Below are positions 1 to 64,000 of a stretch of DNA of 64,000 nt, piece by piece (the stretch's first letter is position 1; every line of letters starts with the position of its first letter). A model generated the notes under the pieces. That model ran no database searches and was not told where the DNA came from. It worked only from the letters and a program-made list of their open reading frames with translations. The translations under genes were made by a program, and so were the position numbers. Location: contig NVUJ01000001.1 of the NCBI GenBank assembly GCA_002733135.1, positions 62,001 to 126,000 on the forward strand. The letters are read 5' to 3'. Source of the stretch: Cycloclasticus sp. Its GTDB lineage: Bacteria > Pseudomonadota > Gammaproteobacteria > Methylococcales > Cycloclasticaceae.

Positions 1-170
1 TGCAAATTCAACAAGTAGATTCATCTGATGAGTTATCTTTTGAACAAGACGGGTGGGACGTTGAGTTAACACGATTTGAAACCTTTAGTGCGTTTGAATT
101 GCCGACAAAGGTTTCACTAATAAAGGGTGGGTTAAAAATTAAGTTAGTGGTGGATGAATGGCTGGACTAA
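1..170 (+). CDS. lolB: Outer membrane lipoprotein LolB, C-terminal fragment (truncated by window start)
   Basis: Open frame from base 3 to TAA at 168-170 (...FETFSAFELPTKVSLIKGGLKIKLVVDEWLD*); position directly upstream of and overlapping ispE is the conserved lolB-ispE arrangement. Confidence 0.75.
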   Translation, partial: QIQQVDSSDELSFEQDGWDVELTRFETFSAFELPTKVSLIKGGLKIKLVVDEWLD

Positions 171-1045
171 TTAAAAACAACAATGAATGGAATGAGCTGT
201 GGTGGCCGGCACCTGCAAAGCTTAACTTAATGCTGAACATTGTTGGTCAGCGTGCGGATGGATATCATGAGTTGCAAACGGTTTTTCAACTATTGGCCAT
301 TAACGATTGGTTGAATTTTACGCCGTCAGATAAAAATGAAATTGAACTAAATGAAGGTTCGAGTGAAATTCCGGTCGAAAGTAATTTAATTACGCGGGCA
401 GCAAAGCTACTGAAAGAAAGTAGTGGCACCCAGTTAGGTGTGAAGATTGATTTAAAAAAGATTTTGCCTATGGGGGCCGGCTTAGGGGGCGGTAGTTCAG
501 ACGCTGCTACCACCTTGCTTGTGCTAAATAAATTATGGAGCTTGGATTATTCGAACGATGAGCTTGCTGCATTAGGCTTACAATTGGGCGCTGATGTCCC
601 CGTATTTGTTCAAGGTAAGTCCGCTTGGGCGGAAGGTGTCGGCGAGAGGATAACGCCGATAGAGTTACCTGAATGTTGGTTTGTTGTAGTGAATTCTGGT
701 ATCCACCTTTCTACGCGTGAAGTTTTTGCACATAACAGTTTGACACGAGATAACGCAGCCATCACAATACGCGACTTTCTGAGTGGGCAAGTGTCAAATG
801 ATTGTTTGCCTGTCGTTAGAAAAATGAGTCGAGAACTGGATGATATATATCAGCAGTTTTCGCAATTTAAAAAAGTCTTTTTAACAGGTACTGGTTCGAG
901 TTTGTTCGCGAAATGTGACACTCGACCAGAGGCGGTTTTGTTGACAAGTCAACTACCTAATAACTGGACTATGTGGGTTGTACGAGGGCAGAACGAATCG
1001 CCTGTACATAAATCGCTTAAACAGTTTTTTAATCAAGTAGATTAG
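158..1045 (+). CDS. ispE: 4-diphosphocytidyl-2-C-methyl-D-erythritol kinase
   Basis: PAPAKLNLMLNIVGQRADGYHELQTVFQ and PMGAGLGGGSSDAA GHMP-kinase motifs. Confidence 0.97.
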   Translation: MAGLIKNNNEWNELWWPAPAKLNLMLNIVGQRADGYHELQTVFQLLAINDWLNFTPSDKNEIELNEGSSEIPVESNLITRAAKLLKESSGTQLGVKIDLKKILPMGAGLGGGSSDAATTLLVLNKLWSLDYSNDELAALGLQLGADVPVFVQGKSAWAEGVGERITPIELPECWFVVVNSGIHLSTREVFAHNSLTRDNAAITIRDFLSGQVSNDCLPVVRKMSRELDDIYQQFSQFKKVFLTGTGSSLFAKCDTRPEAVLLTSQLPNNWTMWVVRGQNESPVHKSLKQFFNQVD

Positions 1046-1068
1046 GTATAATCTGCAAGCATAAAGTT

Positions 1069-1143
1069 TGGGGCGTGGCCAAGTGGTTAAGGCACGGGGT
1101 TTTGATCTCCGCATCCCAGGTTCGAATCCTGGCGCCCCAGCCA
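1069..1143 (+). tRNA. tRNA-Gln(UUG)
   Basis: Cloverleaf TGGGGCG...CGCCCCAGCCA, TTG anticodon, GGTTCGAATCC T arm, encoded CCA. Confidence 0.93.
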
Positions 1144-1188
1144 TTCTTTATTTTAAAATCAGTTGGTTTTTATAGTTAGGAGTTCAAT

Positions 1189-2142
1189 GTGCTAGACAGT
1201 CGCATCATGGTGTTCACCGGTAATGCAAACAAAGCATTAGCTAAAGACATTGCTCGTCATTTAAATATCACCTTAGGTCGAGCCACCGTTGAAACGTTCA
1301 GCGACGGTGAGATCATGATTGAAATTGGCGAGAATGTTAGGGGTAAAGAAGTTTTTATTATTCAATCCACGTGCGCGCCGACGAATAATCACGTAATGGA
1401 ATTATTGGTGATGATTGACGCCCTAAAAAGGGCGTGTGCGAGTCGAATTACAGCAGTTATTCCCTACTATGGTTACGCAAGGCAGGATCGCCGTCCTCGT
1501 TCGGCTCGTGTTCCTATTACATCAAAAGTTGTTGCAAAAATGATTGATACGGCCGGTGCTGATCATGTGTTGACGGTTGATTTGCACGCAGATCAAATTC
1601 AAGGGTTCTTTGACATACCGGTTGATAATGTTTATGCCTCGCCTTTATTGCTGAGCGATATTTGGCAAAGAAAAACAGAGCATCTAATGATTGTTTCGCC
1701 AGATGTCGGCGGTGTGGTTCGAGCCCGCGCTCTAGCTAAACGACTAGACGACGCTGATTTGGCAATTATTGATAAACGTAGACCAAAGCCCAACCAAGCA
1801 GAAGTAATGAACATTATTGGTGACGTCAGCGGAAGAGACTGCGTGATTGTGGATGACCTTGTAGACACTGCAGGTACATTATGTTTAGCGGCAAAGGCGT
1901 TAAAAAACAATGGCGCCCTTAGTGTTAAGGCATATTGTACGCACCCTGTTTTATCAGGAAATGCTATCGAGAATATAGCCGGCTCAGTATTAGATGAATT
2001 AGTTGTAACGGATACCATACCGCTACGAGATGACGCAATAAATTGCAAAAAAATTAGGCAGCTTGGTGTTGCGGAGATGTTAGCGGAAACAATTCGACGG
2101 ATGGTTGAAGGTGATTCCGTTAGTTCGCTATACGTCGACTAA
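1189..2142 (+). CDS. prs: Ribose-phosphate pyrophosphokinase
   Basis: [49 protein letters not shown]-binding motif. Confidence 0.98.
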
Positions 2143-2197
2143 AAAGTATGGCAAAATGCCCTGTTTAGTGTAATTAATTTTTATTTGGAGAAGTTAG

Positions 2198-2875
2198 ATG
2201 AGTACCAGTTTTGAATTAGCGGCATCGATTCGTAGCGATTTGGGTAAAGGCGCAACACGCCGTTTACGCAAACAAGATAAAGTTCCTGCCGTCATTTATG
2301 GTGCTGGCTCAGAGCCGGTTGCAATAACCTTAGCGCATAATGAATTGATGCATAGTACGGAAAACGAAGCATTTTTCTCGCATGTGCTTTCTATAAATGT
2401 TGATGGAAAAAAAGAAACTGTCATTATTAAAGCGTTACAACGTCATCCTGCCAAGTCGATATTGATGCACGCTGATTTTTTGCGTATTAGCATGAAAGAA
2501 AAATTAAAGGTTAATGTCCCTATTCACTTTATTGGTGAAGACGTTTCACCAGGTGTTAAAGAAGGTGGTGTGGTGACGCACGAGTTGGTAGATATTGAAA
2601 TCCAGTGTTTGCCAAAAGATTTACCAGAATTCATTGAAGTGGATATGTCAGGAGTTGAGCTAGGTGCTAGCGTACATCTAACGGATGTATCTGTGCCAAG
2701 CGGCGTAGAAATTTTTGCGTTAACACATGGCGATGAATACGACGCACAGGTGGCCTCTATTCATAAACCTAGAGTTGTTGAAGAAGTTGAAGCGGTTGAA
2801 GCGGAAGCAACAGAAGGTGAAGTTGCAGATGCAGTTGATGCAGAGTCAGGCGATAAAGAGGAATCAGGCGAATAA
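2198..2875 (+). CDS. rplY: 50S ribosomal protein L25/general stress protein Ctc (long form, acidic C-tail)
   Basis: N-terminal L25 domain (GKGATRRLRKQDKVPAVIYG) and TL5 C-domain; prs-rplY-pth order. Confidence 0.96.
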   Translation: MSTSFELAASIRSDLGKGATRRLRKQDKVPAVIYGAGSEPVAITLAHNELMHSTENEAFFSHVLSINVDGKKETVIIKALQRHPAKSILMHADFLRISMKEKLKVNVPIHFIGEDVSPGVKEGGVVTHELVDIEIQCLPKDLPEFIEVDMSGVELGASVHLTDVSVPSGVEIFALTHGDEYDAQVASIHKPRVVEEVEAVEAEATEGEVADAVDAESGDKEESGE

Positions 2876-2878
2876 CGT

Positions 2879-3445
2879 ATGATTTCATTAATTGTCGGGC
2901 TAGGTAATCCGGGCGATGAGTATAAAAAAACCCGGCATAATGCTGGGTTTTTGTTATTAGATGACGTGGCGAAAAATCTAGGCACCTCATTTGCCTATGA
3001 CGAAAAATTCAAGGCAGAAGTGGCTAAAGGCGTTATTGCTGACAAGCCAATTCATATGGTTAAACCTCAAATGTATATGAATAAAAGTGGTTTTCCGATA
3101 TCGGCTTATGCAAATTATTTCAACATTCCTGCTGAAGAACTTTTGGTTGTCCACGATGATTTGGATCTCGAGCCGGGTGTCGTTCGATTAAAAAAAGGTG
3201 GTGGGCATGGTGGTCATAACGGGTTGAGAGATGCGATTTCTCACTTAGCAAAAAAAGATTTTTATCGGTTAAGAATTGGTATCGGCCACCCGGGCGACAA
3301 AAACAAAGTAAGTGCTTTTGTCTTAAAGGCACCAAGTAAGTCTGATCAAGAGAAAATAGAAGCTGTATTTTATAATGTAATAAATGAGTTAGCAGCTATT
3401 TGTAGCGGTGAAATACAAGAGGCCATGAAACGCTTGCACACGTAA
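2879..3445 (+). CDS. pth: Peptidyl-tRNA hydrolase
   Basis: IVGLGNPGDEYKKTRHNAGF and HDDLDLEPG..KKGGGHGGHNGL motifs. Confidence 0.98.
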   Translation: MISLIVGLGNPGDEYKKTRHNAGFLLLDDVAKNLGTSFAYDEKFKAEVAKGVIADKPIHMVKPQMYMNKSGFPISAYANYFNIPAEELLVVHDDLDLEPGVVRLKKGGGHGGHNGLRDAISHLAKKDFYRLRIGIGHPGDKNKVSAFVLKAPSKSDQEKIEAVFYNVINELAAICSGEIQEAMKRLHT

Positions 3446-3519
3446 TAAAAATCTTTGCTTTCAAGTACTTTCTTTGTTGACAGTCAAATTCAAATCAAAG
3501 ACAATAGTCGGCTGTTTTC

Positions 3520-3604
3520 GGAGGGGTTCCCGAGCGGCCAAAGGGATCAGACTGTAAATCTGACGGCTCAGCCTTCGGAGGTTCGAATCCTCCCCCCTCC
3601 ACCA
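3520..3604 (+). tRNA. tRNA-Tyr(GUA)
   Basis: Class II tRNA with long variable arm, GTA anticodon (GACTGTAAATC), terminal CCA. Confidence 0.93.
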
Positions 3605-3627
3605 AGATTTGTTGGGTCGAGATTACC

Positions 3628-3701
3628 GCGGGTGTAGTTCAATGGTAGAACGTCAGCCTTCCAAGCTGAACACGCGGGTTCGATTCCCGCCACCCGCTCC
3701 A
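3628..3701 (+). tRNA. tRNA-Gly(UCC)
   Basis: GCGGGTG...CACCCGCTCCA, anticodon TCC in CCTTCCAAG. Confidence 0.93.
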
Positions 3702-3718
3702 GTTAGGTGGGTATGTAG

Positions 3719-3793
3719 GCCCATATAGCTCAGGGGTAGAGCACTTCCTTGGTAAGGAAGAGGCCATCGGTTCAATTCCGATTATGGGCTCCA
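3719..3793 (+). tRNA. tRNA-Thr(GGU)
   Basis: GCCCATA...TATGGGCTCCA, anticodon GGT in CCTTGGTAAGG. Confidence 0.93.
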
Positions 3794-3815
3794 GTTAACG
3801 CTGAGTTCGGCGAAA

Positions 3816-3831
3816 TATACCTTCGGGTATA
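3816..3831 (+). promoter_or_regulatory. UUCG-tetraloop hairpin between tRNA-Thr and tuf
   Basis: TATACC-TTCG-GGTATA perfect 6-bp stem; no U-tract, so more likely a processing/stability element than a terminator. Confidence 0.6.
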
Positions 3832-3892
3832 AAGTAAGTAGTTTTGGTATAGAGTGGTTTTTAATTAATTTAGTCTTGAAAAAAGGTGCGTA

Positions 3893-5083
3893 ATGTCTAA
3901 AGAAAAATTTGAAAGAAACAAGCCCCATGTAAACGTAGGCACGATTGGCCACGTAGATCATGGTAAAACAACCTTAACGGCAGCGTTAACGAAAGTCATG
4001 GCGGAAGCCCAAGGTGGCGAATTTAAAGCGTTTGACGAAATCGACAACGCACCAGAAGAGCGTGAGCGTGGTATTACCATCGCAACATCACACGTTGAAT
4101 ATGAATCAGCAAACCGTCACTACGCACACGTAGATTGCCCAGGTCACGCCGATTACGTTAAAAACATGATTACCGGCGCAGCCCAAATGGACGGCGCTAT
4201 TCTAGTATGTTCAGCAGCTGACGGTCCAATGCCGCAAACGCGTGAACATATCCTATTATCACGTCAGGTAGGTGTTCCATACATCGTCGTGTTCATGAAC
4301 AAAGCGGACATGGTAGATGACGACGAGTTACTCGAATTAGTGGAAATGGAAATACGTGAATTACTAGACATGTATGAATTCCCAGGTGACGACACACCGA
4401 TCATCATCGGTTCAGCGCTAAAAGCATTAGAAGGCGATACATCAGATATCGGTGTGCCATCAGTGCTTAAATTAGTTGAAGCGCTAGATACCTATATCCC
4501 GTTACCAGAGCGTGCCATTGATGGTGATTTCTTAATGCCAGTAGAAGACGTATTCTCAATCTCAGGTCGTGGCACAGTAGTTACAGGCCGTATCGAACGT
4601 GGTGTGGTTAACGTTGGCGAAGAAATTGAAATCGTTGGTGTTAAAGAAACGGTAACCACAACGTGTACCGGTGTTGAAATGTTCCGTAAATTACTTGATC
4701 AAGGTGAAGCAGGCGACAACGTTGGCGTACTACTACGTGGTACAAAACGTGAAGACGTAGAACGTGGTCAAGTACTAGCAAAGCCAGGTTCAATCAATCC
4801 GCACACACACTTCGAAGCTGAAGTATATGTATTGGGTAAAGACGAAGGTGGTCGTCATACACCATTCTTCAACGGTTACCGACCACAGTTCTACTTTAGA
4901 ACAACCGACGTAACAGGTGCATGTGACTTACCAGAAGGCATTGAAATGGTGATGCCAGGTGATAACGTGAAAATGACCGTTAAACTAATCAACCCGATTG
5001 CGATGGAAGACGGCTTACGTTTTGCTATTCGTGAAGGTGGCCGTACTGTTGGCGCCGGTGTTGTTGCTAAAATTATTGAGTAA
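3893..5083 (+). CDS. tuf: Elongation factor Tu
   Basis: [28 protein letters not shown] GTPase motifs; 396 aa. Confidence 0.99.
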
Positions 5084-5088
5084 TTATT

Positions 5089-5400
5089 ATGTCAAAACAA
5101 TCCATAAGAATTCGTTTGAAAGGCTTTGATCATCGTTTAATAGATCATGCTGCTCGTGAAATCGTTGAAACTGCAAAAAGAACGGGTGCTCAAGTGATGG
5201 GCCCAATTCCTTTGCCGACTAAAAAAGAACGTTTTACTGTGCTTATTTCTCCGCATGTTAATAAAGATGCTAGGGATCAATATGAGCTTCGTACGCACAA
5301 ACGTATGATGGATATTGTTGAGCCAACGGACAAAACAGTTGATGCATTGATGAAGCTAGATTTATCGGCTGGTGTTGATGTGCAAATTAAACTGAATTAA
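5089..5400 (+). CDS. rpsJ: 30S ribosomal protein S10
   Basis: [14 protein letters not shown]...[35 protein letters not shown]. Confidence 0.99.
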
Positions 5401-5436
5401 ATCAGTTTTAAATATAGATTAAGTAAAGGATAAATC

Positions 5437-6075
5437 ATGTCTTTAGGATTAGTAGGCCGTAAATGCGGAATGACAAGATTGTTCACAGAAGAAGGGGTTT
5501 CGATTCCTGTATCTGTTGTGCAAATTTTGCCTAATAAAGTAACGCGTGTTTTAAGCCAGGAATCAGATGGCTATTCAGCTGTACAAGTGACAACGGGGGA
5601 AGTAAAAAACTCACGCGTCAATAAAGCTGAAGCAGGACAATTCACCAAAGCCGGAGTAGAAGCTGGTAAAGGTTTATGGGAATTCAGATTGGAAGCAGAT
5701 TCAGATATAGAAGTAGGGTCTAACCTTTCTTTGGATATATTTGAAGCAGGCCAAAAAGTTGATGTCCGTGGACAAAGTAAAGGTAAAGGCTTCGCTGGTG
5801 TAATCAAAAGGTACAACTTCCAAATGCAAGACGCTACTCACGGTAACTCAATATCACATCGTGCGCCTGGTTCTATTGGGCAATGCCAAACTCCGGGTCG
5901 AGTGGTAAAAGGAAAGAAAATGGCTGGGCATATGGGTGCTGAAAGAGTCACCACTCAAAACCTTGAAATTGTAAGAGTTGACGCCGAAAAATCAGTGGTA
6001 TTGATTAAAGGTGCAATTCCCGGTTCAAAAAATGCTGATGTTGTTTTGACACCTGCAATTAAAATTAAAAGTTAG
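5437..6075 (+). CDS. rplC: 50S ribosomal protein L3
   Basis: [40 protein letters not shown]. Confidence 0.99.
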
Positions 6076-6084
6076 GCATAAAGT

Positions 6085-6684
6085 ATGAAGATTCAATCGC
6101 CTGTAGTAGGTAAAAACGTTTCCGAAGCGGTATTCGGCCAAGATTACAATGAAGGGATTATTCACCAACTCGTTGTAACATTTATGGCGAATGCTAGAGC
6201 AGGAACGCGCGCACAAAAAACGCGTTCTGAAGTAAGTGGTGGTGGTGTTAAGCCTTGGAAGCAAAAAGGTACTGGGCGTGCTCGTGCAGGAACTATTAGA
6301 AGTCCGATTTGGCGTACTGGTGGTATAACTTTTGCTGCAAAACCACAAGATCACAGCAAAAAGCTCAATAAAAAAATGTATGCGGTTGGAATGCGTTCAA
6401 TTTTGTCTGAATTAATCCGACAAGAAAGACTGGTTATTGTTGACAAAGTATCTATTAAAGAACCTAAAACAAAAGCATTGATTAGTTTACTGGCTGATAA
6501 TGGCTTATCTAGCACGCTTTTGGTTTTGGCGGCAGAAGATGAAAATATTGCACTGGCAAGTCGTAACCTTCATAAAGTTGATGTGTGTACGGCTTACGAA
6601 ATTGACCCCGTTTCATTATTAGCCTATGAAAAAGTGTGTGTAACTGCAGATGCTGTTGCACTAATTGAGGAGCGCCTTAAATGA
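6085..6684 (+). CDS. rplD: 50S ribosomal protein L4
   Basis: [43 protein letters not shown]. Confidence 0.99.
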
Positions 6685-6974
6685 ATCAAGAATTCTTACT
6701 TCAGTTAATAAATGCACCAGTGGTCACTGAAAAAAGCTCTATTGCAGCGGATCAAAATAATCAATATGTATTTAAAGTAAATAAAAATGCCAACAAATCA
6801 GAAATCAAAGCAGCTGTCGAAAAATTATTCGAGGTTGATGTTGAATCTGTGAAAACATTGAATGTTAAAGGTAAGACGAAGCGTTTCGGACAATCTTTAG
6901 GTAAACGTTCTGATGTTAAAAAGGCGTATGTTCGAATCAAATCAGGGCAAGAAATCGAATTCGTTTCTGCTTAA
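6681..6974 (+). CDS. rplW: 50S ribosomal protein L23
   Basis: APVVTEKSS...[24 protein letters not shown]. Confidence 0.98.
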
Positions 6975-6994
6975 TTGGAAGATAGATTAATCTT

Positions 6995-7822
6995 ATGGCA
7001 ATTGTAAAATCAAAACCAACTTCACCCGGCTCACGTTTTGTGATTCGAGTCAAAAACCCTGAGCTTTCAAAGTCAGCACCTTACGGTCCTCTACTCGAAA
7101 AGAAGAGTAAATCAGGTGGTCGTAATAATAATGGCCGTATAACTACGCGGCATCGTGGCGGTGGCCATAAGCAACATTATAGAATTGTTGATTTCAAAAG
7201 AAATAAATTTGATATTCTAGGTAAAGTAGAAAGCCTGCAATATGACCCAAATAGAACTGCTAATATAGCCTTAATACTATATAATGACGGTGAACGACGT
7301 TACATCATTGCCCCGAAGAATTTACACGTTGGTGATGAAATTATATCTTCAGATGTAGCCCCAATTAAAGTCGGAAATTGTTTGCCAATGAGGAATATTC
7401 CGGTTGGTACGCAAATTCATTGTGTTGAATTAAAGCCAGGTAAAGGCGCCCAAATAGCACGTAGTGCGGGTGCTGTTGCGCAATTGGTAGCCAGAGAAGG
7501 CAGTCATGTCACCTTGAGGTTACGCTCGGGTGAGATGCGTAAAGTGTTAGCTGAAGGTCGCGCCGTTATTGGTGAAGTTGGTAACTCTGAGCATAACCTA
7601 ATATCTTTAGGTAAAGCGGGTGCAAAACGTTGGAGAGGTGTTAGGCCAACTGTTCGTGGTGTTGCTATGAACCCAGTTGATCACCCGCATGGTGGTGGTG
7701 AGGGCCGTACATCAGGTGGCCGTCATCCAGTGTCGCCTTGGGGTATGCCAACAAAAGGCTATAAGACGCGGAAAAATAAGCGTACTGATAAATTGATAGT
7801 AAGAAATAGAACTAAACGTTAA
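6995..7822 (+). CDS. rplB: 50S ribosomal protein L2
   Basis: [51 protein letters not shown]. Confidence 0.99.
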
Positions 7823-7831
7823 GGATATATT

Positions 7832-8104
7832 GTGCCAAGATCCCTAAAAAAAGGTCCCTTTATTGATCTTCATTTGATGAAGAAAGTTGAAGCGGCCGTA
7901 GAAAGTAATAATCGTAGACCAATTAAAACTTGGTCTAGACGTTCAATGATTGCTCCAAATATGGTCGGTCTAACGATCGCAATTCATAATGGAAGGCAGC
8001 ATATGCCTGTATTAGTCACTGAAAATATGGTTGGTCATAAATTGGGCGAGTTTGCTTTGACTCGTACATATCGTGGCCATATTGTTGATAAAAAATCTAG
8101 ATAA
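7832..8104 (+). CDS. rpsS: 30S ribosomal protein S19 (GTG start)
   Basis: [34 protein letters not shown]. Confidence 0.99.
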
Positions 8105-8115
8105 CTGTTGGTGTA

Positions 8116-8454
8116 ATGATGGAAGTCAGAGCTAAATTAAAAAACGCAAACTTTTCGGCGCAAAAAGGCCGGCTAGTTGCTAATCAAATTCGTGGTGAAG
8201 GGGTTGAAAGTGCCTTAAATCTTTTGAGTTTTAGTACACGTAAAGCAGCTGAAAGCTTTAAGAAACTTTTGAATTCTGCTATTGCAAATGCTGAGCATAA
8301 TGAAGGTGCAGACATTGACGATTTGTTTGTTTCAACTGTTTTTGTTGATGAGGCACCTACTTACAAGCGTTTCAAAGCGCGCGCTAAAGGACGTGGAAAT
8401 AAAATTTTAAAAAGAAACTGTCATTTAACTATCGAAGTTAGCGATACTAAATAA
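8116..8454 (+). CDS. rplV: 50S ribosomal protein L22
   Basis: L22 family sequence; [27 protein letters not shown]. Confidence 0.98.
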
Positions 8455-8467
8455 AGAGTAAATAAAT

Positions 8468-9145
8468 ATGGGTCAAAAAGTACATCCAACTGGTATACGT
8501 CTTGGAATAGTAAAAGATTGGAACTCGCGCTGGTATGCAAATTCTCAAGCTTATCCTGAGATGTTAAGGCAAGACTTGATTGCTAGAGATTTTTTGAAAA
8601 AGAAATTAATGGCTGCATCAGTGAGCAAGATTCAGATCAACAGGCCTGCAGGCAACGCCCAAATCACTATTCATACGGCTCGCCCTGGAATAGTCATTGG
8701 TAAAAAAGGCGGTGATGTTGATTCATTGCGTGCAGAGGTTAGTAAAATCATGGGTGTGCCCGTGCAAATTAATGTTGAAGAGATACGCAAGCCCGAATTA
8801 GATGCGTTATTAGTGGCTGAAAGTGTTGCTCAACAGTTAGAACGCAGAATTATGTTCAGGCGTGCTATGAAACGCGCGGTTACTAATACAATGAGGCTGG
8901 GTGCTGAAGGTATTAAAATCAAAGTTAGCGGTCGATTAAATGGCGCTGATATTGCACGTAATGAATGGTATAGGGAAGGACGTGTGCCTTTACATACTCT
9001 TCGTGCGGATATTGATTATGGCTTTACTGAAGCTTTAACCACATATGGGATTCTTGGCATTAAGGTTTGGATTTTCAAAGGTGAAGTGTTTGATGACAAA
9101 TCAGCACTGCCTGTTATGGGTTCTAAAGAAGCTACAGCTGAATAG
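8468..9145 (+). CDS. rpsC: 30S ribosomal protein S3
   Basis: [36 protein letters not shown] domain. Confidence 0.99.
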
Positions 9146-9154
9146 GTAAATAAG

Positions 9155-9568
9155 ATGTTACAACCAAAAAGAACAAAATTTAGAAAAATGCACAAAAACC
9201 GAAATACTGGTTTAGCGCATCGTGGAAGCAGTGTTAGCTTTGGTGAGTTTGGCCTTAAATCTATTGAACATGGAAGAATGACCGCAAGGCAAATTGAAGC
9301 GGGTCGTCGTGCAATTACACGCCATATTAAACGTGGCGGTAAAGTTTGGATTAGGGTTTTTCCAGACAAGCCGATTACGAAAAAACCATTAGAAGTACGT
9401 ATGGGTAAAGGTAAAGGTAGTGTCGAATACTGGGTGGCGCAAATTAAACCTGGCACTATGTTATTTGAGCTACAAGGTGTATCAAAAGAAATTGCAGCAG
9501 AAGCATTTGCATTGGCTGCAGCAAAATTTCCATTTAAAACGAAATTTGCACAACGGACAATAATGTAA
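9155..9568 (+). CDS. rplP: 50S ribosomal protein L16
   Basis: [42 protein letters not shown]. Confidence 0.99.
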
Positions 9569-9765
9569 TGAAAGCTTCTGAATTAAGAGAAAAGACAGCT
9601 CAAGAATTAAACGAATTATTACTTGAGTTAAGAAAAGAACAGTTTAATTTGCGTATGCAAAGTTCGACTGGTCAATTAACACAAGTGCATCAATTTGGTG
9701 AAGTGCGTGGAGATATCGCCCGTATAAAAACTATTTTGAATGACCAAACGGGTGAATCTAAATGA
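9568..9765 (+). CDS. rpmC: 50S ribosomal protein L29
   Basis: [30 protein letters not shown]. Confidence 0.98.
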
Positions 9766-10028
9766 GTGCTGAAGAACAAACTCTAAGAACAGTTTCTGGT
9801 GTTGTAACAAGCAACAAAGCTAACAAATCCATTACTGTAAAGGTAACGCGCCAAGTAAAACATCCGCTTTACGGAAAGGTTATTAAACGTAGCGCTAGTT
9901 ATCATGCGCACGACGAGAATAACGAATGCTCTGAAGGTGATACGGTATCGTTAGTTTCATGTCGTCCTGTTTCAAAGTCTAAAACTTGGAAACTTCACGA
10001 AGTAATTGAAAAATCTAAAGATATTTAG
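9762..10028 (+). CDS. rpsQ: 30S ribosomal protein S17
   Basis: [40 protein letters not shown]. Confidence 0.98.
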
Positions 10029-10041
10029 TCGGAGTTAAAAC

Positions 10042-10410
10042 ATGATACAAATGCAAACAAGGCTAGATGTAGCCGATAATAGTGGAGCTCGTAATGTAAT
10101 GTGCATTAAGGTTCTTGGTGGCTCACATAAACGTTATGCCAAGATTGGCGACATTATTAAGGTGAGTATCAAAGATGCAATACCTCGCGGTAAGGTTAAA
10201 AAAGGGGAAGTGGTTAACGCAGTTGTTGTGAGAACGAGAAAAGGAGTTCGTCGTCAAGATGGTTCACTTATCCGTTTTGATAGCAATGCTGCTGTGTTGT
10301 TAAACGCAAATATGCAACCCATTGGTACACGTATTTTTGGCCCAGTTACACGTGAGTTACGAAATGAAAAATTTATGAAAATCATTTCTTTAGCTCCTGA
10401 AGTAATTTAA
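10042..10410 (+). CDS. rplN: 50S ribosomal protein L14
   Basis: [28 protein letters not shown]. Confidence 0.99.
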
Positions 10411-10426
10411 TAAATTTAAATCAATT

Positions 10427-10744
10427 ATGAATAAGATCAAAAAAGGTGATGAAGTCATCGTATTAACGGGCAAAGATAAAGATAAAAGAGGCATGGTTCT
10501 TTCTGTTGTTTCTTCTGAAAAAGTACTTGTCGAAGGTGTTAATACGGTTAAAAAACATCAAAAGCCTAATCCAAATAAGGGTATAGAAGGTGGCATCATT
10601 GAGAAGCAAATGCCTATTAATGTTTCCAATGTGGCTATTTATAATACACAAACAAAAAAAGCCGACAGAATCGGTTTTAGAGTGCTTGAGGACGGCAAGA
10701 AAGTTCGTTTCTTTAAGTCTAACAATGAAGTGCTCGACGCTTAG
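10427..10744 (+). CDS. rplX: 50S ribosomal protein L24
   Basis: [28 protein letters not shown] motif. Confidence 0.98.
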
Positions 10745-10761
10745 GAATATAGAGAATAGAT

Positions 10762-11307
10762 ATGTCAATTTTACATGAACAATATAAGAACGAAATGGTT
10801 CCTGCTTTAATGAAGGAGCTTAAGTTCAAGTCAATTATGGAAGTTCCTAAGATCACTAAAATTACACTTAATATGGGTGTTGGTGAAGCGGTTGCAGATA
10901 AGAAAGTTATTCAAAATGCAGTGTCTGATCTTGAAAAAATCTCAAGTCAAAAACCTATTATTACGATTGCAAGAAAATCTATCGCTGGCTTTAAAATTAG
11001 GGATGATATGCCAATTGGTTGTAAGGTAACATTGAGAAACGAACGTATGTATGACTTCCTACAACGTTTAATATCTATTGCAATTCCTCGTATTCGTGAC
11101 TTTCGTGGGCTTAGCGATAAAGCATTCGATGGTCGTGGTAATTACTCTATAGGCATTACCGAGCAAATTATTTTCCCTGAAATCGATTATGACAAGATTG
11201 ATACGATTCGTGGGCTTGATATAGCCATTACGACGACAGCAAAGAATGATGATGAAGGCCGCGCATTATTAAAGGCTTTTAATTTCCCAATTAAAAAACA
11301 AGGTTAA
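10762..11307 (+). CDS. rplE: 50S ribosomal protein L5
   Basis: [33 protein letters not shown]. Confidence 0.99.
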
Positions 11308-11310
11308 ACG

Positions 11311-11616
11311 ATGGCTAAAAAATCAATGATAGCTAGAGAAAACAAACGTATACGTTTGGTAGCTAAATATGCTTCTAAAAGAGCAGCGCTTAAAGAAATC
11401 ATCAGAAACCCAAAGTCTTCATTTGATGAAGTGGCTGAGGCACAGGCCAAACTTGTTTCTTTGCCCAGAGATTCAAGCCCTTCTCGTATTCGCAATCGTT
11501 GTAGTATCACAGGCCGTCCACACGGATATTATAGAAAATTTGGGTTAGGTAGGAATAAATTACGCGAGGCAACAATGCGTGGTGATGTTCCTGGTTTATC
11601 TAAAGCTAGTTGGTAA
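11311..11616 (+). CDS. rpsN: 30S ribosomal protein S14 (long, Zn-independent type)
   Basis: [39 protein letters not shown]; 101 aa, lacks zinc-ribbon Cys set. Confidence 0.98.
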
Positions 11617-11631
11617 CAGAGGAATTATTTC

Positions 11632-12030
11632 ATGAGTATGAGCGATCCTATTGCAGATATGTTGACACGCATTCGTAATGCGCAATCTGCTGGTAAAAAA
11701 AATGTCAGTATGCCCTTTTCCACAAAAAAATTAGCTCTTGCTAAAGTGTTAGAAGAAGAAGGTTATATTGCTGGTTCTAGTAAATCTGAAGATATTGCTA
11801 ATAAGCCTGCTTTAGAAGTAATATTGAAATATTTTCAAGGCGTGCCAGTTATAGAAAGTATTGATCGCGTCAGTAAGCCTGGCTTACGTGTATTTAAGTC
11901 AAAAGATGAGCTTCCTCAGGTCAAAAGTGGTTTAGGGGTTGCAATTATTTCAACGTCAAAAGGTTTAATGACGGATCGCGCTGCACGCTCTCAGGGCTTT
12001 GGTGGCGAAGTTCTTTGTTACGTTAGTTAA
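11632..12030 (+). CDS. rpsH: 30S ribosomal protein S8
   Basis: [50 protein letters not shown]. Confidence 0.99.
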
Positions 12031-12042
12031 TTAGGTTTTATT

Positions 12043-12576
12043 ATGTCAAGAATTGCAAACAGTCCAATTGAGTTACCTACAGGCGTTGAGTTTAAAAACG
12101 ATGCTGGTAAGTTGACTATTAAAGGTAAAAACGGCGAATTATCATGCAACCTTATAAGTTGTGTAGATATAGATGTTGATGGCACTACTATCAAGTTTAA
12201 ATCAAATATCAATAATAAGTCTTCAATCGCTTTAGCAGGTACTCAACGTTCACTTGTTAATAATATGGTGATTGGCGTTAATACAGGTTTTGAAAAAAAA
12301 CTTGAATTACGCGGTGTGGGTTATAGAACGCAAGTTAGAGGAAAAACTCTTAACTTAACGCTTGGATTTTCTCACCCAGTAGAGCACCTGATACCTGATG
12401 GCATAACGATTGAAACACCTAGTCAAACGGAAATCGTAATTAAGGGTTGTGATAAACAATTAGTTGGTCAAGTTGCAGCGGATATTCGTGATTATCGTTC
12501 ACCTGAGCCTTATAAAGGTAAAGGGATACGTTATGTGGGCGAACATGTAGTAATGAAAGAAGCTAAGAAGAAATAG
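12043..12576 (+). CDS. rplF: 50S ribosomal protein L6
   Basis: SRIANSPIELPTGVE; PEPYKGKGIRYVGEHVVMKEAKKK. Confidence 0.99.
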   Translation: MSRIANSPIELPTGVEFKNDAGKLTIKGKNGELSCNLISCVDIDVDGTTIKFKSNINNKSSIALAGTQRSLVNNMVIGVNTGFEKKLELRGVGYRTQVRGKTLNLTLGFSHPVEHLIPDGITIETPSQTEIVIKGCDKQLVGQVAADIRDYRSPEPYKGKGIRYVGEHVVMKEAKKK

Positions 12577-12585
12577 GCAAATATA

Positions 12586-12939
12586 ATGGATAAGAAAAGT
12601 TCACGTATACGAAGAGCAACAAAAACTCGTAGTCGTATTAAAAAAAGTGGTATCGAACGTTTAAGCGTTCACAGATCACCGCGTCATATTTATGCTCAAG
12701 TAACTAGTGCTGACGGTTCAAAAGTATTTGCTTCTGCTTCTACACTAATAAGTGACGTCAAATCATCTGTTAAAAACCCTGGAAATATTGAAGCAGCATC
12801 AGTCGTTGGTAAAGCTATCGCTGAGCGTGCCGTTAAAGCAGGCGTGACAAAAGTTGCATTTGATCGTTCTGGATTTAAATATCATGGCCGTGTTAAAGCG
12901 TTAGCAGAAGCAGCTCGTGAAAATGGATTGGAATTTTAG
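12586..12939 (+). CDS. rplR: 50S ribosomal protein L18
   Basis: [55 protein letters not shown]. Confidence 0.99.
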
Positions 12940-12947
12940 AGGCAATT

Positions 12948-13460
12948 ATGGCATCAAAACCAGCACAAAATAATCAACAACAAGACGACTTACAAGAAAA
13001 GTTAATTACCGTTAGAAGAATTTCTAAAGTAGTTAAAGGTGGTCGTCAATTTAGATTTTCAGCATTAACGGTTGTTGGTGATGGAAATGGACGCGTTGGA
13101 TTCGGTATCAGTAAAGCTCGTGAAGTTCCTGTTGCCATTCAAAAGGCGATGGAACAAGCTCGTAAAAATATGCGCACAGTTCACTTAAAAGACAATACAT
13201 TGCAATATCCAATTACAGCTAACTATGGCGCGGCTTCTGTTTTCATGAAACCTGCTTCGGAAGGTACAGGAATTATCGCAGGCGGTGCAATGCGTGCAGT
13301 ATTTGATGTTGTTGGTGTGCATAATGTTCTAGCAAAATGTGTTGGCAGCAATAACCCAGCTAACGTTGTTCGTGCAACCATAAAAGGTTTATCCGACATG
13401 ACTAATGCAGAAGAAGTTGCAATGAAGCGTGGCAAAACTGTCGCTGATATTCTTGGGTAA
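12948..13460 (+). CDS. rpsE: 30S ribosomal protein S5
   Basis: [37 protein letters not shown]. Confidence 0.99.
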
Positions 13461-13651
13461 TGATGATGGCTGATAAAAAAATAAAAGTAACAATGGTTCG
13501 TAGCACAAATGGTCGGCTCGCTTCTCACAAAGCATGTATAGCCGGCTTAGGATTACGGAAAATAAATCAAACCGTAGAAGTTATTGATACGCCTGAAAAT
13601 CGAGGAATGATCAATAAAGTTAACTATATGGTTAAGGTTGACGAGGCTTAA
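13460..13651 (+). CDS. rpmD: 50S ribosomal protein L30
   Basis: [45 protein letters not shown]; start may be a few codons downstream. Confidence 0.97.
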
Positions 13652-13653
13652 TA

Positions 13654-14085
13654 ATGTTTTTAAATACAATTAAACCAGCTGTTGGTAGTACTAAACCTGC
13701 TAAAAGAGTTGGGCGCGGTATTGGTTCGGGCATTGGTAAAACGTGTGGTCGTGGTCATAAAGGTCAAAAATCACGTTCTGGTGGACAAACAAAAATTGGA
13801 TTCGAGGGCGGTCAAATGCCTCTTCAACGTAGACTTCCTAAAATAGGCTTCACGTCTGCTAAAAAGAAGTTGACAGCTGAAGTGAGATTAAATGAGTTAG
13901 TGGGACTTTCAGCAGATGAAATTACAATTGACGTGCTAATTGCAGCAAACCTTGTGCCCGTGTTCACCAAAAGAGTAAAAGTTATTCTTTCAGGTGAATT
14001 AAATACAGCGGTTAAATTAAAAGGAATTTCTGCAACTTCTGGTGCTGTAAAAGCAATTGAAGCTGTTGGCGGAAGTTTAGAATAG
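13654..14085 (+). CDS. rplO: 50S ribosomal protein L15
   Basis: [24 protein letters not shown]. Confidence 0.99.
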
Positions 14086-14088
14086 CCC

Positions 14089-15423
14089 ATGTCGTCTTTA
14101 GGTTCATCAACTGCCGGAGGAATGGGCGGATTAAGTAAGCTACCAGAATTACGCAAAAGACTTTTCTTTGTGTTAGGTGCGCTATTTGTCTTTAGAATTG
14201 GCGCACATGTCCCTGTACCCGGTATAGACCCAAAAGCTTTAGCTTTAATGTTTGAACAACAAGCGGGTACCATTCTAGATATGTTTAATATGTTCTCTGG
14301 AGGAGCATTAAAACGATTAAGTATCTTTGCGCTTGGCATCATGCCATATATATCGGCTTCAATCATTATCCAACTGATGACGTCAGTTGTCCCTAAGTTT
14401 GAACAACTTAAAAAAGAAGGTGAGTCGGGTAAACGAAAAATAACGCAATATACGCGATACTTTACTGTTGTTCTCGCTACTTTTCAGGCTATTGGTGTAG
14501 CAACTGCTCTTCAAGGCCAATCAGCTGGGGGTCTAGCAGTTGTATTTAACCCAGGTGTTTCATTTATGTTTACGGCCGTGGTGACGTTAGTGAGTGGCAC
14601 GTTATTTCTTATGTGGTTAGGAGAGCAAGTCACGGAACGCGGCATTGGAAATGGTATCTCGATCATAATTTTTGCAGGCATTGTTGCAGGCTTACCTTCG
14701 GCCATTGGTGGAACACTAGAGTTGGTCCGTACGGGTGAATTAAGCTCAATAATGACGATAATCTTATTTATTCTTGCTATTGGCGTAACCGCTTTCGTGA
14801 TATTTGTAGAACGTGCACAAAGACGAATAAAAATAAATTATGCGCAGCGCCAGCAGGGTAATAAGATGATAGCTGGCCAATCTAGTTTTTTACCGCTTAA
14901 GCTTAATATGGCCGGTGTTATACCCCCTATTTTTGCTTCAAGTATAATTCTGTTCCCATCCACAATTGCTGGTTGGTTTGGAAGCAGTGAAGGCATGGGT
15001 TGGTTGCAAGATTTGTCCAGCATGTTGTCCCCTGGTCAACCGATATATGTGTTGCTATATGCTTCTGCGATTATATTCTTCTGCTTTTTTTATACTGCAT
15101 TAGTCTTTAATTCAAGAGATACATCTGACAACTTAAAGAAATCGGGTGCATTTATCCCTGGTATTAGACCGGGTGAGCAGACAACAAAATATATTGATGG
15201 TGTTATTACAAAACTTACTTTATTAGGGGCTATCTATATAACATCAGTATGTTTATTGCCTGAGTTTTTAATTGTTTATTGGAAGGTACCGTTTTATTTC
15301 GGTGGTACGTCGTTGTTAATTATTGTTATTGTGGTTATGGATTTTATTGCTCAAATGCAGTCGCATTTAATGTCCCAACAATATGAAGGATTGATGAAAA
15401 AAGCCAATCTTAAAAATAGTTAA
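14089..15423 (+). CDS. secY: Preprotein translocase subunit SecY
   Basis: [29 protein letters not shown]; multi-TM; rplO-secY-rpmJ order. Confidence 0.99.
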
Positions 15424-15449
15424 TTTAAAGATTGTAGTAGGAGTTTAAT

Positions 15450-15563
15450 ATGAAAGTCAGAGCATCAGTAAAAAAAATATGTCGTAATTGCAAAATCGTC
15501 AAACGCAAAAATGTAGTACGCGTGATATGTAAAGACGGGCGTCATAAACAACGTCAAGGCTAA
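15450..15563 (+). CDS. rpmJ: 50S ribosomal protein L36 (Zn-binding type)
   Basis: Not in ORF track (37 aa): [37 protein letters not shown]; CxxC...C...H zinc ligands retained; between secY and rpsM. Confidence 0.97.
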
Positions 15564-15639
15564 TACTTTTAGCTTGTAGTTAGTTTAAATAAAGATTAAA
15601 ATTGTCGGTTTTTGACTGGCCAAATAACGGAGAGAATTA

Positions 15640-15996
15640 ATGGCACGTATTGCTGGTATTAATATACCTGATAATAAGCATATTGTTATTTCATTAACAT
15701 CAATTTATGGGATAGGTCCAACAAGATCGAAATCTATTTGTGAAGCTAGTGGAATAGATATAGCAACTAAAATACGCGATTTATCCGAAGAACAGTTGGA
15801 AACAGTTCGTACCGAGGTAGGTAAATATTTGATTGAAGGTGACTTACGTCGCGAAGTTTCAATGAATATTAAACGTTTACTTGATTTAGGCTGTTTTCGT
15901 GGCATACGTCACCGTAGAAGTCTGCCTGTTCGTGGCCAACGTACTAAAACAAATGCACGGACACGTAAAGGTCCGCGTAAACCTATTAGAAAATAA
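15640..15996 (+). CDS. rpsM: 30S ribosomal protein S13
   Basis: [53 protein letters not shown]. Confidence 0.99.
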
Positions 15997-16021
15997 GATT
16001 TAATTAAAGGATACTCGTAGT

Positions 16022-16408
16022 ATGGCTAAACCAAGTCGTAGTAAAAAGAAGATTAAAAAAGATGTCGTAGATGGCATTGTTCATGTGCACGCCACATTTA
16101 ATAACACGATTGTTACAATTACAGATCGTAAAGGTAATGCGTTGACTTGGGCAACTGCAGGCGGTTCTGGATTTAGAGGTTCACGTAAAAGCACACCATT
16201 TGCAGCGCAAGTTGCTGCGGAACGCGCTGGTGAAGCTGCTAAAAGCTTTGGGTTGAAGAACCTTGAAGTGAAAATTAAAGGACCAGGCCCCGGTCGTGAA
16301 TCGGCAGTTAGGGCACTTAATAATATTGGTTTCAACATTACGTTTATCGAAGATGTGACACCTATTCCACATAATGGTTGTCGTCCGCCTAAAAAACGAC
16401 GCGTGTAA
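16022..16408 (+). CDS. rpsK: 30S ribosomal protein S11
   Basis: [46 protein letters not shown]. Confidence 0.99.
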
Positions 16409-16422
16409 AGTAGGATAATACA

Positions 16423-17049
16423 ATGGCTAAATATACAGATTCAAAATGTCGTTTATGTCGTCGTGAAGGCGAAAAACTGTTTTTAAAAGGTGAAAAATGC
16501 TACACAGCTAAATGTGCGATGGAGAAACGAGCTTATCCTCCTGGGCAACACGGGCAGCGTAGAACACGCCTTTCTGACTATGCAGTACAGTTAAGAGAAA
16601 AACAAAAATTACGTCGTACCTATGGCGTATTAGAGAAACAATTCCGTGGTTATTATGCTGAGGCTGCTCGAATTAAAGGCTCTACGGGTGAGAACTTATT
16701 GCAACTTCTTGAATGCCGTTTAGATAATGTTGTTTATAGAATGGGGTTTTCTTCATCGCGTTCAGAAGCAAGGCAATTAGTTAGACATAACGGAATTATA
16801 GTTAATGGCGTTCGTGTCAACATCCCTTCATTTCAAATCAACACAGATGACGTTATTGAAGTTAATGAATCTGCTAAGAATCAAAACAGGGTTAAGTCTG
16901 CGTTAGAGTTTGTTGAACAACGTGGTGTGCCTGAGTGGATTGAAATGGATATAATGAAAATGATGGGTACTATCAAGGTTAAACCTGAAAGATCGGATTT
17001 GCCTGCTGAAATCAATGAACATCTCGTGGTCGAGCTGTACTCTAAGTAA
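16423..17049 (+). CDS. rpsD: 30S ribosomal protein S4
   Basis: [37 protein letters not shown]4 domain. Confidence 0.99.
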
Positions 17050-17066
17050 TATAAATAGGAAATATA

Positions 17067-18071
17067 ATGCAAAATTTACTTTCAGGGTTTTTGCAACCTA
17101 AAGTCACAAAAGTCCAATCCATAACACCGACGTGTTCAAAAGTTACTATTGAACCGATGGAGCGTGGATATGGCCACACTCTTGGTAATGCGTTAAGACG
17201 CGTTCTACTATCATCTATTCCAGGTTGTGCGGTAACAGAAATTAAAATTGATGGTGTATTGCATGAATACACTACTATTGATGGCGTTCAAGAGGACGTT
17301 ATTGATATTATGCTTAACCTTAAGAATTTAGCTGTCACGTTAACTGCTAAAGATGAAGTGATTCTAGTATTAAAGAAATCAGGTAAAGGTGAAGTTACTG
17401 CCGCTGATATTAAAATTGATCACGATGTTGAAATTATTAACCCTGAACTGATTATTGCTAACCTTACAACGAAAGGTAAGTTATCAATGACAATTAAAGT
17501 TGAGCGTGGTTCTGGTTATCAAACTGCAGCTTCACGTAAGCAAGAAGATGAAGATTTACCAATAGGCACTCTTTTATTAGACGCCTCTTTCAGTCCTATC
17601 AAGCGTATATCTTATAACGTTGATATGGCTCGAGTTGAACAGCGTACTAACCTTGATAAACTGGTTATTGAGCTAGAAACTAATGGTACTGTTGAACCTG
17701 AAGAGACTATTAGAGCTGCTGCGACAATTCTACATCACCATATAGCTGTATTCGTTGACCTCAAGGATATTATAGATGAGCCTGAGCTTCCAAAAGAACC
17801 AGAGTTTGACCCAATTTTACTTCGTCCAGTTGATGATTTAGAGCTTACTGTTCGTTCTGCGAATTGCTTAAAAGCAGAACAAATTTTTTACATAGGTGAC
17901 CTCATTCAACGCACAGAAGTTGAGTTATTAAAAGCGCCTAATTTAGGTAAAAAATCACTCACTGAAATTAAAGACGTATTAGCAACCAAAGGTATGTCAC
18001 TAGGTATTCGTTTAGAAAACTGGCCTCCTTCAACTCTTATCACTAGTGATAGAGTTGCGACATCAAATTAA
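17067..18071 (+). CDS. rpoA: DNA-directed RNA polymerase subunit alpha
   Basis: [40 protein letters not shown]; alpha-CTD. Confidence 0.99.
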
Positions 18072-18086
18072 TTTAAGGATTTATTC

Positions 18087-18473
18087 ATGCGTCATCGTAA
18101 AGCTGGTAAACAGTTAAATCGCAATAGCAGTCACCGTAAAGCCATGTTTAAAAATATGGCAAATTCATTAATTGACCACGAAGTTATTCGTACAACTGTT
18201 CCTAAAGCCAAGGAACTTCGTCGATTCATTGAGCCTATCATTACGGCGTCTAAAACGGACTCTGTTGCTAAAAGAAGGTTAATTTTTTCTCGTCTTAGAG
18301 ATAGAGACAGCGTTACTAAGTTATTTAATGTTTTAGCGCCCCGCTACTCAGAGCGTCCAGGTGGATATCTGAGAATCCTTAAATGTGGGTTTAGAACAGG
18401 TGATGCCGCTCCTATGGCCTATGTGGAATTGGTTGACAGGATTACAGACTCACCCGAAGAAGTTACTGAATAG
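18087..18473 (+). CDS. rplQ: 50S ribosomal protein L17
   Basis: [46 protein letters not shown]. Confidence 0.99.
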
Positions 18474-18476
18474 TAT

Positions 18477-18507
18477 AAAAAAGCTGGTTAACCCCGGCTT
18501 TTTTTAT
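18477..18507 (+). terminator. Intrinsic terminator after rplQ (possibly bidirectional with convergent fdxA)
   Basis: AAAAAAGCTGG-TTAACC-CCGGCTTTTTTTA hairpin plus U-tract. Confidence 0.8.
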
Positions 18508-18526
18508 AGATGAAATACATTATTTA

Positions 18527-18850
18527 TTAACGTTGTAAGTGTTCTAACTTACTTTCAATTTTCGCCCATTCATCAGCATCTTCTGGAGCAGGTTTAACAT
18601 CTGTGATCACGGGCCATAAAGGCGTTAACTCTGCGTTTAGTTTAATAAACTCTTCTTGCCCTTCTGGTAGTTCATCTTCTGAGTAAATAGCTTCTACAGG
18701 GCATTCAGGCTCACATAATGTGCAATCAATACATTCGTCAGGGTCAATTACTAAAAAGTTAGGGCCTTCATGAAAGCAATCCACAGGGCATACATCAACG
18801 CAATCGGTATATTTACATTTAATGCATGATTCGGTTACTACAAATGTCAT
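18527..18850 (-). CDS. fdxA: Ferredoxin FdxA (7Fe type)
   Basis: [54 protein letters not shown]. Confidence 0.95.
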
Positions 18851-18970
18851 TGATCTTCCTTCGTTTTATTGTGTGATTATTATAATCTTTTTATATTTAT
18901 TTTAGGTAGTCAGTTAGTATTAAATTATCTCAAAACTGTCACCTTTTATAAGCCACAATTTAGTTTGCGA

Positions 18971-19741
18971 TTATACTATTGAGATTGAAAATTTAATTCC
19001 GATGGCGAGTAAGATGCTGGCTAAAATATATTTCAATGCTTTGTCTGGGAGTCGTTCGCCAATTATTGATCCGACATATATGGCAGGTATTGAACCAGCG
19101 ATTAGGCTGAATAATAAACTAAAATCCACATGGCCTAGGTTTAAATGCCCAAGTCCTGCGATGGCTGTTAATGGTACGGCGTGTGCTATGTCTGTTCCCA
19201 CTATAGTACGTGTTGCTAAGCTTGGGTATAGCAATAGTAGCATTGCGCTTCCTATGGCCCCTGCGCCAACGGAGGAGATGGTTACCAGTATTCCAAGTAC
19301 TGCGCCAAGTGATATTATTATGAATCGTTTGGGTCGTGATGATATTTTTCTTTTATATTTGTGGGCTATTTTATCTTTAAATAAGATGACGATAGCGGTC
19401 AGTATCAGCATGACGCCTAAAGTTAAAGAAATAAGATGCTCGATTATCTCTTCTGGAACCCTGAGGTATTGTATGACGGCAATACAAGCAATGGATCCTG
19501 GAATACTTCCAAGCATGAGGTTTTTAGTAATCGACCAGTCTATATTCTTTAACTTTTGGTGTGACCATACGCCACTAGCCTTAGTTATGGCTGCATACAG
19601 TAGGTCGGTGCCTACCGCAATAGTAGGCTGAATATTAAAACCAAGCACTAATAAAGGTGTCATTAATGAACCGCCACCAACGCCGGTTAAACCAATAATA
19701 AAGCCTACTGTGGCGCCTGCTAGGATGTAAAAAAAATCCAA
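18971..19741 (-). CDS. TSUP/TauE-SafE family sulfite/anion permease
   Basis: GLTGVGGGSLMTPLLVLGFNIQPTIAVGTDLLYAAITK; repeated TM architecture. Confidence 0.88.
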   Translation of the reverse strand: MDFFYILAGATVGFIIGLTGVGGGSLMTPLLVLGFNIQPTIAVGTDLLYAAITKASGVWSHQKLKNIDWSITKNLMLGSIPGSIACIAVIQYLRVPEEIIEHLISLTLGVMLILTAIVILFKDKIAHKYKRKISSRPKRFIIISLGAVLGILVTISSVGAGAIGSAMLLLLYPSLATRTIVGTDIAHAVPLTAIAGLGHLNLGHVDFSLLFSLIAGSIPAIYVGSIIGERLPDKALKYILASILLAIGIKFSISIV

Positions 19742-19767
19742 AATTCTACCGTTAAAAAAAATGAGGC

Positions 19768-19805
19768 TTGAAATATAATATAAATTCCTTATAATAAAAA
19801 GGAAT
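19768..19805 (+). promoter_or_regulatory. Putative sigma70 promoter with inverted-repeat operator upstream of the LysR/cysB-like gene
   Basis: TTGAAA (19768-19773), 16 nt, TATAAT (19790-19795); flanked by inverted repeat ATTCCTT (19784-19790)/AAGGAAT (19799-19805). Confidence 0.55.
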
Positions 19806-19838
19806 ATTAATCTCTATATTTATAACTAAAGAAGATAA

Positions 19839-21580
<1,742 letters not shown>

Positions 21581-21722
21581 GTCTTCAAAAATTCATAAAA
21601 ATCATATCGATAGAACAAAATGAGTGTTGGGAACAGTTGAGTTATTTAAATGCTTATACAAGCTTTAAGGGGTAATAGAATATATATTTTAGCTTGAGAG
21701 TTGTAGGCTTGAATATTCAAGC

Positions 21723-23288
21723 CTATGCAAGATACATGCTTAAAAATGTATCAAAGTTTACCGAATCGGATGTTTCTAACTGTGTTTGGTCTTTAATTGA
21801 TTGTTCACTCGCCATCTTAAAAAAATCGAGTTGTTCACTACTTAATTTTTTTTGTTTAAAGTATGTTTGGTGCTTTTCTGCTTGATTCATGGCAAATTTA
21901 AAGAATGGGAGATTCTGCTTTTTCATTGAAGCTAACACCATTGCGGAGGGGGTTAGGTCAGCGTTTTGTAATTTATCAATTTGAGAATTAAGAGCAGTTG
22001 AATACGGTTTTTGTTGATTGTCGGCATCTAATAAATTGCACAAGGCCTCCATTGCTTGGCAGATTTCTAAGCCCCATGTTTTTAGTTCTATCGAACTGTT
22101 ATTGCAATCCAATAATAAACCAGGCTTTCGCCCGTCTGATGCTACTAATGTGACGTTTTTGTCAGCGCATATTTTATCTGTTTGAGACATGCGTGGGCTA
22201 TCAGTTAACAGGCAAAAAACCATAAAGGCTTCTAAAAAGAACAACTGTTGTTCATTAATACCGGCAGGGTCAAAAGGGCTTATGTCGACAGATCTCAATT
22301 CGACATAACGTATGCCTCGTTTTTTTAGTGCTTCGCTAGGCCGTTCTCCTGAGTCCGCCACTTGTTTTGGTCGGACATTACTATAGTACTCATTCTCAAT
22401 CTGTAGGATATTTGCGTTGAGTTGTTTGTATTGACCAGCATTATCTTTAACCCCCAATGATTGGTAACTAGTTAACGGTGTTTTTGTTGCCGTTAGCAGT
22501 CGAGTAACGTAATCATCAAGGTTATTGTATGAAATATTAATGTCAGATTGGCTGTCATTTTTGTAACCAATATCGCTCATACGTAGAGACGTTGCGTAAC
22601 GGTTATAAAATGTACCCTCATCGAATTCTTCAAATGAATGCTTTTGTCCTTTAACAAATGATTTACAAATAGCAGGCGAGGCGCCAAAGAGGTATAAAAC
22701 TAACCAACCGTATCGGTGTAAATTACGACTCATATCCATATAGGATTGTGAGATAAAATCCTGCAGGCCTTGGTTGTTCTCCTCGAGGGTTTGGTAAATT
22801 GGCCAAAAAGTTTCGGGAAGTGAGTAATTGAAATGTATGCCGGCTATGGCTTGCATACTTCTACCATACCGATGCCATAAACCAATGCGATAGATGTGTT
22901 TCATTTTGCCAATATTGGAATGGCCGTAGTTTGCAATAGGTATACTCATTTCACCGTCAACAACACAAGGCATGCTAGTACCCCAAAGTAATTCCTCGCT
23001 TAACTGCAGGTAAGTATAGGCATGTACATCTTCCATAAAACTTAACACTTCCTCAGCTTTATTGAAAGGCGGCGTAATAAACTCAAGAAGGGCTTCAGAA
23101 TAGTCTGTGGTGATGTATGGGTTTGTTAGTGCCGAACCAAGACCACGGGGGTGTGTGGTTTGAGATATATTACCTTGCTGGTTTACGCGTAGGCTCTCTT
23201 TTTCAATGCCTTTTAGTCCGCCACAGAGCGCGTTGTTTTGTTGGCTATCGCTGAATTTTTTTAGCCTATCTTGTATGCGTGAGTACAA
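21723..23288 (-). CDS. gshA: Glutamate-cysteine ligase
   Basis: GGLKGIEKESLRVNQQGNISQTTHPRGLGSALTNPYITTDYSEALLEFITPP. Confidence 0.96.
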   Translation of the reverse strand: MYSRIQDRLKKFSDSQQNNALCGGLKGIEKESLRVNQQGNISQTTHPRGLGSALTNPYITTDYSEALLEFITPPFNKAEEVLSFMEDVHAYTYLQLSEELLWGTSMPCVVDGEMSIPIANYGHSNIGKMKHIYRIGLWHRYGRSMQAIAGIHFNYSLPETFWPIYQTLEENNQGLQDFISQSYMDMSRNLHRYGWLVLYLFGASPAICKSFVKGQKHSFEEFDEGTFYNRYATSLRMSDIGYKNDSQSDINISYNNLDDYVTRLLTATKTPLTSYQSLGVKDNAGQYKQLNANILQIENEYYSNVRPKQVADSGERPSEALKKRGIRYVELRSVDISPFDPAGINEQQLFFLEAFMVFCLLTDSPRMSQTDKICADKNVTLVASDGRKPGLLLDCNNSSIELKTWGLEICQAMEALCNLLDADNQQKPYSTALNSQIDKLQNADLTPSAMVLASMKKQNLPFFKFAMNQAEKHQTYFKQKKLSSEQLDFFKMASEQSIKDQTQLETSDSVNFDTFLSMYLA

Positions 23289-23547
23289 CGTATATCTACC
23301 TGTTATGATGAGCCTTAATGAGGCATATTCCCTTGGGGTTAAATGACGAGACCTCAGTAATTATAGGCTAATGGAAGACCCAATATGTTATTTGATGAGA
23401 TTAAAAGCCAAATAAAGCTTTTCGTACAGTCTAAGGCAAAGAGCTGAACGTCTAAGTTATTTAAAAAGTCCTGAGGGAATTGTTTTTCACTAATGTACCC
23501 ATACAGAAGTAACTATAATCGTTAAATCCGAGAAAACTGTTTATATA

Positions 23548-24816
23548 TTAAAATAATCCGATAAATGGTTGAACATTGACTAGCTCGCCTTTTTGGACAG
23601 TTGAGCGTTCGTGTTCAATGGTAATAAATGCGTTCGCTTCGCTCATTGAACGCAGTATGCCAGAACCTTGTCTGCCGGTAGTGCTGATTAGCCAATCGCC
23701 TGTTTCAGATAACGATAAAACGCCACGCTGGAATTCTGTGCGTCCTGGTAGTTTACGAATTTGTTCAGTGCATTGTGCTTTGATGTTGGGAGCGATAAGA
23801 GGCGTTGTGAGCCCCATCATTTTTTGTAAGCAAGGCAGGGCAAATTGGTAAAAGGTAACCATAACAGCAACAGGATTGCCGGGTAAGCCGAAAAAAGTGG
23901 CGTCATTTATGCTGCCAAAAGCTATGGGTCTACCTGGTTTCATCGCAACTTTCCAAAAATTTATACTGCCAGCCTCAGTCAGTACCTGCTTTGTGTAATC
24001 GGCTTCACCCACTGAAACTCCGCCGGAGGTAAAAATAACATCGGCACTTTTGGCTGCCATTTCAAAAGCGTTACGTAGTTTATCAGGGTCGTCGGCGATA
24101 ATACCCATGTCAACAACATCACAGCCAAGTTTCTTTAATGCAGACATCATGCTGTAGCGGTTGCTGTCGTAAATGCACCCTTCACGAGGCGGCTCGCCGA
24201 GGTTAAGAACTTCATCACCGGTCGAAAATACGGCAATAGTCAATGGCGTTTTAACGCTAATTTCTGAGATGCCTAAAGAAGCAATAAGCCCAATTTGCGG
24301 TGGCGTTAATTTTATACCTGCTTCCAACACAGTTTGTCCGCGCTTAATATCTTCTCCAGCTTGGCGAACGTTTTGCCCAGAAGTATGGCGAGAGTCGATG
24401 CGGATGTTTTCGCCATCGGTTTCAACGTGTTCTTGCATAATAACGGTGTCGGTAAGCTCTGGCATTTGTGCGCCAGTCATTATTTGTATGGCTTCGCCTT
24501 TTTGAAGCGTGCCGCTGTAGGGGTGTCCAGCGACGACTTTGGCAATGACTTTTAGCGACTTTATGTCGGAACCGGATGCTAATTCAACCTGCATAACAGC
24601 GTAACCATCCACTGCTGAATTGCGGTGTGAGGGGACATTAACGGGCGACGTGATAGCTTCAGCTAATATTCGATCGACAGCATCGGTAAGGTGTATGCGC
24701 TCAGGTGTCGTTTTTTCTGAGACTGCACTGAGCATGTTACTTAGGGCTTGATCAACGGTTAACGCGCCTTGTTCGTTTTCATCGCCGCAGCTGCTTTGAA
24801 CGTTTAATGTGCTCAT
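23548..24816 (-). CDS. moeA: Molybdopterin molybdenumtransferase MoeA
   Basis: VPSHRNSAVDGYAV; FSTGDEVL; TSGGVSVGEADY; GLPGNPVAVMV. Confidence 0.96.
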   Translation of the reverse strand: MSTLNVQSSCGDENEQGALTVDQALSNMLSAVSEKTTPERIHLTDAVDRILAEAITSPVNVPSHRNSAVDGYAVMQVELASGSDIKSLKVIAKVVAGHPYSGTLQKGEAIQIMTGAQMPELTDTVIMQEHVETDGENIRIDSRHTSGQNVRQAGEDIKRGQTVLEAGIKLTPPQIGLIASLGISEISVKTPLTIAVFSTGDEVLNLGEPPREGCIYDSNRYSMMSALKKLGCDVVDMGIIADDPDKLRNAFEMAAKSADVIFTSGGVSVGEADYTKQVLTEAGSINFWKVAMKPGRPIAFGSINDATFFGLPGNPVAVMVTFYQFALPCLQKMMGLTTPLIAPNIKAQCTEQIRKLPGRTEFQRGVLSLSETGDWLISTTGRQGSGILRSMSEANAFITIEHERSTVQKGELVNVQPFIGLF

Positions 24817-24817
24817 A

Positions 24818-25528
24818 TTATTTTGTGTGCCTAGATGGGTTAAGAACAGTGACGTTATCGGTGTTTGACTTTAGTTCCAATGACGTTAAAACACCCTCTT
24901 CAAGGTGTAAGTGGTGGTCGGCAATGTGGTCAACAGTATGAGTTTCGTGGCTGCTAATCATGATGCTTACACCTTCAGTTTTTAGCCGCTGTAATAATTC
25001 GCTGGTTTGTTTTTTGGCTTCGATGTCCATGCTGGCGGTGGGCTCGTCTAGCAGCAACAACCTTGGAGACAGGATGCGAGCTCGGGTGAGTGCAACACGT
25101 TGCTTTTCGCCGCCCGATAATTGCTTTGCTGAGCGGTGAGCAAGGTGAGATAAATTTGCCCAATCCAATGCTTGCATCACTTTATTGTGCGCAACGGATT
25201 TGTTCTCGCCATTACGGTGCAAACCGTAAGCAATATTCTCTGCCACGCTGGCATCAAATAAATAGGGTTGCTGGTGTAAGTAGATAATGTCTTTTTGAAT
25301 ATAGGGTTTGGCTTGTTTCCAGTCCATTGTTAAGCCCTGATATTCAACGGTTGTATGGTCGGGTTTAAGTAAACCACTCATAATTTTAAATAAGGTGGTT
25401 TTACCCGAGCCGTTTCGTCCTGTCATTAAGGTGCATTGGTGCGAGGGTATAATCAGTTTTTCAATATTCAATATTGGTTTCCGTGATAGGGAAATACGTA
25501 TATTGTTGAATTGAATGAGTGTGTTCAT
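24818..25528 (-). CDS. tupC: ABC transporter ATP-binding protein, tungstate type
   Basis: MTGRNGSGKTTLFKI Walker A; LSGGEKQRVALTRA; LLLLDEPTASMD; operon with TupB/TupA-like genes. Confidence 0.85.
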   Translation of the reverse strand: MNTLIQFNNIRISLSRKPILNIEKLIIPSHQCTLMTGRNGSGKTTLFKIMSGLLKPDHTTVEYQGLTMDWKQAKPYIQKDIIYLHQQPYLFDASVAENIAYGLHRNGENKSVAHNKVMQALDWANLSHLAHRSAKQLSGGEKQRVALTRARILSPRLLLLDEPTASMDIEAKKQTSELLQRLKTEGVSIMISSHETHTVDHIADHHLHLEEGVLTSLELKSNTDNVTVLNPSRHTK

Positions 25529-26226
25529 GAGCGTAATTCACCTTTGCCTTGGAAGATTGAAACCCCTGCGTTTAGGCTTAAGGATAGCACGAGCAATACC
25601 ATTCCTAAGGCGATACCTTGGGCGAATTCACCTTTGCTGGTTTCTAGGGCGATAGCGGTTGGTATATTACGTGTGGCGTGCAGAATATTACCGCCTACCA
25701 TCATAGAGCAGCCAATTTCAGCAATCACTCGGCCAAAGCCGGCAACAATGGCAGCAATTAAACCGAACCGAACTTCATATATAAGAGTAAAAAATGCCCG
25801 CCAAGGTTTGGCGCCTAAGGTGATGGCTGTTTCCCATGCGCGTCGGTCAGCGGCCTGAAAAGAAGCGTGCGCCATGGCAACGAGTAAGGGGAAGCACAAT
25901 AGAATTTGGCCTATTATCATCGCTTGTTGAGTAAATAATAGTTTTAGGTCGCCCAACGGCCCACTGCGCGAAAGCATTAGATATAAGGTGAGGCCAATAA
26001 TGACGGCCGGTACAGACATAAAGGTGTTGAATAAGGCAATGCAAGCACGACGTAGCCTGAATTGAAAAAACGCCAAAAAAAATGCAATCACTAATGCCGG
26101 TGGGGTGGCAATGAGAATAGCCGAAAACGACACGCCAAATGACAGCGATATTATTTCCCAAATATCACTATTGCCACTTATCAGTAACTGAAAAGCGTTG
26201 ATGCTTGCTTGGCTTAAATCATTCAC
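25525..26226 (-). CDS. tupB: ABC transporter permease, tungstate type
   Basis: Multi-TM BPD permease; GAKPWRAFFTLIYEVRFGLIAAIVAGFGRVIAEIG EAA-type loop. Confidence 0.85.
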   Translation of the reverse strand: MNDLSQASINAFQLLISGNSDIWEIISLSFGVSFSAILIATPPALVIAFFLAFFQFRLRRACIALFNTFMSVPAVIIGLTLYLMLSRSGPLGDLKLLFTQQAMIIGQILLCFPLLVAMAHASFQAADRRAWETAITLGAKPWRAFFTLIYEVRFGLIAAIVAGFGRVIAEIGCSMMVGGNILHATRNIPTAIALETSKGEFAQGIALGMVLLVLSLSLNAGVSIFQGKGELRS

Positions 26227-27097
26227 TCGTTACGATATCTTTTAGTGCGGTTGGATAGAATAATTGTTGCCCATTTTTCTTAAAAGCATCAATCATTTTT
26301 TGGCCCGTAGGCGATGTTATCCACGCGATAAGAGACATCGCTTTCATGTATTGAATGTCTTTATGCAACGCTGGATTGACAGCGATAATACCGTACGGGT
26401 TTTTTAATAACACGCCACCATCATTAAGAATTTTTAGCGATAGCTTGTCTTGATAAGCGAGCCATGTGCCCCTATCGGTTAAGGTGTAAGCGCCTAATTC
26501 ATTCGCCATTAATAACACCTTTCCCATGCCTTGCCCTGCTTCTTTATACCAGCTGCCACTTGGTTTTAAGCGGGCATTTTTCCATAAAGACATCTCTTTT
26601 TTATGCGTGCCAGAATTATCGCCACGGGATATAAAAGTAGAAGTGCTTGCGTTTACTTTTTGTAAAGCGGATGCGGTGCTGTTTTTACCTTTGATATTAG
26701 CAGGGTCCGTGGCGGGGCCAACGAGTACAAAATCATTTTCCATTACATCACGACGGTTAACGCCAAACCCTTCAGCTATGAATACGTTTTCTGCCTGTTT
26801 GGCGTGAACCATCACGACGTCTACATCGCCATTCCTGCCCATTTGTAAGGCTTTGCCAGTGCCGACGGCTATAACGTCTATTTTGATGCCTGTTTGTTTT
26901 GTGAAGGCAGGTAATATGTCTGCCAGCAGGCCAGAGTTTTCAGTGCTAGTGGTGGTGGCTAAGCGTAAAGAATCAGCAGACAGCGTATGAAGGCTAAATA
27001 GGCAGGAAAGTAAGATGATTAAGCGAAGACGGTTTTTCAAGACGATATGGGTAAGAATTAAAAGATGAATGGTAACGTTGAGGGGCTCTACGGGCAA
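26219..27097 (-). CDS. tupA: Tungstate-type ABC substrate-binding protein
   Basis: Signal peptide then LATTTSTENSGLLADILPAFTKQTGIKIDVIAVGTGKAL (TTTS motif of the TupA family). Confidence 0.85.
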   Translation of the reverse strand: MPVEPLNVTIHLLILTHIVLKNRLRLIILLSCLFSLHTLSADSLRLATTTSTENSGLLADILPAFTKQTGIKIDVIAVGTGKALQMGRNGDVDVVMVHAKQAENVFIAEGFGVNRRDVMENDFVLVGPATDPANIKGKNSTASALQKVNASTSTFISRGDNSGTHKKEMSLWKNARLKPSGSWYKEAGQGMGKVLLMANELGAYTLTDRGTWLAYQDKLSLKILNDGGVLLKNPYGIIAVNPALHKDIQYMKAMSLIAWITSPTGQKMIDAFKKNGQQLFYPTALKDIVTSE

Positions 27098-27149
27098 GCT
27101 TTAAGCTGGTATATTAACCTACTAAACATAACATTCATTAGGAGGCAAT

Positions 27150-28142
27150 ATGTCAGAGTTATTTAACGCGGTCGTTGCAACAGAGGTGGAGGGTATAACG
27201 AAGGGTCAACTAAAGCAGTTGTCGTTGGCGGAGCTGCCTGACGAAGACGTTCTTATTAAGGTCTCGTACTCATCTTTGAATTTCAAAGATGGCTTGGCCG
27301 TGTCTGGGAAAGGAAAAATTTGCAAACGTCTGCCAATGGTTTGTGGCATTGATCTAGCGGGTACAGTTATTGAGTCAGCTTCCGATAAGTTTTCCGTTGG
27401 CGATGAAGTATTGGTGAATGGCTATGGTTTAGGTGAAAAGCATTGGGGTGGTTACAGCCAAATGCAACGCATCAATTCAGACTTTATCGTTAAGGTTCCA
27501 GATGTTTTTTCGTTACAAGACACGATGGCGATTGGTACAGCAGGTTACACCGCTATGCTATCAGTGATGATGCTTGAAAGGCAGGGCGTAAAACCAGGTG
27601 ATGGCGAAGTGTTAGTAACCGGCGCGGCTGGCGGCGTAGGTTCGGTTGCTATCGCACTATTAGCAAAGTTGGGCCACAACGTAGTGGCCTCTACAGGCAG
27701 ACCTGAAACACATGAATACTTAACTGAGCTGGGTGCGGATAGCTTTATTGATAGGGCTGAATTGGCTGAGAAAGGTGCACCATTGGCAGCTGAGCGTTGG
27801 GCAGGTGTGATTGATACGGTTGGCTCAACAACGTTAGCGAATGTCATCGCGCAAACACGTAGAAATGGCTGCGTTGCTATGTGTGGCTTAGCCGGTGGCA
27901 TAGATTTACTATCAACGGTATTTCCGTTTATTTTACGCGGGGTCATTTTGGCAGGTATTGATTCTGTGATGGCGGATATGGAGCTTCGAGTTGAAGCGTG
28001 GCGTCGGTTAGCACAAGATTTACCGAAAAGTAAAATTAACGGCATTAGTTCTCTTGAGCCGATGTCTAATCTACCAGCGCTAGCGGAGAAAATCGTAGCA
28101 GGGCAGATAAGGGGTAGAGTCGTTATTGATGTAAATGCCTAA
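27150..28142 (+). CDS. acuI: YhdH/AcuI-family (acrylyl-CoA reductase-like) NADPH-dependent MDR oxidoreductase
   Basis: LSLAELPDEDVLIKVSYSSLNFKDGLAVSGKGKI; VTGAAGGVGSVAIALLAKLG. Confidence 0.88.
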   Translation: MSELFNAVVATEVEGITKGQLKQLSLAELPDEDVLIKVSYSSLNFKDGLAVSGKGKICKRLPMVCGIDLAGTVIESASDKFSVGDEVLVNGYGLGEKHWGGYSQMQRINSDFIVKVPDVFSLQDTMAIGTAGYTAMLSVMMLERQGVKPGDGEVLVTGAAGGVGSVAIALLAKLGHNVVASTGRPETHEYLTELGADSFIDRAELAEKGAPLAAERWAGVIDTVGSTTLANVIAQTRRNGCVAMCGLAGGIDLLSTVFPFILRGVILAGIDSVMADMELRVEAWRRLAQDLPKSKINGISSLEPMSNLPALAEKIVAGQIRGRVVIDVNA

Positions 28143-28485
28143 CCGAATAAAACTGAATCCAAGGCATCAAAAAATTTACTCGATAGTGTGTGAAATCCCC
28201 AAAGGTTGTGTTTCGACCTACGGAGATATCGCCAGATTTGCCGGATATCCGCGCTGCGCTAGGTTAGTTGGAGTAGCGTTGCGGTCTGCGCCCGATGACC
28301 TAAATATACCTTGGCATCGAGTTATCAATGCTCAAGGTAAAATATCTTTTTCTAAAGGCAGCGATAAAGCGCAAATACAACAACAACGCTTGGAAGAAGA
28401 AAGCGTTGTGTTTATGTCAGGTGTTGTCAATCTTCGTCAGTATGGATGGGCTGGAAATATTGATAAAGACTTGTGGCAAATGTAG
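28135..28485 (+). CDS. Alkyltransferase-like protein (MGMT family, inactive site)
   Basis: Ada/MGMT C-terminal fold with IPWHRVINAQGKIS: catalytic PCHR Cys replaced by Trp. Confidence 0.9.
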   Translation: MPNRIKLNPRHQKIYSIVCEIPKGCVSTYGDIARFAGYPRCARLVGVALRSAPDDLNIPWHRVINAQGKISFSKGSDKAQIQQQRLEEESVVFMSGVVNLRQYGWAGNIDKDLWQM

Positions 28486-28498
28486 ATGAAATTGATTG

Positions 28499-29311
28499 CT
28501 ATTTAAGCGAGTTCAACCAAGTATTGATTGCATTCGCACTTTCTTGCCAATGTGAGTCCAGCATCATCGCGTGACTAGTTTTTTTCATGTTGATGTATTT
28601 GGCGTTGTAGGCTTCAGCAGTTTTTCTTATTTGGGTCGGCCTAAAGAAGGTGTCTTCGTCGGCACCTAATGACAACATCGGGATGTTGAACGGGTTTTTC
28701 TTGGTTGGCAGACCTAGCCATAAGGTGTCGAGTAGTGCTTTGGGGGAGCTGGGTTGCATCTCTGTACAGTAACGAATCACCACGTCGTCGCTCACATCAC
28801 CAGAAAACACAGATTTCCGAGTAACGTCCACGCCTGAAAACAATGTGCCAAATAACTGACTTAGATTGGATTGCATGAACATTGTCGGGTTGAGCGCTAA
28901 ATCCATAATGGATGGCACTAAGCCATCAACCGGTACAGATGCCATTAAAACGCAGGCTGGAACGGTCTTTTTCTCAATATACTTTTGAATAACTAAACCG
29001 CCTAAGGAGTGACCTATTAAGATAGGAGTTGTTCCTATTTCATCAATAACTCGGTGAATGTCGGTGACATAATCAGCAATACTATCCGTAGACATAGTCT
29101 CTTGGCCGCCGCTTTTACCGTGCCCGCGTAAGTCAACAGCATACGTGGGGTGACCAAGTTTACTGAAGTAAGGCATAAATTCTTCATTCCAACACCAGCC
29201 AGACATGTTTGCACCATGAATAAATAGAATAGGTGGTTTTTTAGTCGCTTTTTTTGGGTGATGCTCGATGATATGTAGGCTAGGGTGTTCTGCAGAACGG
29301 TCAATTTTCAT
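28499..29311 (-). CDS. Alpha/beta hydrolase
   Basis: ILFIHGANMSGWCWNEEF; GHSLGG nucleophile elbow; C-terminal KTSHAMML. Confidence 0.9.
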   Translation of the reverse strand: MKIDRSAEHPSLHIIEHHPKKATKKPPILFIHGANMSGWCWNEEFMPYFSKLGHPTYAVDLRGHGKSGGQETMSTDSIADYVTDIHRVIDEIGTTPILIGHSLGGLVIQKYIEKKTVPACVLMASVPVDGLVPSIMDLALNPTMFMQSNLSQLFGTLFSGVDVTRKSVFSGDVSDDVVIRYCTEMQPSSPKALLDTLWLGLPTKKNPFNIPMLSLGADEDTFFRPTQIRKTAEAYNAKYINMKKTSHAMMLDSHWQESANAINTWLNSLK

Positions 29312-29394
29312 TTTGTGGGTGATTAAGTAAAGGTTTAAGTGATTTATTTTTCAAGGGGTTACAGGTAAAGTTTCATCATATGATAAAATAAAGC

Positions 29395-29423
29395 TTGACG
29401 AATATTGCGAAGCAGCATATACT
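29395..29423 (+). promoter_or_regulatory. Near-consensus sigma70 promoter
   Basis: TTGACG (29395-29400), exactly 17 nt, TATACT (29418-29423). Confidence 0.75.
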
Positions 29424-29429
29424 GCTTAT

Positions 29430-29522
29430 CACATTGTTACTACAGACCTGTTTCCCAGGTTCTGTAACTGCGTGATAATGTTCTCCTCCTCTTGGCGACT
29501 CTTTATGGGTCGCCTTTTTTTT
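29430..29522 (+). ncRNA. Putative small RNA or attenuated leader (about 90 nt)
   Basis: Follows strong promoter; TTATCAC...GTTAC..CAGACCTG-TTTCC-CAGGTTCTG..GTAAC...GTGATAA hairpin, TTCTCCTCCTCTT single-stranded stretch, then terminator. Confidence 0.65.
29493..29522 (+). terminator. Intrinsic terminator
   Basis: GGCGACTC-TTTAT-GGGTCGCC followed by TTTTTTTT. Confidence 0.85.
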
Positions 29523-29614
29523 GCTCTAAATTCACCATCAGTATAGGGTAGTACCGCGTAATAATCCGATTTTCATTGAAAATGAATTAGAATAAGACTG
29601 TAGATTAAGTTCGG

Positions 29615-30859
29615 TTGATAGGGTTTTTATCACGACTTGTTCATAATGTATTAACGCAGATAAAGTATGTTGAAACAATGAGAAAAAATATAAAAATTCG
29701 ATGGTTGGGTTTGTTTTTGTGCTCGCTAACGTTGGTATTGCCTATGCAGGTTCAAGCGGAGGTGGTCAATGTTAAAGTAGCCTTTCTAGTAGAACAAACG
29801 CCAACACCTCCGGCGTTATCTAATCTCGACCCAGTGTTGACCGATGTCGGTATTCAAGGCGCGACATTGGGCATTAAAGACAATAATACAACCGGGCAAT
29901 TCACGGGCCACCATTATGACCTGAAGCACGTTGACGTTCCGGTGGGTGAGGACGTAGCTTCTGCCTTTAAACAACTGGTTGATGAAGGTTACGAGTACCT
30001 CATCACGTCGGTACAAGCATCAACACTTGAAAAACTAACGCCACTTGCAACAGCGAACAATGCCCTGTTATTTAATGTGGCAGTAGCAGAAGGTTCGCAA
30101 AGAAATGAACAGTGTGGAGCAAATACCTTTCATATAGCGCCTAGTTATGAAATGAGGGCAGATGCGCTAGCTCAGTTTATGTTGAAAAAACGTTGGAATA
30201 AATGGTTTTTGGTAAAGGGAACAGATGCAGAGGATGATTTTTTTGCAGCGGCACTTAAACGTTCGGCAAAACGTTTCGGACTTAAAATCGTAGAAGAAAA
30301 AAAGTGGACGTTTGATCACGATGCACGCAGAACGGCGCAAGCAGATATTCCTGTTTTCACCCAAGGCGAGGATTACGATGTATTGGTCGTGGCCGATGTG
30401 AAAGGGCTATTTGGAGAGTATTTAGCGATGAATACCTGGTTGCCAAGGCCTATTGCAGGTACACAAGGGATGGTTCCAAGGGCCTGGCATAGAACGCATG
30501 AGCGCTGGGGGGCTGTGCAAATGCAAAACCGTTTTTACAAACAGGCGGGTCGTTGGATGAATGATATCGACTATGCGTCTTGGTTGGCGGTGCGAACCAT
30601 TGGCGAGGCGGTGACTCGTGCAAAAAGTGTCGAGCCCCAAAAGTTAAAAGCCTTCATATTAAGTGAGGAATTCAGCGTCGCAGGTTTTAAAGGCACAAAA
30701 CTCACGTTTAGAACGTGGAACAATCAATTAAGACAGCCCGTTTTATTGGCAACAGCACGGTCAATTGTGTCGGTTATGCCGCATAAAGAATTTTTACATC
30801 CACGTACTTATTTAGATACGCTGGGGTATGATAAGCCAGAATCAAATTGCCACCTCTAA
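29615..30859 (+). CDS. ABC transporter substrate-binding protein of PQQ-dependent alcohol dehydrogenase system type
   Basis: Signal peptide (likely start at 29678, MRKNIKIRWLGLFLC); periplasmic binding protein with LLRQPVLLATARSIVSVMPHKEFLHPRTYLDTLGYD-like C-end typical of the PQQ_ABC_bind family. Confidence 0.82.
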   Translation: MIGFLSRLVHNVLTQIKYVETMRKNIKIRWLGLFLCSLTLVLPMQVQAEVVNVKVAFLVEQTPTPPALSNLDPVLTDVGIQGATLGIKDNNTTGQFTGHHYDLKHVDVPVGEDVASAFKQLVDEGYEYLITSVQASTLEKLTPLATANNALLFNVAVAEGSQRNEQCGANTFHIAPSYEMRADALAQFMLKKRWNKWFLVKGTDAEDDFFAAALKRSAKRFGLKIVEEKKWTFDHDARRTAQADIPVFTQGEDYDVLVVADVKGLFGEYLAMNTWLPRPIAGTQGMVPRAWHRTHERWGAVQMQNRFYKQAGRWMNDIDYASWLAVRTIGEAVTRAKSVEPQKLKAFILSEEFSVAGFKGTKLTFRTWNNQLRQPVLLATARSIVSVMPHKEFLHPRTYLDTLGYDKPESNCHL

Positions 30860-30879
30860 TAGACAGTCAACCAAACAAT

Positions 30880-31842
30880 ATGTTTAAAAATATTATTGCT
30901 GCTTTATGCTTGTCGGCTTTAGCTTCTTTAGCCATTGCTGACACGTTATACATCACCTTAGAAAAAGATAACGCCTTGGCTGTCGTGGATGGTGAGTCAG
31001 GCACGTTGTTGAAAACGGCTCCATTAGGGCAACGCCCACGTGGCATAGCGCTGAGCAAAGATGAAACTCAGTTGTATGTTGCAGCCAGTGATGACGACAC
31101 GATTCAAATTATTGACGTAGCAACATTAAAGGTTGTGGGTGACTTACCGTCGGGCGAAGACCCAGAAACGTTCCGTCTGCATAAAAATGGCAAGTATATT
31201 TATGTATCAAATGAAGACGACGATATCGTGACCGTGATCGACGTTGATAGCAAACAAGCCATTAAAGAAATTGCCGTGGGCGTTGAGCCCGAAGGGATAG
31301 CCGTTAGTGATGATGGAAAATGGGTGGTCAATACCTCAGAAACGACCAATATGGTGCACTGGATTGACCCTGTTTCAAACACAATTAAAGCCAATACGCT
31401 GGTGGACCCACGGCCAAGAGCGGCGGCTTTTTCGACTAATAGCCAGACACTTTATGTGACCTCCGAAATTGCGGGTTCATTATCAAAGTTGAACGTGGCA
31501 TCGACGAAGGTTGAAAGCAAACTGCACTTTAAAATTCAAGGGGTTGATAAAGAACTCATTCAGCCAGTTGGTGTGTTGGTTCACCCTAACGATAAGTTAT
31601 TGTTTGTGGCATTAGGCCCAGCGAACCGCGTGGCCGTCGTGAATATGGAGACGTTTGAGGTAGAAAAATATTTATTAGTTGGGCAGCGGGTATGGAACTT
31701 AGCGTTTTCACCTGATTTAAAGCGTTTATACACAACGAATGGTGTCAGCAACGATATCTCTATTATTGATGTGGATGATTTGAAAGTAACCAAATCTGTT
31801 CGTGTTGGTCATTACCCTTGGGGCATTGTCGTTAAAAAATGA
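30880..31842 (+). CDS. PQQ-associated YVTN-family beta-propeller repeat protein
   Basis: Signal peptide; repeats such as LYVAASDDDTIQIIDVATLKVVGDLPSGEDPETF; start moved to MFKNIIAALC (30880). Confidence 0.85.
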   Translation: MFKNIIAALCLSALASLAIADTLYITLEKDNALAVVDGESGTLLKTAPLGQRPRGIALSKDETQLYVAASDDDTIQIIDVATLKVVGDLPSGEDPETFRLHKNGKYIYVSNEDDDIVTVIDVDSKQAIKEIAVGVEPEGIAVSDDGKWVVNTSETTNMVHWIDPVSNTIKANTLVDPRPRAAAFSTNSQTLYVTSEIAGSLSKLNVASTKVESKLHFKIQGVDKELIQPVGVLVHPNDKLLFVALGPANRVAVVNMETFEVEKYLLVGQRVWNLAFSPDLKRLYTTNGVSNDISIIDVDDLKVTKSVRVGHYPWGIVVKK

Positions 31843-32570
31843 GTACAACACTCGCAGTACAAACGCTCAGCTACGCGTACGGCAATAAAGCCGCGTTAAA
31901 AAATATCGACTTTACGATTTCTAAAGGCGAATGCACCATATTGTTGGGCCCCAACGGTGCGGGTAAAACGACGTTGTTTTCACTCATTACTCATTTATAC
32001 GATAGTCGAGACGGTCAAATATTGATTAATAGCCTCGATATTAAAAAGCAGTCTTGCGAGGCATTGGCTAATTTAGGTGTGGTGTTTCAGCAAACTACCT
32101 TAGATATGGATTTAAGCGTGTTGCAGAATCTGCATTATCATTCCTCTTTGCACGGTATGACGCGTAAAACGGCGGCTGCTCGTATTGAAGAAGAGCTTGA
32201 GCGTCAAGGTATGTTAGAACGCCAGCACGAAAAGGTTCGACAGCTCAACGGTGGGCATCGCCGACGCGTAGAAATTGCAAGAGCGTTGCTGCATAAGCCT
32301 TCATTACTGTTGCTGGATGAACCTACCGTTGGTTTGGATGTGCCTAGTCGTAAAGGTATCGTTGATCACGTGCATACCTTATGTAAGAACGATGGCTTAT
32401 CGGTATTATGGGCAACGCATTTAATCGATGAGATCCATCCGTCAGATCAGATGATAGTACTGCACCAAGGCGAGATTAAGGCGCAAGGGTCTGTAAACGA
32501 GGTATGTGACGGTGACTCTACGGATGATATTGCACAGACCTTTAAACAATTAACGGTTGCTAAAGCATGA
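31839..32570 (+). CDS. ABC transporter ATP-binding protein, PQQ/alcohol-associated
   Basis: LGPNGAGKTTLFSL; LNGGHRRRVEIARALLHKPSLLLLDEPTVGLD. Confidence 0.88.
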   Translation: MSTTLAVQTLSYAYGNKAALKNIDFTISKGECTILLGPNGAGKTTLFSLITHLYDSRDGQILINSLDIKKQSCEALANLGVVFQQTTLDMDLSVLQNLHYHSSLHGMTRKTAAARIEEELERQGMLERQHEKVRQLNGGHRRRVEIARALLHKPSLLLLDEPTVGLDVPSRKGIVDHVHTLCKNDGLSVLWATHLIDEIHPSDQMIVLHQGEIKAQGSVNEVCDGDSTDDIAQTFKQLTVAKA

Positions 32571-33376
32571 AACTTGCGCATGGCATCATCGCCCTAAAAG
32601 GCATTATTAAACGTGAGTTGTGGCGTTTTTTACGCCAACGGGAGCGATTTATCGCATCGTTAGTTCGTCCGTTAGTTTGGTTGTTTGTGTTTGCTGCGGG
32701 CTTTCGATCTACTTTGGGTATCGCCATTATTCCACCGTATGAAACCTATATTTTGTACGAGGTGTATATCGCCGCCGGTCTGATTGGCATGATTCAGTTG
32801 TTTAATGGCATGCAAAGTTCCCTTTCGATGGTGTATGACCGTGAAATGGGCAGTATGAAGACTTTGCTGGTTAGCCCATTGCCGCGTTGGTTTTTGCTAA
32901 CGGGTAAATTATTGGCGGGTACGTTCGTGTCTATCATGCAGGCTTATGCGTTTTTGCTGATTGCTTGGTTTTATGATATTCAAGCACCGTGGTTAGGTTA
33001 TGTGACCTTGTTACCTGCTTTAATACTGGCAGGGCTGATGTTAGGTGCATTGGGTATGTTGCTATCGTCATTTATTAAGCAACTAGAAAACTTTGCGGGC
33101 GTGATGAATTTCGTTATTTTCCCGATGTTCTTTATGTCCACGGCGTTATACCCGCTATGGAAAATTAAGGAATCCAGCGAGTTACTTCATACCTTGGCAA
33201 GTTATAACCCCTTTTCACAAGCGGTTGAGTTAATTAGGTTTGCATTGTATGGGCAGTTTAATTTGTATGCTTTTTTATACACTTTAGCGGCATTTGTCAT
33301 TTTTATGGCAGTAGCAGTTTGGGGCTATAACCCATCAAAAGGCATGATGGTTAAAAAAGGTGGCGGTCCAAGCTAA
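32567..33376 (+). CDS. ABC-2 type permease, PedC-like
   Basis: Multi-[37 protein letters not shown]-2 membrane signature. Confidence 0.87.
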
Positions 33377-33405
33377 CAGCAGCTTGTGGTAAAATTAAAC
33401 ACAAT

Positions 33406-34779
33406 ATGACAAAGAAATTATTTATACGCACGTACGGCTGTCAGATGAATGAATATGATTCTGAAAAAATGGCCGATGTGCTCGCTCAATCAGATGATTT
33501 AGAACTCACGGATAATGAAAAAGAGGCCGATGTGTTGCTGCTGAATACCTGCTCAATTCGTGAAAAGGCACAAGAACGTGTATTTCATCAATTAGGCCGC
33601 TGGCGTCCATTGAAAGAAAAAAATCCTGATTTACTTATCGGCGTGGGTGGATGTGTGGCGAGCCAAGAAGGCAAGGTCATTCGTCGCAGAGCACCCTATG
33701 TTGACGTGGTGTTTGGCCCACAAACGTTGCACCGTTTGCCAGCGATGCTGAAAGAAGCGCAACACAAGAAAAAACTGGTGATGGATATCTCATTTCCAGA
33801 AATTGAAAAGTTTGATAATTTACCAGAACCGCGAGCGGAAGGCCCTAAAGCGTTCGTGTCTGTGATGGAAGGTTGCAGTAAATATTGCACATTCTGTGTG
33901 GTGCCTTATACGCGTGGAGAAGAAGTCAGTCGCCCATTAGACGATGTGATTGCAGAAGTATCCAGTTTAGCTGCGCAAGGTGTTCGAGAAGTGAATTTAC
34001 TGGGTCAAAACGTTAATGCGTATTGTGGTGAAATGACCGATGGCGATATTTCAGATTTTGCTTTGTTGCTGCACTATGTTGCGGCTATTGATGGTATAGA
34101 CCGTATTCGTTACACCACGTCCCACCCTAAAGAGTTTTCCGACAGTTTGATTCAAGCGTATGAAGATATTCCCGAATTGGTGAACCACCTTCATTTGCCA
34201 GTGCAAAGTGGTAGTAATAACGTATTAGCAAGGATGAAGCGTGGGCATGAGATTGACGACTATATTGAAAAGCTTAACAGGCTTAAAAAGATTCGCCCTG
34301 ATATGAGTTTTTCATCGGATTTTATTATTGGTTTTCCACAAGAAACAGATGATGAATTTGAAGATACGATTAAGCTGATAAAAAAAATCGGTTTTGATTT
34401 TTCATTTAGCTTTATCTTCAGTGCGCGCCCCGGTACACCAGCGGCGGATATGCCTGATGGTGTTGATATGACCGTCAAAAAAGGGCGTTTAGAGCGTTTA
34501 CAGGTGCTGATTAAGCAACAGGCCGCGGCGATTTCAGCAAGTATGATTGGTACAACGCAAACAATATTAGTGGAAGGCGAATCAAAGAAAAATTCTTTAC
34601 AGATGATGGGGCGAACAGAAAATAACCGCATCGTTAACTTTGCTGGCCACCATAAGTTGGTAGGGCAATTTGTAGATGTACTCATTGTAGAAGCACAACC
34701 AAACTCACTACGTGGGCGAGTCATAAAAACGAATATAAAAACAGAGCAACCGGGTTATGAGAGGCAGTCAGCTTCCTAA
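33406..34779 (+). CDS. miaB: tRNA-2-methylthio-N6-dimethylallyladenosine synthase
   Basis: [37 protein letters not shown] radical SAM motif; TRAM domain. Confidence 0.98.
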
Positions 34780-35740
34780 ATTGAACACTCTACAAACAAC
34801 CCTAGACGTTAATTTAACCCCTGCCGATAATGCGCGTTTAGCGAATTTGTGTGGGCAATTTAACGAGCATCTTAAGCAGTTAGAGCAACGTTTAGATGTC
34901 GATATTAAAAATCGTGGTAATCACTTTAGTATCAGTGGTGCTGCAGAGCGCGTGACCTCTGCGGTGACTGCATTGAAAGATATGTACCAAAGTACGGAAA
35001 CTGATCAATTAACGCCTGAAAAGGTACATTTATTGATGCAAGAAACACAGATGCCTGCACCATCAATGGATATAAATGATACGCGTGTTATTAACACACG
35101 TAAAAAAATGATTAAGCCACGTGGTGGCAATCAACAATCTTACGTGGCGAGTATTCCAAAAAATGACATTGTATTTGGTATCGGCCCTGCAGGTACGGGT
35201 AAAACGTATCTCGCGGTTGCTTGTGCAGTAGAGGCATTGGAGTCGGAAAAGGTAGCTAGAATTATTCTCGCTAGACCGGCTGTTGAAGCGGGTGAAAGAC
35301 TCGGTTTTTTGCCTGGTGATTTGAGCGAAAAAATTAATCCGTATTTGCGACCGTTATACGACGCCTTATATGAAATGCTAGGTGTTGAACGCGTTGAGAA
35401 AATGATCGAAAAAAATATTATTGAAATTGCACCGCTGGCCTTTATGCGCGGGCGCACACTCAGTGATGCGTTTATTATTTTAGATGAAGCGCAAAATACC
35501 ACGCCAGAACAAATTAAAATGTTCTTAACGCGCATTGGATATGGTTCCACGGTGGTTGTAACGGGCGATATTACTCAAATTGATTTACCCGGCCATACTG
35601 AATCAGGTTTAAAAAAGGTGATGAAGCTATTACGAAACATTTCGGGCATCAGTTTTACTGAATTTAAAAAAAGTGATGTGGTACGTCACCCAATTGTTCA
35701 AAAAATTGTTTCCGCCTATGAAAAAAACGGCGAAGTATGA
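34757..35740 (+). CDS. ybeZ: PhoH-family ATPase (YbeZ)
   Basis: [43 protein letters not shown]. Confidence 0.97.
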
Positions 35741-36198
35741 GTGTGGACATACAGATAGCGAGTGACCTGCCGAGCTTACCCACCAGTGAAGATATTAGTA
35801 GCTGGGTTAGTTTGGCAACACAGCAACGAAAAGATGCTGAGGTGTTAATCAGGTTAGTGGATGACTCGGAGTCAGCCGAGTTAAACCAAGCGTATAGGCA
35901 AAAACAAGGCTCAACCAATGTGTTGAGTTTTCCCTTTGAACGGCCAGAAGGCTTGCCAGCAGACGCATTAACAGAAGATGTTTTAGGTGACTTGGTCATT
36001 TGTGCGCCAGTGGTCGAAAAAGAAGCCAAGCTGCAAGGTAAAGATGTTCAGTCACATTGGGCACATATGATTATTCATGGCTGTTTGCATCTACAGGGTT
36101 ATGATCACATTGACGCACCAGATAGAGAAACAATGGAAGCTTTAGAAATACAATTACTTAGTAGTATCAATATCAACAACCCATATGAAATTCAATGA
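35737..36198 (+). CDS. ybeY: Endoribonuclease YbeY
   Basis: GSTNVLSFPFE; LGDLVIC; HMIIHGCLHLQGYDH zinc motif. Confidence 0.97.
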   Translation: MSVDIQIASDLPSLPTSEDISSWVSLATQQRKDAEVLIRLVDDSESAELNQAYRQKQGSTNVLSFPFERPEGLPADALTEDVLGDLVICAPVVEKEAKLQGKDVQSHWAHMIIHGCLHLQGYDHIDAPDRETMEALEIQLLSSININNPYEIQ

Positions 36199-37049
36199 GC
36201 CAAGCACAAGGCGATAAAGGCAATAACCGCACTTGGATTGAACGCCTTGGGCATGCGCTAATCGGTGAGCCACAAGACCGCGAAGACTTGGTTCAATTAA
36301 TGCGTGACGCTGAAAAGCGGCAGTTGTTGGGCCAAGATGCTTTGGCGATGATCGAAGGCGTGTTGCAAGTCTCTGAGTTACAAGTGCGCGACATCATGAT
36401 TCCACGTTCGCAAATTGTATTTATTTTCAAAGATGCCGATTTAAAAGACATTTACCCCTGTGTGATTGAGTCATCACACTCACGTTTCCCAGTTCAGGAC
36501 CCTGAAACGTCGCAGGTCGCAGGTATCCTTTTGGCTAAAGATTTGTTGAGCTATGCGATTAGTGAGAAAGAGCTAAAGTTTGATGTTAGAGACGTGATGC
36601 GCCCAGCCATTTTTGTGCCTGAAAGCAAACGCTTAAATATTATGTTGCATGAATTTCGCGCTAACCGGAATCATATGGCGATTGTCATTGATGAATATGG
36701 TTCTGTTGCTGGTTTAATTACCATTGAAGATGTATTAGAACAAATTGTGGGTGAAATTGAAGATGAGCACGATTTTGAAGAAGAAGCTTTTATTCTTCAG
36801 CGCAGTGAGCATGAATACAATATCAAAGCATTAACGGATATTGATGATTTTAATGCCCACTTCAACACGCATTATTCAAGCGATGAGTTCGACACGGTGG
36901 CTGGCTTAGTTATAAAGAGCTTTGGACACGTACCTCAAAGTGGTGAAACCACGCAAATGGACCAATTTATATTTGAAGTCCTTAGGGCTGACAATCGCCG
37001 TGTGCATTTATTGCGTATGAAGATAGTGGCCAAAGATGCTGAAAAATAA
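36195..37049 (+). CDS. corC: CorC/YbeX family CBS-domain transporter-associated protein
   Basis: VRDIMIPRSQIVFI; CBS pair; GLVTIEDVLE-like GLITIEDVLEQIVGEIEDEHD. Confidence 0.95.
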   Translation: MSQAQGDKGNNRTWIERLGHALIGEPQDREDLVQLMRDAEKRQLLGQDALAMIEGVLQVSELQVRDIMIPRSQIVFIFKDADLKDIYPCVIESSHSRFPVQDPETSQVAGILLAKDLLSYAISEKELKFDVRDVMRPAIFVPESKRLNIMLHEFRANRNHMAIVIDEYGSVAGLITIEDVLEQIVGEIEDEHDFEEEAFILQRSEHEYNIKALTDIDDFNAHFNTHYSSDEFDTVAGLVIKSFGHVPQSGETTQMDQFIFEVLRADNRRVHLLRMKIVAKDAEK

Positions 37050-37071
37050 TTACTAAGGACGGCCTATCTAG

Positions 37072-38577
37072 ATGTTGTCTGAACAGCTAACTCGACACAA
37101 GTCTAACATTTTCGGTTTACTGTCAGGCGCACTGCTGCCGTTTGCTTTTGCACCTTATGACTACCCAATCATAGCGGTACTTTCTCTTCTGTTGTTTTTA
37201 CTGATTCTTCGCCAGCTAGCGCCAATGAAAGCAGCAGTCGCGGGTTATGCGTTCGGCTTGGGGTATTTTGGCCACGGCGTGTATTGGGTGTATTTCAGCA
37301 TTCACCATTTTGGCCATGCGCCTTTATGGCTAGCGGTTATCATTATGCTAGGTATGGTGGCTATATTGGCTTTGTATATGGGGTTGCTTGCTTACCTACT
37401 AAACAGGTTTTTCCTCGATGATAGTGTTACTCGCTATCTTTTGGCTTTCCCTAGTTTATGGCTTGGGTTAGAAGCACTACGTGGCGTTTTATTTACCGGC
37501 TTTCCTTGGCTTTCGTTAGGTTATAGCCAAATTGATACATGGCTATCGGGTTGGGCACCCATTGTTGGCGTGCTGGGCGTTTCATGGGTTACTGCATTAA
37601 CAGCGGGCAGCTTAGCTTCTGCGCTAAATTGTTCAAAGTTCAGTGCAAAAATCAGTGTAGTTATTTTCGCGGTTTTATTTTGGTTAGCGGGCTGGGGCTT
37701 AACGACAGTCTCTTGGGTTGAACCCGCGGGGAAAACCATTAACGTTGCTTTATTACAGGGTAATGTGCCGCAAGAAATTAAATGGCTCAGGTCGTTTCAG
37801 CGTATTAATAACAACATCTATAAAAAAATGACAAAACAACAGAGTGACGTTGATTTGATTGTTTGGCCAGAAACATCCATACCTGCTTTTTATCACGGCG
37901 TAAAAGATTCTTTAATCGCTGAGCTACGCCAACAAGCGGTAGAACGTAAGGCTGATATTATCGTTGGCTTGCCTGTTATGCGTGATGGCACACATGGGTA
38001 CTTCAATGGCTTACACAGTGTTCAATACCCAGATAGCTTTTACCTAAAAAGGCACTTGGTTCCGTTGGGTGAATATATGCCACTAAAACCACTATCAACG
38101 TTTATTCTAGATTTTCTTAAAATTCCACTGTCAGACTTTAGTGCTGGAGGTGATAATCAGCCTTTATTAAAAGGCGCAGGTTACCCATTTGCATCTTCTA
38201 TTTGCTACGAAGACGTGTTCCAACAATCTTCAATAGACGGTTTACCTGAGGCAGCATATTTGATTAACGTCAGCAATGACACTTGGTTCGGTGATACGAT
38301 TGCACCGTATCAGCACCTGCAAATGGCAAGAATGCGTGCCTTAGAAAGTGGTCGATATTTGCTAAGAGCAACCAACACGGGGCTAACAGCTATTGTTGAC
38401 TCATTAGGCCAAATTATAAAACAAGCGCCAATGTTCAAGCGCTTTTCTTTAAAAGGATACATTATACCACTCAAGGGAGAAACGCCCTTTGTAAAAGGAG
38501 GTTGGTGGTGTATTTTTGTGTTTGCAGCTGTTATGGTTTTGGTTAGTTTTATGATGCGTAATAAAAGGGTTAAGTGA
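37072..38577 (+). CDS. lnt: Apolipoprotein N-acyltransferase
   Basis: Multi-TM N-terminus; WPETSIPAF; LVPLGEYMPL; CYEDVF nitrilase triad context; NVSNDTWFG. Confidence 0.97.
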   Translation: MLSEQLTRHKSNIFGLLSGALLPFAFAPYDYPIIAVLSLLLFLLILRQLAPMKAAVAGYAFGLGYFGHGVYWVYFSIHHFGHAPLWLAVIIMLGMVAILALYMGLLAYLLNRFFLDDSVTRYLLAFPSLWLGLEALRGVLFTGFPWLSLGYSQIDTWLSGWAPIVGVLGVSWVTALTAGSLASALNCSKFSAKISVVIFAVLFWLAGWGLTTVSWVEPAGKTINVALLQGNVPQEIKWLRSFQRINNNIYKKMTKQQSDVDLIVWPETSIPAFYHGVKDSLIAELRQQAVERKADIIVGLPVMRDGTHGYFNGLHSVQYPDSFYLKRHLVPLGEYMPLKPLSTFILDFLKIPLSDFSAGGDNQPLLKGAGYPFASSICYEDVFQQSSIDGLPEAAYLINVSNDTWFGDTIAPYQHLQMARMRALESGRYLLRATNTGLTAIVDSLGQIIKQAPMFKRFSLKGYIIPLKGETPFVKGGWWCIFVFAAVMVLVSFMMRNKRVK

Positions 38578-39971
38578 TGCTGAAAAAAACATTGGTGTTG
38601 TTACTACTCGTTTTGGCAGGAAATGTTCAAGCAAATCGTGCGATAGATAATTGGACAGAGTTTGCGCAACAAACGGGCAAGAGTGGACATAAGGCGTGGC
38701 TAGCTGCGATTAGTGACCCTAGAGCCGTTAAATTGGCTGAACGTTGGAAAGAATTGCGTGGTTTTGATGCATACGACGCCATTGCTAAATATTCGGTGCC
38801 AGAGGCGTTAAAGCCAGGCCTTGTGGTCAACAAGGAAAATATTCAGCAACACTCTTGGTTGAAAGATTACTTACCACGAGACTATATTAAAAGTATCGCT
38901 GGCGATAATGGGTTCGTTAGAGAAATTACGATTGTTCCTACTAATACTTATTATATGAACGAAGGGGTATTAAATGCGACGCTAGCGATACAGGGAAAGG
39001 GGCTAACGCCAACAACAAATGAGCATAGTACCTTGGTTAACCCAGATGGCTCTGCTACGCTGCTCAATGATGAAACAGCGAGTGCTATCCCTTATTTAAA
39101 CCCTAAAAATGGTTTAGAGCTAAATTGGTCATTTATTGCTCATGGCGTGGGAACTGAAACATTAATTTTTGATCCGATGATTTCAAATTCATGTGATGGG
39201 AATGGTAGTTTAGATGTTCAATACACAGGGTTAATTTGGTGGCAAAAATTTCATGGCCGCCAAACGATTGAACCGTTGGGTAGTGTTGAAGATAAAGATG
39301 ATTTGATTGAAGGCGGTTCGTTGTTTGTGGTGTCACCCAACGACGTGCATGGTATTGCGGCGGTACGGCAGCGTGCTGCTGTAGGTAATAAGAGTGATGA
39401 CTTTAAAATTTTCATTCCCAGTATGCGTCGCACACGAATTTTATCGGGAAATGATGCGCAAGACCCGATGTATTATGGGCTTGAAATTACCTGGGATGAT
39501 TGGCGCGCCTATTGGGCAAAAACAGATACTAAAACGTTCGAATACAAATTATTGGGTGAGCGCTTAATATTGGCCTCACCAGAAACGGGTTATATTTATC
39601 GCTCAGCAACGATGGATGAAAGTCAATGCGCTTGGACCAATATGGAAATGGAGTTACGCCCTGTTTGGGTGCTAGAAATTACCGATAAAAATGGTCAATA
39701 TCAATATAAAAAACGTACTTTATATATTGACCAAGAAATGTATTACGCGCAGTTTCAAGAAATGTCTGACCAGCGAGGTATGCCCTATAGAACCTGGGAT
39801 GATAGCCGTTCTTGGCGGCCTTTTGATGGTGATGCGCAATGGGATCACATCACTATTCACAACGAATTTAATAACCGTTTAAATATTATTACGGTAACGC
39901 CGGATTGGGATGAACGTGGCGAAAAAGTAACGGAAGAATACTTTGACGTTGATCAGCTAAGGGATCTATAA
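38574..39971 (+). CDS. DUF1329 family periplasmic protein (LolA/LolB-like fold predicted)
   Basis: Signal peptide; FIPSMRRTRILSGNDAQDPMYYGLEITWDDWRAYWAK; ELRPVWVLEI; overlaps lnt by 4 bp. Confidence 0.82.
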   Translation: MMLKKTLVLLLLVLAGNVQANRAIDNWTEFAQQTGKSGHKAWLAAISDPRAVKLAERWKELRGFDAYDAIAKYSVPEALKPGLVVNKENIQQHSWLKDYLPRDYIKSIAGDNGFVREITIVPTNTYYMNEGVLNATLAIQGKGLTPTTNEHSTLVNPDGSATLLNDETASAIPYLNPKNGLELNWSFIAHGVGTETLIFDPMISNSCDGNGSLDVQYTGLIWWQKFHGRQTIEPLGSVEDKDDLIEGGSLFVVSPNDVHGIAAVRQRAAVGNKSDDFKIFIPSMRRTRILSGNDAQDPMYYGLEITWDDWRAYWAKTDTKTFEYKLLGERLILASPETGYIYRSATMDESQCAWTNMEMELRPVWVLEITDKNGQYQYKKRTLYIDQEMYYAQFQEMSDQRGMPYRTWDDSRSWRPFDGDAQWDHITIHNEFNNRLNIITVTPDWDERGEKVTEEYFDVDQLRDL

Positions 39972-39976
39972 ATTTC

Positions 39977-41050
39977 TTAGCTTTCTAGCTGCCTAGAATC
40001 CAAAAACTTATCGTAATGGATGTTGTTTAAGCTCACATCTGCTTCTTCTAGTTTAACCAGTGTGGCATCAATCATTCCCGGTGGGCCGCATAAGTAAGCA
40101 TGGCTGTCCGACACTGAAAAACCTGCAGTTTCATCGTTAATGAAATCGGTTACTAAGCCGCGTTTACCCGTCCAGTCAGAATCTTCTGGTTCATCGGATA
40201 AGATTGGGACGAATTTAAATGTATTTGGCCATTGTTCAGTTAGGCTTTTCATTTCCTCTAGGCAGTACAAATCGCGTTGCGCTCTAGCTCCAAATAGATA
40301 GGTGACAGAGCGATTAATTTTATTGGCGAGGGCCTCGTCTAAAATTGCTTTTAAAGGCGCCATGCCGCTGCCGCCAGCAACACCTAAAATAGGTGCTTCG
40401 GAGGTGCGTAGCCAGAAGGCGCCACTGGGGCCATGTAATTCAAATGCTTCGCCTACTCGGTCTTTTTCAAACAGCCATTCAGTGTAACTGCCACCCGGTA
40501 CATTGCGAACATGGAACGTGAGTGATGTTTGGCCACCTTGTACGGGCGCAGAGGCAAATGAGTAGCTACGATGGCGATCAAAGCCTTCAATTCCAATATC
40601 AGCAAATTGGCCGGCTGTGTAGGAGATGGCTCGATCAAGTTCGACACTGACTTCTGCGATGTCGTGAGTCAACATGTTAGTGGCGGTAATTTTGCCGTTG
40701 TATGTCTCAAGTTCGTGGTTAGGCGCATGTGCATCGGCCTCTAATTCAATGGTGATATCAGATTTTAATAAGGCCTGACAGGCCAAAATATAACCGTCAT
40801 CAATTTCGGCTTCAGATAAGGTGTACGAGAAATCCATAATGGCTTTTACGTCACCCTCAATCAACTTGCAACGGCAGTTGCCACAGGTGCCAACAGTACA
40901 GTGGTAAGGGAAGTTAACGCCTTCGCTTAACGCAGTTTGTAACAGCGTATTGTTTTTCGGCACTTCAAATGTTTCGCCGGTTGGTTGAATAGTCGCCGAT
41001 AAAGGCCCTTTTTTAGAACCGCCAAATAGGCTGCCGAATAGTTTTTTCAT
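39977..41050 (-). CDS. xylA: Monooxygenase electron-transfer component (2Fe-2S ferredoxin + FAD/NAD reductase), XylA-like
   Basis: YHCTVGTCGNCRCKL 2Fe-2S; RHRSYSFASAP FAD; GVAGGSGMAPLKAIL NAD; downstream of xylM-like gene. Confidence 0.85.
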   Translation of the reverse strand: MKKLFGSLFGGSKKGPLSATIQPTGETFEVPKNNTLLQTALSEGVNFPYHCTVGTCGNCRCKLIEGDVKAIMDFSYTLSEAEIDDGYILACQALLKSDITIELEADAHAPNHELETYNGKITATNMLTHDIAEVSVELDRAISYTAGQFADIGIEGFDRHRSYSFASAPVQGGQTSLTFHVRNVPGGSYTEWLFEKDRVGEAFELHGPSGAFWLRTSEAPILGVAGGSGMAPLKAILDEALANKINRSVTYLFGARAQRDLYCLEEMKSLTEQWPNTFKFVPILSDEPEDSDWTGKRGLVTDFINDETAGFSVSDSHAYLCGPPGMIDATLVKLEEADVSLNNIHYDKFLDSRQLES

Positions 41051-41067
41051 AGGTATGTAAGGAGTGG

Positions 41068-42177
41068 TTAGGCTTTAGAATCAGATTCGCTCAGCCAGTC
41101 TGGCCAGCCCGCTTTTTTATTGGCTTCACGCGCCAGTTCTTTTTCTTCAGCGGTTGCGTGGTTAAAGTCCCAGTTTTTTAAACGAGGCTTGGCTATATAT
41201 TTAAACCAGATGGGAGGAATTAACCCCGCTGCAAAACACAAAAATAGGCTAGGCATTTGTGGGCCGTCAGCTTTTGGTTTTAATTTGTAATAGGGTGCGT
41301 AAGAATCCATATGGTGATCATTATGGTTGGTGATCTCAAATGAAATAGTGCGGCTGATAGGTTTTAGGTGATTCCAGATATGTTGAGAATCGTATTTTTT
41401 TCCTTCAACACGTACCAAGCCATAATGTTGATAGTAATTGAAGGCTTCAACCAGCATGCGGCCAATTAGCATGCCCGCTAGCGCAATAAGCATGGCAGTT
41501 AAGCCGGCAAACCAAAAAATAACGCCTAATAAAACAACAATCTGCATCAGTGCATTCATAATCCGGCCGGTAGGCGCGAGTAATGAACGTTTTGTTTTTT
41601 TGCAGCGCATGGTTTCCATTTCAAAAAAGTCTTTTAGGCTGCCATAGATAGCGACGGGAATAAACTTGTAAACCGAATAACCACGTGGGCAAGTGTCCGA
41701 GTCTTTAGCGGTGCCTAAGTGAATATGGTGTGTGTGAACATGGGCGACATCGCGTGTTGGGTCGAAATAAAACGTACCCATCAGTGTTGCAAATAATCGC
41801 CCCATCGGGTTTCTACGATGCATTAGTTCGTGGTTGACGGGTAATGTTGGCACAGCACTAAGCCAGCCGAGCGACAAGGCAGCACCAATCAATTGCACCA
41901 TTGGTATTGCCTGGCCAGATTGTTGCTCCAACATCATCCAGTAGGTGAATGTTCCATACAAGCCAAGCATTAAGAAGAAATGAAGATACAACGGCAGTTC
42001 GGCGAGCCATTCAATAGAAGCATCGTGCTGTTTGTAATCAGCGGCCGCGATGATGTCGATGAGCAGCAAAGGAACGAATGTAAGCAAGCCTAACCAAACA
42101 TAAGCTCCGCCAAGTATGAAACCAACTATGCCAGTAATGACAATAACGGCGCCTAGATAATATCTTAAGTAATTCAT
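41068..42177 (-). CDS. xylM: Membrane di-iron hydroxylase, xylene/alkane monooxygenase (XylM/AlkB-like)
   Basis: His boxes HELMHRR, HVHTHHIHLGTAKDSDTCPRG, NHNDHHMDSY; multi-TM. Confidence 0.88.
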   Translation of the reverse strand: MNYLRYYLGAVIVITGIVGFILGGAYVWLGLLTFVPLLLIDIIAAADYKQHDASIEWLAELPLYLHFFLMLGLYGTFTYWMMLEQQSGQAIPMVQLIGAALSLGWLSAVPTLPVNHELMHRRNPMGRLFATLMGTFYFDPTRDVAHVHTHHIHLGTAKDSDTCPRGYSVYKFIPVAIYGSLKDFFEMETMRCKKTKRSLLAPTGRIMNALMQIVVLLGVIFWFAGLTAMLIALAGMLIGRMLVEAFNYYQHYGLVRVEGKKYDSQHIWNHLKPISRTISFEITNHNDHHMDSYAPYYKLKPKADGPQMPSLFLCFAAGLIPPIWFKYIAKPRLKNWDFNHATAEEKELAREANKKAGWPDWLSESDSKA

Positions 42178-42257
42178 ATGTTGTTTTGTTTAGTAAAACC
42201 TGAGTTCTGATTAATGCCCATTACGCTTTTTATAGATACTATTATCCATGAGACAAA

Positions 42258-43025
42258 TCATTTTTTCTTTAGTTCTTTATATAGGCTTTTAAATTCTTCT
42301 GTGACTTTATGTTTCGGCGCAAACTGAACCATGGGTAGGCTCGCGCTATGGGACTCTTTGATTTTGACAGAGGGAGAAATTTTGGTTTTGAATACTTTAA
42401 TTTTTTCCGCCTTTAATTCATCAACGAGTTGTTTCGGTAGTTTTGCGCGGCTTTGAAATTGGTTAACGACAATGCCTTCTACGTTTAAATCGGGGTTGTG
42501 ATCAGCCTTTATTTCTTCAACGGTTTGCAGTAATGAATAAAGGGCTTGCTTGGAAAAAATGTCACAATCAAACGGTATAATGCAGCTATTTGCTGCTATA
42601 AGTGCCGATTGCGTATAAAAATTTAATGCAGGAGGGGTGTCTATAAAGACATTATCAAAGCCTTCTATCGCGTCTAAAGCCTCTTTTAATTTATATATTT
42701 TGTAACGGGACTCAAGTTTGGATTGTAAGTTATCCATCTCAGGGTGAGATGGCATTACATATAAATTCGGCACTTCAGTTTCGTATATAAACTCACTAAA
42801 GTCCTTCGGGAATAAACTAATACTGAGGGTGCTAGCGTAAAAATCAGCCAAGGTAGAGTCAAGTTCTTCGGTTCTGTAACCTAATAAATAATGAGTAGAA
42901 TTGCCTTGTGTATCAAGGTCAACCACTAAGGTGGTTTTGCCTTTTGATGCACTGATGGCGGCTAAATTACAAGTAATGGTGGATTTGCCTACACCGCCTT
43001 TCTTATTAAAAATTACACGATTCAT
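42258..43025 (-). CDS. ParA-family ATPase (no ParB partner in window)
   Basis: IFNKKGGVGKSTITCNLAAISASKG; DLDTQGNSTHYLLG; NVFIDTPPAL. Confidence 0.9.
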   Translation of the reverse strand: MNRVIFNKKGGVGKSTITCNLAAISASKGKTTLVVDLDTQGNSTHYLLGYRTEELDSTLADFYASTLSISLFPKDFSEFIYETEVPNLYVMPSHPEMDNLQSKLESRYKIYKLKEALDAIEGFDNVFIDTPPALNFYTQSALIAANSCIIPFDCDIFSKQALYSLLQTVEEIKADHNPDLNVEGIVVNQFQSRAKLPKQLVDELKAEKIKVFKTKISPSVKIKESHSASLPMVQFAPKHKVTEEFKSLYKELKKK

Positions 43026-43546
43026 TAATTACTAGCCCTTTTGCTGTGTCGTTTAAATTCTGTTTTATGACATTTAGGGCACGGTGGTATATGCCCTGTT
43101 TTTTTAAAGTGCAATGTTTGTTCACAGATGATGCATTCTAGAGTGCCCGGTCCGGTTACTTCGCCGGAGTGGTACAGCTTGCCTTTAATAGCATCTAAAC
43201 TAAGTTTATCCCACTCTAGTTTTGTTTTATCGGCGACTGATTCAATCCAGTCACCAATTTTACCTTCAACCAAGGCGGATTCAAATGATAACCACTCTGA
43301 AAACTCTTCTTTAGTTTCTTGTAAATACACAGAAACATCGTCTAAATCTCTTTTTAAGTAGCCCGCGACTTTATTTGCTTCTTCGCGCGTTAATTCACCC
43401 AGTTCTATGGCTTTTTCTTGAGCCTGTTTTAGGTTTTCATCAATGGTTGGAATGGCTAGTTTTTCAGCTTTTTCGGCCGCATCATGAAGTCGTTTAACCA
43501 TGGTGTCGTAGGCGTCAATCAATTTGTCTTGTATCGGATTGTTCAT
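43025..43546 (-). CDS. Zinc-ribbon-containing protein, YbeL/DUF1451-like
   Basis: Coiled N-terminus; C-terminal CIICEQTLHFKKTGHIPPCPKCHKTEF; divergent to leuS. Confidence 0.8.
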   Translation of the reverse strand: MNNPIQDKLIDAYDTMVKRLHDAAEKAEKLAIPTIDENLKQAQEKAIELGELTREEANKVAGYLKRDLDDVSVYLQETKEEFSEWLSFESALVEGKIGDWIESVADKTKLEWDKLSLDAIKGKLYHSGEVTGPGTLECIICEQTLHFKKTGHIPPCPKCHKTEFKRHSKRASN

Positions 43547-43586
43547 AAAGCCTCCTAGCGTAATATCGCTTTAGATTTAAAGGTAG

Positions 43587-46082
<2,496 letters not shown>

Positions 46083-46095
46083 CGGATTTAAAATT

Positions 46096-46611
46096 ATGAA
46101 AAGTTCAACTAACTCGCTGCGTTTAATGCGTTCATTATTAATTGTTTGTTTATCGGCCGCTGTATTAACGGCCTGCGGATTTAAGCTTCGTGGATTATTT
46201 GACCTTCCAGCTGGCTTACAAAAAATGTATGTTGTTGGCTCACAAAATAGCGAGCTTGTTCAAGATTTAAAAGATATTTTGGCCTTTTCTGCGGAGGTCG
46301 TTGCAAACCGGTCGGATGCAGATGCGGTTTTAACCATAAATAAAGAAGAAATCGACAATAGAACGTTGAGTGTTGACTCCAGAGGTAAGGTACGTGAATC
46401 AGAAATGCAATACGCCGTTATTTATAGTTTAGTAAAAAAAGACGGAGAAGCATTGTTGGATAAAGAATCACTGTTATTGGTGCGAGATTATATTAACGAT
46501 GAAAATGATATTATCGGACGTACCAATGAGTCAGCTGTGATTACGCGTGATCTTAAGCGCGATGCCGCACAACAAATCATCAGGCGTGTACAGGCTCTGA
46601 AAGTTAACTAA
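46096..46611 (+). CDS. lptE: LPS-assembly lipoprotein LptE
   Basis: Lipobox VLTACGFKLRG; leuS-lptE-holA order; start at MKSSTN (46096). Confidence 0.92.
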   Translation: MKSSTNSLRLMRSLLIVCLSAAVLTACGFKLRGLFDLPAGLQKMYVVGSQNSELVQDLKDILAFSAEVVANRSDADAVLTINKEEIDNRTLSVDSRGKVRESEMQYAVIYSLVKKDGEALLDKESLLLVRDYINDENDIIGRTNESAVITRDLKRDAAQQIIRRVQALKVN

Positions 46612-46653
46612 ATTAATTTGTCAGCTATAAAGGGCAAATACTAACAGTAAAAC

Positions 46654-47685
46654 GTGAATCAACCCGCTTTTTTAAACAAAGGACTAGCGTCTATTTATTT
46701 GGTGTCGGGCGATGAACCGCTACAGCAGAGTGAAATTGTTGATTCGATTCGACAAAAGGCCAGAGCTGACGGTTTTTCTAACCGCACAGTATTTCATGTG
46801 GATGGGTCATTTGATTGGAATCAAGTGTTAGGCGCATGTCTGACTCAGTCGTTATTTGCCGAAAAGAACCTTATTGAGTTAAATTTACCAACAGGCAAGC
46901 CAGGTAAAGTGGGTTCTTCTGCAATTACTGAAGTGATTGATAATTTGTCGACGGACAATGTGTTTATTATTATCGCTGGAAAAATAGATACAAGATCTAA
47001 GAATTCTAAGTGGTACAAAGCGATTGAAAAAAGTGGTGTATTGGTTCAGGTATGGCCTTTAGTTGACGCCAAGTTAGAACAATGGCTTAGACAACGCATG
47101 CAAAATAAAGGGTTAACGGTTGATCATGCAGGTATCAAATTGTTGGCTGATAGCGTAGAGGGTAATTTACTGGCAGCTTCGCAAGAGGTTGAAAAGTTAT
47201 ATACCTTGTATGGTGCCACAAATATTTCTATTGATAATATCATCGAATCGGTCGCTGATAATTCGCGATACGACGTTTTTAAACTAAGCGATTGTCTGTT
47301 ACAAGGTAATTCAAAAAAAACAACCCAAGTACTGAAAGGTTTGATTGGTGAAAAGTTGGCTGCCTCCGTCGTGCTGTGGCTGCTATTGCGCGAATTACGT
47401 GTATTGGCATCACTGAGATTTGAAAAACAACAAACAGGGCGCACAGATCAAACTTTTAAAGCTAAAGAAAACAGATGGGTGTGGGGCTCTAAACAACCTG
47501 TCTATCTAAAGGCAATGGCACGTGGGAACTTGACTCAGTGGCACGCTATGATACAAGCTTGCGCAAAAACAGAGAGGGTCATTAAGGGCGCTGAGATAGG
47601 GGATGAGTGGGTGCTTATCGAACAAATATGTTTGACCTTTTGTCAGCCGAAGCTGTTGAAGCAATATGGTTTGCTCCCTGTATAA
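46654..47685 (+). CDS. holA: DNA polymerase III subunit delta (GTG start)
   Basis: IYLVSGDEPLQQSEIVDSIR; leuS-lptE-holA context. Confidence 0.94.
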   Translation: MNQPAFLNKGLASIYLVSGDEPLQQSEIVDSIRQKARADGFSNRTVFHVDGSFDWNQVLGACLTQSLFAEKNLIELNLPTGKPGKVGSSAITEVIDNLSTDNVFIIIAGKIDTRSKNSKWYKAIEKSGVLVQVWPLVDAKLEQWLRQRMQNKGLTVDHAGIKLLADSVEGNLLAASQEVEKLYTLYGATNISIDNIIESVADNSRYDVFKLSDCLLQGNSKKTTQVLKGLIGEKLAASVVLWLLLRELRVLASLRFEKQQTGRTDQTFKAKENRWVWGSKQPVYLKAMARGNLTQWHAMIQACAKTERVIKGAEIGDEWVLIEQICLTFCQPKLLKQYGLLPV

Positions 47686-47721
47686 TAAACAAACAAATTT
47701 AAGTCGGTTAAAGGTAATTAA

Positions 47722-48981
47722 ATGAACGATATCAAAGACTACATGCAACAACTTGGACGCCGTGCTAAAACGGCCGCGAGAGTTATTGCAAATGCCGAAT
47801 CGGGTGTTAAGAACAAAGCATTGGATGTGATAGCGTCCGAAATTGAATTGCAACAAGCCGCCATCCTTGAGGCGAATGCACTTGATATGCAAGCGGGTAA
47901 AGAACATGGGCTGGATGAAGCCTTGCTTGATCGTCTTGAACTTAATGAAGAACGTGTACAAGCTATGGCTGAAGGTTTAAGGCAAATTGTCAGTCTACCC
48001 GACCCTGTTGGTGAAATAAGTCATGTTAATGCCCGTCCATCGGGTATTAAAGTAGGACAGATGCGCGTGCCTTTAGGGGTGATTGGCATTATTTATGAAT
48101 CACGTCCGAATGTAACAGTAGATGCAGCAGCCTTATGCTTAAAGTCTGGTAATGCTTGTATTTTGAGAGGTGGGTCGGAAGCTAAACATTCGAACCAAGT
48201 TATTGCAACGTGTATTAGTCAAGGTCTAAAAGTGGCGGGGTTGCCAACTGAGGTGGTTCAAGTTGTTGAGACAACAGATCGAAATGCGGTGGGTGAGCTC
48301 ATTCGTATGGAAGAGTCGGTAGATGTGATTATTCCACGAGGTGGTAAAGGGCTCATAGAGCGTATTACGAAAGAAGCGCGGGTGCCTGTTATTAAACATT
48401 TACACGGCGTATGCCATGTGTATATTGATGATAAAGCCGACATTGAAATGGCAAAAGCCATTGCTTTAAATGCTAAAACGCAACGTTATGGAACCTGTAA
48501 CACAATGGAAACATTGTTGGTTTCTGACGCTATTTCCGCTGAGATATTGCCGGAATTAGAAGTATTATATCAATCTAAAGGTGTCGAACTTCGAGGTTGC
48601 GAGAGAACCCGAAGAGTTTTGCCGAATTGCGTTGCGGCCGTTGATGCAGATTGGGATGAGGAGTATTTAGCACCTATTTTGTCTATTCGCGTGGTTGATG
48701 GTGTCGAAGGTGCGATGGATCATATACATCAACACAGCTCAGGCCACACTGAATCGATTGTAACGAGTGATCATGCAACAGCTATGCGTTTTATGCGTGA
48801 GGTGGATTCGAGTTCCGTGATGGTCAATGCCTCAACACGATTTGCAGACGGTTTTGAATATGGCTTGGGTGGAGAAATTGGGATAAGTACGAATAAATTA
48901 CACGCTCGTGGTCCAGTTGGGCTTGTAGGCTTAACAACGCAAAAATATATTGTTTTTGGTGAAGGACATATTCGCCAATAA
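47722..48981 (+). CDS. proA: Gamma-glutamyl phosphate reductase
   Basis: [53 protein letters not shown]. Confidence 0.97.
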
Positions 48982-49011
48982 CCAAAATAATTTTACTTGT
49001 AAGGTCACTTA

Positions 49012-49650
49012 ATGAGTGAGAGTTGTATTGGTGTGTACGGCGGAACGTTTGACCCAGTTCATGTTGGACATCTGAGAGCTGCCAGTGAAATACAAAAAAA
49101 GTTGCAGCTTGATGAGGTGAAAATGGTGCTCTCAGCACGGCCTCCGCATCGACATCAACCACATACATCAGCAGATGATAGGTTCTCGTTGTTGGAAATG
49201 GCGGTTTCCGATGTAGAAAAATTGACGGCAGATAATTGCGAATTATTGCGTGATGGCCCTAGCTATATGGTGGATACACTGGCGTATTATCGTCAACAAA
49301 CACCGGATTGTTCATTGCTGCTGATACTGGGTATAGAAGCTTTTAATGGGCTGATGTCTTGGCATAAATGGCAAGACATTCTTCAATTAGCACATGTTGT
49401 GGTAACAGATCGAGCGGGCTTTAGTAATCAGCTGAGTGATTCCATGCGGTTGTATGTAGATAGGTTTATAACTAACGATAAGTCTCAATTACGTTATCAA
49501 ACGCATGGTAAAATTTACAGTCAGCCAGTTGAGCCAGTTGATGTTTCTGCAACGCAAATAAGGCAACGAATAAAAAATAATATATCGGTTGCACATATGC
49601 TGCCAATTAGCTGTTGGGAAGAAATAAAACAGCGCGGTTTATACAAATAA
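49012..49650 (+). CDS. nadD: Nicotinate-nucleotide adenylyltransferase
   Basis: GVYGGTFDPVHVGHLRAA; VSATQIRQRI. Confidence 0.96.
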   Translation: MSESCIGVYGGTFDPVHVGHLRAASEIQKKLQLDEVKMVLSARPPHRHQPHTSADDRFSLLEMAVSDVEKLTADNCELLRDGPSYMVDTLAYYRQQTPDCSLLLILGIEAFNGLMSWHKWQDILQLAHVVVTDRAGFSNQLSDSMRLYVDRFITNDKSQLRYQTHGKIYSQPVEPVDVSATQIRQRIKNNISVAHMLPISCWEEIKQRGLYK

Positions 49651-49675
49651 ATTAATAGAAAAAAGGTTTTAAAAT

Positions 49676-50005
49676 ATGACTAAGACATTGCTAGCAATGG
49701 TGACAGAGGTACTGGATGATAAAAAAGGCCAACAGATTGAAGTAATTGACGTTCACAATAAATGTTCGTTTGCAGATCACATGGTCATTGTGTCGGGCTC
49801 ATCGAGCCGCCACGTAAAATCATTAGCTAATGAAGTGTCTATGACATCTAAAAAAAGCGGCTTAATACCGTTAGGTATTGAAGGAATGGATGCCGGTGAG
49901 TGGGTGTTGGTTGATTTGGGTGACACACTTGTTCATGTGATGCAACCGAAAATTCGTGATTTTTATCAGCTTGAAAAACTTTGGTCAGTTGAAGCAGAGG
50001 CTTAA
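49676..50005 (+). CDS. rsfS: Ribosome silencing factor RsfS
   Basis: FADHMVIVSGSSSRHVKSLA; EWVLVDLGDTLVHVMQPKIRDFYQLEKLW. Confidence 0.96.
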   Translation: MTKTLLAMVTEVLDDKKGQQIEVIDVHNKCSFADHMVIVSGSSSRHVKSLANEVSMTSKKSGLIPLGIEGMDAGEWVLVDLGDTLVHVMQPKIRDFYQLEKLWSVEAEA

Positions 50006-50113
50006 AATTGTAATTCAGTTCACTTTTTGTTCATTTAAGTAGTTTAAGATGTAAACACATTAAGTGAATTAGCCGTACTAATAGCTATTTTTGAAGGTAA
50101 CAACAGGGAGAAT

Positions 50114-50776
50114 ATGATGAATACTAAATATTTAATAACGGGTATTTCAGCGGGGCTGATATATACACTGGTGGGTTGTACGACAATTAACCCTTATACG
50201 GAAGAACAGCAAACCAGTAAAGCAGTCATTGGTGCTGGTACAGGTGCTGTAGCAGGTGCCATTATTGGCGCAATGCGTGGCGATAGAAAAACAGCGCTTA
50301 AAGGCGCAGTAATTGGTGCCGCAGCAGGTGGTGGCGTTGGTTATTATATGGACGTACAGGAGTCGAAATTACGACAACGTCTGCGTGGCACAGGTGTAAG
50401 CGTCAGCCGGGTGGGTAACGACTTAGTGCTTAATATGCCAGGTAACGTAACGTTTAGAACGGCTAGTTCAAACATTAATGCGGGCTTTTACGATGTGTTA
50501 GATTCCGTAGCGATTATTCTTAAAGAATACTCTGATACGACAGTGACCGTTGTTGGCCATACTGATAGCGTTGGCAATGCGAATTACAACCAAAGTTTAT
50601 CTGAGCAGCGTGCGCAGAGTGTTGCGAGTTATTTGCGCTCACAAGGGGTTGTTGGGCAACGTTTAAGAGTGATGGGGTATGGGGAACAAAGCCCAATTGC
50701 TAGCAATGCAACGAAGCAGGGGCGCGCACAAAATAGACGTGTTGAGATTACTTTAACGCCTATAAACGTTCGGTAA
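50114..50776 (+). CDS. OmpA-family lipoprotein (YiaD-like)
   Basis: Lipobox TLVGC; glycine-zipper AVIGAGTGAVAGAIIGA; OmpA VVGHTDSVGNANYNQSLSEQRAQSVASYL. Confidence 0.9.
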   Translation: MMNTKYLITGISAGLIYTLVGCTTINPYTEEQQTSKAVIGAGTGAVAGAIIGAMRGDRKTALKGAVIGAAAGGGVGYYMDVQESKLRQRLRGTGVSVSRVGNDLVLNMPGNVTFRTASSNINAGFYDVLDSVAIILKEYSDTTVTVVGHTDSVGNANYNQSLSEQRAQSVASYLRSQGVVGQRLRVMGYGEQSPIASNATKQGRAQNRRVEITLTPINVR

Positions 50777-50817
50777 TTGAGTTACGTATTACTGTTGCAA
50801 TTCGTTATGTTAACGAG

Positions 50818-50849
50818 CAAAAGGCGACTCATATGAGTCGCCTTTTTTA
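50818..50849 (+). terminator. Intrinsic terminator
   Basis: AAAAGGCGACTCATATGAGTCGCCTTTTTTAT perfect GGCGACTCAT/ATGAGTCGCC hairpin plus T-tract. Confidence 0.88.
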
Positions 50850-50865
50850 TACAGAAGATACATAG

Positions 50866-51336
50866 ATGAAACTTAAAATTCTTACCATTGGTCAAAAAAT
50901 GCCGAGCTGGGTGGCAATAGCTTACCAAGAGTACGCCAAACGAATGCCAAGAGAATGTTCGCTCGAATTAGTAGAGCTTGCGTCAAGCAAAAGAACAAAG
51001 CAAAGTATCCTGTCTAAAGTAGTCGAGGATGAAGGGAAACGTTTATTAGCGTCTGTAAAGCAAGGCGATTATGTAGTCGCTTTAGACGTAAAAGGCAAGG
51101 GTTGGTCAACGGGTGATTTGGCGAAAAAATTAGCCAGTTGGCAAGGTGCGCAGCCCACCATTGTTTTTATTATTGGTGGCCCAGATGGTTTATCAGACGG
51201 ATGTTTAAAAAGAGCCAATGAGCAATGGTGTTTATCGAACTTAACGTTCCCGCACCCATTGGTAAGAGTTATTTTGGCTGAGCAGCTCTATAGGGCTTGG
51301 AGTTTAATGAATCACCACCCGTACCATAGAGAATAA
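50866..51336 (+). CDS. rlmH: 23S rRNA pseudouridine1915 N3-methyltransferase
   Basis: MKLKILTIGQKMPSWV; FIIGGPDGLSDG; LTFPHPLVRVILAEQLYRAWSLMNHHPYHRE. Confidence 0.97.
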   Translation: MKLKILTIGQKMPSWVAIAYQEYAKRMPRECSLELVELASSKRTKQSILSKVVEDEGKRLLASVKQGDYVVALDVKGKGWSTGDLAKKLASWQGAQPTIVFIIGGPDGLSDGCLKRANEQWCLSNLTFPHPLVRVILAEQLYRAWSLMNHHPYHRE

Positions 51337-51914
51337 TGATGAAGAAAAAGCTCGTATTGGCCTCAGCTTCTCCAAGGCGAGCTGAATTATTAAAACAAAT
51401 CGGCGTTGAATTTGAAACTAGGACGGTTGATATCGATGAAATGCCACAGGTAGACGAGTTGCCCGAGAATTATGTAAAGCGACTTGCTTTAGAGAAAGCA
51501 CGAGCAGCTCGTTTGTCGGACCAACAAAATGAGGTGCTGGTGTTGGGTTCTGACACGGCAGTGGTTATCGATGGTGATATTTTAGGCAAACCTCTAGACA
51601 AAGAACACGCACAAAGTATGTTGCGGCAGTTGTCAGGAAAAACCCACCAAGTACTAACATCAGTGGCTCTGATTGGCGCATATGAATCTTGTGTTATTTC
51701 TTTTAGCGATGTGACGTTTAAAATACTTACAGACGATGAAATAAAGGGGTATTGGGCTACTACTGAGCCATTTGGTAAAGCGGGAGCTTATGCTATTCAG
51801 GGCAAAGCGGCTAAATTTATAAAGCGATTAAATGGAAGTTTTTCGGGGGTGATGGGGCTGCCTTTGTATGAAACGTCTAAGTTACTCAAAGAACACGGGT
51901 TTATTATCGAGTGA
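51336..51914 (+). CDS. maf: Maf-family nucleotide pyrophosphatase
   Basis: LVLASASPRRAELLKQIGVEFE; VLGSDTAVVIDG. Confidence 0.95.
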   Translation: MMKKKLVLASASPRRAELLKQIGVEFETRTVDIDEMPQVDELPENYVKRLALEKARAARLSDQQNEVLVLGSDTAVVIDGDILGKPLDKEHAQSMLRQLSGKTHQVLTSVALIGAYESCVISFSDVTFKILTDDEIKGYWATTEPFGKAGAYAIQGKAAKFIKRLNGSFSGVMGLPLYETSKLLKEHGFIIE

Positions 51915-51915
51915 A

Positions 51916-52164
51916 TTATTTTTTATTGGCTAAATTTCCGGCCTCATTTTTAATATCTAAGTCTTTAGCAATGGGGGAAAAACTTTGTGTTATGCCATCT
52001 CTACACTCGACGGCAGTGCTTACACCGGCGTAAATAGTAATACTTTTTACGCCTTGGTTATTTTTACATTTTTCATTAGCGATTTTTATGTCTGTTTCAT
52101 CCACAGATTGATAAAAACATCCCTGTAATAAGAGTAAAATTGAGGCAGTAAAAAGTATTTTCAT
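51916..52164 (-). CDS. Small putative lipoprotein of unknown function
   Basis: MKILFTASILLLLQGCFYQSVDE: signal and lipobox; 82 aa. Confidence 0.65.
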   Translation of the reverse strand: MKILFTASILLLLQGCFYQSVDETDIKIANEKCKNNQGVKSITIYAGVSTAVECRDGITQSFSPIAKDLDIKNEAGNLANKK

Positions 52165-52230
52165 AGTAAAGTAATAAGCTCGATTAATAAGTAGTCATCA
52201 TAACGAAACAAAGGACAGTTTGGAAATAGA

Positions 52231-53682
52231 ATGAGCGATGAAATTCTAATTAATATTACACCTCCGGAGACGAGGGTCGCGGTGCTTGAGAATGGTGTGC
52301 TTCAAGAACTTATTATAGAGCGGCAGCGCAAGCGGGATATAGTGGGTAATTTATATCATGGTGAAGTATGCCGTGTGATGCCAGGTATGCAAGCTGCTTT
52401 TGTTGAAATAGGCCTTGGTAGAGCGGGGTTTTTACACGCTTCAGATGTGCTGGTAAATGGTGCGGAACCGACAGAAGAAAAAGGCATAGAACGTTTTTTG
52501 CATCAAGGTCAACAAGTAGTCGTTCAAGTACTAAAGGCACCGCTAGGAACGAAGGGTCCACGATTAACAATGAATATCTCCATCCCTTCACGTTACCAGG
52601 TGTTTTTACCCTATTCCGATAAGTTGGCGCTGTCTGTCCAATTAGAAGACGAAGCCGAACGTGAAAGGTTACTGGCTTGTATGGAGGTATGTAAAAAGCA
52701 AGGTTATTCAGGTGGTTATATTGCGAGAACTGCAGCTGAAGGGGTAGATGGTGAGAATATTCGTGCGGATATGTTGTTTCTTAATAAGCTTTGGGAGGTT
52801 ATCAATGAACAGATTTTATCCTCGAAGCTAGGGCTTATATACGAAGACTTACCGTTATCATCCAAAATATTAAGAGATTGGTATCAATCGTCAGTCACAA
52901 AAATTGTTGTTGATTCAAACAGTAATTATGAGCGAATGACGGACTTTGCTAAGAAATTTATGCCAGAAGTTAGTTCATTGCTTGAGCTGTACAAGGGTGG
53001 CCGGCCTTTATTTGATATGTACAATATTGAAAGTGAGATCAAATGCGCACTGGACCGAAAAGTGCCTTTGAAGTCTGGTGGGCACCTTGTGTTTGACCAA
53101 ACTGAAGCGATGACGACGGTAGACGTTAATACGGGAAGTTACCTTGGGCGCGGCAACCAAGAGCAAACAATTTTTAAAACAAACCTTGAAGCGGCTCAAG
53201 CAACAGCTCGTCAACTTCGACTTAGAAACTTGGGCGGAATTATCATTGTCGATTTTATAGATATGCAAAATGAGGACCATAAAGACTCCGTTTTGCAATC
53301 TCTTGAAAAGGCGATGAGTAAAGACCACGCAAAATTTAGTATCAGTAATGTCTCTGAATTAGGCCTAGTAGAAATGACTAGAAAACGTACAAGGGAGAGT
53401 TTAGAACAAGTGATGTGTGAACCTTGTGAGACATGTTCCGGCACAGGCAAGGTGCGCACACCTGATACAACGTGCTATGAGATCTTTCGTGAAATTATGC
53501 GAGATGCGCGTCAATACGAGGCGAAAGAGTTGTTGGTGCTCGCCTCAAATGAAGTGGTTGAAATGTTGCTAGACGAAGAATCTAGTACCTTGGCAGATTT
53601 AGAGTCCTTTGTTGGTATTAGTATTCGATTTAGGGCAGAAAGTGAATATACCCAGGAACAGTACGATGTCGTATTGGTCTAA
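52231..53682 (+). CDS. rng: Ribonuclease G
   Basis: S1-like N-term; FDQTEAMTTVDVNTGSYLG; GGIIIVDFIDM; CEPCETCSGTG. Confidence 0.97.
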   Translation: MSDEILINITPPETRVAVLENGVLQELIIERQRKRDIVGNLYHGEVCRVMPGMQAAFVEIGLGRAGFLHASDVLVNGAEPTEEKGIERFLHQGQQVVVQVLKAPLGTKGPRLTMNISIPSRYQVFLPYSDKLALSVQLEDEAERERLLACMEVCKKQGYSGGYIARTAAEGVDGENIRADMLFLNKLWEVINEQILSSKLGLIYEDLPLSSKILRDWYQSSVTKIVVDSNSNYERMTDFAKKFMPEVSSLLELYKGGRPLFDMYNIESEIKCALDRKVPLKSGGHLVFDQTEAMTTVDVNTGSYLGRGNQEQTIFKTNLEAAQATARQLRLRNLGGIIIVDFIDMQNEDHKDSVLQSLEKAMSKDHAKFSISNVSELGLVEMTRKRTRESLEQVMCEPCETCSGTGKVRTPDTTCYEIFREIMRDARQYEAKELLVLASNEVVEMLLDEESSTLADLESFVGISIRFRAESEYTQEQYDVVLV

Positions 53683-53696
53683 CGTTAAAGGTTATA

Positions 53697-56600
53697 TTGA
53701 TGAGTAAGGTTCGCCTATTTGGTCATTCGTTGCTGTGGGTTTTTACGGTCAGTGTTGTGGCGCTAGCCATTTTGTTGGTTATTGCGCGTCTTCTTATTAC
53801 ACAAATTCCAGCGTATAAAAATGATCTTGAAGTGTACCTTAGCGACGAAATTGGGGCGCAAGTCAGCATCGGTAAGATGTCAGCGGCTATGGATGGGTTT
53901 CGTCCGCAGCTTAGGCTGACAGAAATTCAGTTAGACGAACTAAAGAATCAATCGAGCACACTGCACATAGGTGAAATTCGCTTAGCGTTTGATCCGCTTG
54001 GGTTTGTTTTGGGGGAGGTGTCGCCAAACAAAATCATCATTATAAATACGAGCATATCTATTAAACGATTTTCCGATGGGCACGTATCTATTGTTGGACT
54101 ATCTGACGATAAAAATAGTGGCGCATCCTCAGGTGACTTTTCATGGTTATTAGAAGATGGTGACTTTGAAGTTATAAATAGCCAACTGATTTGGCAAGAT
54201 GATATGCGAGATTTGCCAGATGTCACCTTAAAAAATGCCAATGTAATCTTTCGAAACAGCCATCAAGAGCATGCGCTTAAAATGACGGCTGAGCTACCAG
54301 GCGATACGCAAGGCACCTTCACTTTTTCAATTAATGTGACAGGTGATGTGCTAACGACGAATGAGTGGAATGCTGAGGGCTATTTAAACGCGTCTAATAT
54401 TGATGTTGATGAGTATTTTATCCGCCTCAAGGTGGATGAGTTTTCGGTAAAGCAGGGTGTCGCTAACTTGGAAATGTGGAGTACTTGGAATAATGCCGAG
54501 TTAGTTCAAGTAAAAGGTAATACATTGGTCAATGATGTGAAGCTGCTACAGCTGGATAAGGAGCTTGAGTTAAGCAGTTTGGAAAGCCAATTCGATTGGC
54601 AGAAAACATTAAATGGTTGGTCTCTAAAAACGCAGAACTTTTCTTTTAAGAATGATGATGAAAATCAAGAAAAAAGCCAGTTTGCTGTGCAATATGAAAA
54701 GCCAAAAGGAGCTGAATACACGCTAACTATTGCTGCTGACGGAATTAATCTAAAGGCGATTTCAGATGTAGTTCGCCATTCAAATATTTTAGAAGCCGAA
54801 CAGCTTTCTTTGCTTCACAAGACAAGATTAAGCGGTACGTTAAACACTGCTTGGCTCAAAATAAACGCGAATGACGAGCTCATAAACTGGGCTGCTTGCG
54901 GCACATTAAAAGGTTTTTCAAGCGACGCTTATGAGCAACTACCCTCTATAGAAAACTTTAGCGGGATACTTTGTTCAACACAGGATAAGGGTTGGTTAGA
55001 TGTTGATATGCACAAAGGGTCAGTTGATTTTAAAGGATTATTTAGAGACCCTATTGTCATTGAGGATTTAGAAGGCCGGTTAACATGGTTTAGAGCTGGT
55101 GATGGGCTTGAAATCAAGACAGATCGGCTTGCTCTTAAGTCACCTCATATCGCTACAACATCACGTATAGATATTAAAATTCCAACATCAGGCGCTTCTC
55201 CAATTGTTGATTTACAGACAAACTTCGGTAAAGCAGATGCTCGTTCTACGTCTAAATACTTGCCCGTCGGCATCATGAGTAACGATGTTGTTGAGTGGTT
55301 GGATGAAGCTTTTATTGAAGGCGAGGTTGTCGGTGGTGGCCTCGTTTTGAAAGGAGAGTTGAACGATTTTCCTTATCGACATAAAGAAGGTATTTTTCAA
55401 GTGTTGTTTGATGTGGACGGCTTAAATTTACATTATGCGAACAAATGGCCTGATGTAATCAATATTTCTACTGAAGTGGAATTTAAGAACCAAGGTTTGA
55501 AAATAAACGCCCATAAAGGACACATTTCAGCCAATAGAATTAAACAAGCGTTTGTTGGGGTAAGCGACCTCGAAAATGATAAATACTTAATTATCGATGG
55601 TGTGGTTGAAGATGATATTAGTGGGCTCTATCGTTTTTTTAAACAGTCTCCACTTAAAAGTACGCTCAGTACGCTACTTGATATTAGTGTTAGTAAAGGG
55701 CCGGCTGTGGTCGATCTTAATATCAAGATTCCATTATTAGAAGGGCTAGAAACAGACGTTGAAGCACAAGCAACGTTAACGGCTAACACACTAACATTCC
55801 CTGATTATGATGTAGTGGTAGAAGGTATTAATGGTGTGCTCACGTATAATAAACATGGGCTCGCTGCTAAGTCTCTTGCCGCGAGTGTTTTTGGTGAGAA
55901 AACGAAAGTTGACATCAGACCTGATGATGGCAGTACAGTTATTAATGCTTTAGGTAATGTTAATGTAGCAACGTTGGCTAAAAAGTACCCCTCAACAGCT
56001 TGGAAAGAAATACACGGTAGTAGTCGAGCTCAGATGACAATTAATCTGCCGAATGCTGGTTTGACAGGTGACGCTGTCACGAGTATTACGTTGAAAAGTG
56101 ATTTAAAAGGTATTGCCGTTGATTTGCCGCAACCGCTAGGTAAAGATAAGGGCACTCCAATTCCATTCGAATTGATGACGGTTCTTGGTCAAGAAACCCT
56201 GCCTCTCACAATAGCGTATGGGGAACAATTGCAAGGCGTATTTCAATTTATCGAGAATACGTCAAATAACCTCGAATTTGCAAAGGGTGATATCCGCCTA
56301 GGTAAAGTGCCCGCCAAACTACCGGTAAATGCCGGCATGCAATTATCAGGTGTTATCAGTCATTTAAATATTGGTGAGTGGCAAAAAGCCTTAGACTTTG
56401 GGGCTGACACGTCAGTTTCAAGCAGTATGGTTAACCAACTTAATCTTGGTATTGGTGAGTTAAATTTGTTGGATACCTCATTCAATGACGTTCAATTAAC
56501 TGGACAACATAGCAATGATAGTTGGTCTGGGGAAATAAGTAGTCCGGTTATTATAGGGCAGTACCATTTGCCAGATGAGTTGAGCGCTAATAAACGCATC

Positions 56601-57605
56601 ACACTAGAGCTAAAGGCACTATATTTACCTGAGACAGAAACTATAGAACTTGATGAGAAACGCTCGCCTTTAAGTCCTGATAATATTCCAAACGTCGACT
56701 TGAGAAGTGAGAAATTTTTTATTGGTGAGTCTAATCTAGGCCAATTAGAGTTGCAGCTTCGGCAGAAAGATAACGGTATGATTATTCAAAAATTGTCGTT
56801 AAATTCTGAACGGGATGAACTCATTGCAAATGGTGCTTGGGAGATTCAAGACGGACAAAGTCGAACGGGTCTTATTGGCAAGTTAAGCAGTAAGTCATTG
56901 GGGTCATTGTTAAAAGAAACAGGAATTACCTCTAAGTTAAAAGATGCACCTACCGATATTAATTTTGATTTACATTGGCCAGGTGAGCCACAAGAGTTCT
57001 CAAAAAATCATCTTAGTGGGTTTGCCCAAATTAAGTCAGGTAAGGGACGTTTGCTGGATGTTGAGCCAGGTATCGGACGAGTGTTTGGTTTGTTGAGCCT
57101 AAGCACCTTACAGCGACGTTTACAGTTAGATTTTAGCGATTTGGTGCAAAAAGGGATGAGTTTCGACAAAATTAAAGGACGGTTAGTTATTGTGGATGGT
57201 GAAGCACAAACAAACCGTTTTTATTTAGAAAGTCCATCAGCACGTTTAGATTTCCAGGGTCGCATTGGGCTCGCGACAGAAGACGTAGATCAGTTGGTTA
57301 CCGTAACACCAAATACGACAGAAAGTTTGCCCGTGGCAGGCGCAATAGCTGGCGGTCCATTGGTGGGTGCAGCCATTTTTCTAGTACAAAAAATAGCCGG
57401 TAAAACGGTGAATAAATTTGCCGGTTATCAATACCGAGTGACGGGGCCTTGGGGTAATCCAAAAATTGAACAAATCAGCCAACCAGGGGGTAAGATTTTT
57501 GGTTTTATGGATAATATTTTAACCCCGGTGTTTGACGCAACAATTGGGCGATTACCTTTAAACACATCCGCCAATAAACAACAGTTGAATAATGCTAATA
57601 AGTAA
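53697..57605 (+). CDS. yhdP: YhdP family AsmA-like inner-membrane protein
   Basis: 1302 aa, N-terminal TM, AsmA-like; rng-yhdP-nit-tldD synteny. Confidence 0.93.
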   Translation: MMSKVRLFGHSLLWVFTVSVVALAILLVIARLLITQIPAYKNDLEVYLSDEIGAQVSIGKMSAAMDGFRPQLRLTEIQLDELKNQSSTLHIGEIRLAFDPLGFVLGEVSPNKIIIINTSISIKRFSDGHVSIVGLSDDKNSGASSGDFSWLLEDGDFEVINSQLIWQDDMRDLPDVTLKNANVIFRNSHQEHALKMTAELPGDTQGTFTFSINVTGDVLTTNEWNAEGYLNASNIDVDEYFIRLKVDEFSVKQGVANLEMWSTWNNAELVQVKGNTLVNDVKLLQLDKELELSSLESQFDWQKTLNGWSLKTQNFSFKNDDENQEKSQFAVQYEKPKGAEYTLTIAADGINLKAISDVVRHSNILEAEQLSLLHKTRLSGTLNTAWLKINANDELINWAACGTLKGFSSDAYEQLPSIENFSGILCSTQDKGWLDVDMHKGSVDFKGLFRDPIVIEDLEGRLTWFRAGDGLEIKTDRLALKSPHIATTSRIDIKIPTSGASPIVDLQTNFGKADARSTSKYLPVGIMSNDVVEWLDEAFIEGEVVGGGLVLKGELNDFPYRHKEGIFQVLFDVDGLNLHYANKWPDVINISTEVEFKNQGLKINAHKGHISANRIKQAFVGVSDLENDKYLIIDGVVEDDISGLYRFFKQSPLKSTLSTLLDISVSKGPAVVDLNIKIPLLEGLETDVEAQATLTANTLTFPDYDVVVEGINGVLTYNKHGLAAKSLAASVFGEKTKVDIRPDDGSTVINALGNVNVATLAKKYPSTAWKEIHGSSRAQMTINLPNAGLTGDAVTSITLKSDLKGIAVDLPQPLGKDKGTPIPFELMTVLGQETLPLTIAYGEQLQGVFQFIENTSNNLEFAKGDIRLGKVPAKLPVNAGMQLSGVISHLNIGEWQKALDFGADTSVSSSMVNQLNLGIGELNLLDTSFNDVQLTGQHSNDSWSGEISSPVIIGQYHLPDELSANKRITLELKALYLPETETIELDEKRSPLSPDNIPNVDLRSEKFFIGESNLGQLELQLRQKDNGMIIQKLSLNSERDELIANGAWEIQDGQSRTGLIGKLSSKSLGSLLKETGITSKLKDAPTDINFDLHWPGEPQEFSKNHLSGFAQIKSGKGRLLDVEPGIGRVFGLLSLSTLQRRLQLDFSDLVQKGMSFDKIKGRLVIVDGEAQTNRFYLESPSARLDFQGRIGLATEDVDQLVTVTPNTTESLPVAGAIAGGPLVGAAIFLVQKIAGKTVNKFAGYQYRVTGPWGNPKIEQISQPGGKIFGFMDNILTPVFDATIGRLPLNTSANKQQLNNANK

Positions 57606-58416
57606 CGAATGGACAGTAGTTGTTGTTCAGATGGTGTCGTCGAACCAAGTAGACGAAAACTTAAGGACCATTGAGCGTAAGGTACAAGAAGCTGTTTCGA
57701 AGGGCGCTAAATTGGTGGTTCTGCCTGAAAATTTTGCCTTAATGGCAAATGATTCAAAACAGCTTTTAGCAATAGCTGAAAAGCTAGGTTCAGGCACTAT
57801 TCAAGATTTCTTAAGTGACGTGGCAGCAACACATAGTTGCTGGATTGTGGCAGGTTCATTACCGGTTAGCTCGGGTGATAAGAATAAAGTTTTTGCCACG
57901 TGTATTGTGTATAACGATGTGGGTCGTCAAGTTGCGTATTACCATAAAATGCATTTATTCGATGTAAATGTAGACGATGGCAAGGGACGTTATCGAGAGT
58001 CAGATACGTTTATGGCTGGCAGTGAGGTGGTTGCTGTGGAAACGCCCTTTGGATTGATGGGATTATCGATTTGCTATGATTTGAGGTTTCCAGAGTTATA
58101 CCGCCAATTATTAGAAAAAGGCGTAGATTTTTTTGTGGTACCTTCTGCGTTCACTAAAATTACGGGGCGTGCGCATTGGTCACTGTTATGCCGAGCTAGA
58201 GCGGTTGAGAACGCTTGTTATGTCCTTGCGTCGAATCAAGGTGGCGCGCATGTTAATGGTCGAGAAACTTACGGGCATAGTATGATTGTTGATCCATGGG
58301 GAGAGGTGTTGGATGAGGTGCAAGAAGGTGAAGGTTTTGCGGTCGCAACGCTTAAAAAGTCCCGACTGGAAGAGATAAGGCAGTCGTTTCCGGCGATTAA
58401 ACATAGAAAAATTTAA
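57592..58416 (+). CDS. Carbon-nitrogen hydrolase (Nit2-like)
   Basis: VVLPENFALM; YHKMHLFDV; GLSICYDLRFPELYR. Confidence 0.94.
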   Translation: MLISNEWTVVVVQMVSSNQVDENLRTIERKVQEAVSKGAKLVVLPENFALMANDSKQLLAIAEKLGSGTIQDFLSDVAATHSCWIVAGSLPVSSGDKNKVFATCIVYNDVGRQVAYYHKMHLFDVNVDDGKGRYRESDTFMAGSEVVAVETPFGLMGLSICYDLRFPELYRQLLEKGVDFFVVPSAFTKITGRAHWSLLCRARAVENACYVLASNQGGAHVNGRETYGHSMIVDPWGEVLDEVQEGEGFAVATLKKSRLEEIRQSFPAIKHRKI

Positions 58417-58431
58417 ACGATGAGATATTGA

Positions 58432-59874
58432 ATGAGCAATGTAATTGAACAAGCAGAAAACATAATTCTTAAACCGGTCGGTTTATCCATTAACGATATC
58501 GATCAAGTGATGGGGAGTATGCTAAGTAAGCCGATAGACCAGGCGGATATTTATTTTCAATCGTCCCGTAGTGAATCTTGGATGCTAGAAGATGGGATTG
58601 TAAAAGAAGGAAATTATAATATCGAACAGGGTGTTGGGCTACGCGCAATCAGCGGTGAAAAAACGGGTTTTGCCTATAGCGAAGAACTGGCTTTGCCAAA
58701 TTTATTAGATGCGGCTAAAAGCGTTAAAGCGATAGCTAGCCGCGGCGAATCGGGTGTTTTAAGGCCTACATCACGTCAAACTGTGCCAAGTTTGTATGCA
58801 GCTATTGATCCTTTAAGTACGCTAAGCGATGAAGACAAGGTGTCTTTTTTAAAGTCGATTGATAAACAAACGCGCCAAATTGATTCACGTATCGAACAAG
58901 TTATAGTCAGTTTGGTGGGTGTTTACGAAGTGATTTTAGTGGCAACGAATGAGGGGCAATTAAGTAGTGACATTAGGCCATTGGTTAGAATGAATGTGTC
59001 GGTGATTGTTGAGGAAAACGGTCGCCGTGAGCAAGGTAGTTCAGGTGGTGGTGGACGTCAGGGCTACGAGTTTTTTATGCAAGATGACCGTGCGATGGAT
59101 TACGCACGTGAAGCAGTTCGGCTAGCAACGGTAAGCCTTGAAGCTGTTGCTGCACCAGCGGGTACTATGACAGTGGTTTTAGGGCCAGGTTGGCCGGGTA
59201 TTTTATTGCACGAGGCGATAGGGCATGGCTTAGAAGGGGACTTTAATCGTAAAGGCAGTTCAGCATTCAGTGGGCGTATCGGCGAGAAGGTGGCTTCTCC
59301 TTTGTGTACGGTCGTCGATGACGGTACGTTAGTGGATAGGCGAGGGTCTTTATCCATTGATGACGAAGGCGTGCAAACCCAATGCACCACGTTGATTGAA
59401 AACGGTGTCTTGAAAGGGTATATGCAAGACAAGATGAATGCACGTTTGATGGGGCAAACTCCGACTGGAAATGGACGCCGTGAATCGTATGCGCATCTTC
59501 CGATGCCGAGAATGACCAATACTTATATGTTGGCGGGTAAAAGCGACCCCGGTGAGGTTATTTCCTCGGTAAAAAATGGTTTATATGCCGTGAATTTTTC
59601 AGGTGGGCAGGTGGATATTACGTCAGGAAAGTTTGTGTTCTCTGCTAGTGAGGCGTATTTGATTGAAAACGGTAAGGTCACAAAACCAGTGAAAGGGGCG
59701 ACCTTAATTGGTAATGGTCCAGATGTGTTAACAAAGGTCACTATGGTGGGTAATGATCTTGAGTTAGATTCTGGTGTTGGGACTTGCGGCAAAGAAGGGC
59801 AAAGTGTGCCCGTCGGTGTTGGTCAACCAACGCTAAAGATTGATGGCATGACAGTAGGTGGCACGCATGCCTAA
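58432..59874 (+). CDS. tldD: Metalloprotease TldD
   Basis: [24 protein letters not shown] HExxxH motif. Confidence 0.97.
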
Positions 59875-61222
59875 TACTAAAAGTTCTGTTCAGTCTATGG
59901 AGTGCGAAACGGATCGTCTGAAAAATATTGCTGCCGACATTTTATCGGAAGCAAAAAAACAAGGTGCCGACCAAGTGGAAACGGCGGTAAGCATTGGTAA
60001 TGGCTTATCTGTTAATGCAAGGATGGCTGAGGTTGAAACGATAGAGCACCATAGAGATCAGGGTGTTGGCGTTACCGTTTACAAGGGCAAAAGAAAAGGT
60101 TCTGCGAGCTCAACAGATTTTGATACAGGTTCAATTAAAGAAATGGTGAGCGCCGCGTGTGCCATTGCTCAACACGCAGAAGAAGACCCGTTTTCAGGAT
60201 TACCCGAACAACATCAATTGGCAACACATTTTCCGGAGTTGTCGCTAAATCATCCGTGGGGAATCAGTACCGAACAGGCTATTGAAATGGCCGTCAATTG
60301 TGAAAATGCAGCGAGAAGTTTTGATAAGTGCATAACAAACTCTGAGGGGGCGGGCATTCAAACCTTTGAAGGGACTCGGGTGATGGCTAATAGTCTGGGT
60401 TTTAATCATGGATACCCTGCGAGCCGGCACAGTATGAGTTGTTCAGTTATTGGTGAAAAAGACGGGAATATGCAGCGTGATTATTGGTATACCAGTGCTC
60501 GAAATTCTTTGGATTTGGATACACCAGTTGAAGTCGGTGAAAAAGCTGCTAGCCGGACTGTCAGTCGACTGGGAGCGAGATCTATCAGCACTAGGAAATG
60601 CCCAGTTATGTTTGCTGCGGAGGTGGCGGGAGGTTTTGTTGGGCATTTTATTTCAGCTATTAGAGGTGGTAACTTATATCGAAAATCATCTTTTTTGTTG
60701 GATAGTTTGAATCAACAAGTGTTCCCAACGTTTATTAACATTCATGAGCAACCCCATTTGTTACAAGGAATAGGCAGCACCGCGTATGATTCAGAAGGTG
60801 TTGCAACAGTGCCGCGCCATATCGTCGATGGAGGTGTTGTGCAAGGTTACGTGCTTAGTAGTTATTCTGCTCGAAAATTGGGTATGCAGAGTACGGCTAA
60901 CGCTGGCGGTGTACATAATTTGACCGTCGAGTCAGGTGATTATAATTTTCAGCAAATGCTCCAAAAAATGAACACAGGTTTACTGGTAACCGAGCTAATT
61001 GGGCAGGGTGTTAATACATTGACGGGTGATTACTCTAGGGGTGCGGCGGGATATTGGGTAGAAAATGGACATATTCAGTATCCCGTTGAAGAGGTAACGA
61101 TTGCAGGAAATTTAAAAGATATGTTTCAATCAATTGTTGCCGTTGGCAATGATGTTGATCTACGGGGTAATACGCGAACAGGCTCAATTTTAATTGAGGA
61201 AATGACCCTCGCCGGTCAATAG
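59867..61222 (+). CDS. pmbA: Metalloprotease PmbA/TldE
   Basis: [50 protein letters not shown]. Confidence 0.96.
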
Positions 61223-61227
61223 GGTTT

Positions 61228-62598
61228 TTAAATAAGAAAGATAGTCGCTAGGCCTAAAAAGGATAAAAATCCAATCACATCGGTCACGGTAGTTAGAACA
61301 ACACCGCCGGCTAGAGCAGGGTCGATATTGATTCGCTTAAGAATGAGTGGGATTGAAGCGCCGGCAAGTGCCGCAACGATTAAGTTAATAACCATAGCTG
61401 CTGCAATGAGCAGCCCAAGCGCTAAGCTTTGAAACCAAAACCCCGTGATAACCGCTACAACGGATGCCCACAATACGCCGTTTAAAGCGCCTACAGCTAA
61501 CTCTTTCCACAACAACCATCGGGCATTGGTTTTACCCACCTGGTTCAATGCAATACCGCGAATCACTAACATTAAGGTTTGACTACCGGCGATGCCCCCC
61601 ATGCTGGCAACGATTGGCATCAAGACGGCCAAGGCAACAATTTGCTCAATGGTAGCAGTGAATAACCCAATCACCCAAGCGGCTAGAAAGGCAGTGAATA
61701 GGTTAATACCTAACCAAACTGCTCGTCTTTTAGCGCTGCGTACCACCGGTGAGAACATGTCATCGTCTTCATCTAGTCCAGCCATGCTAAGCAACGAACG
61801 GTCGGCTTCATCACGAATAACATCGACAACGTCATCAACGGTAATACGACCAATAAGGTGATTATCGTCGTCGACAACCGGTGCGGAGACTAAATTGTAA
61901 TCCTCAAAAAACAAAGCGACTTCGTTAGCAGATACGGTTGGTTTTAAGGCTTTTTCATCCGTTTGCATGATATCGACAACGGGCTTTTTGCTACCTTCGG
62001 TTAATAAATCAGTAATATTAAGCACGCCGATATAGCGATCTTCTTTATCAACGACGAATAATTTATCGGTATTATCAGGCATTTCGCCGCGCTGTCTTAG
62101 GTATCGTAAGACAACATCGAGGTTGACGTCGGGTCTAATAGAAATCATGTCTGGATTCATCAAACCACCCGCGCTGTCTTCGTCGTATAACATGACGGAT
62201 TGCAGGCGCCGACGGTCTTGGTTAGACATTGAGCGCACAACTTGGTGCAGAACAACGTCTGGTAAATCATCGAAGATATCGGCTAAATCATCAGTTTCTA
62301 GTGAAGCCGCAGCGGTGATTAAATCATGTTCATCAGTGTGTTCAATCAAGCCCATACGGACTTCATCATTAACTTCTACCAAGATATCGCCCGTTAGTTC
62401 CGAGTCAATTAGTTTCCAGACGATACGTCTATTATTGGGTGGTAATGATTCAAGAAGATTCGCTATTTCTGCAGAATGTAGGCTGTTGATTTGTTGCCTA
62501 ACTAACGAAAGGGCACCGCTGTCTAAGCTATCTGCGAGTTGTCGCAAATGCTCATGAGTGTTCTCGTGTTGTGCAGAGGCGGACATTTTAATAGGCAA
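61228..62598 (-). CDS. mgtE: Magnesium transporter MgtE
   Basis: N domain + CBS pair (YIGVLNITDLL) + TM domain (MPIVASMGGIAGSQTLMLVIRGIALNQV). Confidence 0.96.
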   Translation of the reverse strand: MPIKMSASAQHENTHEHLRQLADSLDSGALSLVRQQINSLHSAEIANLLESLPPNNRRIVWKLIDSELTGDILVEVNDEVRMGLIEHTDEHDLITAAASLETDDLADIFDDLPDVVLHQVVRSMSNQDRRRLQSVMLYDEDSAGGLMNPDMISIRPDVNLDVVLRYLRQRGEMPDNTDKLFVVDKEDRYIGVLNITDLLTEGSKKPVVDIMQTDEKALKPTVSANEVALFFEDYNLVSAPVVDDDNHLIGRITVDDVVDVIRDEADRSLLSMAGLDEDDDMFSPVVRSAKRRAVWLGINLFTAFLAAWVIGLFTATIEQIVALAVLMPIVASMGGIAGSQTLMLVIRGIALNQVGKTNARWLLWKELAVGALNGVLWASVVAVITGFWFQSLALGLLIAAAMVINLIVAALAGASIPLILKRINIDPALAGGVVLTTVTDVIGFLSFLGLATIFLI

Positions 62599-62678
62599 TA
62601 ATCAGCTGCTAAATTCAGTCTATTCTAGACTAATATTAGAGGTGATGCGGTATTAAATTATTGGTGTTTTACGTGAAT

Positions 62679-63536
62679 TTAAGCTAATTCTCTATGTCTA
62701 GCAATGACATTTAGTCCTGCTGCTTGTAGCCTTTCGGCGAGCCTTTCAATCAAAAAAACCGAACGGTGTTGCCCTCCAGTGCAACCGATGGCAATGGATA
62801 AGTAATTGCGATTTGCGTTTGAAAATTCGGGAATCCAGCGTTCTAGGTAACGTTCAGTATCATCCAAATAATCTTGAACGAGTTCATCATTAGCAAGGAA
62901 TTCACAAACAGCCTGGTCTTGCCCCGTGTATTTGCGTAGTGATGGTTCCCAGTAGGGGTTGGGGAGACATCGGGCGTCGAAAACAAAATCAACGTCATTC
63001 GGTACACCGTGTTTGTAACCGAAAGATAATATTTGCAAAGAGAGTTGACGTTTCTTGTTGTCGGCTATACGTTCGAGAACTATGTCGCGAAGTTGATGAA
63101 TATTAGTGTGCGTCGTGTCGATTTGTAAGGTGGCATGATCCGCAATAACGGCGAGTCGTTCAATTTCAAGGTCAATCGCTTCGTCTAACGAAGTATTAGC
63201 ATCAGATAACGGGTGTTTTCTTCTGGTTTCGCTAAAGCGTTTTAGTAAACTATTTTTGTCTGCGCGCAAAAAGATAACGTCATAGGCAATGCCTTCATCT
63301 TTTAACTGTTGCATAAATTCGTCGAAGCGATTTAAAGCATCAGTTTCATTTCGTGCATCAATACCTACCGCAGCACGTTGCAGGCTGGATTTTTTAGACT
63401 GCGCTAGCAGTTTGGCAAAATCTTGTAATAAGTCGACAGGCAGATTGTCAGTACAGTAAAATCCGCAGTCTTCTAGGGTGTCTAGCGTGACACTCTTGCC
63501 AGATCCGGATAAGCCACTAACGATGATGAGTTTCAT
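62679..63536 (-). CDS. rapZ: RNase adapter protein RapZ
   Basis: MKLIIVSGLSGSGKSVTLDTLED; IGCTGGQHRSVFL; start set at 63536 because the 63554 start lies in a terminator-like hairpin. Confidence 0.96.
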   Translation of the reverse strand: MKLIIVSGLSGSGKSVTLDTLEDCGFYCTDNLPVDLLQDFAKLLAQSKKSSLQRAAVGIDARNETDALNRFDEFMQQLKDEGIAYDVIFLRADKNSLLKRFSETRRKHPLSDANTSLDEAIDLEIERLAVIADHATLQIDTTHTNIHQLRDIVLERIADNKKRQLSLQILSFGYKHGVPNDVDFVFDARCLPNPYWEPSLRKYTGQDQAVCEFLANDELVQDYLDDTERYLERWIPEFSNANRNYLSIAIGCTGGQHRSVFLIERLAERLQAAGLNVIARHRELA

Positions 63537-63540
63537 AAGT

Positions 63541-63569
63541 AAAAAGGCCGACATAGAGCCGGCCTTTTT
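63541..63569 (-). terminator. Terminator-like perfect 10-bp hairpin between hpf and rapZ
   Basis: AAAAAGGCCG-acatagagc-CGGCCTTTTT, symmetric so usable on either strand. Confidence 0.75.
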
Positions 63570-63572
63570 GTG

Positions 63573-63863
63573 TTATCGGTGAGAGGATGTTTTCTCTTTA
63601 TGTTTGACGACTTGTCTATCGAGTTTATCGACCAGCGTATCGATGGCCGCGTACATATTTTCTTGAGTGTCCTCGGCAAATATTCTTGTGCCATTTAATT
63701 GAATGGTTGCCTCTGCTTTTTGCTCTAATTTTTCGACAGATAGAATGACGTGAACGTCGATAACTTTGTCAAAATGTCGTTTTATTTTATTGAATTTTGT
63801 GGTGGTGTATTCGCGTAAAGAATCAGTGATGTCAACGTGGTGCCCAGATAAAGCTAATTGCAT
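63573..63863 (-). CDS. hpf: Ribosome hibernation promoting factor (short HPF)
   Basis: LALSGHHVDITDSLREYTTTKFNKIKRHFDKV; downstream of rpoN. Confidence 0.95.
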   Translation of the reverse strand: MQLALSGHHVDITDSLREYTTTKFNKIKRHFDKVIDVHVILSVEKLEQKAEATIQLNGTRIFAEDTQENMYAAIDTLVDKLDRQVVKHKEKTSSHR

Positions 63864-63893
63864 ATTACTCTCCTGTTGTGGTTACGAAAAACG

Positions 63894-64000
63894 TCAAAGG
63901 ATCCGTTTCCTTTGACTGGAAGGTGGGATGGAAATAGACTCGCGATATTTAGCAATAGTTCGTCTCGCTACATTAATGCCTTTATCAACTAGTATAGACG
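63894..64000 (-). CDS. rpoN: RNA polymerase sigma-54 factor, C-terminal fragment (truncated by window end)
   Basis: Minus-strand translation ...[34 protein letters not shown] with ARRTxAKYRE RpoN box. Confidence 0.95.

Follow-up and report, generated by a model that had tools for sequence, protein, structure and literature searches.

A conserved locus ahead of the PQQ-ABC operon in Cycloclasticus sp. is most likely the gene of a trans-acting anti-Shine-Dalgarno small RNA

Does the short intergenic element that precedes the PQQ-ABC operon in Cycloclasticus sp. specify an RNA of its own, or is it a regulatory leader of that operon? The element lies in the window, by which we mean the whole stretch of 64,000 nucleotides analysed here. 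A first-pass annotation made from the DNA alone proposed a new small RNA (sRNA) with a CU-rich, anti-Shine-Dalgarno (anti-SD) seed and, as the alternative, a 5' leader attenuator. We find that the element is real and conserved, and that it is most likely the gene for a trans-acting anti-SD sRNA. The name given to the downstream operon holds, as TIGR03863, TIGR03866, TIGR03864 and TIGR03861 all match above their cut-offs.

The limits of the predicted transcript are set by two signals that had been noted before, and both were recovered. The promoter (-35 box TTGACG, 29395-29400; -10 box TATACT, 29418-29423; 17-nt spacer) matches 10 of 12 consensus positions and is the best of the 6 promoter-like sites that a scan detects within 3 kb. 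Because transcription is expected to start about 7 nt past the -10 box, near 29430, the RNA would be about 93 nt long. The terminator, GGCGACTC-TTTAT-GGGTCGCC-T8 (29494-29522), is the strongest of 5 terminator-like sites in the scan and, with the U residues before its stem, is a candidate for a typical Hfq-binding 3' module. The genome encodes Hfq (103 bits). Table 1 lists the features of the locus.

Table 1. Features of the predicted sRNA locus (window coordinates).
Feature	Position	Strand	Basis
Sigma70-type promoter, TTGACG-17-TATACT	29395..29423	+	Promoter scan; genus alignment
Predicted sRNA transcript, ~93 nt	29430..29522	+	Start placed by distance from the promoter
5' hairpin: outer helix ACATTGTTAC/GTGATAATGT and variable inner hairpin	29431..29481	+	Folds; genus conservation
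Unpaired CU-rich stretch, putative anti-Shine-Dalgarno seed, GTTCTCCTCCTCTT	29480..29493	+	26 homologues in four families; fold
Rho-independent terminator, 8-bp stem and T8	29494..29522	+	Terminator scan; pair covariation
PQQ-ABC substrate-binding protein gene (TIGR03863), first gene of the operon, outside the sRNA gene	29678..30859	+	

The promoter spacer contains a dyad, ATATTGC-GAA-GCAGCAT (29400-29420), that the genus alignment shows to be kept as ATGTTGC-N3-GCAATAT. It is possibly an operator for some repressor of the sRNA gene. The loci of family f4 (L018, L020, L152, L155, L159, L164) carry a distinct inverted repeat, CATAAGA-N3-TCTTATG, upstream of the sRNA promoter; since this differs from the genus dyad, transcriptional control probably differs among families. 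Paired GCGACAATCTGTCAC-like repeats that resemble activator sites lie upstream of the Methylobacter and Methylovulum copies (L167, L168; ~1580-1660, minus strand). Elsewhere in the window, positions 15591-15672 match the alpha-operon ribosome-binding-site element (Rfam RF00140) at 39.4 bits, barely above the cut-off.

The 99 nt that follow the -10 box (29424-29522) fold with a minimum energy of -35.0 kcal/mol. The energies of 200 dinucleotide shuffles average -15.1 +/- 2.6 kcal/mol (z = -7.56), and none of the 200 matches the real RNA. The CU-rich stretch TTCTCCTCCTCTT is single-stranded in the fold, as had been proposed, with a mean unpaired probability of 0.87 over 14 nt and 1.00 over the core. 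The long imperfect hairpin first drawn at the 5' end survives in part. Its inner portion, CAGACCTG/CAGGTTCTG, is confirmed. The TTATCAC/GTGATAA helix assigned to its outer portion is an alternative pairing, in which TTATCAC is unconserved and falls for the most part before the expected start, and the GTTAC/GTAAC pairing is likewise an alternative to the outer helix that relatives keep. That helix pairs ACATTGTTAC with GTGATAATGT in both the minimum-energy and the comparative folds. Within the genus 91% of its cells are paired (18 sequences), mainly via G-U changes and with double changes at two pairs; the unpaired cells come mostly from two f7 sequences. A coding function was considered and rejected. 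The ATG in AATGTTC opens a frame that runs through the terminator, but this frame is not conserved among relatives, because a one-base length change (TCTTGG/TCTTTGG) shifts it and the f4 and f6 copies have no such ATG.

A DNA search of 61 relatives detects the element throughout the genus, and only its 3' half in other families of the order. We describe the wider distribution with R1, a covariance model built on the 3' half (seed and terminator, 48 positions). R1 detects a single copy in each of 16 of the 18 genus genomes (10 of 10 near-complete ones), and at E <= 1e-5 it is positive in 58 of the 251 genomes from the order Methylococcales. Matches occur in families f1, f4, f6 and f7 and weakly in f8, where one match (G613) corresponds to the locus found in the Methylococcaceae MAG G621. 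Those in Methylobacter luteus and in a Methylovulum MAG are also weak. These named genomes identify the order as Methylococcales. In a sample of the class (369 genomes) the sole clear positive outside the order is the gammaproteobacterium G261, with four copies.

Some further elements were seen alongside these. G261 encodes similar RNAs of the form ATCTCTCCTCCTC(C)TTGGCCGACC...GGTCGGC-T8 (L113, L136, L138, L139), two of them in tandem, 166 bp apart. One or two extra CU-rich, terminator-bearing elements, possibly sibling sRNAs, lie just upstream of the main copy in the f7 genome G023 (L017, ~1840-2030, minus strand). Other Gammaproteobacteria (L116, L131; ~1450-1570) have elements composed of a promoter, a CU-rich stretch and a terminator (AGTTCTCTCCTCC..., ATGTTCTCCTCCTCC...); these resemble anti-SD sRNAs, either independent or very distantly related.

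Across 26 aligned homologues from families f1, f4, f6 and f7, the 14-nt seed hardly varies. It is the most conserved part of the RNA and is unpaired in nearly all of the folded homologues. In the terminator stem 99.5% of cells are paired (7 pairs counted), and 3 pairs have changed on both sides, more than in shuffles. These homologues, and the covariation of the terminator hairpin in related genomes, support the proposal of a new sRNA with a CU-rich anti-SD seed. Copies in f4, f6 and f8 have a 5' part that is unrelated in sequence and a seed that is still largely unpaired; thus, the seed and terminator together form the conserved unit, the pattern that a base-pairing sRNA of the Hfq type should show. 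Terminators are common, and the core model also matches plain ones at low score, so that the element could in principle be no more than a conserved terminator that belongs to an upstream gene, or a chance match. We regard this as extremely improbable, given that the seed lies outside the hairpin and equals the stem in conservation, that homologues keep the promoter and the RNA length, and that the preceding gene in the window (28499-29311, minus strand) is directed away from the element.

The gene neighbourhood bears on whether the RNA belongs to the PQQ-ABC operon. Most members of the genus, and f7, have it ahead of the PQQ-ABC substrate-binding gene, and in the window it is co-oriented with the operon, 155 nt before the first gene, with no other convincing sigma70 site in the intervening gap (gap scan). 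This arrangement would suit a 5' leader attenuator, in which the promoter drives the operon and transcription passes the terminator under certain conditions. In the congener G016, however, the RNA is located away from the operon, as it is in f4, f6 and f8. It adjoins a TonB-dependent receptor gene in f4 and f6, and further homologues lie near ksgA, citrate synthase or an aminotransferase (neighbours in families beyond f1 and f7 were named by inspection of their sequences). Between RNA and operon the gap (92-197 nt) is unconserved whereas the RNA is conserved, and neither the consensus fold nor the gap alignment, viewed without a dedicated search, shows a conserved antiterminator pairing of the terminator stem. 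Because the RNA occurs elsewhere in relatives and the gap is not conserved, we consider an attenuator of the PQQ-ABC operon very unlikely. Conservation tracks the RNA rather than the operon, and the changing neighbours argue for an independent trans-acting sRNA.

We predict that this free-standing gene produces a trans-acting, probably Hfq-dependent anti-SD sRNA that blocks translation of carbon-use mRNAs, a reading in which we have good confidence. The fold, the conservation, the covariation of the terminator, the independence from the operon and the hfq gene are all read from sequence; transcription, Hfq binding, repression and targets are inferred. The sRNA would be transcribed from its own promoter and ended at its own terminator. 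Its unpaired GUUCUCCUCCUCUU would then pair, probably with assistance from Hfq, with GA-rich Shine-Dalgarno regions in a restricted group of mRNAs, whose translation would be blocked once these regions are masked. Genes that serve the uptake and use of carbon substrates are the likely targets, fadD being the best candidate.

The target screen covered 436 gene starts of the same genome, from the window and 400 kb of sampled stretches. At fadD a 13-nt perfect complement, AGGAGAACATTAT, spans the Shine-Dalgarno sequence and the start codon. This is the longest match among the 436 starts; of 500 shuffled seeds, one attains this length. The start region of the fadD orthologue in G011 (86% identical) carries GGAGGAGAATATCATG; the fadD pairing is seen in these two genomes only. 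Directly upstream of fadD is fadL, whose start pairs over 9 bp with one G-U (by eye). For the small subunit of a Na+/substrate symporter (TIGR03647), all 13 genomes measured give pairing energies between -10.4 and -17.1 kcal/mol, and the gene always ranks in the top 12.5% of window genes, but it was chosen because two genomes matched, and strong Shine-Dalgarno sequences alone would yield part of this signal. Starts with a GGAGGAG site that recur between genomes include those of ring-hydroxylating dioxygenase beta subunits (G004, G005, G017), the symporter small subunit (G000, G015), acyl-CoA synthetases (G008, G011) and sdhD (G004, G008). As the candidates were picked from many genes, each single prediction is weakened. 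Two were rejected as conserved targets: sdhD pairs perfectly only in G004 and G008, and pmoC/AmoC genes have ordinary AGGAGGT or weak Shine-Dalgarno sequences with no special match. The genome itself encodes several AmoC/PmoC-type copper monooxygenase subunits (e.g., G000:C24:19323-20036 and G000:C4:57755-58426), fitting a short-chain hydrocarbon oxidiser; the genus also carries ring-hydroxylating dioxygenases and several copper-monooxygenase-type clusters, gene content that fits a Cycloclasticus-like genus.

The seed pairs with average gene starts no better than shuffled seeds do, and GGAGGAG ahead of an ATG shows no enrichment (132 matches vs 124 for the reversed pattern in 11 genomes). A general anti-SD blocker is thus out. 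Lacking a global excess of pairing, the RNA would be selective, with few real targets or with partial pairing. That ribosome-binding sites with a perfect match are not in excess across the genome is also in line with a different role for the CU-rich stretch, as a protein-binding site (Hfq, Rho or S1) or a sponge site that pairs with GA-rich, CsrB-type RNAs, and there is a precedent in the alphaR8 sRNAs of Caulobacter, which pair with a GA-rich loop of the sponge CrfA (PMC12559287). We judge this role unlikely, since the exact order of the 14 nt, including the 5' G, is invariant across families, beyond what a pyrimidine tract needs, and in view of the 13-nt match at fadD.

Returning to the seed as an mRNA-pairing region, a more far-reaching version would have the sRNA govern carbon use throughout the order, in methane- and hydrocarbon-oxidising Methylococcales, as a separately arisen gammaproteobacterial counterpart of MmgR, NmsR and Spot 42. 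By masking the ribosome-binding sites of fadD/fadL, the Na+/substrate symporter, ring-hydroxylating dioxygenases and sdh, it would repress fatty-acid, organic-acid and aromatic catabolism. We offer this version tentatively and hold it to be rather doubtful. A single-copy RNA whose seed is near-unchanged across families while its other half is replaced nonetheless offers a directly testable candidate for how these bacteria, which are of environmental and biotechnological relevance, might control carbon use post-transcriptionally.

Is the RNA already known under another name? Our survey of the open-access literature found no described sRNA like it in methanotrophs or Cycloclasticus-like bacteria, a search of a plasmid collection with the element gave no match, and no Rfam family reaches its gathering threshold at the element. 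The best Rfam score is that of suhB/MmgR (RF00519), 20.5 bits vs a cut-off of 41, and this model has no match in 18 homologue loci. Judged by its sequence, the RNA is a new family of the CU-rich anti-SD sRNA class, shared by methane- and hydrocarbon-eating bacteria. Spot 42, which represses carbon-use genes, is a possible functional parallel only; its pairing regions and regulation differ from those of the window RNA, and its Rfam model does not match the element.

Other likenesses lie in the way that sRNAs reach ribosome-binding sites. The double-hairpin RNAs of Burkholderia (ncS27; RF02278) are very short and multicopy, with two hairpins and unpaired CU-rich sequence complementary to ribosome-binding sites, and a role in carbon metabolism has been suggested (PMC5688073). 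They share this principle with the window RNA, although RF02278 (Betaproteobacteria toxic small RNA) matches neither the element nor its homologues. The NmsR/NgncR siblings of Neisseria also use unpaired CU-rich stretches, to block the ribosome-binding sites of central-metabolism mRNAs (PMC9973317, PMC5688073). NmsR, however, is a betaproteobacterial system of tandem siblings with several stem-loops and two pairing regions, whereas here there is one seed between hairpin and terminator and a single copy per genus genome. The alphaR8 family (MmgR of Sinorhizobium, SisA-D of Caulobacter) comprises short, Hfq-type sRNAs, sometimes with several siblings, that are tied to carbon status and consist of a 5' hairpin, an anti-SD stretch (UUUCCUCCCU) and a Rho-independent terminator (PMC12559287, PMC7143759). 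The window RNA folds into the same parts in the same order: hairpin, single-stranded anti-SD stretch, terminator. Its core is GUUCUCCUCCUCUU rather than the single-stranded 10-mer of alphaR8, and it is gammaproteobacterial rather than alphaproteobacterial. Given the different core 10-mer, the sub-threshold RF00519 score and the lack of a match in the homologues, it forms a separate family in the material searched, and would thus add a further case, in a separate lineage, of anti-SD sRNAs that share one layout.
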